From contig JAISLH010000084.1 of assembly GCA_031260565.1 (NCBI GenBank), positions 1 through 38,311 on the forward strand: 38,311 bases of DNA. Direction: 5' to 3'. The notes under the pieces were generated by a model, which saw only the letters and a list, made by a program, of their open reading frames with translations, did not search any database and was not told where the DNA came from. The position numbers and the translations under genes are program-made. Below are positions 1-38,311 of the stretch, in pieces; position 1 is the stretch's first letter; each line of letters begins with the position of its first letter. The DNA comes from Bacteroidales bacterium (lineage in GTDB: Bacteria; Bacteroidota; Bacteroidia; Bacteroidales; P3).

Positions 1-21
1 AAACGCCGTTTCATTTTGTCA
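1..21. repeat. Edge unit of the AAACGCCGTTT 21-bp repeat family
   Basis: The window opens with AAACGCCGTTT followed by an AT-rich spacer of ten bases. This is one unit of the family found at 6824, 16693, 22743, 25385, 29532 and 36373. A weaker unit may follow at 22-42. Further copies may lie upstream of the window. Confidence 0.6.
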
Positions 22-68
22 AAATAATGTTTGATGAAGTTAAAATAGCAGGATATAAAATTTTTACG

Positions 69-76
69 TACTTTTG
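69..76 (+). promoter_or_regulatory. Bacteroidota -7 box (TACTTTTG) for hydF
   Basis: The box matches the TAnnTTTG consensus of the Bacteroidota primary sigma factor and lies 21 bases before the hydF start. The -33 element is not clear. Confidence 0.6.
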
Positions 77-97
77 CAGCCATAAATTAGACAAAAA

Positions 98-1303
98 ATG
101 ACACAGGGCAGGGAAGTAAAACCTCATATTGGCGTTTTCGGAAGGTGTAATGTCGGCAAAAGTTCATTGATCAATGCTTTGTCGGGGCAGAATGTCGCCA
201 TCGTGAGCGAAGTTGCCGGAACGACAACCGATAGCGTCAAAAAAACTATGGAAATCAAAGGCATAGGGGCTGTAGTCTTGATTGACACGGCTGGCATTGA
301 TGATGTGTCTATATTAGGTGATAAGCGTGTGAAAAAAGCGTTGGAAGTCTTAGCACAGATTGACCTCGCAGTGTTAGTAATATCGGAAGACAAATTTGCA
401 CAACCCGAAGAAGACATCATCAAGCAATGTGCCCATTTTTCTATCCCTTACATAGTTGTAGCTAACAAGTCAGACATTTGTCCTCTTTCGCCATTGGTGA
501 AAGCTAACATAGAACAAAAATACCCTGCAAACGTTCTCTCCATATCAGCAAACAACAAAGCGGATATTGCATCACTCACCGACAAAATAAGAAACACCAT
601 ACCGCCAACCGCATACCAGAAAAAAGGAATGCTGGACGACATAATCAAACCTCAATCGGTGGTTTTGCTTGTTACGCCTATTGATTCCTCCGCTCCGGAA
701 GGCAGAATGATATTGCCGCAGGTGCAGATGATAAGAGACGTTCTTGACAATGACTCTATAAACATTGTAGTCAAAGAAACAGAGCTGGAGTATGTATTGA
801 ATAATGTGTATTCCAAACCTGATTTAGTGATAACCGACTCTCAGGCTTTTGACTATGTAGCTAAGATTGTAACAGAAGATATTCCCCTGACAAGTTTTTC
901 CATAGTGCTGGCAAAGCTCAAAGGCAGTTTTGAGGCATACATAGAAGGTACTCCTTTTATAGACAGGTTGCAGGACGGCGACCGAGTGCTTATGCTTGAA
1001 TCCTGCTCTCATCAACCAACGTGCGAAGATATTGGCAGAGTGAAACTGCCGGCGTGGATAAGAAAATACACTAACAAAAGATTGGACTTTGATGCCGTTG
1101 CAGGCTTGGGAGATATTGGCACAATAACCGACTATGCAATGGTGATACAGTGTGGTGGCTGTATGGTAACCAACAAACAGCTTGCCTCACGTTTATTGTC
1201 GGCTGTTGAGGCTGGCATTCCTGTCAGTAACTATGGATTTGCTATTGCTTACATCAATGGTATCTTCAACAGGGCAACAGCAATATTTAGAACAAACAAA
1301 TAA
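98..1303 (+). CDS. hydF: [FeFe]-hydrogenase H-cluster maturation GTPase HydF
   Basis: HydF is the scaffold and carrier protein that delivers the 2Fe subcluster to [FeFe]-hydrogenase. The 401 residues match the family length. The N-terminal GTPase domain shows a P-loop GRCNVGKS (15-22), DTAG (63-66) and the base-recognition motif NKSD (123-126). The C-terminal cluster domain has Cys303-x-His305 and Cys352-x-x-Cys355. The residue before Cys352 is Gln351, where many family members have His. The ATG at 98 follows a good -7 box and no upstream start fits. The next lipoprotein gene starts 12 bases downstream, so the two may be co-transcribed. The hydrogenase and HydE/HydG are not in the window. Confidence 0.96.
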   Translation: MTQGREVKPHIGVFGRCNVGKSSLINALSGQNVAIVSEVAGTTTDSVKKTMEIKGIGAVVLIDTAGIDDVSILGDKRVKKALEVLAQIDLAVLVISEDKFAQPEEDIIKQCAHFSIPYIVVANKSDICPLSPLVKANIEQKYPANVLSISANNKADIASLTDKIRNTIPPTAYQKKGMLDDIIKPQSVVLLVTPIDSSAPEGRMILPQVQMIRDVLDNDSINIVVKETELEYVLNNVYSKPDLVITDSQAFDYVAKIVTEDIPLTSFSIVLAKLKGSFEAYIEGTPFIDRLQDGDRVLMLESCSHQPTCEDIGRVKLPAWIRKYTNKRLDFDAVAGLGDIGTITDYAMVIQCGGCMVTNKQLASRLLSAVEAGIPVSNYGFAIAYINGIFNRATAIFRTNK

Positions 1304-1315
1304 AAACGAAAGATA

Positions 1316-1657
1316 ATGAGAAAGATTTTAATTTTGTTAATCATCACTGTCGTCTTTGCAGGCTGTAAGAAGACGTTGTATTTATATCAGAATTACAGCG
1401 AACTGACTTACACTTATGCGAAAGGTGGTTGGGACGACAAGGAAGTAAAGAGACTCACCAAGCAATACAAGACTATTGTTGAGTTGCCAAAGAAATCTAC
1501 CTTTGTACCTCCTCCGGGTTGTTCAGCCGACTATGCCTGTATGATGTTGCGACAGGGCGATACAGTAAAGGCAAAAGAGTACTTTGACAAAGAAATGCTG
1601 CTTTATCCAGAGTCAAGGACGTATGTTGAAAAGGTAAAGAAGGACTTGGGACTATGA
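1316..1657 (+). CDS. DUF4810-type lipoprotein
   Basis: This 113-residue protein begins with a lipoprotein signal peptide ending in a lipobox (VFAGC, Cys at 16), so it is likely anchored in a membrane facing the periplasm. The rest includes PPPGCSADYACMMLRQGD and a short helical tail resembling a TPR unit (AKEYFDKEMLLYPES), which fits the DUF4810 family as I know it. That family normally sits beside a CsgG-like protein and a GNA1162/DUF799 lipoprotein. The second partner is the gene at 1835, but no CsgG-like gene lies between this gene and hydF. Biochemical function is unknown. Confidence 0.8.
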   Translation: MRKILILLIITVVFAGCKKTLYLYQNYSELTYTYAKGGWDDKEVKRLTKQYKTIVELPKKSTFVPPPGCSADYACMMLRQGDTVKAKEYFDKEMLLYPESRTYVEKVKKDLGL

Positions 1658-1678
1658 TAACAATACAATTTAAAGAGT

Positions 1679-1822
1679 ATGTATTTTAACTTAAAGTCTA
1701 AGGAATCTGACTTAGTTTCCATGGAATACAACTTAAATTCCATGGAATACGGCTTAAATTCCATGGAATACAACTTAAATTCCATTACTTGCGAACTGAA
1801 TTTAATGAACGATATAATATAA
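1679..1822 (+). repeat. 21-bp tandem repeat with TTCCATGGAA core; open frame of heptads
   Basis: Units start at 1717, 1738, 1759 and (partial) 1780. Each contains the 10-bp palindrome TTCCATGGAA followed by an ATACAACTTAA-like spacer. The plus strand holds an open frame from ATG 1679 to TAA 1822 (47 codons) that reads as seven-residue repeats of the form MEYNLNS, with Met at each repeat start. The minus strand is also open and reads MEFKLYS-like heptads. The array separates two co-directional lipoprotein genes. No translation signal is visible, so I list it as a repeat rather than a gene. Confidence 0.85.
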
Positions 1823-1834
1823 TCAATCAAAAAT

Positions 1835-2722
1835 ATGAGCAAAAGAATAGTTTTATTTATGATAATCGCCCTTTTTATGGCGGGGTGCAATGTTGCTGAT
1901 AAGGTAAAGGATAAATATATGGTGGAAGATGAAGTCCGCACCGAAGACGTCCTTGCTGAGATAAAGGGAGAGCCTAAAAAAGAGGTAGTCAAAGATACGA
2001 CCGTTAAGCCCGTTTCCAAACGCGAGTTGAAACGTATGGCGAAGAAACAAAAGAAAGAAGAAAAAAGATTGTCAGGAGATACCTTGAACTTCTTTGAACG
2101 TAAATTCCCCAAGAAAATACAACGCGACAGCATATATCCACAGGTTTATAAGTCGCAGCCACGTTCCATTCTCATAATCTATCCTTATAACAGGTCAAAG
2201 GAACAATATGGTGACCGAATGTTTCTTACCGCTATGACAAAAGAACTTACCCTCAAAGGATATTATCTTTTCCCCGTTACAGCCATAGCCCAACAGGCAA
2301 AGCAGGATACAGCCTTTAACTCCCGCTATCAAACCGCTGCCAATGCCAAATCTTATTATAAGGACTATGGAGCTGATGTTGCACTCTATATTACTATTTA
2401 CTCTATCAACAAACCTTGGTGGAGCACAAAGACAGAGATAGTGGCAGATTACACAATGATTTCCACCCATACCGAAGATACACTCTTTCACCGCCAAGCT
2501 ACCTTTGAATACAGCAGCCCTTTCCCTTTGAAGGACAAAAGTGAGACTTCTCTGTTGGCAGATAACAAGGAATTCCAAATCTTTGAAGCTGTGGAACAGA
2601 TGCAGCATTATGTCTTCTTAGACTTCCCTTACGGACCATATCACCCGGAGTATCTCAAAGACAAAAAGAAATTCTCTCATCAAACAGAGATGAACTATAA
2701 GATAAGCATTATCCCTGAGTAG
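1835..2722 (+). CDS. GNA1162/DUF799-like lipoprotein
   Basis: This 295-residue protein has a signal peptide with lipobox (FMAGC, Cys at 18). A charged Lys/Glu-rich linker spans roughly residues 28-85. The globular C-terminal domain from about residue 105 begins PRSILIIYPYNRS and contains TAMTKELTLKGYYLFPV and YGADVALYITIY, which fits the GNA1162 (DUF799) lipoprotein family. In many bacteria this family forms a set with a DUF4810 lipoprotein and a CsgG-like protein, thought to work at the outer membrane. The DUF4810 partner lies just upstream, separated by the 21-bp repeat array. The stop is one base before the radA start. The role is inferred from family only. Confidence 0.75.
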   Translation: MSKRIVLFMIIALFMAGCNVADKVKDKYMVEDEVRTEDVLAEIKGEPKKEVVKDTTVKPVSKRELKRMAKKQKKEEKRLSGDTLNFFERKFPKKIQRDSIYPQVYKSQPRSILIIYPYNRSKEQYGDRMFLTAMTKELTLKGYYLFPVTAIAQQAKQDTAFNSRYQTAANAKSYYKDYGADVALYITIYSINKPWWSTKTEIVADYTMISTHTEDTLFHRQATFEYSSPFPLKDKSETSLLADNKEFQIFEAVEQMQHYVFLDFPYGPYHPEYLKDKKKFSHQTEMNYKISIIPE

Positions 2723-2723
2723 T

Positions 2724-4088
2724 ATGGCAGCAAAGCAAAAGTCGGTTTTCTTCTGTAAGGAATGTGGGGCACAAAGCAGTAGTTGGTTGGGCAAATGTCC
2801 AAACTGCGGTGCATGGAATTCGTTGGTAGAGGAAGTAATTAAGAGGGATACAACACTCGGCAAGACCTTCGCAAAAAGCATTCAGACCAATATTGCTATG
2901 CCCGTAAAGGATATTCAGGTTTCGCAGCAGCAGCGATTGGACACTTCGGATGAGGAGTTAAATCGTGTGCTTGGTGGAGGGTTGGTTTTGGGTTCGGTGT
3001 TGTTAATTGGGGGTGAGCCGGGCATAGGAAAGAGTACGCTGATGTTGCAGGTAGCCCTGAATTGCCATAACCGCAAGATACTCTATGTAAGCGGGGAGGA
3101 AAGTGCAGAACAATTAAAGATGAGGGCAGAGCGTCTCAATGCCACAAATGACAACTGCTACATATTGACAGAGACTGACACCGAGCATATAATAGCCCAA
3201 GCTGAAGAATTACAACCTGACATCATAATAATAGACTCTATACAGACGGCAACTGTCCAGTACATTGATTCGTCCGCAGGCTCTATCTCGCAGATACGTG
3301 AATGTGCGGCATATTTAAGTAACTATGCCAAAAGAACAGCTACGCCTCTCTTCCTCATAGGACACATAACAAAGGACGGCAATATAGCAGGACCAAAAAT
3401 ACTGGAACACATGGTGGATACTGTTCTGCTCTTTGAGGGGGATAGAAATTATGGTTATCGTATTCTGCGTTCGGTAAAGAATCGTTATGGTTCTACATCG
3501 GAGTTAGGAATTTATGAAATGCAGTCTTATGGTTTGAGACAGGTCAATAATCCTTCGGAAATACTACTATCTGGCAGAGCGGAGCAATTAAGTGGAACGG
3601 CAATAGCAGCAACAGTTGAAGGAAGCCGTACCATAATGATAGAGACTCAGGCTTTGGTTGCCAATTCCTTCTATCCTACACCACAGAGAACATCAACAGG
3701 CTTTGACCTGCGGCGTCTTAATATGCTACTTGCCGTACTTGAGAAAAGAGCAGGCTTACGTATCGGCAACAAAGATGTCTTTCTCAACATTGCAGGCGGC
3801 ATCCGTGTCTTTGATACAGCAACCGACCTTGCTATCATAGCCTCTCTAATATCCTCATCACAGGATACGGCTATCAGTAGCAAGTATTGTTTTGCGGCAG
3901 AAGTAGGCTTGTCGTCTGAAGTCCGTCCGGTAACTCATATCACCGAACGCATATCGGAAGCAGACAAGTTAGGATTTGAACGTATTTTTATCTCCAAATA
4001 CAACCTCAAAGGTCTTAACTCATCTCAATACCATTTAGAGATAGTCCCATTGGCAAAGATAGAAGATTTACTAAAGTATATTTTGTAA
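2724..4088 (+). CDS. radA: DNA repair protein RadA (Sms)
   Basis: RadA is a RecA-like ATPase that drives branch migration in recombinational repair. The 454 residues show the N-terminal zinc finger (Cys11, Cys14, Cys25, Cys28), the Walker A motif GEPGIGKST (97-105), the RadA signature as KNRYG (252-256, usually KNRFG), and a C-terminal Lon-protease-like domain (from about residue 290). The ATG is one base past the stop of the upstream lipoprotein gene, so it is probably co-transcribed with it. No promoter is visible between them. Confidence 0.97.
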   Translation: MAAKQKSVFFCKECGAQSSSWLGKCPNCGAWNSLVEEVIKRDTTLGKTFAKSIQTNIAMPVKDIQVSQQQRLDTSDEELNRVLGGGLVLGSVLLIGGEPGIGKSTLMLQVALNCHNRKILYVSGEESAEQLKMRAERLNATNDNCYILTETDTEHIIAQAEELQPDIIIIDSIQTATVQYIDSSAGSISQIRECAAYLSNYAKRTATPLFLIGHITKDGNIAGPKILEHMVDTVLLFEGDRNYGYRILRSVKNRYGSTSELGIYEMQSYGLRQVNNPSEILLSGRAEQLSGTAIAATVEGSRTIMIETQALVANSFYPTPQRTSTGFDLRRLNMLLAVLEKRAGLRIGNKDVFLNIAGGIRVFDTATDLAIIASLISSSQDTAISSKYCFAAEVGLSSEVRPVTHITERISEADKLGFERIFISKYNLKGLNSSQYHLEIVPLAKIEDLLKYIL

Positions 4089-4168
4089 AAACGATGTTTT
4101 GTTTTGTAAAAATGGCATAATTAAGTGCTTTTTCAACAATACCGAGCTGTTTTTCCGTAAAAAAGACT

Positions 4169-4176
4169 TATCTTTG
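4169..4176 (+). promoter_or_regulatory. -7 box (TATCTTTG) for the GMP/asnS pair
   Basis: A perfect TAnnTTTG box lies 23 bases before the start codon at 4199, in the 110-bp gap after radA. Confidence 0.7.
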
Positions 4177-4198
4177 CATTCTCAAAAATCAAAATAAT

Positions 4199-5281
4199 AT
4201 GACCAACAATAACTACTGCGTTATAATGGCTGGCGGTATCGGAAGCAGATTCTGGCCTATCAGTCGGCAGAAAAAACCCAAGCAATTCGTTGATGTACTC
4301 GGCGTAAAGAAGACTTTGTTGCAGCAGACGTATGAAAGAATGATGAGAATCTTCGTTAAAGAGAACATTTTCGTTGTTACCAATGAAGCATACAAAGATT
4401 TGGTTATGGCACAGCTCTCAGGCATTTCACCCGAACGAATACTTGAAGAACCAAACAGACGTAACACAGCTCCATGTATTGCTTTCGCTAACTCAAAAAT
4501 TCGTTCCATTGACCCAAATGCAAATATTGCCGTAGTACCTTCTGATCACGCAATCGCAGATGAAGATGCCTTTGTAACAATCATAAATAAGGGCTTGGCG
4601 GCTGTTGCAAAGGAGAATATATTGCTTACTCTCGGCATCCGCCCGTCTTATCCTAACACCGGATATGGCTATGTGCAGTACATAAATGAGCAACATTGTA
4701 AGACGGATGAGGATATTAAGAAGGTGAAACTTTTTGCCGAGAAGCCGATGCTTGAAATGGCGAAGAAGTTTGTAGAGAGTGGTGATTTCTTATGGAATGC
4801 CGGGATTTTTATATGGTCATTGAAGGCAATAGATGAGGCAATGAAGACGCTGTGCCCTGAGATCTATACGGCGTTTGAAGCAACTGACGAGCGGGAAGAC
4901 GAAGATGAGTTTGTGAAGTCTGCTTATGCTGCCTGTCCATCTATTTCTATTGACTACGCTGTTATGGAGAGAGCAGCCAATGTCTATATTATACCTTCGG
5001 ATTTTGGATGGAACGATGTCGGAACGTGGAAAGCGTTGTATAATATCGGCAAAAAAGACGAGCAAATGAACTGTATAGTTGGGCGAAACGTTATGACGTA
5101 TGACACCAAACGCTGTGTGGTCAATGTACCTAAGGATAAGTTAGTGGTGATACAGGGTTTGGACGACTTTATTGTGGTGGAATCAGACGACATATTGATG
5201 ATTTGCCGCAAGGAAGACGAACAACGCATTCGCCAATTCGTAACTGACGTTGAGGTAGAGAAAGGAGAACAATTTATTTAA
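4199..5281 (+). CDS. manC: Mannose-1-phosphate guanylyltransferase
   Basis: The enzyme makes GDP-mannose from mannose-1-phosphate and GTP, feeding fucose and mannose glycan synthesis. The 360 residues start with the nucleotidyltransferase signature [14 protein letters not shown] followed by KKPKQF. Downstream motifs are [21 protein letters not shown], the substrate loop [13 protein letters not shown] and [10 protein letters not shown], all typical of GDP-mannose pyrophosphorylases. There is no C-terminal isomerase domain, so this is the short monofunctional type. It has its own promoter, and asnS follows after 11 bases. Confidence 0.93.
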
Positions 5282-5292
5282 GCATAAGAAAT

Positions 5293-6690
5293 ATGAAAAG
5301 GACAGAAATAATAACATTATTCAAAGAATCGGCAAAGCAATTAGTCGGTCAGGACATCTGTATTAAGGGTTGGGTGAGAACCAAACGGGGTAATAAAAAC
5401 GTAGCCTTTATTGCTGTCAATGACGGAAGTATCATTCATAGTATCCAAGTAGTGGCAGACGTTGAGCGATTTGAAGAAGAGGTGTTGCGGAACATTACAA
5501 CAGGAGCTTGTATTGGTGTCTGCGGGAAATTAGTTGAGTCTATGGGCAAGGGACAGAGCGTAGAAATTGTTGCCGATAGCATCGAAATTTACGGAACGGC
5601 TAATGCAGAAACATATCCCTTGCAGAAAAAGGGTCATAGTCTTGAATTCCTGAGAGAGATAGCTCATTTGAGAGGACGGACTAATACCTTTGGAGCAGTC
5701 TTTCGCCTAAGGCACGCAATGGCTTTTGCTATCCACAAATATTTTAACGACAGAGGATTTTTCTATTGGCACTCTCCTTTGATTACTGCTTCCGATGCAG
5801 AAGGTGCAGGTGAGATGTTTCGCGTTACAACCTTAGATATGGACAATCTTCCAAAGACAGCGGAAGGTAGAATAGACTATTCGGAAGACTTTTTCGGAGG
5901 AGAAACTTCGCTAACCGTTTCAGGACAGTTGGAGGGTGAGCTTGGAGCAATGGCTTTGGGCAAAATATATACCTTCGGACCTACTTTCAGGGCAGAGAAC
6001 TCAAACACCCCTCGTCATCTGTCTGAATTTTGGATGATAGAACCTGAAATGGCTTTCTACGAATTGGAGGATACAATGGACTTGGCAGAGGATTTCATCA
6101 AGTATCTTGTGTCTTACGCTCTTGAAAATTGCAAAGACGACATAGAATTTCTCAACAATATGTACGACACCTCACTTTTGGAAAGACTACGCTTCGTTGC
6201 GGATAACAAATTCATACGTCTGCGTTACGAAGAGGCTATAAAAATACTCTTGGAAGCTAAACAGAAGTTTGAATTTCCTGTTGCCTTTGGCGTGGATTTG
6301 CAATCGGAACACGAACGCTATCTTGTAGAGCAACATTTTAAGTGTCCTGTCATCTTGATTGACTACCCGAAGGAAATAAAAGCTTTCTATATGAAGCAGA
6401 ATGAGGACGGCAAAACCGTTAGAGCAATGGATGTGCTTTTCCCAACGATAGGAGAAATCATCGGAGGCTCGCAAAGAGAGGAAGATATAGACAAACTTAT
6501 GGCAAGAATGCAAGAAGTAGGCATTGACCCCGCTGATATGGATTGGTATTTGGACACAAGACGCTTCGGTTCTGCTCCTCATAGTGGCTTCGGACTTGGC
6601 TTTGAGCGGCTATTGCTTTTTGTTACGGGAATGAGCAATATAAGAGACGTCATTCCTTTCCCACGTTTTCCAAAAAACGCAGCGTTTTAA
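5293..6690 (+). CDS. asnS: Asparaginyl-tRNA synthetase
   Basis: This class II synthetase charges tRNA-Asn. The 465 residues hold an N-terminal OB-fold anticodon-binding domain ([21 protein letters not shown] begins near residue 26) and a class II catalytic core: motif 2 around [20 protein letters not shown] and motif 3 [12 protein letters not shown] near the C-terminus. Length and motifs agree with AsnRS rather than AspRS. A direct Asn-charging route is therefore present. It probably shares a transcript with the upstream guanylyltransferase, and a terminator follows at 6712. Confidence 0.96.
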
Positions 6691-6711
6691 GAAACAAAAA
6701 CAGCAATTAAA

Positions 6712-6757
6712 GGCTGCTAAAATGCAATAAAATTTGTATTTTAGCAGCCCTTTTTTT
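6712..6757 (+). terminator. Rho-independent terminator after asnS
   Basis: A 12-bp perfect stem (GGCTGCTAAAAT pairing with ATTTTAGCAGCC) encloses a 14-base loop and is followed by C and seven T. It lies 22 bases after the asnS stop. Confidence 0.9.
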
Positions 6758-6823
6758 ATACAAATACTCATTAGAACCAGCGAAATTTGACAAAAAAAGT
6801 ACCGAAAGAAAGGTGATTTTGCT

Positions 6824-6949
6824 CAAATGCCGCTTCGTCAAAACAAAACGCCGTTTTAATTTTCTAAAGTGGCGTTTCGTGACGCTAAAGTGGCGTTTCA
6901 AGAAATTAAGACGCCGCTTTAGGAAATTAAGGTGGCATTTTATTTTGTC
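6824..6949. repeat. Six-unit 21-bp array, GGCGTTTCGTGACGCT family (copy A)
   Basis: Six consecutive 21-bp units start at 6824, 6845, 6866, 6887, 6908 and 6929. Each begins with AAACGCC(G/A)(T/C)TT or its reverse complement AAAGTGGCGTTT, followed by an AT-rich spacer. The conserved core is at 6871-6886. The mixed unit orientations allow folding into long hairpins. The array lies between the converging ends of asnS and wecB. Both strands are open and read heptads such as RRLNFLK (minus) and KWRFVTL (plus). Confidence 0.9.
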
Positions 6950-7001
6950 CAAATGTTAATAGGAGAAACCAAAGTAAAAAATTGGCTATTTTTAAGGCTA
7001 C

Positions 7002-8132
7002 TTATCCTAATTGCTTCAGCATTTCGCTGCATATAAACTTGGCTGCGTTGCCGTTACCAAATATTTGAGGATATTGTTTTGAAGGATTGGAAAGATAATT
7101 CTCTGAAAAAGAGATGATTTTGTCGTAATCGGCATCGGCTATTGCAGCATTTCCCTGTTGCACAATCTCAATCCATTCGGTCTGAGGGCGGAGGATAACG
7201 CACGGCTTTTGAAGATAATACGCCTCTTTCTGCACTCCGCCTGAATCGGTTATTATTAGCTTCGCCTGACTTTCCATTTTAGTCATTTCTAAGAAAGATA
7301 CAGGCTCAACAATCTTTATATCATTCTCGTTTTGTAGTCGTTGTAGAAAATTTTCGCCAAACATAGTCGGTAGCATCTTGCGAGTGCGTGGGTGGAGAGG
7401 GAGAACGATTGTAGCCTTATGGCTTAGGTGGCAAAGAGAACGCAGGATGGAGTCCATTCTTGCCCTGTCGTCAGTGTTGCTATTGCGATGTATAGTGCAT
7501 AAAATGAAGTTATTATCAGGTATGTCTTGCGAATATTTTAGCGTTTTGGCTTTGCTCAAAAAGAAAATAGTATTGTCATACATTATGTCGCCGCTATGGT
7601 AGATGTTTGGAGTGTTAAAAGTTGGTGTTTCAGTTATTTGTGCAGAGAAACCTTCTTTTAACAGATTGTTATATCCTGCCTCAGTGGGCGAAAACAAAAG
7701 GGTAGAAACATGATCACACATAATACGATTAACTTCCTCAGGCATAGTCTTATCAAACGAACGAAGACCGGCTTCTATATGCACTATCGGCACGTGGATT
7801 TTGCTTGCCGCTATTGCCCCTGCCAATGTGGAATTGGTATCTCCATAGAGAATTATAGCGTTAGGCTGCTCTGCGATAAGGACTTGCTCTATTGCCTCAA
7901 TCATCTTTGACGTCTGCACTCCATGTGAGCCACTGCCGACAGCAAGATTGTATTTTGGCATAGGAATATTAAGTTCTGTGAAAAAGACATCGGACATATT
8001 TGCGTCATAATGCTGTCCTGTATGAACAATAACCTCTTCTATTTCATTGAAATAAGCGTCCTTGATTGCTCTACTTATGGCTGAGGCTTTTATTATTTGA
8101 GGTCGTGCCCCTATAATGGTAACTATCTTCAT
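7002..8132 (-). CDS. wecB: UDP-N-acetylglucosamine 2-epimerase (non-hydrolysing)
   Basis: The enzyme interconverts UDP-GlcNAc and UDP-ManNAc for surface polysaccharide synthesis. The 376 residues begin with IIGARPQIIKASAISRAI and contain HTGQHYD, GDTNSTLAGA, HIEAGLRSFD and MPEEVNR, followed by TDSGGVQKEA near residue 295, all hallmark motifs of the non-hydrolysing family. It starts two bases after the glycosyltransferase gene stops, on the same strand, so the two form an operon driven from the promoter near 9440. Confidence 0.95.
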   Translation of the reverse strand: MKIVTIIGARPQIIKASAISRAIKDAYFNEIEEVIVHTGQHYDANMSDVFFTELNIPMPKYNLAVGSGSHGVQTSKMIEAIEQVLIAEQPNAIILYGDTNSTLAGAIAASKIHVPIVHIEAGLRSFDKTMPEEVNRIMCDHVSTLLFSPTEAGYNNLLKEGFSAQITETPTFNTPNIYHSGDIMYDNTIFFLSKAKTLKYSQDIPDNNFILCTIHRNSNTDDRARMDSILRSLCHLSHKATIVLPLHPRTRKMLPTMFGENFLQRLQNENDIKIVEPVSFLEMTKMESQAKLIITDSGGVQKEAYYLQKPCVILRPQTEWIEIVQQGNAAIADADYDKIISFSENYLSNPSKQYPQIFGNGNAAKFICSEMLKQLG

Positions 8133-8134
8133 TA

Positions 8135-9376
8135 TTATTGCTTTTTATTAAGTGTTTCTAATTGATTATGAAAATCTTCTGCTATTTGTGAAAGCGAAAA
8201 ATATGCTTTAACGTACTCAAAGCCCTCATTGCCCATTTCTTTCGCTGATTGTGGATCGTTATAAAGGGATAATATCTTGTTGGATAGGTCTTTGGCATTA
8301 TCAGGTTCAAAAGCCAAGCCGCTCTTTCCTTGCTTTATGAATAGCTCTTCAGCTTCTCCTTCAACGCCAAGTAAGATTGGTTTTCTTATTGCCAAGTATT
8401 CAAAAATTTTAGAAGGAATTGCCCCTTTGAAAATGTCCAATCGCTTGAGTGGCACGATACTTGCGTCAATGCCTTCTATTATATGCCTCATTTGTTTCTT
8501 TGCCACAGCGTCATAAAAATAGACATTGGTCAAAGCTAAGTCGCTTTTCATCGTCAGCAACCGTTCTTTCTCAGGTCCATTACCAAGTAAGACGAACTTT
8601 ATATCACGCTTATCTTTCAATATTTCAGCTGCTTGCAAAATTACATCAAGCCCCTGAGCATATCCTATTATACCTCCATAAAGCAGAATGAAGTCCGCCG
8701 TCTCAAAGCCTTTCTCTTGCCGAAATGAAACAGGATTTGTAAGGTCATTTTCTACATATTTGCTAATATCAACGCCATTTTTGAGCCAATGAACGTTCTT
8801 TTGAGGGAAGCGAGCCTTGATATTACTCACAATTCCCTGCGTTTGACCAGAAATCAATGCCGATTTGCGATAACAAAATTCCTCCAATATGGTAGCCATA
8901 CGAAGAAAAAACCGATTGCTTATCAAGCCTAATTTTTCCGCACTTTCGGGCCATAAATCAGAAACATTGAAAACCATCTTTGCCTTCTTACAACGCGATA
9001 ACAAATAAGCAGTTATACCTAAGAAAAGAGGAGGAGATTCAACCAAAAGCACGTCATATTTTCCCCTTACCTTCAATAAACCATACCAAAGAGCCGAAAA
9101 GACAAATGAAAAGTAGTTTAAGAGTCTTTTTACCAATGCTTTGCTCTTTGGAACGTAAATCCAGCAACGATGAATCGTCATTCCGCTCATCTGCTCTTTA
9201 CAATAGCATTTGCCTTTGTATTCTTGGTGAATCACCATCTGCGGATAATTGGGCATAGCGGTTAGAATAGTTACCTCAACTCCACGTTGTTGCAAACGGG
9301 ATGCCACTTCAAACAAGCGGTTTTGAGGAGCACCGACCTCAGGAGGGAAATACTGTGTTAGGATAAGTAGCTTCAT
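8135..9376 (-). CDS. Family 4 glycosyltransferase, WbuB-like
   Basis: This 413-residue protein has a GT-B fold: an N-terminal acceptor domain beginning LLILTQYFPPEVGAPQNR and a C-terminal GT4 domain with LLYGGIIGYAQGLDVILQAA, FVLLGNGPEK and a late IPSKIFEYLA motif. The N-terminal motif and the phrase NVSDLWPESA are typical of WbuB-type sugar transferases of O-antigen and capsule clusters. It has no transmembrane segment of its own beyond a hydrophobic patch near residue 90. The adjacent wecB suggests an N-acetylmannosamine-type or related amino sugar in the product. The exact donor is not determinable. Confidence 0.88.
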   Translation of the reverse strand: MKLLILTQYFPPEVGAPQNRLFEVASRLQQRGVEVTILTAMPNYPQMVIHQEYKGKCYCKEQMSGMTIHRCWIYVPKSKALVKRLLNYFSFVFSALWYGLLKVRGKYDVLLVESPPLFLGITAYLLSRCKKAKMVFNVSDLWPESAEKLGLISNRFFLRMATILEEFCYRKSALISGQTQGIVSNIKARFPQKNVHWLKNGVDISKYVENDLTNPVSFRQEKGFETADFILLYGGIIGYAQGLDVILQAAEILKDKRDIKFVLLGNGPEKERLLTMKSDLALTNVYFYDAVAKKQMRHIIEGIDASIVPLKRLDIFKGAIPSKIFEYLAIRKPILLGVEGEAEELFIKQGKSGLAFEPDNAKDLSNKILSLYNDPQSAKEMGNEGFEYVKAYFSLSQIAEDFHNQLETLNKKQ

Positions 9377-9436
9377 CTCTTTAATACTTTGGTTTGCTTA
9401 ACTCTATTGTCATTTTATTATGCTGTTTTGAAGTGG

Positions 9437-9444
9437 CAAAGATA
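9437..9444 (-). promoter_or_regulatory. -7 box (TATCTTTG) for the glycosyltransferase-wecB operon
   Basis: Read on the minus strand, a TTG lies 18 bases upstream of TATCTTTG, matching the Bacteroidota -33/-7 layout. It sits 60 bases before the glycosyltransferase start. The rest of 9445-9660 holds nothing else I recognise. Confidence 0.7.
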
Positions 9445-9668
9445 CATAATTTCATATAAAATCAACAAAATCAGTGAAAAATCAGAATAAATCAGGCGAA
9501 AAATGTTACAAATTTCCGTTACAGCGTTTTGATTTCTCTTATCAAAGACTTTGTTTTTTAGAGAAATACTTTCATAAAATATGTCGTATTGCTGCGTAAT
9601 GCTGGAGACGTATAGAAATGTAAATATAGGAGATAAAACATAAAACATACAAAATTGCAGCAGCAAAA

Positions 9669-9698
9669 TTGCCAGTTTGGAAAAAAGTTGTACCTTTG
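9669..9698 (+). promoter_or_regulatory. Promoter of tRNA-Arg (TTG-N19-TACCTTTG)
   Basis: TTG at 9669-9671 is followed after 19 bases by TACCTTTG at 9691-9698, a full Bacteroidota consensus promoter. It lies 14 bases before the mature tRNA. Confidence 0.75.
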
Positions 9699-9712
9699 CA
9701 AACTCAAACGGA

Positions 9713-9786
9713 GGCCTCGTGGCTCAACTGAATAGAGCATCTGACTACGGATCAGAAGGTTGTGGGTTTGAATCCCGCCGAGGTCA
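9713..9786 (+). tRNA. tRNA-Arg (anticodon ACG)
   Basis: A full cloverleaf folds over 74 bases. The acceptor stem is GGCCTCG with CGAGGTC (one G-U pair), the D stem GCTC/GAGC, the anticodon stem TCTGA/TCAGA with loop CTACGGA, and the T stem GTGGG/CCCGC with TTTGAAT loop. The anticodon ACG reads CGN arginine codons after A34 deamination. CCA is not encoded. Confidence 0.97.
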
Positions 9787-9794
9787 CATAAACA

Positions 9795-9833
9795 AAAAAG
9801 AACTTGCAACATCAATGCTGCAAGTTCTTTTTC
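9795..9833. terminator. Bidirectional terminator between tRNA-Arg and the 9854 lipoprotein
   Basis: A perfect stem AAAGAACTTGCA / TGCAAGTTCTTT has A-runs on its left and T-runs on its right. It therefore reads as hairpin plus U-tract on both strands, serving the tRNA (+) and the converging lipoprotein gene (-). Confidence 0.85.
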
Positions 9834-9853
9834 TTTTAACAAAGTCGTTTCTT

Positions 9854-10114
9854 TTACTTTTCCTTACAAGTAGTTTCAATCATAGTTTCAGGAAATATAG
9901 GACGATTAACAATAGAGTCTAACGCCGCACCAACCTTTCCTTCTTTATTGGTACAATCGTCTTCATATACATCATTGACAACGATGGTATATGAAAACAC
10001 ATCATTTGGTGCATTCATGTCAAATACTTTGATTGTACATTCGCAATCAATTTTACTGCAAGAAGCAAGCAGTATTACACTGCAAACACTTACTAAAAAG
10101 ATTACCTTTTTCAT
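9854..10114 (-). CDS. Small lipoprotein of unknown function
   Basis: The 86-residue product starts MKKVIFLVSVCSVILLASC, a clear lipoprotein signal with the lipobox LASC. The mature part is about 68 residues, contains several cysteines (CECTI, DDCTNKEG, ETTCKEK) and no motif I recognise. It follows the rocD terminator on the same strand, and I see no good -7 box directly before it. It ends at the bidirectional terminator shared with tRNA-Arg. The signal peptide and clean stop make it a likely real gene. Confidence 0.75.
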   Translation of the reverse strand: MKKVIFLVSVCSVILLASCSKIDCECTIKVFDMNAPNDVFSYTIVVNDVYEDDCTNKEGKVGAALDSIVNRPIFPETMIETTCKEK

Positions 10115-10160
10115 TTTACTTATAAGTTTAGATATTAAAATTTAACTTGATTGAGGCTAC

Positions 10161-10195
10161 AAAGAGAGTTTATTTTAATTGAATAAACTCTCTTT
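10161..10195 (-). terminator. Terminator downstream of rocD
   Basis: A perfect 14-bp stem AAAGAGAGTTTATT / AATAAACTCTCTTT with a 7-base loop lies 22 bases beyond the rocD stop. The flanking T-run on the minus strand is short, so this may be a mixed terminator and 3'-protecting hairpin. Confidence 0.75.
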
Positions 10196-10216
10196 TGTAT
10201 TATAAAGCCCCTTTTC

Positions 10217-11437
10217 TTATTCAAACGAAAGTATCGCCTGTTTAATCAATTCTATCGCTTCACGCAACTCCGCTTCGGTTATCACCAATGGTGGTGCAAA
10301 ACGAATGATGTGTTTGTGAGTAGGTTTTGCTAAAATGCCCAAATCACGCATCTTTAAGCACACATCCCATGCCTCTTTGCCATTCTTCGGACGTATAACG
10401 ATTGCATTCAACAATCCCTTACCACGTACCAACTCTATCATTTCACTCTTCACGCCTGCAATCTCATCTCTGAATATTTTGCCTAAGTATTCCGCCTTTT
10501 CTGCTAATTTCTCATCCTTCACAACGTCCAAAGCAGCAATAGCTACCTTACCAGCAAGACAAAAACCACCAAAAGTAGAGCCGTGTTCGCCAGGTCCAAT
10601 AGTCAGCATCACCTCATCGTCAGCCAAAACGGCAGAAATAGGAATAACACCTCCCGAAAGAGCCTTCCCTAATATCAAGACATCAGGACGGACGCCTTCA
10701 TGGTCACAAGCCAATAGCTTTCCCGTACGAGCAATGCCTGTCTGAACTTCATCAGCTATGAAAAGAACATTATGCTTCTTGCAAATATCATAGCAAGTCT
10801 TCAAATACCCCTCATCAGGGACAAAAACACCTGCTTCACCCTGTATTGGCTCAACAAGAAAGGCTGCTACCCTATCACCACATTGAGCAAGAACTTTCTC
10901 CAAAGCCGCTGTATCATTATAAGGTATCTTCACAAAGCCTGGAGTGAAAGGTCCATATTGTCCATAGCTTTCAGGGTCATTGGACATTGAAACGATAGAG
11001 ATTGTACGACCATGGAAGTTACCTTCGCAGCAAACGATTATCGCCTCATCTTCAGCAATACCTTTCACTCTGTAACCCCAACGCCGAGCCAACTTCAAAG
11101 CCGTTTCATCAGCTTCTGCTCCTGTATTCATTGGCAACACCTTATCGTAACCAAAATACTCCGTTACATACTTCTCATAAGGTCCAAGCGTATCATTATA
11201 GAATGCTCTTGAAGTGAGAGTCAGCGTTTGAGCTTGGTCGCAGAGAGCCTTTACTATTTTGGGATGGCAGTGTCCTTGATTGACAGCCGAGTAAGCAGAA
11301 AGGAAGTCAAAATAACGTTTCCCCTCTACGTCCCAAACATAAGCTCCTTCACCCTTTGCTAAAACTACTGGCAACGGGTGGTAGTTGTGAGCACCATAAT
11401 GATGCTCCATTTCCATTAACTGTTCTGATTTTGTCAT
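10217..11437 (-). CDS. rocD: Ornithine--oxo-acid aminotransferase
   Basis: This PLP enzyme moves the delta-amino group of ornithine to 2-oxoglutarate, giving glutamate semialdehyde (arginine/proline metabolism). The 406 residues show the class III aminotransferase signatures: [24 protein letters not shown], the cofactor-contacting [11 protein letters not shown], and the PLP lysine in [10 protein letters not shown] place the start at 11437 ([15 protein letters not shown]), not at the upstream ATG at 11503, because a TACCTTTG -7 box at 11472-11479 would put the transcript start inside the longer frame. The nearest alternative is another class III aminotransferase such as ArgD. Confidence 0.93.
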
Positions 11438-11471
11438 ATTTAGATATGTTTTTTGTTTGATTTTACGAGGG

Positions 11472-11479
11472 CAAAGGTA
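11472..11479 (-). promoter_or_regulatory. -7 box (TACCTTTG) for rocD
   Basis: Perfect TAnnTTTG on the minus strand, 35 bases before the chosen rocD start; it decides against the longer reading frame. Confidence 0.7.
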
Positions 11480-11583
11480 CGATTTTTTTTGCACAACAGG
11501 CAAAATAACCTTCGTTAGGTTAAACTTACTCCATTTTCTATCTGAAAGGATGGATTTGACGTTGAATTTAAAGGATGGCTATC

Positions 11584-13068
11584 CTACTTTATCATCTTCA
11601 AAATATCATCTGCATATTCCCGTGTGTTGAAAAGACGCGGTATCTTGTACTGTCCGCCAAGTCGGTTCTTGCTTTTGAGCCACGAATAAAAGGTATGCCG
11701 AGGGAGCTTTTGCACCATAGGAAATTTCAACACCATATCCTTATAACGCTTAGCCTCATAATCACTATTGACAGCTTGCAGAGTGGCGTCAAGTACCTCA
11801 ACGAAGAGCTGCATATCTGATGGCTCTTTCTCAAACTCTATTAACCATTGGTGGCAATAATAATCGGCAAAAACAGGAGCTGCTGTGTATTCACCAATGA
11901 TAGCATCGGTAGCTTTGCAAGCCGCTTCAAGAGCCTTTGTTGCATTATCCACGATAACTTCCTCTCCACAAGCGTTGATGAAGTGCTTAGTACGTCCAGT
12001 GATTTTAAACCTGTAAGGCGTGGTATGAGTAAAGGTGATTGTGTCTCCTATTTTATAACGCCATAAACCCGCATTGGTGGAAATCAACATCACATAGTTT
12101 ATCCCCTCTTTGACCTTTGAGAGATTTATTACCTTTTCCTGCTCATCGTCAGCAGCAATAAATTCATAGTATATCCCATAATCTAACAGCAATAACAAAC
12201 TATCGTCATCTCTTCTGTCCTGCAAACCAAAGAAACCTTCCGAAGCGTTGTATGTTTCCATATAATTGATTGGCTTTCCAACAATCGCATCAAACTGTGC
12301 CCTGTAAGGAACAAAGCTTACCCCACCATGAAAATACACCTCCAAGTTCTGCCATACTTCTGCTATCGTTGCCTTCCTGTTATATTCCAAAACGTGCTTC
12401 AAAAGTACCATCATCCACGAAGGAACGCCTGAAAGACTCGCCACATTCGCAGCAGAAACCGATTCCACCATAAGTTTCAGCTTCTCCTCCCACTCAGACA
12501 TCAGAGCAATATCCTTTCTTGGTATGCGGAGTATTTCAGCCCAGAGAGGCAAATTATCAATAATGATTGCCGAAACATCACCACAAAATATATCATCATT
12601 CAAATCATTCTCCTGACGACTGCCTCCAAGTGCCACATTCTTTCCATCAAAGAGCTTACTCTCAGGATAATTGTTACAATACAAAGCAAGCATATCCTTA
12701 CCTCCCTTATAGTGGCTGTCGGTCAAAGCCTCCTCACTCACAGGTATGAATTTAGACTTGGTACTCGTTGTTCCGGATGACTTGGAGAAACATTTGATTT
12801 GTGAAGACCAAAGAACATTGTTTTCGCCTGCTCTTATGCGGTTGAAAAATGGCAAAAGGGCTTCATAATCGTTTATAGGAACACGCTCATTGAATGTTTC
12901 CCAGTCCTTAATTGAAGCATAATCATAGAACTTACCCCATATCGTTGCCTTAGATTCGTCAATCAGATAGCTGAAGACCTGTTGCTGCACATCAAGAGGA
13001 TTAGACATAAAATTCTCTATTTGAGGTATCCTTTTGGATATTACTTTTTGGATTAAGGAATTTATCAT
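11584..13068 (-). CDS. GH3-family (auxin-responsive promoter family) protein
   Basis: The 494-residue protein belongs to the GH3 family of acyl-adenylate-forming enzymes, known in plants for coupling amino acids to auxin or jasmonate. The ATP-binding loop is SSGTTSTKSKFIPVS (about 95-109). YNASEGFFG near residue 270 is the adenylation motif, and KITGRTKHFINACGEEV near 355 is the hinge before the C-terminal cap. Bacterial members are common in Bacteroidota but their substrates are unknown. The start is supported by a TACCTTTG box 32 bases upstream. It is transcribed alone. Confidence 0.88.
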   Translation of the reverse strand: MINSLIQKVISKRIPQIENFMSNPLDVQQQVFSYLIDESKATIWGKFYDYASIKDWETFNERVPINDYEALLPFFNRIRAGENNVLWSSQIKCFSKSSGTTSTKSKFIPVSEEALTDSHYKGGKDMLALYCNNYPESKLFDGKNVALGGSRQENDLNDDIFCGDVSAIIIDNLPLWAEILRIPRKDIALMSEWEEKLKLMVESVSAANVASLSGVPSWMMVLLKHVLEYNRKATIAEVWQNLEVYFHGGVSFVPYRAQFDAIVGKPINYMETYNASEGFFGLQDRRDDDSLLLLLDYGIYYEFIAADDEQEKVINLSKVKEGINYVMLISTNAGLWRYKIGDTITFTHTTPYRFKITGRTKHFINACGEEVIVDNATKALEAACKATDAIIGEYTAAPVFADYYCHQWLIEFEKEPSDMQLFVEVLDATLQAVNSDYEAKRYKDMVLKFPMVQKLPRHTFYSWLKSKNRLGGQYKIPRLFNTREYADDILKMIK

Positions 13069-13099
13069 TGGGGTTACAAATTACAAATTTACGAACTGG

Positions 13100-13107
13100 C
13101 AAAGGTA
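13100..13107 (-). promoter_or_regulatory. -7 box (TACCTTTG) for the GH3-family gene
   Basis: Perfect TAnnTTTG on the minus strand with a TTG about 16 bases further upstream. Confidence 0.65.
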
Positions 13108-13225
13108 ATAAAATTTTACGTAACAATATTTCAATAACGTAATATGCAGTCTTGCAATGATAAGAGCCTGTATTGTCGCTCCCAAAGTTGATAACGCTTC
13201 GCCCTTGCTTTGTTTTAACTCAGCG

Positions 13226-13515
13226 AAACAGCGTTATAATTCACTCAAACAGCGTTTAAAGTTGCGGAAACAGCGTTTAAAATTATGGAAACAAAGTTTG
13301 AGTTTAATAAGATGTACATCTTATTTTCAGAAGACGTACATCTTATTTTATTTTGATGTACATCTTATTTTCGTTTGATGTACATCTTATTTATTTTTGA
13401 TGTACATCTTATTAAAATTTAATGTACGTTAAAATAAATTAAAACACTGCTTCCATAATTTTAAACGCTGTTTCCGCAACTTTAAACACTGCTTGAGTAA
13501 GTTATAATCAAGTTT
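13226..13515. repeat. Composite inverted repeat: AAACAGCGTTT arms around a 22-bp GATGTACATC array
   Basis: The left arm is four 21-bp units (13226, 13247, 13268, 13289) with core AAACAGCGTTT. The centre has five 22-bp units (13311, 13333, 13355, 13377, 13399) with the 10-bp palindrome GATGTACATC (GACGTACATC in unit 2), plus a decayed sixth at 13421. The right arm (about 13441-13515) is close to the reverse complement of the left arm, including its spacers. The whole could fold into a hairpin with a stem of about 70 bp. It fills the divergent gap between the GH3 gene and the T9SS cargo gene. The gap 13108-13225 shows nothing else. Confidence 0.92.
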
Positions 13516-13577
13516 AAATTTCACCAAGCAAACAATAAATTTTGCAAAACAGCGTTTTAGTACAAATTAAACAGCGT

Positions 13578-15494
13578 ATGAATGTATTGAAATCTCTTTC
13601 TGTGGCAGTTATCCTTTGTAGCGTTAGCACATTTGCCTGTGCTCAGTTTGTCGTAACACCAGCCGCACAAAGCCCTTTACCAAAAGCAATCGCCAAAGCA
13701 AAGAGCAACGTCAAGATAACTTTACCCTTCATTGACGATTTTTCGGATTACGAAGGCTATCCAAAGGACGCATTATGGGAAACGGCAGGTGGCGTCTTTG
13801 TTAATGCAAACTATGGCGTCAATCCACCAACTCTGGGCGTTGCAACCTTAGATGCGATAAATAATATGGGACTCCTGTATGACGAAGCAAACATCACAAC
13901 TTTTAATGCCGACACCCTGACGTCCAAAAGCATAAGGCTTGATTCTGTATTCTTGCCTAATGCCCGCAAAATAGGCGTTGAGGACTCTGTTTATTTATCT
14001 TTCTACGTCCAACCGGGAGGAGGCTACGGGCAAATGTGGGAACGGCTCGGCACTACGCCATCCAAGAACGATTCTATCTTATTGGAGTTCTACGACAGCA
14101 ACAATGACAGCTGGGAATGGGCGTGGCAGATGAATGGAATGTCGCTTGACTCGCTTTATGCAGCCGACAGCGTATTTTTTCGTTATGTTCTGATTCCTGT
14201 AACAGACGAGCGGTACTTTAATTCAGACTTCCGCTTTCGCTTTCGTAACTTTGCAACGCTGGAACAAAGCACTAATGCCGCCTTTATGAGTAATTGCGAC
14301 CAGTGGAACATTGATTACGTCTATCTAAACGCCAATCGGTCGCTGTCAGACAGCACAAGACGGGATTTAGCCTTTGTTTCCAAAGCCGTTTCGTTGCTTA
14401 AAGACTATCAATCTATGCCTTCCCGCCAGTTTAGACAGGATGCAGTAGCGGCTTCCCTGCAAACAACGATAACCAATCTTGACAGCGTTGAATCGGGTAG
14501 CCATTATATGTATTTTGTTCTTGACAATAATGGTGTGCAAACATACGCTTATGACGGCGGATTTGAGAATATCAGCCCTTTTATAGCCACTCACCAGTAC
14601 CAAACTTACAATCCACATGCCAATCCACCAGTTCCAAACACTGCTTTTGCTGATTTGGACACGAGTAACTGGGCTTCCTACTCCGTAATTCATACAATAA
14701 AGCCGGGCGTTGGGCAAGACAGCCGACCGGAAAATGATACCATAAAATTTATACAGCGTTTTGAGGATTTCTTTGCTTATGATGACGGGTCGGCTGAGCA
14801 GGGTATTGGCGTGGAAGCAAGCCCTAACTCCCATTTTGCAGTCTCTTATGCTCTCAATGTGTCGGATACGCTCACGGCAGTAGATATTTACTTCAATTCT
14901 ACTTATCATAACGCTAACCAAAAGCCGTTTTACATCTGTGTTTGGAACGATGAGGGCAACCTTCCCAAAGAAGTAATCTATCGTTCTGAACAACTGACGC
15001 CTCAAACCGAAGGACTAAATAATTTTAATCGTTATCTGTTGAGCCAGCCTTTGATATTAAGCGGACGATTTTATGTTAGCGTGCAGTCAAAGACTGGTGC
15101 GTTTCTCAGTATTGGCTTTGACCAGAACCACGATGCAAGTTCAAAGATATTAGCCTTTGTTAGCAATCAGTGGGAGCAATGTTTTGTTAAGGGAGCTGCT
15201 ATGATACGTCCGTATTTTGGTCATCAGGCGACCGTAGGCTTGACTTCCACAGAGCAGAACACCGACAGCTACCGAATATATCCTAATCCTGCTACTCATT
15301 ATCTTAATATTGAATCGGTAAAAGAAAACCCTACCGATGAGATAGGGCTCTTTAACGTTATGGGACGTAAGGTTTATGGGGCTAAATTTAGCAATCAGAT
15401 AGATGTTTCGGGCTTTCCAAATGGCGTTTATATTCTAACAATACGCAACAACGCCAATCAGGTTTCACAACATAAGGTAATCATAAGTCATTAA
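13578..15494 (+). CDS. Secreted protein with T9SS type A sorting domain
   Basis: The 638-residue product starts MNVLKSLSVAVILCSVSTFACA, a classical signal peptide. An ATG 36 bases upstream would add residues that spoil it. The body is rich in Asp, Ser and aromatic residues with no catalytic motif I recognise. The last 80 residues carry the type IX secretion C-terminal sorting domain: RIYPNPATHYLNIE, GLFNVMGRKVYG, and PNGVYILTI. It is therefore exported through the outer membrane and probably surface-anchored or released. It faces porQ, encoding a T9SS component, on the opposite strand. The start codon lies inside an AAACAGCGT repeat unit. Confidence 0.88.
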   Translation: MNVLKSLSVAVILCSVSTFACAQFVVTPAAQSPLPKAIAKAKSNVKITLPFIDDFSDYEGYPKDALWETAGGVFVNANYGVNPPTLGVATLDAINNMGLLYDEANITTFNADTLTSKSIRLDSVFLPNARKIGVEDSVYLSFYVQPGGGYGQMWERLGTTPSKNDSILLEFYDSNNDSWEWAWQMNGMSLDSLYAADSVFFRYVLIPVTDERYFNSDFRFRFRNFATLEQSTNAAFMSNCDQWNIDYVYLNANRSLSDSTRRDLAFVSKAVSLLKDYQSMPSRQFRQDAVAASLQTTITNLDSVESGSHYMYFVLDNNGVQTYAYDGGFENISPFIATHQYQTYNPHANPPVPNTAFADLDTSNWASYSVIHTIKPGVGQDSRPENDTIKFIQRFEDFFAYDDGSAEQGIGVEASPNSHFAVSYALNVSDTLTAVDIYFNSTYHNANQKPFYICVWNDEGNLPKEVIYRSEQLTPQTEGLNNFNRYLLSQPLILSGRFYVSVQSKTGAFLSIGFDQNHDASSKILAFVSNQWEQCFVKGAAMIRPYFGHQATVGLTSTEQNTDSYRIYPNPATHYLNIESVKENPTDEIGLFNVMGRKVYGAKFSNQIDVSGFPNGVYILTIRNNANQVSQHKVIISH

Positions 15495-15520
15495 GCCGTT
15501 TCAGGCAGCCAAAACAGGCG

Positions 15521-16552
15521 TTAAATTTTTGCAGACAGCGTTATGTAGTTTGGAGAGCCGTAAATATGGTATTCATTTCTTGCATAGCTCAACGTGAAAC
15601 GCTTGATATTTACGCTAAAACCATAGGAAAACCCTGCTAAAGAGAAGGCATCGGCAACCGACATCTCACGATTGCGTCTCCAAGAGTAACCTACAGATAT
15701 GTCAAAGTACTTTGAAGGCTTAAAACTTACGCCTACAAGCAAATGTCTGAAAGCATTATCCAATCCATCTAAAAAAGCGCTGTTGCCATCACTCATATTG
15801 CCGTCCATATCCATCGTTTGCTGCTCATTAAGAGGGTCTTCGTACATCAAATCCCAACGATTGAGGGAGGTTAATGAGGCATATAAAATGAGCGGAGCGT
15901 GTTGGAGTTTCTTACTTGCGTTGATTGAAATATCAAAAGGAAGAGTCTCCGCTTTAGAATTAAGTTTCTTTAACTGCGAACCAAAATTGCGTAGCATAAA
16001 TGTTGCTCCCCAGCTGCGGTTTGTTCCGATGTATGAAGCGGCTACGTCAAAGGCAAGGGCGAAGGCTGAATACGATTCGTACTGAGAAACGATTGGTTTA
16101 GCGGTTGCTCCAATAAATACATTTTCATCTAATTGCCGTCCCCACGATATTTGAAATATGTAGTCAGAAACAACGAATTTTCCGTTAATATCTCCATTCG
16201 CTTCTGTGGCTGTAAAATTGCCATAATCCAAGTATTGCAAGCCGAAGCCGAATGAGCCTAATGTCTTAAAAGTGTGGCTGTATGCGGCACTATATTGGTT
16301 AATTCCTACGAAAATATCGGTGTATGTTAGCGCGAAGTCATTATCCACTCTGTCGGACAGCAGACTTGGGTTGCTCATTGCAACATTCACGTCATTGCTA
16401 TAGCTGGCGACAAAATCCATACCTAATGCGGCGAGTTTGGCATTGGAGTTGAAGTCGTTGAGAAAGCTGTACATTGCACTGCCTCCTTTTTGTGCCACAA
16501 CATTAAGGCTTAATATTGTAAGCGTTACAACAAAAAAACATTTTTTAAGCAT
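15521..16552 (-). CDS. porQ: Type IX secretion system protein PorQ
   Basis: PorQ is an outer-membrane beta-barrel of the type IX secretion attachment machinery. The 343 residues have a signal peptide (MLKKCFFVVTLTILSLNVVAQ), then the family-typical start with KLAALGMDFVASYSNDVNVAMSNPSLL. Alternating amphipathic strands of a FadL/PorV-like barrel follow to the C-terminus. Its gene converges on the T9SS cargo gene with only 26 bases between the stops. A possible but imperfect -7 box lies near 16585-16595 on the minus strand. Confidence 0.85.
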   Translation of the reverse strand: MLKKCFFVVTLTILSLNVVAQKGGSAMYSFLNDFNSNAKLAALGMDFVASYSNDVNVAMSNPSLLSDRVDNDFALTYTDIFVGINQYSAAYSHTFKTLGSFGFGLQYLDYGNFTATEANGDINGKFVVSDYIFQISWGRQLDENVFIGATAKPIVSQYESYSAFALAFDVAASYIGTNRSWGATFMLRNFGSQLKKLNSKAETLPFDISINASKKLQHAPLILYASLTSLNRWDLMYEDPLNEQQTMDMDGNMSDGNSAFLDGLDNAFRHLLVGVSFKPSKYFDISVGYSWRRNREMSVADAFSLAGFSYGFSVNIKRFTLSYARNEYHIYGSPNYITLSAKI

Positions 16553-16692
16553 AATTTATTTTACTAAAAACAGACATTATAACGCAGAAAGTACGACTTA
16601 TATTATACGAAAGAGGGAAAAAATTTACTTATTTTTGATTTATTGTTCCAATTATCACAAAAAAAACTTCCGTATTGAAGATATAATTTTCT

Positions 16693-16734
16693 AAAGTGGC
16701 GTTTGGTGACGCTGAAGTGGCGTTTTAGGAAATT
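16693..16734. repeat. Two-unit 21-bp array, GGCGTTTCGTGACGCT family (copy B)
   Basis: Two units start at 16693 and 16714. The core at 16698-16713 reads GGCGTTTGGTGACGCT, one base off the other copies. It lies in the divergent gap between porQ and the CWC gene, only 13 bases before the -7 box of the latter. Confidence 0.85.
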
Positions 16735-16747
16735 AAAAGAAAATATG

Positions 16748-16755
16748 TACTTTTG
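16748..16755 (+). promoter_or_regulatory. -7 box (TACTTTTG) for the CWC gene
   Basis: Perfect TAnnTTTG, 38 bases before the ATG at 16794, immediately after repeat copy B. Confidence 0.65.
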
Positions 16756-16793
16756 CAAATCATAACTTTTGAGATTATTATACTGATTAAATT

Positions 16794-16958
16794 ATGCGAA
16801 ACGTTATCTGTCCTAAATGCGGTAAAGAGTTCCAATGCCAACACAGCAAAGAATGTTTTTGTAACAAATATAAGTTAAGCGAAGACACAAAAAAGACACT
16901 GCTCAAACTATATAAGGATTGTTTGTGTGAGCAGTGTCTTAAAACTTATGCTGAATAA
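16794..16958 (+). CDS. Cysteine-rich CWC-family small protein
   Basis: This 54-residue protein has eight cysteines in the pattern CPKCGKEFQC, ECFCNKYKL and DCLCEQCLKTY, which matches the cysteine-rich CWC family (probable metal-binding microproteins of unknown role). It has no signal peptide. It has its own promoter and ends 9 bases before the atpC stop on the opposite strand. Its 3' half contains a long inverted repeat (16893-16940) that acts as a terminator on the minus strand, so conserved codons and a terminator share the same bases. Confidence 0.85.
   Translation: MRNVICPKCGKEFQCQHSKECFCNKYKLSEDTKKTLLKLYKDCLCEQCLKTYAE
16889..16940 (-). terminator. Terminator of atpD-atpC, embedded in the CWC gene
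   Basis: On the minus strand a 13-bp perfect stem AAGACACTGCTCA / TGAGCAGTGTCTT is followed by a run of six T, 28 bases past the atpC stop. It lies entirely inside the CWC coding sequence on the plus strand. Confidence 0.8.
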
Positions 16959-16967
16959 AGTCTTAGT

Positions 16968-17207
16968 TTATCGGGCAAGAATTTGAATCTTATTGTTGGC
17001 AACCTCTATCAAGCCACTGTTAATATCAAAAGCAACAGGTTTGTTGTTCCCATCAATCAATTCTATCTTTCCTTTAGCCAAAACAGATATTAAAGGAGCG
17101 TGGTTTTGCAATATCTCAAAGCTACCGTCAATACCAACAAGTTTTGCCTGTTTTACCTCTCCTTCATAAAGAGTTTTGTCGGGTGTTATAATGTTTATCG
17201 TCATCAT
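16968..17207 (-). CDS. atpC: F-type ATP synthase epsilon subunit
   Basis: Epsilon links the rotor to F1 and regulates ATP hydrolysis. The 79 residues cover only the N-terminal beta-sandwich domain (ITPDKTLYEGEVKQAKLVGIDGS, then LQNHAPLISVLAKGKIEL). The C-terminal helical hairpin is absent, as is usual for Bacteroidota epsilon subunits. It follows atpD after 9 bases and shares its transcript. Confidence 0.93.
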   Translation of the reverse strand: MMTINIITPDKTLYEGEVKQAKLVGIDGSFEILQNHAPLISVLAKGKIELIDGNNKPVAFDINSGLIEVANNKIQILAR

Positions 17208-17216
17208 AGCAGCGTT

Positions 17217-18728
<1,512 letters not shown>

Positions 18729-18768
18729 TTATGCTTTTTAATATAAAAAATCTGTTAAAATGAGGCTG

Positions 18769-18776
18769 CAAAGTTA
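18769..18776 (-). promoter_or_regulatory. -7 box (TAACTTTG) for atpD-atpC
   Basis: Perfect TAnnTTTG on the minus strand, 44 bases before the atpD start. From here to 18962 nothing else is recognisable. Confidence 0.7.
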
Positions 18777-18962
18777 CGTTATTTTGATTTAATACGAAAA
18801 CAAAGTGCGAAAATATTTTTTCTTTGAGCGACCGCAACGCCAAAACGCCGCATTACAGCCTTAACTTCCGACTGGTTTCTCAAAGTTTTGTCATATTCTT
18901 ACACCACAATCGTCATATTATTCCTTTACTTTTACAATCTTTATTAGAAGATATATTCTATC

Positions 18963-19260
18963 AAATCAAAGACTTGTTAATATTAAATCAAAGACTTGTT
19001 CTGTCAAATCAAAGACTTGTTAATACTAAGTTAGAGACTTATCAATGTTAAATCAAAGACTTATTCTATCAAATTAAAGACTTATCAGTATTAAATCAAA
19101 GACTTGTTCTATCAAATCAAAGACTTGTTAATACTAAGTTAGAGACTTATCAATGTTAAATAAAAGATATGTTCTGTCAAATCAAAGACTTGTTAATACT
19201 AAATCAAAGATATGTTCTGTCAAATCAAAGACTTGTTAATACTAAGTTAGAGACTTATTA
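18963..19260. repeat. About 14-unit tandem array, 21-22 bp, AATCAAAGACTTGTT core
   Basis: Units of the form AAATCAAAGACTTGTT plus a short variable tail (alternating TAATACT/TAATATT and CTGTC/CTATC) repeat about 14 times. 21- and 22-base units alternate, and some units are degenerate (AAGTTAGAGACTTATC, ATAAAAGATATGTT). The centre AAGACTT is an odd palindrome. Pairs of neighbouring units look like higher-order repeats of about 43 or 65 bp. The array fills the divergent gap between atpD and the HU-like gene. There are no unique spacers, so this is not a CRISPR array. Confidence 0.93.
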
Positions 19261-19320
19261 TTATAAGAGTTAAGAAATATTGAGCCAGAACACAGACTTA
19301 TTGAGCTATTACTGCATTTT

Positions 19321-19459
19321 ATTGAGCCAAAGCAAAGACTTATTGAATAAAAGGTGGCAACAAATCAGTCAAAAGGTGGCAACAAATAAATTAAAAGGTG
19401 GCAACAAACTAATCATTTGTTGCCACCTTTTATTCAATAAGTCTTTGTTTTGGCTCAAT
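19321..19459. repeat. 45-bp inverted repeat around AAAAGGTGGCAACAAA units
   Basis: Arms at 19321-19365 and 19415-19459 are reverse complements with one mismatch in 45. The left arm runs from ATTGAGCC through AAAGACTTATTGAAT to AAAAGGTGGCAACAAAT. Two further 22-bp units with AAAAGGTGGCAACAAA fill the 49-base centre. Weaker AAGTCTTT units continue to about 19515. As RNA this would form a very stable hairpin. Confidence 0.93.
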
Positions 19460-19593
19460 AAGTCTTTAATTTAGACCAAAAAGTCTTTGTTTGGGCTCAA
19501 AAATACAAAGACTTAGTATCTGTAAATCAAAGACTTCATAAAAAAAGTCAAAGTTTTTTCATCAATAAGTCAAGATTTCTTCATTTTTTTCCT

Positions 19594-19601
19594 TAATTTT
19601 G
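19594..19601 (+). promoter_or_regulatory. -7 box (TAATTTTG) for the HU-like gene
   Basis: Perfect TAnnTTTG, 22 bases before the ATG at 19624. Confidence 0.7.
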
Positions 19602-19623
19602 CAAACAAAAAAATACTGATTTT

Positions 19624-20019
19624 ATGGCAGCAGAATACACAGTTGTAAAGAGAAAATTTAATGATAAGGACGGCAATACGCAGGAAAAATTCTACGCTAT
19701 GGCACATGTAAATGAGATAATTAAGACTAAACAGGTCGCAAACTCCATTCAACGCTCCTCAAGTCTTAATTCGGCAGATGTTTATGGCGTTTTGTGTGCG
19801 TTATCTGAGGTTTTGGCAACGCAGTTACGGCAAGGTAACAGCGTGAAACTTGATGGTATCGGCACTTTTTCTTTGTCTTTGACCTCAAAACCTTCAACAA
19901 ATTCCAAAAATGTCCCTCATAAATCGGTCAAAGTTAGCCGTATTTGCTTCAAAGCAGAGCGGAATTTATCACGTGAAATCAGAGACTTGTCGGTCGCAAA
20001 AGCCAAAACTTCGCTGTAA
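19624..20019 (+). CDS. HU-family DNA-binding protein
   Basis: The 131-residue protein resembles the longer HU-like proteins of Bacteroidota. After a short N-terminal extension (MAAEYTVVKRKFNDKDGN), the helical part VNEIIKTKQVANSIQRSSSL and ADVYGVLCALSEVLATQL leads into GNSVKLDGIGTFSLSL, the usual HU core strand. The C-terminal arm region is Lys/Ser-rich. It should bind DNA as a dimer and bend it. It sits immediately downstream of the largest repeat region in the window, with its own promoter. Confidence 0.88.
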   Translation: MAAEYTVVKRKFNDKDGNTQEKFYAMAHVNEIIKTKQVANSIQRSSSLNSADVYGVLCALSEVLATQLRQGNSVKLDGIGTFSLSLTSKPSTNSKNVPHKSVKVSRICFKAERNLSREIRDLSVAKAKTSL

Positions 20020-20054
20020 AAATGCACAAATTAGGCTCGTAATTCAAAAAATGT

Positions 20055-20062
20055 TATCTTTG
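20055..20062 (+). promoter_or_regulatory. -7 box (TATCTTTG) for the YfhO-family gene
   Basis: Perfect TAnnTTTG, 38 bases before the ATG at 20101. Confidence 0.7.
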
Positions 20063-20100
20063 CACCTTCGTTTAATGTCAATTTTAACAACAAAAAAAGT

Positions 20101-22707
20101 ATGAAAAAAGCAAAGAATAGCGGTCGGATGTCAAAGTTTCTGCCTCATATAATGGCGATTTTGGTGTTTATAGTGGTGAGTTGTGTTTATTTTTCGCCTA
20201 TTCTCACTGGCGACAAACTGCCTCAGAGTGATATGTTGAACCATTACGCCAATTCAAAGGCGTTATCCGATTACCAAAAGGCTACTGGGGATAAGGCTTC
20301 TTGGACAAATGCACTTTTTAGTGGTATGCCTTCGTATCAAATTGTAGCTCCTAATGGTAATAATCTCTTGGAATATGTTAGCAAACCTTTGGTTCTTGGC
20401 AGCGTTTGGGCGGAACACATAGGCATAATGTTTATTCTTATGCTCGGTTTTTACATCTTTATGGTTTCTATGAAGGTGAATCCGCTGTTGTCTTTCTTCT
20501 CTGCTATGATTTACGCATTAGGGTCTTACAACATCATTCTTATTGAAGTTGGACACTTAACTAAGGCTTGGGCGATGGCTATGATGCCAGTTATTTTTGC
20601 CGGGATGATACTTTGCTTCAGGAAAAACTACATTTCGGGACTTGCATTGTTTGCTTTGTCGCTGGGTTTGCAGCTGTTTTTTAATCATATTCAAATAACT
20701 TTCTACACTTTAATCACTGCTGTTGTGCTGGGAGTTACTTACTTTGTTGTAGCCATTAAGCAAAAAGAAATAAAACAATTCTTGTATGCGGTTGGTGTTT
20801 TGCTTATTGGTTGTGTGCTGGCTGTGCTTCCGAGTTCATTTCATTTAATGAGTAATCAGGAATATGTGGCACATACGATGCGTGGAGGCAGTGAATTAAC
20901 GGTGCAACCTCAGGGGTTTGCAAAGGCTCAGAATACAGAAGGACTTTCAATAGACTATGCTTTCCAGTGGAGTTATGGCGTTGGTGAGACGATGACTCTT
21001 TTAATTCCTGATGCAAGAGGGGGAGGTGGAGCTGATACTCGTTGGGAAAAGAATGCCAAAAACAGGATAGAAACAGCTCAAACTACACGTCCTGCAGCTA
21101 CAGATCCTTCGGTTGATGTCAATAGAACTTTGAATGAGTATGTCGGTTCTTCATATTGGGGGGAGCAAACCTTCACAGCGGGACCTGTTTATTTTGGAGC
21201 TATTGTTATCTTTTTGGCGTTATTGGGCTTTCTGTTGTTAAAAGGAGCGGAGCGTTGGTGGCTTTTAATGGCAACCATACTTTCAATAATCATTGCTTGG
21301 GGAAGCAACTTTATGCTTTTGAATGAGTTTTTGTTTAATCATTTACCGCTTTATAACAAGTTCAGAACGCCGTCAATGATATTGGTTGTGGCTAATGTTA
21401 CTTTGGTTATTGCAGCCTTTCTCGGACTTAAAGCCTTTTTTGCAAAAGACATAGACAGACAAAAACGAAACAAATCTCTTTATCTTTCAGCAGGCATTGT
21501 TGGTGGAATAACGCTGTTATGTGCTTTATTACCCGATATGTTTGGGTCTTTTGAACGCTCAACCGATGTAGCTTTTGAGCGAAATCTTGGAAGCAGTTTT
21601 ATGAATGCTCTTTATGATGACCGCAGGGCTATGTTCCGTTCAGACGCTTTTCGTTCCTTTATCTTTATAGCTATTGCATTTGTTGCCTTGTGGCTTTATG
21701 TAGCGGAAAAATTAAAAAAGGAAGTATTGATTATCTCAATCATTGGCTTGGCTGCTATTATTGATTTGTGGGGAGTTGATAAGCGTTACCTTAATGCCGG
21801 CAATTTCAAAAAGCCTTATGAGGTAGAGATACAACCTACGCAAGGTATGCAAGACATCCTCAGCATAGAACAAGTTCAACCGACATCTCATTTCCGCGTA
21901 CTTAACCTTGCAACAGACCCATTCACCGACTCTAAGACATCTTATTTCTTTTCATCAATCGGGGGTTATCATGGAGCAAAATTGCAACGCTATCAGGACA
22001 TCATAAACTTCTATTTGGCTAATCGCAACTATGTTCAGAAAGACTTAAGCGATACTTCCTTGCTTTCAAAAAGCACTATCCGCCAATTTTATAACCAATA
22101 TCAGAGACAGATTTCCGCCAATATGGGCGTGTTGAATATGTTAGACGCAAAATATGTAATACTTCCTGTTGGTGAAGGTGGCAAAGCTTTTGTCAATCCT
22201 GAGGCTTGCGGTGCTGCGTGGTTTGTTCCAACTATTGTTTGGGCAAAAGACGCCAACGAAGAGATACTTAAACTTGATAACTTTAACCCTCGTCAAACGG
22301 CAGTAGTGGATAAGCAGTTTCAATCAACGGCACATCAACCTGCAACGATAGATACCGCTGCTACAATAACTTTTGAGCCTTCGCCAAACAACAACCCTGA
22401 ACATCTTATTTACAAAACGCAGTCCAAGACAGAGCAATTAGTTGTCTTTTCGGAGATTTACTACAAAGAAGGGTGGAAAGCGTTTGTTGATGGTAAAGAA
22501 ACGCCTTACTTCAGAGCCAATTATATTCTCCGAGCAATGAATATACCATCAGGAAATCACACAATAGAATTCAAATTTGAGCCTCCAACGCTACAAACTT
22601 ACTCAACAGTCGGCTTGATAGGCTCATTACTTCTGATTTTCACTTGTTTGGCGGCACTACTTTATCCTTTTTATCAAAAGAAACGAGCAACGCAGGCAAA
22701 GAAATAG
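20101..22707 (+). CDS. YfhO-family integral membrane protein
   Basis: The 868-residue protein has a first transmembrane helix near residues 13-32 and roughly a dozen more (for example around 113-130, 160-200, 228-245, 363-380, 387-405 and 463-480). A large periplasmic domain and a last helix (about 832-855) follow. The late segment YYKEGWKAFVDGKETPYFRANYILRA is the typical YfhO C-terminal motif. YfhO proteins are GT-C-like membrane proteins linked to glycosylation of lipoteichoic acid in Firmicutes and to unknown glycan or lipid transfer in Bacteroidota. The substrate here is unknown. It is transcribed alone. Confidence 0.88.
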   Translation: MKKAKNSGRMSKFLPHIMAILVFIVVSCVYFSPILTGDKLPQSDMLNHYANSKALSDYQKATGDKASWTNALFSGMPSYQIVAPNGNNLLEYVSKPLVLGSVWAEHIGIMFILMLGFYIFMVSMKVNPLLSFFSAMIYALGSYNIILIEVGHLTKAWAMAMMPVIFAGMILCFRKNYISGLALFALSLGLQLFFNHIQITFYTLITAVVLGVTYFVVAIKQKEIKQFLYAVGVLLIGCVLAVLPSSFHLMSNQEYVAHTMRGGSELTVQPQGFAKAQNTEGLSIDYAFQWSYGVGETMTLLIPDARGGGGADTRWEKNAKNRIETAQTTRPAATDPSVDVNRTLNEYVGSSYWGEQTFTAGPVYFGAIVIFLALLGFLLLKGAERWWLLMATILSIIIAWGSNFMLLNEFLFNHLPLYNKFRTPSMILVVANVTLVIAAFLGLKAFFAKDIDRQKRNKSLYLSAGIVGGITLLCALLPDMFGSFERSTDVAFERNLGSSFMNALYDDRRAMFRSDAFRSFIFIAIAFVALWLYVAEKLKKEVLIISIIGLAAIIDLWGVDKRYLNAGNFKKPYEVEIQPTQGMQDILSIEQVQPTSHFRVLNLATDPFTDSKTSYFFSSIGGYHGAKLQRYQDIINFYLANRNYVQKDLSDTSLLSKSTIRQFYNQYQRQISANMGVLNMLDAKYVILPVGEGGKAFVNPEACGAAWFVPTIVWAKDANEEILKLDNFNPRQTAVVDKQFQSTAHQPATIDTAATITFEPSPNNNPEHLIYKTQSKTEQLVVFSEIYYKEGWKAFVDGKETPYFRANYILRAMNIPSGNHTIEFKFEPPTLQTYSTVGLIGSLLLIFTCLAALLYPFYQKKRATQAKK

Positions 22708-22742
22708 GCAAACAATCCACCGTTCTTAACATATCAGGCGGC

Positions 22743-22868
22743 AAAGTGCGATTTCATTTCAACGAAGTCAAGTTTCATTTTCCTAAAGTGGCGTTTCGTG
22801 ACGCTGAAGTGGCGTTTCAAGAAATTTAAACGCCGCTTTAGAAAATTAAGGTGGCGTTTGGCTAAGTT
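22743..22868. repeat. Six-unit 21-bp array, GGCGTTTCGTGACGCT family (copy C)
   Basis: Six exact 21-base steps start at 22743, 22764, 22785, 22806, 22827 and 22848. The core is at 22790-22805. The first two units are diverged (AAAGTGCGATTT, GAAGTCAAGTTT). It lies between the converging ends of the YfhO gene and the DMT transporter gene. One plus frame reads KVAFRDAEVAF heptads and another reads KWRFVTL heptads. Confidence 0.9.
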
Positions 22869-22874
22869 AAAACC

Positions 22875-23768
22875 TTACTTTCTCCTCTTTAAAATAAACT
22901 GACTGAAAAAGACTCCGCTGATAACGACGACCGCTCCTACAATTTTGTTGGCGGTAAGCATTTCCTGTCCGACAAAGACGGCAAAGACAATGGTAACAAC
23001 AGGAATAGTGTTTGTGAAGACTGCTGTTTTTGCTATGCTAATCCGTTTGGCACAATAAGAATAACCAAGAAAAGCAATAGAAGAACAAAAGACAGACAGC
23101 ATAACAAGAGCAAAAATAGTCGTTGCATTAAACTGCATATTCGTTAGCTCGGCAGGCTTGACAAAGGCAAACAAAGGAAGATAGTAAAGAGTGGCTATAA
23201 GATTTTGATAAACGGTTATGGTTATGGGACTGTAATGAAGAACTTTTGAGAGCATTACGCTATAACCGGTAGCCGCCACAACAGCAAGCGAAAGCAACAA
23301 CACCCCTTTCAAACTTACGTCAAACGCAAAGCCATCGCCCAAAGACATAATGGCTATTCCGACCATAGAGATAAGGACTCCTATTATGATTGACGGACGA
23401 AGCTTTTCCTTACAAAAGATACGCAGTCCGAAAGGTATGATAATAGGTATGATGGCTATGAAGATTGCGGCAAAACTCGCATCAACATATTCTAAGCCAT
23501 AGTTCTCACCAATGAAATAAAGAAAAGGCTCAAAGAAGGCAAGCAATAGAAACTTTGGTATGTCTTTTCGTTTGATTCTTTCAAGCTTTCTTGCTAATTT
23601 GAAAATTATAAAAAGCAGTACAAAGGATATACCAAGTCGCGTAGTTACAATGAAGATAACATTGAAGTTGTTGTTCAGAAGCTCCTTTGTCCAAACAAAG
23701 CTAATGCCCCAAAAGAACATAGCCCCAATAACGGCTATGTAAGCATAAATGTTTTGTCGCTTAATCAT
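22875..23768 (-). CDS. EamA/DMT-family transporter
   Basis: The 297-residue inner-membrane protein has ten predicted transmembrane helices arranged as two EamA repeats. The first begins YIAVIGAMFFWGISFVWTKELL, and the second starts near residue 155 (GVLLLSLAVVAATGYSVML). The motif after the first helix is typical of drug/metabolite transporters that export amino acids or other small solutes. The gene lies 21 bases downstream of nhaD and is probably co-transcribed with it. The substrate cannot be told from sequence. Confidence 0.88.
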   Translation of the reverse strand: MIKRQNIYAYIAVIGAMFFWGISFVWTKELLNNNFNVIFIVTTRLGISFVLLFIIFKLARKLERIKRKDIPKFLLLAFFEPFLYFIGENYGLEYVDASFAAIFIAIIPIIIPFGLRIFCKEKLRPSIIIGVLISMVGIAIMSLGDGFAFDVSLKGVLLLSLAVVAATGYSVMLSKVLHYSPITITVYQNLIATLYYLPLFAFVKPAELTNMQFNATTIFALVMLSVFCSSIAFLGYSYCAKRISIAKTAVFTNTIPVVTIVFAVFVGQEMLTANKIVGAVVVISGVFFSQFILKRRK

Positions 23769-23789
23769 ACAGGTTTGTTAGTATTGCTC

Positions 23790-25076
23790 CTATGTATGCA
23801 AAATATAATGAGAAATCAGGTAAAACGCTCCTGCTCCCGAAAGGTATCCAAGCACAGCCCAAAGGCTTATCTTCTTTAAGTACCATATAAAATCTATCTT
23901 CTCCATACCCATAACAGCAACTCCTGCCGCCGAACCAATGATAAGCATACTTCCTCCCGTACCTGCACAATATGCTAACATTTCCCAAAATGCTCCATCA
24001 ACAGCAAAATATCCTGTCTCTGCTATCGGATACATTCCCATTGCCGCCGCTACCAACGGAACATTATCAACAACAGAAGAAAGAGCTCCGATGACTAAAT
24101 TGATAAGGTAAATATTGCCTATTTTATCAAGGGACTGAGCCAATAGACCCAGATGTCCTGCTGTTTGCAAACAAGCCACAGCCATAAGAATACCTAAGAA
24201 AAACAGAACGCTTGGAGTATCTACCTTCTGCAGTATAGCCGATACATTTAATCTGCTATACCTTTCTTCATTGTTTCTGTGCATTATTTCTGTTACAACC
24301 CACAGCAAGCCCAATCCAAGCAGTATTCCCAAGTAAGGAGGGAGATGTGTTATAGTTTTGAAGACAGGGGTAAAAAGTAACGAGCCTACACCAAGAAAAA
24401 ATATAATGTTGCTTTGATGTTTAGATACATTGCTGCTTGATTCTACCGCCATATCAGGACGATTGACAGTGCCCTTAAGCATAAATGAAAGTGCAATCAG
24501 AGGAACAACCAACGATATAAAGCTCGGAACAAACGTCTCCTTAATTATCATAGTTGCCGTGATATTTCCCTTTATCCAAAGCATAATAGTTGTAACGTCT
24601 CCTATGGGACTCCACGCTCCCCCTGCATTTGCGGCGAGGATAACCATTCCAGCAAAGAACCAGCGGTCTTTTTTGTCCGACACAAGCTTCCTCAATAATG
24701 CCACCATAACAATAGCAGTCGTTAAGTTGTCAAGTACTGCCGACATAAAGAAAGTTATGAGGCTAATGATCCAAAGCAATTTTCTTTTGTTTGTTGTGGT
24801 AATTTTGTCGGTAATGATAGCAAAACCATTGTGTCTATCAACAATTTCAACTATTGTCATTGCTCCCAAAAGGAAAAAAAGGATTTCAGAGGTGTCGCCC
24901 AAATGTTCTATAAGCGGCTCTCGCAAATCAGAATCCGGACCCAATAAGGCATAAACCGACCACAAGGCTACGGCGAGCAAAAGGGCTGTTGCTGCCTTGT
25001 TAATCTTAATAGGATGTTCCAAAGCAATCAGAGCGTATCCCAGCACAAAGAGGACAATCATTAAAGAGAAATACAT
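23790..25076 (-). CDS. nhaD: NhaD-type Na+/H+ antiporter
   Basis: The 428-residue protein has 11-13 transmembrane helices and the motifs of the NhaD family within the ion-transporter superfamily: LFFLLGAMTIVEIVDRHNGF, FFMSAVLDNLTTAIVM, NAGGAWSPIGDVTTIMLW and, in the second half, GALSSVVDNVPLVAAA. The paired DN(L/V)(T/P) segments are the expected half-helix ion sites. It exchanges Na+ for H+ across the inner membrane, which fits a cell that also has Rnf. It heads an operon with the DMT transporter. The promoter is at 25127. Confidence 0.92.
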   Translation of the reverse strand: MYFSLMIVLFVLGYALIALEHPIKINKAATALLLAVALWSVYALLGPDSDLREPLIEHLGDTSEILFFLLGAMTIVEIVDRHNGFAIITDKITTTNKRKLLWIISLITFFMSAVLDNLTTAIVMVALLRKLVSDKKDRWFFAGMVILAANAGGAWSPIGDVTTIMLWIKGNITATMIIKETFVPSFISLVVPLIALSFMLKGTVNRPDMAVESSSNVSKHQSNIIFFLGVGSLLFTPVFKTITHLPPYLGILLGLGLLWVVTEIMHRNNEERYSRLNVSAILQKVDTPSVLFFLGILMAVACLQTAGHLGLLAQSLDKIGNIYLINLVIGALSSVVDNVPLVAAAMGMYPIAETGYFAVDGAFWEMLAYCAGTGGSMLIIGSAAGVAVMGMEKIDFIWYLKKISLWAVLGYLSGAGAFYLISHYILHT

Positions 25077-25126
25077 AAGTCTTATTTTTTAGTTATTTAA
25101 TTGAACTGAGCGTTCTTTTCAGGCTG

Positions 25127-25134
25127 CAAAAGTA
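25127..25134 (-). promoter_or_regulatory. -7 box (TACTTTTG) for nhaD
   Basis: Perfect TAnnTTTG on the minus strand, 51 bases before the nhaD start. The following stretch 25135-25384 is AT-rich and holds nothing I recognise. Confidence 0.7.
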
Positions 25135-25384
25135 CATATATTTTTTGTATTTTGGGCAAAATAGCATAAATGGAGTTGATTTTCGTCATTATATTGAGCA
25201 AAAATGCGGTCAAAAATTGACATAATAATTATGTTTTTATCTCATAAAATTTACACAAAACACTCATTAAAAACAGCTATTTTTAGCATAAATTTTGTCA
25301 AAAAACAGGATAAAAATGCCCTTTTTTCACTCTATTTTGCTCATTTTTCAACTTATTCTTACAAAAAAAGTAATGATTTTGCCC

Positions 25385-25468
25385 AAACACCACTTCGTCA
25401 GAACGAAACGCCGTTTTAATTTCTTGAAGTGGCGTTTCGTGACGCTGAAACGCCGCTTTAATTTTGGC
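25385..25468. repeat. Four-unit 21-bp array, GGCGTTTCGTGACGCT family (copy D)
   Basis: Units start at 25385, 25406, 25427 and 25448. The core is at 25431-25446. The plus frame reads RRFNFLK, WRFVTLK, RRFNFGK heptads. The array lies in the divergent region between nhaD and the lipoprotein pair. Confidence 0.9.
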
Positions 25469-25483
25469 AAAAAGCACGAAAAA

Positions 25484-25508
25484 GGGGATAAAATACTATA
25501 TTATCCCC
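25484..25508 (-). terminator. Terminator of the small minus-strand unit
   Basis: Stem GGGGATAA / TTATCCCC with a 9-base loop; on the minus strand it is followed directly by five T. Confidence 0.75.
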
Positions 25509-25564
25509 ATAAGTTGATATATTGCGCTATTGCAATAAGATTACGTTAAATTGATATAAAAACA

Positions 25565-25660
25565 TCACGTTCGCATCTCTGAAAAGCGATATTTTTTAAT
25601 GGCATTTTGTTGCATTAAATCTGTAAATTGTGATGATGTTTTTTGATATTGCGTTGTCAT
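25565..25660 (-). CDS. Possible 31-residue small protein (or part of a small RNA)
   Basis: A short open frame starts at ATG 25660 and ends at TGA 25565. The product is 31 residues, polar, beginning MTTQYQKTSSQFTDLM, with no signal peptide or known motif. Support comes from context. A TACTTTTG promoter lies 40 bases upstream, a GGAAAGAGAG ribosome-binding-like stretch lies just before the start (unusual for this genome), and a clear terminator lies at 25484-25508. The whole unit would give a transcript of about 210 bases. It could equally be a non-coding RNA. I do not recognise it. Confidence 0.4.
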   Translation of the reverse strand: MTTQYQKTSSQFTDLMQQNAIKKYRFSEMRT

Positions 25661-25699
25661 AATTATACTCTCTTTCCTTTTTCGTTTGATTTCGTTTTG

Positions 25700-25707
25700 C
25701 AAAAGTA
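25700..25707 (-). promoter_or_regulatory. -7 box (TACTTTTG) of the small minus-strand unit
   Basis: Perfect TAnnTTTG on the minus strand with no annotated large gene downstream; it points at the 25484-25660 unit. Confidence 0.6.
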
Positions 25708-25789
25708 CAAATAATAAAAATAAAATTGGGGTCTTTTATTGCCAATGTGAAAAATATTTTCATAATTTATTAGTTCCAAGTAATTTTAG

Positions 25790-25797
25790 TACATTTG
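25790..25797 (+). promoter_or_regulatory. -7 box (TACATTTG) for the tandem lipoprotein genes
   Basis: Perfect TAnnTTTG; the first lipoprotein ATG is 73 bases downstream. Confidence 0.65.
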
Positions 25798-25870
25798 CAC
25801 CCATGAAGATAGTATTATTTTGTCAAAAGTAGTGTTGAAGATTGGTATGGAATGCTCCAGATTGAAAATT

Positions 25871-26269
25871 ATGAAGGAAGTAATTTTATTAGTTTTAATA
25901 ACTATATTGCTTGCTTCTTGTGCCTCTAATAATTATAATAACGTTGATATTATTAAAGGTAAATTCAAAATAACAAATAGGACTATTGATAAAAATTGTA
26001 AGGAAGGCTATGCTATTATAACGGGTATTGTGTATGAAAAATTTACTGAAGAAATTATGCCTTTTGCATTTGTTAAAATAGGAGAACTGAACAATGGCTA
26101 TGCCTATATGACAGATAAACATGGTGAATTTTATGCAGAAATACCTGTAGGAAAGTACGAAATTAAAGTATTCGGAACAGGATATACATCTATACGCAAA
26201 ACTATTGTATTCAAAGAAAAAGAGAATGTAGATATTCGTGTCTATTTGGGAGGGACATATATATGGTAA
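25871..26269 (+). CDS. Lipoprotein with carboxypeptidase-regulatory-like domain, copy 1
   Basis: I start the gene at 25871, giving MKEVILLVLITILLASC, a proper lipoprotein signal; the longer frame from 25820 would bury it. The 132-residue product has a conserved stem (GKFKITNRTIDKNCKEGYA) followed by a small beta-sandwich pattern like the carboxypeptidase regulatory domain: TGIVYEKFTEEIMPFAFVKI, then DKHGEFYAEIPVGKYEIKV and IRKTIVFKEKENVDIRVYL. The domain is widespread in Bacteroidota surface proteins. The gene is followed 29 bases later by a paralogue whose first half is nearly identical. Confidence 0.82.
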   Translation: MKEVILLVLITILLASCASNNYNNVDIIKGKFKITNRTIDKNCKEGYAIITGIVYEKFTEEIMPFAFVKIGELNNGYAYMTDKHGEFYAEIPVGKYEIKVFGTGYTSIRKTIVFKEKENVDIRVYLGGTYIW

Positions 26270-26298
26270 TGCATATAAAATATAACCAAAATGCAATA

Positions 26299-26688
26299 AT
26301 GAAGAAAGCATATATAGTTTTAATAACTATATTGCTTGTTTCCTGTGCCTCTAATAATTATGATAACGTTGATGTTATTAAAGGTAAATTCAAAATAACA
26401 AATAGGACTATTGATAAAAATTGTAAGGAAGGCTATGCTATTTTGACGGGGAATGTATATGATATTTTCACAGGTACTGTCGGTGCATATGCAAATATAT
26501 CTATAGAGGAGTTGAAAGTAGGTACATCTGCAAATGAAAAAGGGGATTTTTACTTAGAAGTTCCTGTCGGGGAACATACTATTCAGATATTACTGTCAGG
26601 TTCAACAACAATGCATAAGACAATTAAATTTAAAGAAAAAGAAAAAGTAGAAGTATCAGTTCTTTTAGGAACAGTTTGTATTTGGTAG
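26299..26688 (+). CDS. Lipoprotein with carboxypeptidase-regulatory-like domain, copy 2
   Basis: I start at 26299 (MKKAYIVLITILLVSC), which restores a lipoprotein signal. The 129-residue product is a paralogue of the upstream gene. The first 60 or so residues differ at only a few positions and the DNA there has identical blocks of more than 60 bases. From GNVYDIFTG onward the two proteins are only loosely alike (EKGDFYLEVPVGEHTIQI, HKTIKFKEKEKVEVSVLLG). It is probably co-transcribed with copy 1. Function unknown. Confidence 0.82.
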   Translation: MKKAYIVLITILLVSCASNNYDNVDVIKGKFKITNRTIDKNCKEGYAILTGNVYDIFTGTVGAYANISIEELKVGTSANEKGDFYLEVPVGEHTIQILLSGSTTMHKTIKFKEKEKVEVSVLLGTVCIW

Positions 26689-26724
26689 CGTATCAAATTG
26701 GGTGTTGAGTTTTTTTTTATGTAA

Positions 26725-26979
26725 AATAGCCGTCAAAACATTACTACTTTGGTTGATTTTTCTAAGAAATGGAAAGATTTAGTTGATAAAAACACGCCCG
26801 TACCTACTCATAATGAGGATAAAGATAAGTATAAGATTGGTGTCTTTGAAGGAGGCGGGTATCACAATCACGGGGTTTATCGCCCAAGTTATAGATGTGA
26901 AATGCGTGCAATAGGAGCTGGTTTTTGCCCTGTCTGCTCTCAGGAGATAGAAAGAGTGCTAAATTCTTATGCAAGATAG
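26725..26979 (+). pseudogene. C-terminal remnant of an M64 (IgA) peptidase
   Basis: An open stretch reads NITTLVDFSKKWKDLVDKNT, then GVFEGGGY and GVYRPSYRCEMRAIG, and CPVCSQEIERVL before a TAG stop. This is the very C-terminus of Bacteroidota family M64 peptidases (GVFEGGGY followed by a RPS..C.M motif). The catalytic zinc-binding part is missing. A TTG at 26749 could start a 76-residue protein, but similarity extends upstream of it to about 26728 and is cut by a TAA at 26722. It is best read as a gene fragment left after loss of the 5' part, perhaps when the lipoprotein pair was inserted. Confidence 0.7.
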
Positions 26980-27034
26980 ATAAGACAGCTGCTTATGTTT
27001 GATTGACGCCGCTTTTGCCCTGCCTTAAAAGAAT

Positions 27035-27673
27035 TTAGTCAATAATGAAGGTATAATTCAATGCAGCGGTAAAGGTTTGCATTGATTCCATTATGTTGTT
27101 TTTAAGATAATATTGATAGCCTACTTCAAAGCCAAAAGCGTTTTGGTGGTCAAGCGTGAACATAAAACCACAACGAGGTGCTATGCCAAAGTGCCAGCCC
27201 GATTGTCCTTCGTATTCCCGCAAGTAATAGCCATAAACCTCTTCCATATTCGCCTCATTGGAAAGAGAATAATCGTACTTTCCCCAAGCAGTACTTAATC
27301 CTAAGCCAATGTAAGGCTTGAGCTTTTCATTCTTTGTGAAGTAATAATTGCAGAAGACGGTCAAAGGAATTTGGTTAGCTGCCCATAAATGCTTGCGAGG
27401 CAGGAAAGCAATCTTATAGGTCTTAGGGTAGAAATAATTATAACCTACTGCCAAGCCCATTGATACTTTCTTTTCCTGCAGTTGAAACTCCACAAGAAGA
27501 TTACCTCCCACTCCCCACTCATAATTCTTTGCCAAATCAGATTGAGGCAAAGAAAAAGAAGGTCTTACACTCAAAAAAATATCGTAAGGCTCTCCGTTTG
27601 CAAGGCGATGTCTTTGAGCCGATGCACAAATGCTAAAGCTCAAGATAAATAATAATACAACGATTTTCTTCAT
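27035..27673 (-). CDS. Outer-membrane beta-barrel protein
   Basis: The 212-residue protein begins with a signal peptide (MKKIVVLLFILSFSICASAQ) and continues as alternating amphipathic beta strands rich in Tyr, Phe and Gly (VSMGLAVGYNYFYP, LKPYIGLGLSTAWGKYDY, NAFGFEVGYQYYLKNN), ending with an aromatic strand (FTAALNYTF). This is the layout of small 8-stranded outer-membrane barrels of the PorT/OmpA-like class. It starts 11 bases after the glnS stop on the same strand, so it is likely on the glnS transcript. No specific function can be assigned. Confidence 0.82.
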   Translation of the reverse strand: MKKIVVLLFILSFSICASAQRHRLANGEPYDIFLSVRPSFSLPQSDLAKNYEWGVGGNLLVEFQLQEKKVSMGLAVGYNYFYPKTYKIAFLPRKHLWAANQIPLTVFCNYYFTKNEKLKPYIGLGLSTAWGKYDYSLSNEANMEEVYGYYLREYEGQSGWHFGIAPRCGFMFTLDHQNAFGFEVGYQYYLKNNIMESMQTFTAALNYTFIID

Positions 27674-27684
27674 ATAACTTTACT

Positions 27685-29352
27685 TTATTGTTGTTTAATC
27701 CACGAATCTTTTAATGTACAAGTACGATTGAAAACAATGCTCTCAGGCTTGCTATCATAATCCACCAAAAAATAACCTAACCTCTCAAACTGGTATTTTT
27801 CCAAATGCAGAGCGTCAGATAATGACTTTTCTAACTTACAATTCCGTAATATCTGCAAAGAATCCTTATTTATATAGTCAAGAAAAGTCTTCCCTTCTTC
27901 AGCTTTGTCAGGAACTTCCTCTGTAAATAATCTATCAAACAAACGCACTTCCGCATCTATACAATCCTTAGCATTAACCCAATGAATAGTCCCCTTTACC
28001 TTTCTGCCGTCAGGCGAATTACCTCCACGTGAAAGAGGGTCATAGGTGCAATGAATAGCCGTTACATTGCCAGCCTCATCCTTCTCAACACTTGTACAGG
28101 TAACAAAATAAGCATATCTCAAGCGAACCTCCTTGCCAATAGCAAGACGGAAATACTTAGATGGCGGATTTTCCATAAAGTCATCTCTCTCTATGTACAG
28201 GGTGTTGGAAAATGTTATCTGTCTTGTTCCTGCCGTCTCGTCCTCTGGATTGTTGATTGCTTCCAAAGCCTCTTCCCCTTCATAATTATCAATAATTAGC
28301 TTTATAGGGTTCAACACCGCCATTACCCTTTTCGCTCTCTTGTTCAGGTCTTCTCGTAAAGCAAACTCCAACCTTGAATAATCTATGAGGTTATCACGCT
28401 TGGCTACCCCTATGTTGTCGCAGAAATTACGTATTGCCTCAGGTGTGTAACCACGTCTTCTAAAGCCGCTAATGGTCGGCATTCTTGGGTCGTCCCAACC
28501 AGAAACGAAGCCCTCCTTTACTAATTGTAATAGTTTCCTTTTACTCATCACAGTATAGGAAAGATTTAAGCGAGCAAACTCATATTGATGTGAAGGGAAA
28601 ATGTCAAGTTGTTCTATAAACCAATCGTATAACGGGCGATGGACGTCAAATTCCAACGTACATATAGAATGAGTTATGTTTTCAATGGAGTCACTCTGAC
28701 CATGGGCGTAATCATACATAGGATAAATGCACCACTTGCTGCCCGTCCGATGGTGTTCGCTATGGACAATTCGGTACAAAAGAGGGTCTCTCATGTGCAT
28801 ATTGGAGTGAGCCATATCTATTTTGGCACGCAGAATTTTCTCTCCGTCAGCAAATTCTCCCGCTCTCATTGCTTGAAATAAGTCTAAATTTTCATCAACG
28901 GAACGATTGCGATAAGGGGAGTCCTTCCCCGGTGTCTGCACCGTACCTCTGTTCAAACGTATCTCTTCAAGGCTTTGGTCATCAACATAAGCAAGCCCTT
29001 TTTTTATCAGAACACATGCCCATTGGTAAAGCTGCTCAAAATAATCTGAAGCATAGTTCTCCTCAGCCCATTGAAAGCCTAGCCATTTTATATCTTCCTT
29101 AATGGAATCCACATACTCCACGTCTTCCTTAACTGGATTGGTGTCATCAAAACGAAGATTAGTCTTGCCGCCATACTTCTTTGCCAAGCCGAAATTAAGA
29201 CAAATGCTTTTTGCATGCCCGATATGCAAATATCCGTTAGGTTCGGGAGGAAATCGTGTTATTATTTCCTTGTATTTATTGTTTTGAAGGTCGTTCTCAA
29301 TTATCTCTTCCAAGAAGTTCAAGCCTTGTGTCTTATCCGTAATGTTGTCCAT
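27685..29352 (-). CDS. glnS: Glutaminyl-tRNA synthetase
   Basis: This class I synthetase charges tRNA-Gln directly. It shows the HIGH motif in [24 protein letters not shown], the KMSKS-type loop VMSKRKL, and the two C-terminal anticodon-binding barrels. I start it at 29352 ([10 protein letters not shown]), giving 555 residues. The ATG at 29403 is upstream of the -7 box at 29382-29389 and so cannot be in the transcript, while an ATG at 29367 remains possible. With asnS at 5293, the window holds direct charging enzymes for both amide amino acids. Confidence 0.95.
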
Positions 29353-29381
29353 TGATAAAAAATTCATTTGATTACAATTTG

Positions 29382-29389
29382 CAAAAGTA
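29382..29389 (-). promoter_or_regulatory. -7 box (TACTTTTG) for glnS
   Basis: Perfect TAnnTTTG on the minus strand, 30 bases before the chosen start; decides the start codon. Confidence 0.7.
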
Positions 29390-29531
29390 CAAAATCTTTT
29401 CATAAAATGGCGTTAATAAGCAACAAAAACAAAATTTTGATAATCTGAAATGCCAGTCTATTCTATAAATATGACAAGAATGTATAATTTTATAACCATT
29501 TGATACTCATCTCACTTACTTTCGCTAAAAT

Positions 29532-29636
29532 AAAACGCCATAATAATTTTCTAAAGCGGCGTTTCGTGACGCTGAAACGGCGTTTTAATTTCTTAAAACG
29601 CCACTTCGTGAAATTAAAGCGGCGTTTAAATTTTTA
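29532..29636. repeat. Five-unit 21-bp array, GGCGTTTCGTGACGCT family (copy E)
   Basis: Units start at 29532, 29553, 29574, 29595 and 29616. The core is at 29558-29573. The plus strand is open through all units and reads heptads RRFVTLK, RRFNFLK, RHFVKLK. The array lies in the divergent gap between glnS and tRNA-Ser; the flanking parts of the gap (29404-29531, 29637-29800) are AT-rich without recognisable features. Confidence 0.9.
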
Positions 29637-29803
29637 TAGGTAGAGATACAAAAAATTCTTTACTAAAATCAAACATTTATAACAAGGGGTGGATTCAAGT
29701 AAAGTCAATGAATTATTTGATGTTATCTCTCATTACTTATCTTTTTCTTTCAACTAATGGTAATTTTTTTTCATAAAGTAGTTTTTCTATTTCATTTTTT
29801 TGT

Positions 29804-29811
29804 TATCTTTG
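29804..29811 (+). promoter_or_regulatory. -7 box (TATCTTTG) for tRNA-Ser and probably the rnf operon
   Basis: Perfect TAnnTTTG, 21 bases before the tRNA. No second promoter or terminator is visible between the tRNA and rnfB. Confidence 0.7.
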
Positions 29812-29832
29812 CACACTCGAAAAAGACAAAAA

Positions 29833-29920
29833 GGAGAGTTGTTCGAGTGGTTTAAGAAGCACGCCTGGAAAGTGTGTATAGCTCAAAAGGCTATCAAGAG
29901 TTCGAATCTCTTACTCTCCG
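29833..29920 (+). tRNA. tRNA-Ser (anticodon GGA)
   Basis: This 88-base class II tRNA has acceptor stem GGAGAGT/ACTCTCC, anticodon stem CACGC/GTGTG with loop CTGGAAA, a long variable arm (ATAGC/GCTAT) and T stem AAGAG/CTCTT with TTCGAAT. The discriminator base is G, as expected for serine. CCA is not encoded. The rnfB start is only 26 bases downstream. Confidence 0.97.
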
Positions 29921-29946
29921 CATTTAAGGATAAAAACTATATAAAT

Positions 29947-30822
29947 ATGACATCAGTTATCATTTATTCTATCGTTGTCTTGAGTTTAACAGCTGCCATT
30001 TTGGCTATCGTCTTATACGTTACGGCTCAAAAGTTTCAGATTTATGAAGACCCCCGCATAGGAGAAGTTACAGAAAAACTTCCCGGTGCTAACTGTGGCG
30101 GTTGTGGTTTTGCAGGTTGCAAGGCTTTGGCAGAGGAGATTGTTAAGAAAGGAAGTTTGGAAGGTTTGTTATGCCCTGTGGGTGGCTTGGCGGCAATGAG
30201 TGAGATAGCAAGCGTTATGGGATTGGAAGTAGGAGAAAGCGTTCCCAAAATTGCAGTGGTGCGTTGCAGTGGCAGCAAGGTAAATACTACCTCAAAGGTC
30301 AAATATGACGGAGCAAAGGATTGTCTTGGGGCTTCTTTGACAATGGCAAGTGAAGGCGGTTGCCCTAATGGCTGTTTGGGTTTGGGGAATTGCGTTGCTG
30401 TTTGTGCCTTTGACGCTATTGCAATAGATAAGGATAGTGGGTTGCCTGTGGTTGATGAAGATAAATGTACCGCTTGTGGTAATTGTGCAAAAATATGCCC
30501 TCGCAAGGTTATTGAAATACGCAATAAGGGAATTAAGGACAGAAGGGTCTTCGTAGGCTGCATAAATAAGGAGAAAGGTGCAACAGCTAAAAAGAATTGT
30601 GCTGTGGCTTGTATAGGATGTGGCAAGTGTGCTAAAGCCTGCGAGTTTGATGCAATAGCGATAGATAATAATGTTGCTTACATAGATTTTCATAAATGCA
30701 AATTATGCCGCAAATGTGTTGCAGAATGTCCGACAGGTGCAATACATGAAGTAAATTTTCCTCCAAAGAAAGATAGAGAAGTAAATATCGAATTAACCGA
30801 AACAAATGACACTAAAATTTAG
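29947..30822 (+). CDS. rnfB: Rnf complex subunit B (ferredoxin-binding Fe-S protein)
   Basis: RnfB takes electrons from ferredoxin. The start at 29947 (MTSVIIYSIVVLSL) gives 291 residues with a single N-terminal membrane helix; the frame extends upstream through the tRNA but that is not coding. The Rnf-specific cluster motif is Cys50, Cys53, Cys58, Cys76 (ANCGGCGFAGC, LLCPVGG). At least three ferredoxin-type CxxCxxCxxxC sites follow, including CTACGNCAKICP, CIGCGKCAKACE and CKLCRKCVAECP. It leads an operon B-C-D-G-E, the usual Bacteroidales order apart from the missing A gene. Confidence 0.96.
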   Translation: MTSVIIYSIVVLSLTAAILAIVLYVTAQKFQIYEDPRIGEVTEKLPGANCGGCGFAGCKALAEEIVKKGSLEGLLCPVGGLAAMSEIASVMGLEVGESVPKIAVVRCSGSKVNTTSKVKYDGAKDCLGASLTMASEGGCPNGCLGLGNCVAVCAFDAIAIDKDSGLPVVDEDKCTACGNCAKICPRKVIEIRNKGIKDRRVFVGCINKEKGATAKKNCAVACIGCGKCAKACEFDAIAIDNNVAYIDFHKCKLCRKCVAECPTGAIHEVNFPPKKDREVNIELTETNDTKI

Positions 30823-30828
30823 AAGACA

Positions 30829-32163
30829 ATGAATACATTTCGTTTAGGTGGAGTACATCCCGAAGAAAATAAATTATCTAATCAAAGTGCAATAGAAATT
30901 TTTCCTTTGCCAAAACAGGCTATCGTTTTTATTTCCCAACATCTTGGAGCACCCCCTGTGCCTGTTGTCAATAAGGGTGATAAGGTTAAGGCAGGGCAGT
31001 TGCTGGCAAAAGCGGAAGCCTTTATCTGTGCCAATACTCATTCGCCATACTGCGGAACGATAACCAAGATAGATGTTGCTGTTGATATAAGTGGTTACAA
31101 GCGTCCTGCGTTCTATATTGACGTAGATGAAAGCGATGAATGGGAGGAAGGAATTGATAGAAGCAAAACATTGGTTAGTGAGATAACCCTTGATAAGAAC
31201 CAAATCATAGAACGAATAAAGGATAGAGGTATTGTAGGTCTTGGTGGTGCGGCTTTCCCTACACATATAAAATATATGTTGCCTGAGGGAAAGAAAGCAG
31301 ATTGTCTTATCATCAACGCCGTTGAGTGTGAGCCTTATCTCACTTCTGACTATCGTGTTATGATTGAACAAGCCGAAGAGGCGTGTGTTGGTATTGAGAT
31401 AATGAAAAAGGCTCTTGGTGTAGCGATAGCAAAGGTCGGCATTGAGGATAACAAGCCTGAGGCTATAAAGAAAATGAAAGAAGTAGCCTCTAAATATAAG
31501 GGAATAGAAATAGTGTCTCTTAAAACCAAATATCCGCAGGGAGCAGAGAAGCAACTGATATATGCTTTGACCAAAAGAGAAGTGCCGAGTGGGAAGTTAC
31601 CTGTTGAGGTAGGTTGCGTGGTTAATAATATAGGTACGGCTGTTGCTATCTATAATGCTGTTCAAAAGAATCACCCTTTGATTGATAACATACTAACAAT
31701 TACAGGTAAGAGTTTTCCAAAGCCAAGAAATTTGCAAGTGAGAGTAGGTACTATGCTCAAAGAAGTCATAGAATATTGTGGGGGACTGCCTCAGGATAGC
31801 GGGAAAATCATTAGTGGTGGTACTATGATGGGAAAGGCTATAAGTGTAATTGAAGCTCCTACCGTTAAGACAACATCAAGTATATTGATAATGTCCGAAA
31901 AGGAAGCGACAAGAAAGCATGAAACTAATTGTTTGCGATGTGGAAAATGTGCAGGAGCCTGTCCTATGGGCTTAGAGCCTGTATCACTTTTCAACTTGGC
32001 AAAGACACAACAATGGGAGGAAGCAGAGAAACAATACGCAATGGATTGTATAGAATGCGGCTGTTGTCTTTTCACTTGCCCTGCTGGAAAGCCTTTGTTG
32101 GATATGATACGTGTGGCGAAAAGCAATGTAGGGGCAATAAGAAGTGCAAGAGTAATAAAATAA
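30829..32163 (+). CDS. rnfC: Rnf complex subunit C (NADH/FMN and Fe-S subunit)
   Basis: RnfC is the cytoplasmic subunit that passes electrons to NAD+. The 444 residues begin with the RnfC barrel-sandwich domain (FRLGGVHPEENK). They contain the Complex I 51-kDa-like motif GLGGAAFPTHIKY and VECEPYLTSDYR, then SLBB and two 4Fe-4S sites near the C-terminus (CLRCGKCAGACP, CIECGCCLFTCP). It starts six bases after rnfB. A small unknown gene follows before rnfD. Confidence 0.96.
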   Translation: MNTFRLGGVHPEENKLSNQSAIEIFPLPKQAIVFISQHLGAPPVPVVNKGDKVKAGQLLAKAEAFICANTHSPYCGTITKIDVAVDISGYKRPAFYIDVDESDEWEEGIDRSKTLVSEITLDKNQIIERIKDRGIVGLGGAAFPTHIKYMLPEGKKADCLIINAVECEPYLTSDYRVMIEQAEEACVGIEIMKKALGVAIAKVGIEDNKPEAIKKMKEVASKYKGIEIVSLKTKYPQGAEKQLIYALTKREVPSGKLPVEVGCVVNNIGTAVAIYNAVQKNHPLIDNILTITGKSFPKPRNLQVRVGTMLKEVIEYCGGLPQDSGKIISGGTMMGKAISVIEAPTVKTTSSILIMSEKEATRKHETNCLRCGKCAGACPMGLEPVSLFNLAKTQQWEEAEKQYAMDCIECGCCLFTCPAGKPLLDMIRVAKSNVGAIRSARVIK

Positions 32164-32187
32164 AATCACACCCAAAACAAAAAGGAA

Positions 32188-32376
32188 ATGAAAAAATTGA
32201 AATGTATAATCAAAGATAATGCCCGCCCAAAGGAAATTAGAGGAGAAGAAGGATACATTGACGGGTATGTGTATGGCGGATATGGGATGACTGCAATAGT
32301 ATATATTCCACGCCAAAGAAAAATACAAAACATTCTTCTGCCCCAACTTGAAATAACAGGTTACGTAGAGATATAA
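32188..32376 (+). CDS. Small protein of unknown function inside the rnf operon
   Basis: A 62-residue frame starts MKKLKCIIKDNARPKEI and includes GYVYGGYGMTAIVYIPRQ and a C-terminal LEITGYVEI. There is no signal peptide, membrane segment or cysteine motif (one Cys). The mix of strand-like segments suggests a small beta fold. It lies 24 bases after rnfC and 63 before rnfD, same strand, so it would be co-transcribed. Codon use looks like the neighbours. I do not recognise a family. Confidence 0.55.
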   Translation: MKKLKCIIKDNARPKEIRGEEGYIDGYVYGGYGMTAIVYIPRQRKIQNILLPQLEITGYVEI

Positions 32377-32439
32377 ATTACAAAAGCATTATATAAGCAG
32401 CGGATAATAATAACAAAGATAGTTAAAAATTAAATAGAA

Positions 32440-33411
32440 ATGACATTACTTACCGTATCAAGCTCTCCACACGTGCAAAGCAGACAGACAACTCAGTCTG
32501 TGATGTGGAATGTAGTTATAGCATTACTGCCGGCATTTGCTGTCGGTATTTATTATTTTGGTATGGACGCACTGCTACTGACTTTAACGACAGTTGCAGC
32601 CTGCGTTTTGTTTGAATGGTTGATACAACGCTTCATCTTAAAAGGCGAAATGACAATCACTGACGGCTCAGCAGTGATAACAGGAATACTGCTGGCATTC
32701 AACCTGCCTTCTAACCTGCCTCTATGGATAGCAATCATAGGTGCGTTGGTAGCAATAGGTGTGGGAAAGATGTCTTTCGGTGGCTTGGGAAAGAATCCAT
32801 TTAATCCTGCTCTTGTAGGACGTGTGTTCCTGTTCCTGTCTTTTCCGACCTTTGTCGCAATGTCGCAATGGGTCAGCCCTAAACCTCTGTTTGAAATAAC
32901 AGACGCTATCACAGGACCTACTCCCCTGTCGTTAATCAAACAACACCAAGCTCTGCCTGATATTATGAACATGTTCATCGGTTCAAAAGGCGGCTCGTTT
33001 GGGGAAGTTTCGGCATTGGCAATCATTATCGGAGGTCTGTATTTGATATACAAGAAGGTAATTTCTTGGCATATCCCTGTGGCTTTTCTTGGCTCGGCAG
33101 CAATCTTTACAGCCATTCTTTGGCAGATAGACCCTGCTATCTACGTCAATCCTCTTTATCACCTGCTGGCAGGAGGAATGATGCTTGGAGCTGTTTTTAT
33201 GGCAACGGATATGGTTACCTCACCTATAACGCATAAAGGACAAATCATCTTCGGCTGTGGTTGCGGTCTGCTGACAATTCTCTTCCGCTGCTTTGGTACA
33301 ATGCCCGAAGGTGTGTCATTCGCCATACTGATAATGAATGCTCTTGTTCCTCTGATAAACAAAGCTTCAAAACCAAAGCCTTTTGGTCATAAAACAATCA
33401 AAAACAAATAA
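32440..33411 (+). CDS. rnfD: Rnf complex subunit D (membrane flavoprotein)
   Basis: The 323-residue integral membrane protein has about nine to ten helices. It carries FGGLGKNPFNPALVGRVFL, the conserved NqrB/RnfD loop, and the flavinylation segment DAITGPTPLSLIK, in which Thr161 is the expected covalent FMN site. It forms part of the ion-translocating core with RnfE and RnfA. The next gene, rnfG, starts six bases later. Confidence 0.95.
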   Translation: MTLLTVSSSPHVQSRQTTQSVMWNVVIALLPAFAVGIYYFGMDALLLTLTTVAACVLFEWLIQRFILKGEMTITDGSAVITGILLAFNLPSNLPLWIAIIGALVAIGVGKMSFGGLGKNPFNPALVGRVFLFLSFPTFVAMSQWVSPKPLFEITDAITGPTPLSLIKQHQALPDIMNMFIGSKGGSFGEVSALAIIIGGLYLIYKKVISWHIPVAFLGSAAIFTAILWQIDPAIYVNPLYHLLAGGMMLGAVFMATDMVTSPITHKGQIIFGCGCGLLTILFRCFGTMPEGVSFAILIMNALVPLINKASKPKPFGHKTIKNK

Positions 33412-33417
33412 ACGATT

Positions 33418-34008
33418 ATGGCAAAGTTAGAATCATCATTGAAGAATATGCTCCTGTCGCTGACCTTTATCACACTTGGAGCTGCTGCTCTTTTGGCTGG
33501 TGGGTATGCTATCACCAAAGAACCGATAGAAAAGGCAGACAGGGCAAAACAGGAAAACGCAATCAAAGCAGTGTTGCCAGTCAAAGATGCAACTCTCAAA
33601 GACCCTGTCGAAATAACCCTTGACGGCAGAGCAGATAAGTTTGTTATTTATCCTGCTGAAAAGGACGGCAAACTTGTTGGTGCGGCAGTGCAGACTTATT
33701 CCACAGAGGGCTACGGAGGCAGGATAGATATTATGGTTGGTTTGGACGCTGAGGGGACTGTTGTTGATTATTCTGTCCTTTCTGCTGCCGAGACACCGGG
33801 CTTGGGATCGAAGATAGTGGATTGGTTTAAGACCGACAAAAGCAATCGCAGCATAAAGGGAAAAAACCCTGCCACTACAAAGTTTGAGGTCAAAAAAGAC
33901 GGCGGAGATATTGATGCCATAACGGCTTCAACCATCTCTTCAAGGGCATTTCTCAAAGCTGTTCAGGATGCTTTTGACGCATTTATAAACTATAAAAACA
34001 CGTTATAA
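33418..34008 (+). CDS. rnfG: Rnf complex subunit G (periplasmic flavoprotein)
   Basis: The 196-residue protein has one N-terminal membrane helix (LTFITLGAAALLAGGYAI) and an FMN-binding domain with ETPGLGSKI and the flavinylation motif AITASTISSRAF, where Thr172 is the probable covalent FMN site. Its stop codon at 34006-34008 directly abuts the ATG of the heptad-repeat frame at 34009. It is followed by rnfE after that repeat. Confidence 0.95.
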   Translation: MAKLESSLKNMLLSLTFITLGAAALLAGGYAITKEPIEKADRAKQENAIKAVLPVKDATLKDPVEITLDGRADKFVIYPAEKDGKLVGAAVQTYSTEGYGGRIDIMVGLDAEGTVVDYSVLSAAETPGLGSKIVDWFKTDKSNRSIKGKNPATTKFEVKKDGGDIDAITASTISSRAFLKAVQDAFDAFINYKNTL

Positions 34009-34212
34009 ATGAAAGCCTCAGCCTTAATGTCTATTGACAACAACTTAATGTCTATTGACAACAACTCAATGTCTATTGACATCAACTCAATGTCAATTGA
34101 CATCAACTTAATGTCAATTGACATCAGCACAATGTCAATTGACATCAACTTAATGTCAATAGACATCAGCACAATGTCAATAGACAATAACTTAATGATA
34201 ATGAAAATATAA
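34009..34212 (+). CDS. Putative heptad-repeat peptide between rnfG and rnfE
   Basis: A 67-codon frame begins immediately after the rnfG stop and ends 6 bases before rnfE. It reads nine near-identical seven-residue steps of the form LMSIDNN or LMSIDIN. It is built from the 21-bp array described separately. Tight coupling to rnfG, the start at the very next base and no internal stop favour translation. Against this, the minus strand of the same array is also open (LMSIDIK heptads), which 21-bp repeats can give by chance. No family recognised. Confidence 0.35.
   Translation: MKASALMSIDNNLMSIDNNSMSIDINSMSIDINLMSIDISTMSIDINLMSIDISTMSIDNNLMIMKI
34024..34198. repeat. Eight-plus-unit 21-bp array, ATGTCAATTGACAT core, inside the rnf operon
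   Basis: Full units start every 21 bases at 34024, 34045, 34066, 34087, 34108, 34129, 34150 and 34171, with a partial one at 34192. The core in the middle units is the perfect 14-bp palindrome ATGTCAATTGACAT; outer units have TCTATTGA or TCAATAGA. Because the core is palindromic, both strands encode Met-Ser-Ile-Asp. Confidence 0.95.
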
Positions 34213-34218
34213 CCGGAT

Positions 34219-34803
34219 ATGAAAAAACTACAAATCATATTAAATGGAATAATTAAGGAGAATCCTACATTTGTACTCCTTTTAGGTATGTGCCCAACGC
34301 TCGGCACAACCACTTCGGCTATCAATGGCATGGGAATGGGGCTTTGTACGACCTTTGTGCTGATATGCTCCAATATGGCTATTTCGGCTGTCAAAAACAT
34401 AGTGCCGGACAATGTCCGAATACCTGTTTTTGTAGTCATCATTGCCTCCTTTGTTACACTGCTGGAGATGGTGATGAAGGGATATGTTCAGGCTTTGTAT
34501 GAGACACTTGGGCTGTATATTCCGCTGATAGTTGTTAATTGTATTATCTTGGCACGAGCAGAGTCCTTCGCCTGCAAAAATAACGTTACAGATTCAATGC
34601 TTGACGGCTTGGGTATGGGACTTGGTTTCACTCTTGCCCTGACTATACTTGGTGCAATCAGGGAAATACTTGGTTCGGGGTCTATTTTTGATATGAAGTT
34701 TATAGGTGATAATGACGGCATATTGGTTTTTGTTTTGGCACCGGGAGCATTCATTGTCTTGGGCTATCTAATAGCGATAGTCAATACATTTAAGAAGAAA
34801 TAA
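34219..34803 (+). CDS. rnfE: Rnf complex subunit E
   Basis: The 194-residue protein has six membrane helices and the NqrD/RnfE signature NPTFVLLLGMCPTLGTTTSA near the start and a second, inverted repeat (GLGMGLGFTLALTILGAIRE). It is RnfE, not the paralogous RnfA, which begins with a different motif (NNFVLSRFLG-like). RnfE and RnfA normally pair to form the central ion and electron path, but no rnfA follows. The next gene is an outer-membrane protein. Confidence 0.94.
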   Translation: MKKLQIILNGIIKENPTFVLLLGMCPTLGTTTSAINGMGMGLCTTFVLICSNMAISAVKNIVPDNVRIPVFVVIIASFVTLLEMVMKGYVQALYETLGLYIPLIVVNCIILARAESFACKNNVTDSMLDGLGMGLGFTLALTILGAIREILGSGSIFDMKFIGDNDGILVFVLAPGAFIVLGYLIAIVNTFKKK

Positions 34804-34821
34804 ATAACAAAATATTAGCTT

Positions 34822-35415
34822 ATGATTAGGAAATTATCCATTACTCTTTTACTCGCTTTGTTTGCAATGAGCAGTCAGGCACAGACCACAACATCAACAG
34901 ACCAGCTTCTGAAAAAGCACGAGATTACGGCAGGATTAGGTTTGGTAAGCGACATTCAACTCGTTACTTTGATTGGAGATGTAGGTGCAACTATCGTTAC
35001 AGGTGGTTATTTTGTGAAGCCCGGTTCTTATAGTGCTTTTGCCCCCTTTGCTACGTACAGATATTGGTTTAATAAAAGGATAGCTTTGGGTGGCTCGTTC
35101 TTAATAGACTTCAATAGTGTGATGTTAAAAAAAGAAGTTCATGGGACTTTTGAAGAGCATACGCGAATATACCCAACCATTACAGCAGAATTTGTGGTCA
35201 ATTACGTTTATAGACCAGTTTGGCAACTGTATGGCTTGATTGGAGCTGGTGCAACTATTGCTATAGTATCCAATAGTGATTTCCCGTCATTAGGATTCTT
35301 CAATATGCACATCAGCCCTCTTGGTTTGAGGGTAGGAAAAGATATTGGAGGCTTCATAGAGTTTGGGTATGGCTATAAGGGTATTATCAATGCAGGAGTT
35401 TCCGTGAGATTATAA
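34822..35415 (+). CDS. Outer-membrane beta-barrel protein downstream of rnfE
   Basis: The 197-residue product has a signal peptide (MIRKLSITLLLALFAMSSQAQ) and a barrel-like body with strands such as HEITAGLGLVSDI, SAFAPFATYRYWF, RIALGGSFLIDF, WQLYGLIGAGATIAIV and a C-terminal strand INAGVSVRL. It starts 18 bases after rnfE and takes the position where rnfA usually lies. No specific function can be named. Confidence 0.8.
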   Translation: MIRKLSITLLLALFAMSSQAQTTTSTDQLLKKHEITAGLGLVSDIQLVTLIGDVGATIVTGGYFVKPGSYSAFAPFATYRYWFNKRIALGGSFLIDFNSVMLKKEVHGTFEEHTRIYPTITAEFVVNYVYRPVWQLYGLIGAGATIAIVSNSDFPSLGFFNMHISPLGLRVGKDIGGFIEFGYGYKGIINAGVSVRL

Positions 35416-35450
35416 CGATATTTTGGTGATATAAAAAATAAACAACAACA

Positions 35451-35906
35451 ATGAAAAACGAGATAACAAAGATTAAAGTCGGTAAGAGCAACGCCTATCA
35501 AATAGGACGAATGATTGAGGATGTTTGTGATAAGTATAATCTTCATAACTACTTCGGTCTAATTTCTACAGCTGTTGCTCAGGCTACCGAAATGGCGTTT
35601 TACAAGCTGAAAGATGAAGACAAGTTGGAGTTTTCCTTTGCTCAATGTATTGGAGGTATGAGTTTTGCCTTGCTTAGTGAAAGCAATGTCTTCGCCGACC
35701 TTGATTTCAATCAGGACATAGCTCAAAGTAACGACCACGAAACGCCCGAAAGCCTCATCAAAGTCCTCACCAACGAAGTCTATGTGCTGGAAGAGGGTAA
35801 GGGATTGGAGATGGTATTTTATGTCAATGGCATTGAGATGAACCAACTGCAAAACCGCCAAAGCAAGTTCAAAAACTACTTCCTCAAAACGCTAATTCAG
35901 AACTAA
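35451..35906 (+). CDS. Degenerate anti-sigma-kinase (HATPase)-like protein
   Basis: The 151-residue soluble protein sits directly before ybeY. In many Bacteroidota this position holds an RsbW-like ATP-binding protein with an N-box (EAxxNA). Here a similar helical segment is seen (IGRMIEDVCDKYNLHNYFGLISTAVAQATEMAF), but the N-box asparagines and the G-box glycines are absent, so ATP binding looks unlikely. The C-terminal half (LEMVFYVNGIEM) keeps a strand resembling the last sheet of the fold. I infer a degenerate member from context and weak pattern only; it could be unrelated. Confidence 0.5.
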   Translation: MKNEITKIKVGKSNAYQIGRMIEDVCDKYNLHNYFGLISTAVAQATEMAFYKLKDEDKLEFSFAQCIGGMSFALLSESNVFADLDFNQDIAQSNDHETPESLIKVLTNEVYVLEEGKGLEMVFYVNGIEMNQLQNRQSKFKNYFLKTLIQN

Positions 35907-35923
35907 ATTATCCTCTTTCACCA

Positions 35924-36343
35924 ATGGCTATTACCGTTTTATCCAATACAGACTTCAAACTGCCAATCCCTCGCAAAGCCTTAAAAACTTGGATTGTCGA
36001 AGTGGCAGCACGATACGGCAGAAAAGTCGGGGAAATAACCTATTTGTTCTGTGATGATGAATATTTGCTGCAAGTCAATAACCAATACCTCAATCACGAC
36101 TTTTATACCGATGTCATAACCTTTGACTACACAGAAAGCGAAACCATTTACGGCGACATCATTATCTCCATTGACCGCATCAAAGACAACGCCCAAAGCC
36201 TCAATGTCCCATTTGAACAGGAGTTAAGGCGTGTAATAATTCACGGAATCCTTCATCTCTGCGGCTTAAAAGACAAAACAGAGCAGGAAGCCAAAGCAAT
36301 GCGGCAAGCAGAGGAAGAGGCACTCGCACAAATCAGGTTTTAA
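35924..36343 (+). CDS. ybeY: Endoribonuclease YbeY
   Basis: YbeY is a zinc metalloprotein needed for 16S rRNA maturation and ribosome quality control. The 139 residues contain LNHDFYTDVITFDY (the conserved substrate strand), YGDIIISIDR and the zinc motif HGILHLCGLKDKT. The third His of the canonical HxxxHxxGxxH site is replaced by Lys-Asp, as in many Bacteroidota YbeY proteins. It ends the co-directional run that begins at rnfB and is followed by repeat copy F. Confidence 0.93.
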   Translation: MAITVLSNTDFKLPIPRKALKTWIVEVAARYGRKVGEITYLFCDDEYLLQVNNQYLNHDFYTDVITFDYTESETIYGDIIISIDRIKDNAQSLNVPFEQELRRVIIHGILHLCGLKDKTEQEAKAMRQAEEEALAQIRF

Positions 36344-36372
36344 TACAAATCAAACATTTAATACATCAAAAC

Positions 36373-36456
36373 AAAACGCCACCTTAATTTTCTAAAGTGG
36401 CGTTTCGTGACGCTGAAACGCCGCTTTAGAAAAATAAAACGGCGTTTTAGGAAAAT
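36373..36456. repeat. Four-unit 21-bp array, GGCGTTTCGTGACGCT family (copy F)
   Basis: Units start at 36373, 36394, 36415 and 36436. The core is at 36399-36414. Here the arms 36388-36406 and 36415-36433 pair over 19 positions (one wobble) around an 8-base GTGACGCT loop, the strongest hairpin of the family. It lies between the converging ends of ybeY and dapD and probably terminates or protects both transcripts. Confidence 0.9.
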
Positions 36457-36462
36457 GCTGTG

Positions 36463-37272
36463 TTACACCGCTACATTAAAATCTCGCAAAGCTTGGTTGA
36501 GAGAGGTCTTTTTGTCGGTGGATTCTTTTCTCTTGCCTATTATTAAGGCACAATTAACATTGTAATCCCCAGCAGCGAAGTGTTTAGTGTAGCTTCCCGG
36601 AATGACAACAGAGTTTGCAGGTACTATTCCTTTATATTCTATCGGCTCATCGTGGCTAACGTCTATAATTTTTGTTGATTGTGTTATGGTCGTGTTTGCT
36701 CCCAGCACCGCCCCTTCACATATTCTTGCCCCTTCAACGACTATACACCTTGAGCCAATGAAGCAGTTGTCCTCTATTAAGACAGGCTCAGCCATTAGAG
36801 GCTCTAAAACGCCGCCTATTCCTACTCCTCCGCTCAAATGAACGTGCTTTCCAATCTGAGCACACGAGCCAACGGTAGCCCAAGTATCCACCATAGTCCC
36901 CTCATCTACATAAGCACCTATATTTATATAGGAAGGCATCAGCACCACTCCCCGTGCCAAGAAGCTGCCATAGCGAGCAAAGGCAGGTGGTACAACTCTT
37001 ACGCCAAGCGATTGAAAGTTGCCTTTTAGCGGAATCTTATCATAAAATTCAAAGTCGCCGACCTGCATTGTCTTCATATCACAAAGTGAAAAAAAGAGCA
37101 AAATTGCCTTCTTTATCCCTTGATTTACCTCCCACGAGTCATTTTTTCGCTCTGCTACTCGTATGATTCCCCTGTCCAAGTCGTCAATGGTGTTTCTCAC
37201 TTCTTGAGCAACGGCTAAATCTTGCAGCAACTCTCTGTTTTCAAATGCTTTGTTGATAATTTCTTCTCTCAT
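36463..37272 (-). CDS. dapD: 2,3,4,5-tetrahydropyridine-2,6-dicarboxylate N-succinyltransferase
   Basis: This enzyme of the lysine/diaminopimelate pathway succinylates tetrahydrodipicolinate. The 269 residues include a helical N-domain and the left-handed beta-helix with hexapeptide repeats (YINIGAYVDEGTMVDTWATVG, CAQIGKHVHLSGGVGIGGVL, PVLIEDNCFIGSRC). I start at 37272 (MREEIINKAFENRE); the ATG at 37305 lies upstream of the -7 box. It is transcribed alone and converges with ybeY. Confidence 0.93.
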   Translation of the reverse strand: MREEIINKAFENRELLQDLAVAQEVRNTIDDLDRGIIRVAERKNDSWEVNQGIKKAILLFFSLCDMKTMQVGDFEFYDKIPLKGNFQSLGVRVVPPAFARYGSFLARGVVLMPSYINIGAYVDEGTMVDTWATVGSCAQIGKHVHLSGGVGIGGVLEPLMAEPVLIEDNCFIGSRCIVVEGARICEGAVLGANTTITQSTKIIDVSHDEPIEYKGIVPANSVVIPGSYTKHFAAGDYNVNCALIIGKRKESTDKKTSLNQALRDFNVAV

Positions 37273-37293
37273 TTTATGTCCTTTTTTTCGTGG

Positions 37294-37301
37294 CAAAATT
37301 A
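37294..37301 (-). promoter_or_regulatory. -7 box (TAATTTTG) for dapD
   Basis: Perfect TAnnTTTG on the minus strand, 22 bases before the chosen dapD start. Confidence 0.65.
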
Positions 37302-37386
37302 ACATTAAATAACAAAAAAAAAGGATTTATGGTAAAAAAAATTGATTTTTTTTGCAAAAAGATGATTTTAATTGAAATTTTTTTTG

Positions 37387-37394
37387 TACGTTTG
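37387..37394 (+). promoter_or_regulatory. -7 box (TACGTTTG) for the last T9SS cargo gene
   Basis: Perfect TAnnTTTG, 53 bases before the ATG at 37447. Confidence 0.7.
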
Positions 37395-37446
37395 CACCTT
37401 GAAATTTAATTAAAACTTAATAACAAACAAACAAACAAAAATTATC

Positions 37447-38311
37447 ATGAAGAAAATTATTCTTTCAGTCCTTGCGATAGGGCTATCAGTAGGAGCTTTT
37501 GCTCAAAAACAAATGGTTAATGTAGGCAGTTTAGAAGGCAAGCAGCAAGTTCAAGTAGCTGATAACAACTCTAAGGTTCAGCCTATTCAAAAGGCAACTA
37601 TGTATTTGCCTCCAATTTTCAATGATTGTGCAGACATAGAAGATCCTGGTTACTATGTGTTCACCTATCAAGGCTACCAACTTCCTATTACAGGGTCAGG
37701 ATTTTTCGGAGGTGCTGGTCAAAGTTATGTATTTAGCTCAGCAAAAACAGTTACTGGAATTGCTTTTATGGCAATGAATGATTGGGATGGTGATGTGGTA
37801 ACTCCAGATATTGAAATGTTGAATGATGGATTATCTGTATTGGCATCAACCACATACAGTACATCTGATTTGGTAGAAGGTGAATGGGTTATGAATTCTT
37901 ATAACTTTGCACAACCTGTAAATTCTCAATCCTTTATTTTGGGCGTTTATTTCCCTGAATATACAGCAACTTCTACTGATGTTATTATTTCAACTACAGA
38001 CGCTGGTTGTTCTGAAGGATTTCCCATTTATCTGAACTATCAAGGTAACTGGGTAGATGCTTCAACTCTTTTTAATGGTTTTGACGTACACGCATTTATT
38101 TTTCCTATCATTGAAGGAAGTGGTTTAAATGATGTTGAAATAAATAATTTGACTTACGTTTATCCAAATCCTGCAAAGAATGAAGTTATGTTGGCATCAT
38201 CTTATAAAATGAACAAAGTAGAAATATTTAATATGTTAGGACAAAAGGTTTATGAGTCTGACGTAAATGGTATTTCTACAACAGTAAACGTTGTTGATTT
38301 TACAGCAGGAA
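37447..38311 (+). CDS. Secreted protein with T9SS sorting domain (partial, runs off the window)
   Basis: The gene starts at 37447 with a signal peptide (MKKIILSVLAIGLSVGAFAQ) and stays open for 288 codons to the window end. The mature protein includes a jelly-roll-like region (about residues 70-210) with few charged residues. The end shows the type IX secretion sorting domain (VYPNPAKNEVML, KVEIFNMLGQKVYE), of which the final strands lie outside. It is therefore a second exported T9SS substrate in this window. No catalytic motif is visible. It has its own promoter. Confidence 0.85.
   Translation, partial: MKKIILSVLAIGLSVGAFAQKQMVNVGSLEGKQQVQVADNNSKVQPIQKATMYLPPIFNDCADIEDPGYYVFTYQGYQLPITGSGFFGGAGQSYVFSSAKTVTGIAFMAMNDWDGDVVTPDIEMLNDGLSVLASTTYSTSDLVEGEWVMNSYNFAQPVNSQSFILGVYFPEYTATSTDVIISTTDAGCSEGFPIYLNYQGNWVDASTLFNGFDVHAFIFPIIEGSGLNDVEINNLTYVYPNPAKNEVMLASSYKMNKVEIFNMLGQKVYESDVNGISTTVNVVDFTAG

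What the first reader, a model, noticed from the sequence alone, without database searches (positions are those of the whole stretch)
13226..13515. Nested repeat: long inverted arms of one unit type around a tandem array of another
Four AAACAGCGTTT units of 21 bp on the left and their reverse complement on the right, including the variable spacers, flank five GATGTACATC units of 22 bp. Matching spacers mean the right arm arose by inverted copying of the left arm, not by independent growth. The same plan (inverted arms around a different tandem unit) occurs at 19321-19459. This suggests a growth mechanism through hairpin or template-switch replication.
Basis: seen in the sequence. Interest (0 to 1): 0.62.

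Follow-up and report, generated by a model that had tools for sequence, protein, structure and literature searches.

The report
Two-turn palindrome lattices beside HU-like genes
The odd nested repeat is one of dozens of similar intergenic elements in this bacterium: rows of short palindromes set exactly two DNA turns apart, which are probably docking rows for an expanded family of histone-like (HU-HIG) proteins; if so, it links a large unexplained repeat class to the proteins that read it.

Summary
In this 2.05-Mb Bacteroidales MAG, 16 viewed loci share the plan: 3-7 (mostly 5) GATGTACATC sites every 22 bp, flanked by inverted rows of AAACRSYGTTT sites every 21 bp. The join between unit types is always exactly 21.5 bp (25 of 25), so arms and centre form one continuous two-helical-turn lattice. 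In 256 kb, all tandem arrays found at a strict cut-off have periods of 20-22 or 41-44 bp. Related species keep the period but use different sequences. Cores are 98-100% conserved and spacers only 56-75%, across several taxa. Curvature, unit-level hairpins and RAYT transposition are not supported. Inverted copying has partial support (same-locus arms more alike, p=1.5e-4), but the window's left arm resembles another locus better than its own right arm. The best explanation is operator arrays for HU-HIG (HU/IHF-fold) proteins. HU-HIG copy number tracks array density (rho 0.89 over 15 lineages). HU-HIG genes carry arrays upstream about twice as often as gap-matched genes (22/38 vs 11.8 expected, p=8e-4). 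In eight genomes a HU-HIG gene lies beside a GATGTACATC array. Binding was not tested.

The parts
13226..13299 (+). left arm: four 21-bp units, cores 13226-13236, 13247-13257, 13268-13278, 13289-13299 (AAACRSYGTTT type)
13311..13408 (.). central array: five 22-bp units, cores GATGTACATC / GACGTACATC at 13311, 13333, 13355, 13377, 13399
13421..13430 (.). degenerate sixth central site AATGTACGTT, still on the 22-bp lattice
   Evidence: sequence; spacing 43.5 bp to first right-arm core
13442..13494 (-). right arm: three inverted 21-bp units, cores 13442-13452, 13463-13473, 13484-13494
13547..13557 (+). isolated AAACAGCGTTT core, 63 bp (3 x 21) from the centre of the last right-arm core
   Evidence: sequence
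19319..19461 (.). second nested element: inverted arms (98% complementary) around AAAAGGTGGCAACAAA units at 22 bp
18948..19258 (+). CAAAGACTTGT lattice (21/22-bp steps, higher-order 43/65/108 repeat) just left of the second element
19624..20019 (+). HU-HIG gene (PF18291), candidate lattice-binding protein, start 117 bp from the second element's arrays
   Evidence: Pfam 107.7 bits
34009..34205 (.). TGTCAATTGACA palindrome array, 21 bp, about 9 units
1681..1808 (.). TTCCATGGAA palindrome array, 21 bp
6862..6934 (.). AAAGTGGCGTTT-type array, 21 bp (arm-type unit without a centre)
22752..22849 (.). AAAGTGGCGTTT-type array, 21 bp
29533..29639 (.). AAACGCC-type array, 42-bp (2 x 21) register, upstream of tRNA-Ser
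36416..36456 (.). AAACGCCGCTTT pair, 21 bp

Best explanation
The element is a composite operator-like array: 10-11-bp dyad-symmetric sites spaced by two helical turns (21 bp in the arms, 21.5 bp at the joins, 22 bp in the centre), so that every site faces the same side of the helix. SHOWN: the lattice, its continuity across unit types, its recurrence genome-wide, core-specific conservation, conservation of the period but not the sequence among relatives, and association with HU-HIG genes. INFERRED: each unit type is the cognate site of one paralogue of the expanded HU-HIG (HU/IHF-fold) family. A row of dimers bound on one face would form a regular filament that autoregulates the paralogue's own gene and marks or compacts other intergenic sites. 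The arms would be read by a different paralogue from the centre. Arms are kept mirror-like partly by inverted copying or quasipalindrome correction within a locus.
For: Lattice: nearest arm core to central core 21.5 bp in 25/25 cases (43.5 bp where a degenerate site intervenes). In 256 kb, array counts by lag at the strict cut-off were 21:32, 22:21, 20:1, and otherwise only 41-44. Cores are 97.8-100% and spacers 56-75% conserved in own, g11, Phocaeicola coprophilus, Bacteroides MAGs and UBA5796. Core variants: 0 dyad-compensated, 20 dyad-breaking, as expected for protein recognition and not for a hairpin. Reader: HU-HIG copies vs array density, Spearman 0.89 over 15 lineages (p=7e-6) and 0.54 over 63 genomes. 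Arrays lie <=450 bp upstream of 25/41 HU-HIG genes vs 75/598 ORFs (p=6e-12), and in 22/38 vs 11.8 gap-matched (p=8e-4). HU-HIG genes sit beside GATGTACATC arrays in own C65, G023, G070/JAQVXZ, Kf353_bin79, STD2_97, UBA5796, Bacteroides CALUOR and Prevotellaceae Hs463. In G023 the best match to the own C65 protein among 19 HU-HIG matches is the array-adjacent one. GATGTACATC-adjacent HU-HIGs cluster on the tree (0/500 shuffles as low). Closely related HU-HIGs share repeated array words (Mantel r 0.43, p=5e-4). Own HU-HIG-adjacent units recur at other loci. HU fold: AlphaFold pLDDT 87, Foldseek hits to HU/IHF.
Against: No binding data. 16 of 41 HU-HIG genes have no array within 450 bp, and most of the own second HU-HIG subgroup lacks upstream arrays. 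Arrays also lie upstream of 33% of other genes with long upstream gaps, so the adjacency enrichment is about twofold once gaps are matched. Genome-level correlation falls to 0.37 when GC is controlled. G081 and G064 have many HU-HIG copies but no arrays in the small stretches sampled. P. coprophilus arrays have no HU-HIG gene in the 8-kb loci held. Closely related species share flanking DNA by descent, which inflates the Mantel result; only a few cross-genus pairs (G003/G074, G070/G006) are free of this. Some units (AAAAGGTGGCAACAAA, ATTTCGGAACCTGTTACAA) are not palindromic.
Confidence: 0.6

Rival explanations
1. Selfish or neutral dispersed repeat (MITE-like minisatellite element such as BrickBuilt) that spreads and expands by replication slippage, with no binding protein.
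For: About 16 clusters in the sampled own DNA and 171 unit pairs genome-wide. Almost always intergenic, in all gene orientations. Sporadic between species (2 of 393 Bacteroidales genomes with exact pairs). BrickBuilt has a comparable tandem-core-plus-flanks anatomy.
Against: No fixed ends: matched extents vary from -80 to -392 and from 76 to 465 bp around the first central core. Slippage does not predict one period for unrelated units or phase continuity across units. Neutral tandem copies should not keep cores at 98-100% while spacers fall to 56-75%.
Confidence: 0.2
2. Hairpin or template-switch growth: the element is a product of inverted duplication and quasipalindrome correction, tolerated because SbcCD is missing.
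For: Same-locus arm excess p=1.5e-4. Perfect mirror array in G005 (L158). SbcD is below the family cut-off in the own genome, its genus, and all seven family genomes holding GATGTACATC pairs.
Against: Most loci do not match their own partner best. Palindromes are not clearly tied to SbcD loss (15/40 negative vs 5/27 positive genomes). Does not explain the 21/22-bp lattice or core conservation.
Confidence: 0.12
3. RNA element or terminator/attenuator: the transcript folds into a long hairpin that acts in RNA.
For: Very stable predicted hairpin on either strand.
Against: Arrays lie in divergent, tandem and convergent gaps alike. Core variants are never compensated. Arm mismatches show no strand-specific wobble bias (43 vs 54). 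No Rfam family.
Confidence: 0.05
4. Intrinsically curved DNA with phased A-tracts.
For: AT-rich spacers at helical spacing.
Against: Predicted curvature is no greater than in dinucleotide shuffles (mean z -0.3 over 17 arrays, while phased A-tract controls score high).
Confidence: 0.03

Closest known systems
BrickBuilt MITE of Porphyromonas gingivalis (PMC4596501)
   Same: Bacteroidales; intergenic; about 20 dispersed copies; tandem minisatellite of 23 nt inside flanking segments; long predicted stem-loops.
   Different: BrickBuilt repeats have no spacer and carry IS5-type terminal inverted repeats, with unique leader and tail. Here units are core plus spacer at 21/22 bp, several unit families share one lattice, and there are no fixed ends.
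REP/BIME elements, including IHF-binding BIMEs (RIB) of E. coli (from general knowledge)
   Same: Intergenic palindromic repeats in clusters; some bind an HU/IHF-fold protein.
   Different: No Y1 (RAYT) transposase in this genome; sites are 10-11 bp at two-turn spacing, in many unit families.
HU-HIG proteins (PF18291; the clade paper, Burroughs et al. 2017, was not readable here)
   Same: The window gene and its paralogues match the family.
   Different: No cognate DNA array for these proteins was found in the papers searched.
Phased operator or iteron arrays (from general knowledge)
   Same: Direct repeats of about two helical turns bound on one face.
   Different: Dozens of dispersed intergenic copies, with two site types joined in one phase and in mirror order.

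Membership tests
MITE / BrickBuilt | fixed ends with terminal inverted repeats | tested here: not met
   matched extents vary widely among 16 copies
MITE / BrickBuilt | target-site duplication | not tested
   no defined end from which to measure it
MITE / BrickBuilt | dispersed intergenic copies with internal tandem repeats | tested here: met
REP/BIME mobilised by RAYT | Y1 transposase (PF01797) in the genome | tested here: not met
   0 matches; the control rings in E. coli
Known structured RNA | Rfam match at gathering score | tested here: not met
   only a tRNA in the window
Phased protein-binding array | constant helical phase of sites | tested here: met
Phased protein-binding array | core conserved over spacer | tested here: met
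Phased protein-binding array | demonstrated binding of a protein | not testable with these tools
   needs EMSA, DAP-seq or ChIP-seq
HU-HIG protein family (window 19624-20019 and own C65:6546-6920) | Pfam PF18291 over cut-off | tested here: met
   107.7 bits; 95 bits
HU-HIG protein family (window 19624-20019 and own C65:6546-6920) | HU/IHF fold | tested here: met
   own C65 model only: pLDDT 87, hits 4fmr, HU and IHF

The most novel reading that the evidence does not exclude
A paralogue-coded DNA lattice: many Bacteroidales carry expanded HU-HIG proteins, each reading its own palindrome at two-turn spacing. Mirror-symmetric composite lattices of two codes (arm code and centre code) are placed between genes as a bacterial chromatin-like or boundary system. 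The conserved feature is the period, while the code turns over between species.
Probability: 0.35. Interest if true: 0.88.

Novelty: new variant of a known kind. Interest (0 to 1): 0.72.

Why it matters
HU-HIG genes have multiplied in many Bacteroidales (1-3 copies in most lineages sampled, about 40 in some), and none of the papers I could search gives a DNA target or function for them. The association here gives each paralogue a predicted site and a directly testable code. It would also explain a large class of intergenic minisatellites. If HU-fold proteins, usually regarded as sequence-tolerant, had become an expanded set of sequence-specific lattice readers, that would be an unexpected form of bacterial chromosome organisation or regulation.

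Tried and rejected
RAYT transposase: absent. DNA curvature: none above shuffles; wedge parameters from memory. Wobble-biased RNA arms: no bias. SbcCD loss as the cause of palindromes: suggestive only. Viral carriage of the GATGTACATC array: no exact match in IMG/VR. Literature: no paper found on this 21/22-bp lattice or on HU-HIG arrays; the 2017 HU/IHF clade paper is not held. Hits with only two cores (Geotalea, Flavobacterium) may be chance.

Full report
1. The observation. The nested repeat is there as described, with small corrections. Left: AAACRSYGTTT-type cores at 13226, 13247, 13268 and 13289 (21-bp steps). Centre: GATGTACATC or GACGTACATC at 13311, 13333, 13355, 13377 and 13399 (22-bp steps), then a decayed sixth core AATGTACGTT at 13421. 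Right: inverted cores at 13442, 13463 and 13484. The whole is an imperfect palindrome (131-nt arms, 79% complementary) and folds far better than shuffles. The second example at 19319-19461 is also real (98% complementary arms).

2. It recurs genome-wide. The window is a whole contig of a 2.05-Mb, 133-contig Bacteroidales MAG. A pair of GATGTACATC cores 22 bp apart occurs 171 times with up to 2 mismatches (86 times exactly), against 0 for the reversed-pattern control. Sixteen loci viewed in 256 kb of own DNA all have the centre. Fourteen show arms on both sides; the other two are cut by contig ends. Several contigs (C20, C46, C47) start or end inside such arrays. Other centres occur with similar arms: GGTATATACC has arm-type flanks at L093:3126 and L099:6075.

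3. The period is the invariant. In own DNA, segments at least 32/44 identical at lag d number 32 at d=21, 21 at d=22, 1 at d=20, and otherwise only 41-44 (1, 15, 3, 17) between d=10 and d=60. Unit sequences differ widely: TTCCATGGAA, TGTCAATTGACA, AGCTATAGCT, TTGACGTCAA, CAAAGACTTGT and others. About half of the consensus units hold an exact palindrome of 10 bp or more, against 7% for shuffled units (the GATGTACATC loci count many times there). In about 1.95 Mb of family relatives, excluding low complexity, lags 21 (60) and 22 (38) dominate, followed by 42; 11 bp (27) is also raised, and 11-bp mirror arrays were seen in a GC-rich genus. Nothing comparable was seen in 230 kb of other families and E. 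coli. Relatives mostly use other sequences: same-genus G001-G003 have no GATGTACATC pair.

4. One lattice across unit types. The distance from the nearest arm core centre to the first or last central core centre is 21.5 bp in 25 of 25 cases, or 43.5 bp where one degenerate site intervenes. Further arm cores follow at 42.5, 63.5 and 84.5 bp. So the 'nested' element is one continuous two-turn lattice in which the occupant sequence changes, not two independent arrays.

5. Selection on cores. Core identity to consensus is 97.8% (own), 99.4% (genus g11), 100% (Phocaeicola coprophilus An818), 99.5% (Bacteroides MAGs) and 98.3% (UBA5796), while spacers are 56-75%. The non-own loci were found by an exact 22-bp pattern and units were admitted at up to 2 core mismatches, which inflates core identity somewhat. 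In own, g11 and P. coprophilus the site extends to TNNGATGTACATCNNA. Variant cores never restore the dyad (0 compensated, 20 broken), so recognition of sequence, not hairpin formation, best explains conservation. Predicted curvature is ordinary.

6. Inverted copying. Same-locus left/right arms are more similar than different-locus pairs (39.4 vs 30.0, p=1.5e-4), so some homogenisation within loci is likely. But the window's left arm is closer to other loci's left arms (66, 60) than to its own right arm (55), and the own right arm ranks first in only 4 of 14 loci. Loss of SbcD in the own genome, its genus and all seven family genomes with GATGTACATC pairs could make long palindromes tolerable, but the palindrome-SbcD link is weak (15/40 vs 5/27 genomes).

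7. The gene right of the second element (19624-20019) is HU-HIG, an HU/IHF-superfamily protein. The own genome has 14 PF18291 matches. Genera with arrays have raised counts (g1 5-14, g2 about 40, g5 4-33, g11 5-23 in the genomes sampled for arrays); most lineages without arrays have 1-3. Across 15 lineages Spearman is 0.89; across 63 genomes 0.54, or 0.37 controlling for GC. Of 41 HU-HIG genes found by protein alone, 25 have a 21/22-bp array within 450 bp upstream, against 75/598 ORFs generally and 58/178 ORFs with long upstream gaps. Gap-matched resampling expects 11.8 of 38 and 22 are seen (p=8e-4). Ten control lags gave an upstream array in only 3 of the 48 HU-HIG genes examined.

8. Pairing. 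Own C65:6546-6920 has the GATGTACATC element upstream, and own C53 has GGTATATACC upstream. These units, and those beside C42, C120 and C65a, recur at other loci. Among public loci found by the GATGTACATC pattern alone, a HU-HIG gene lies beside the array in seven further genomes: G023, JAQVXZ (G070), Kf353_bin79, STD2_97, UBA5796, Bacteroides CALUOR and Prevotellaceae Hs463 (upstream in five, downstream in STD2_97 and UBA5796). Outside the family that is 5 of 21 loci, p about 3e-6 to 3e-4 under an assumed 1.1-3% chance per locus. These proteins cluster on the HU-HIG tree (0/500 shuffles as low). In G023 the closest of 19 HU-HIG matches to the own C65 protein is the array-adjacent one; in G070 the array-adjacent copy ranks third of 16. 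Cross-genus pairs G003/G074 (TATGTTGCCAACATA) and G070/G006 (AAACGGCGTTT) share units. The latter suggests a HU-HIG reader for the arm unit.

9. Verdict. The lattice and its generality are shown; the HU-HIG link is correlative but comes from several independent angles. Binding, regulation and any chromosome-organising role are inferred.

Noticed in passing
own genome and relatives: SbcD (TIGR00619) is below cut-off in the own genus and in genus g11, and patchy across the family.
   Followed up: partly
window 18948-19258: Higher-order repeat of 43/65/108 bp built from 21- and 22-bp steps of CAAAGACTTGT units.
   Followed up: no
L158:3714-3838 (G005) and L211:3529-3602 (G122): Tandem units of about 11 bp (one turn) followed by a mirrored inverted copy that includes variant positions, in a GC-rich genus.
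   Followed up: partly
L133:4419-4522 and 6617-6737 (G003): AATCAAATT units occur in either orientation at a fixed 21-22-bp phase, with palindromic spacers.
   Followed up: no
L052, L058, L074, L086 (Anaerolineales UBA5796): GATGTACATC arrays and a HU-HIG gene in a MAG labelled Anaerolineales; either transfer between phyla or misbinned contigs.
   Followed up: no
G050, G015, G004: HU-HIG candidates of the first look reach 43-55 per genome, some in adjacent gene clusters.
   Followed up: no
own C20, C46, C47 ends: Assembly contigs start or end inside GATGTACATC arrays, so copy counts are lower bounds.
   Followed up: no
window 25820-26688: Two adjacent, similar small lipoprotein-like ORFs (149 and 141 aa), apparently a tandem duplication.
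   Followed up: no
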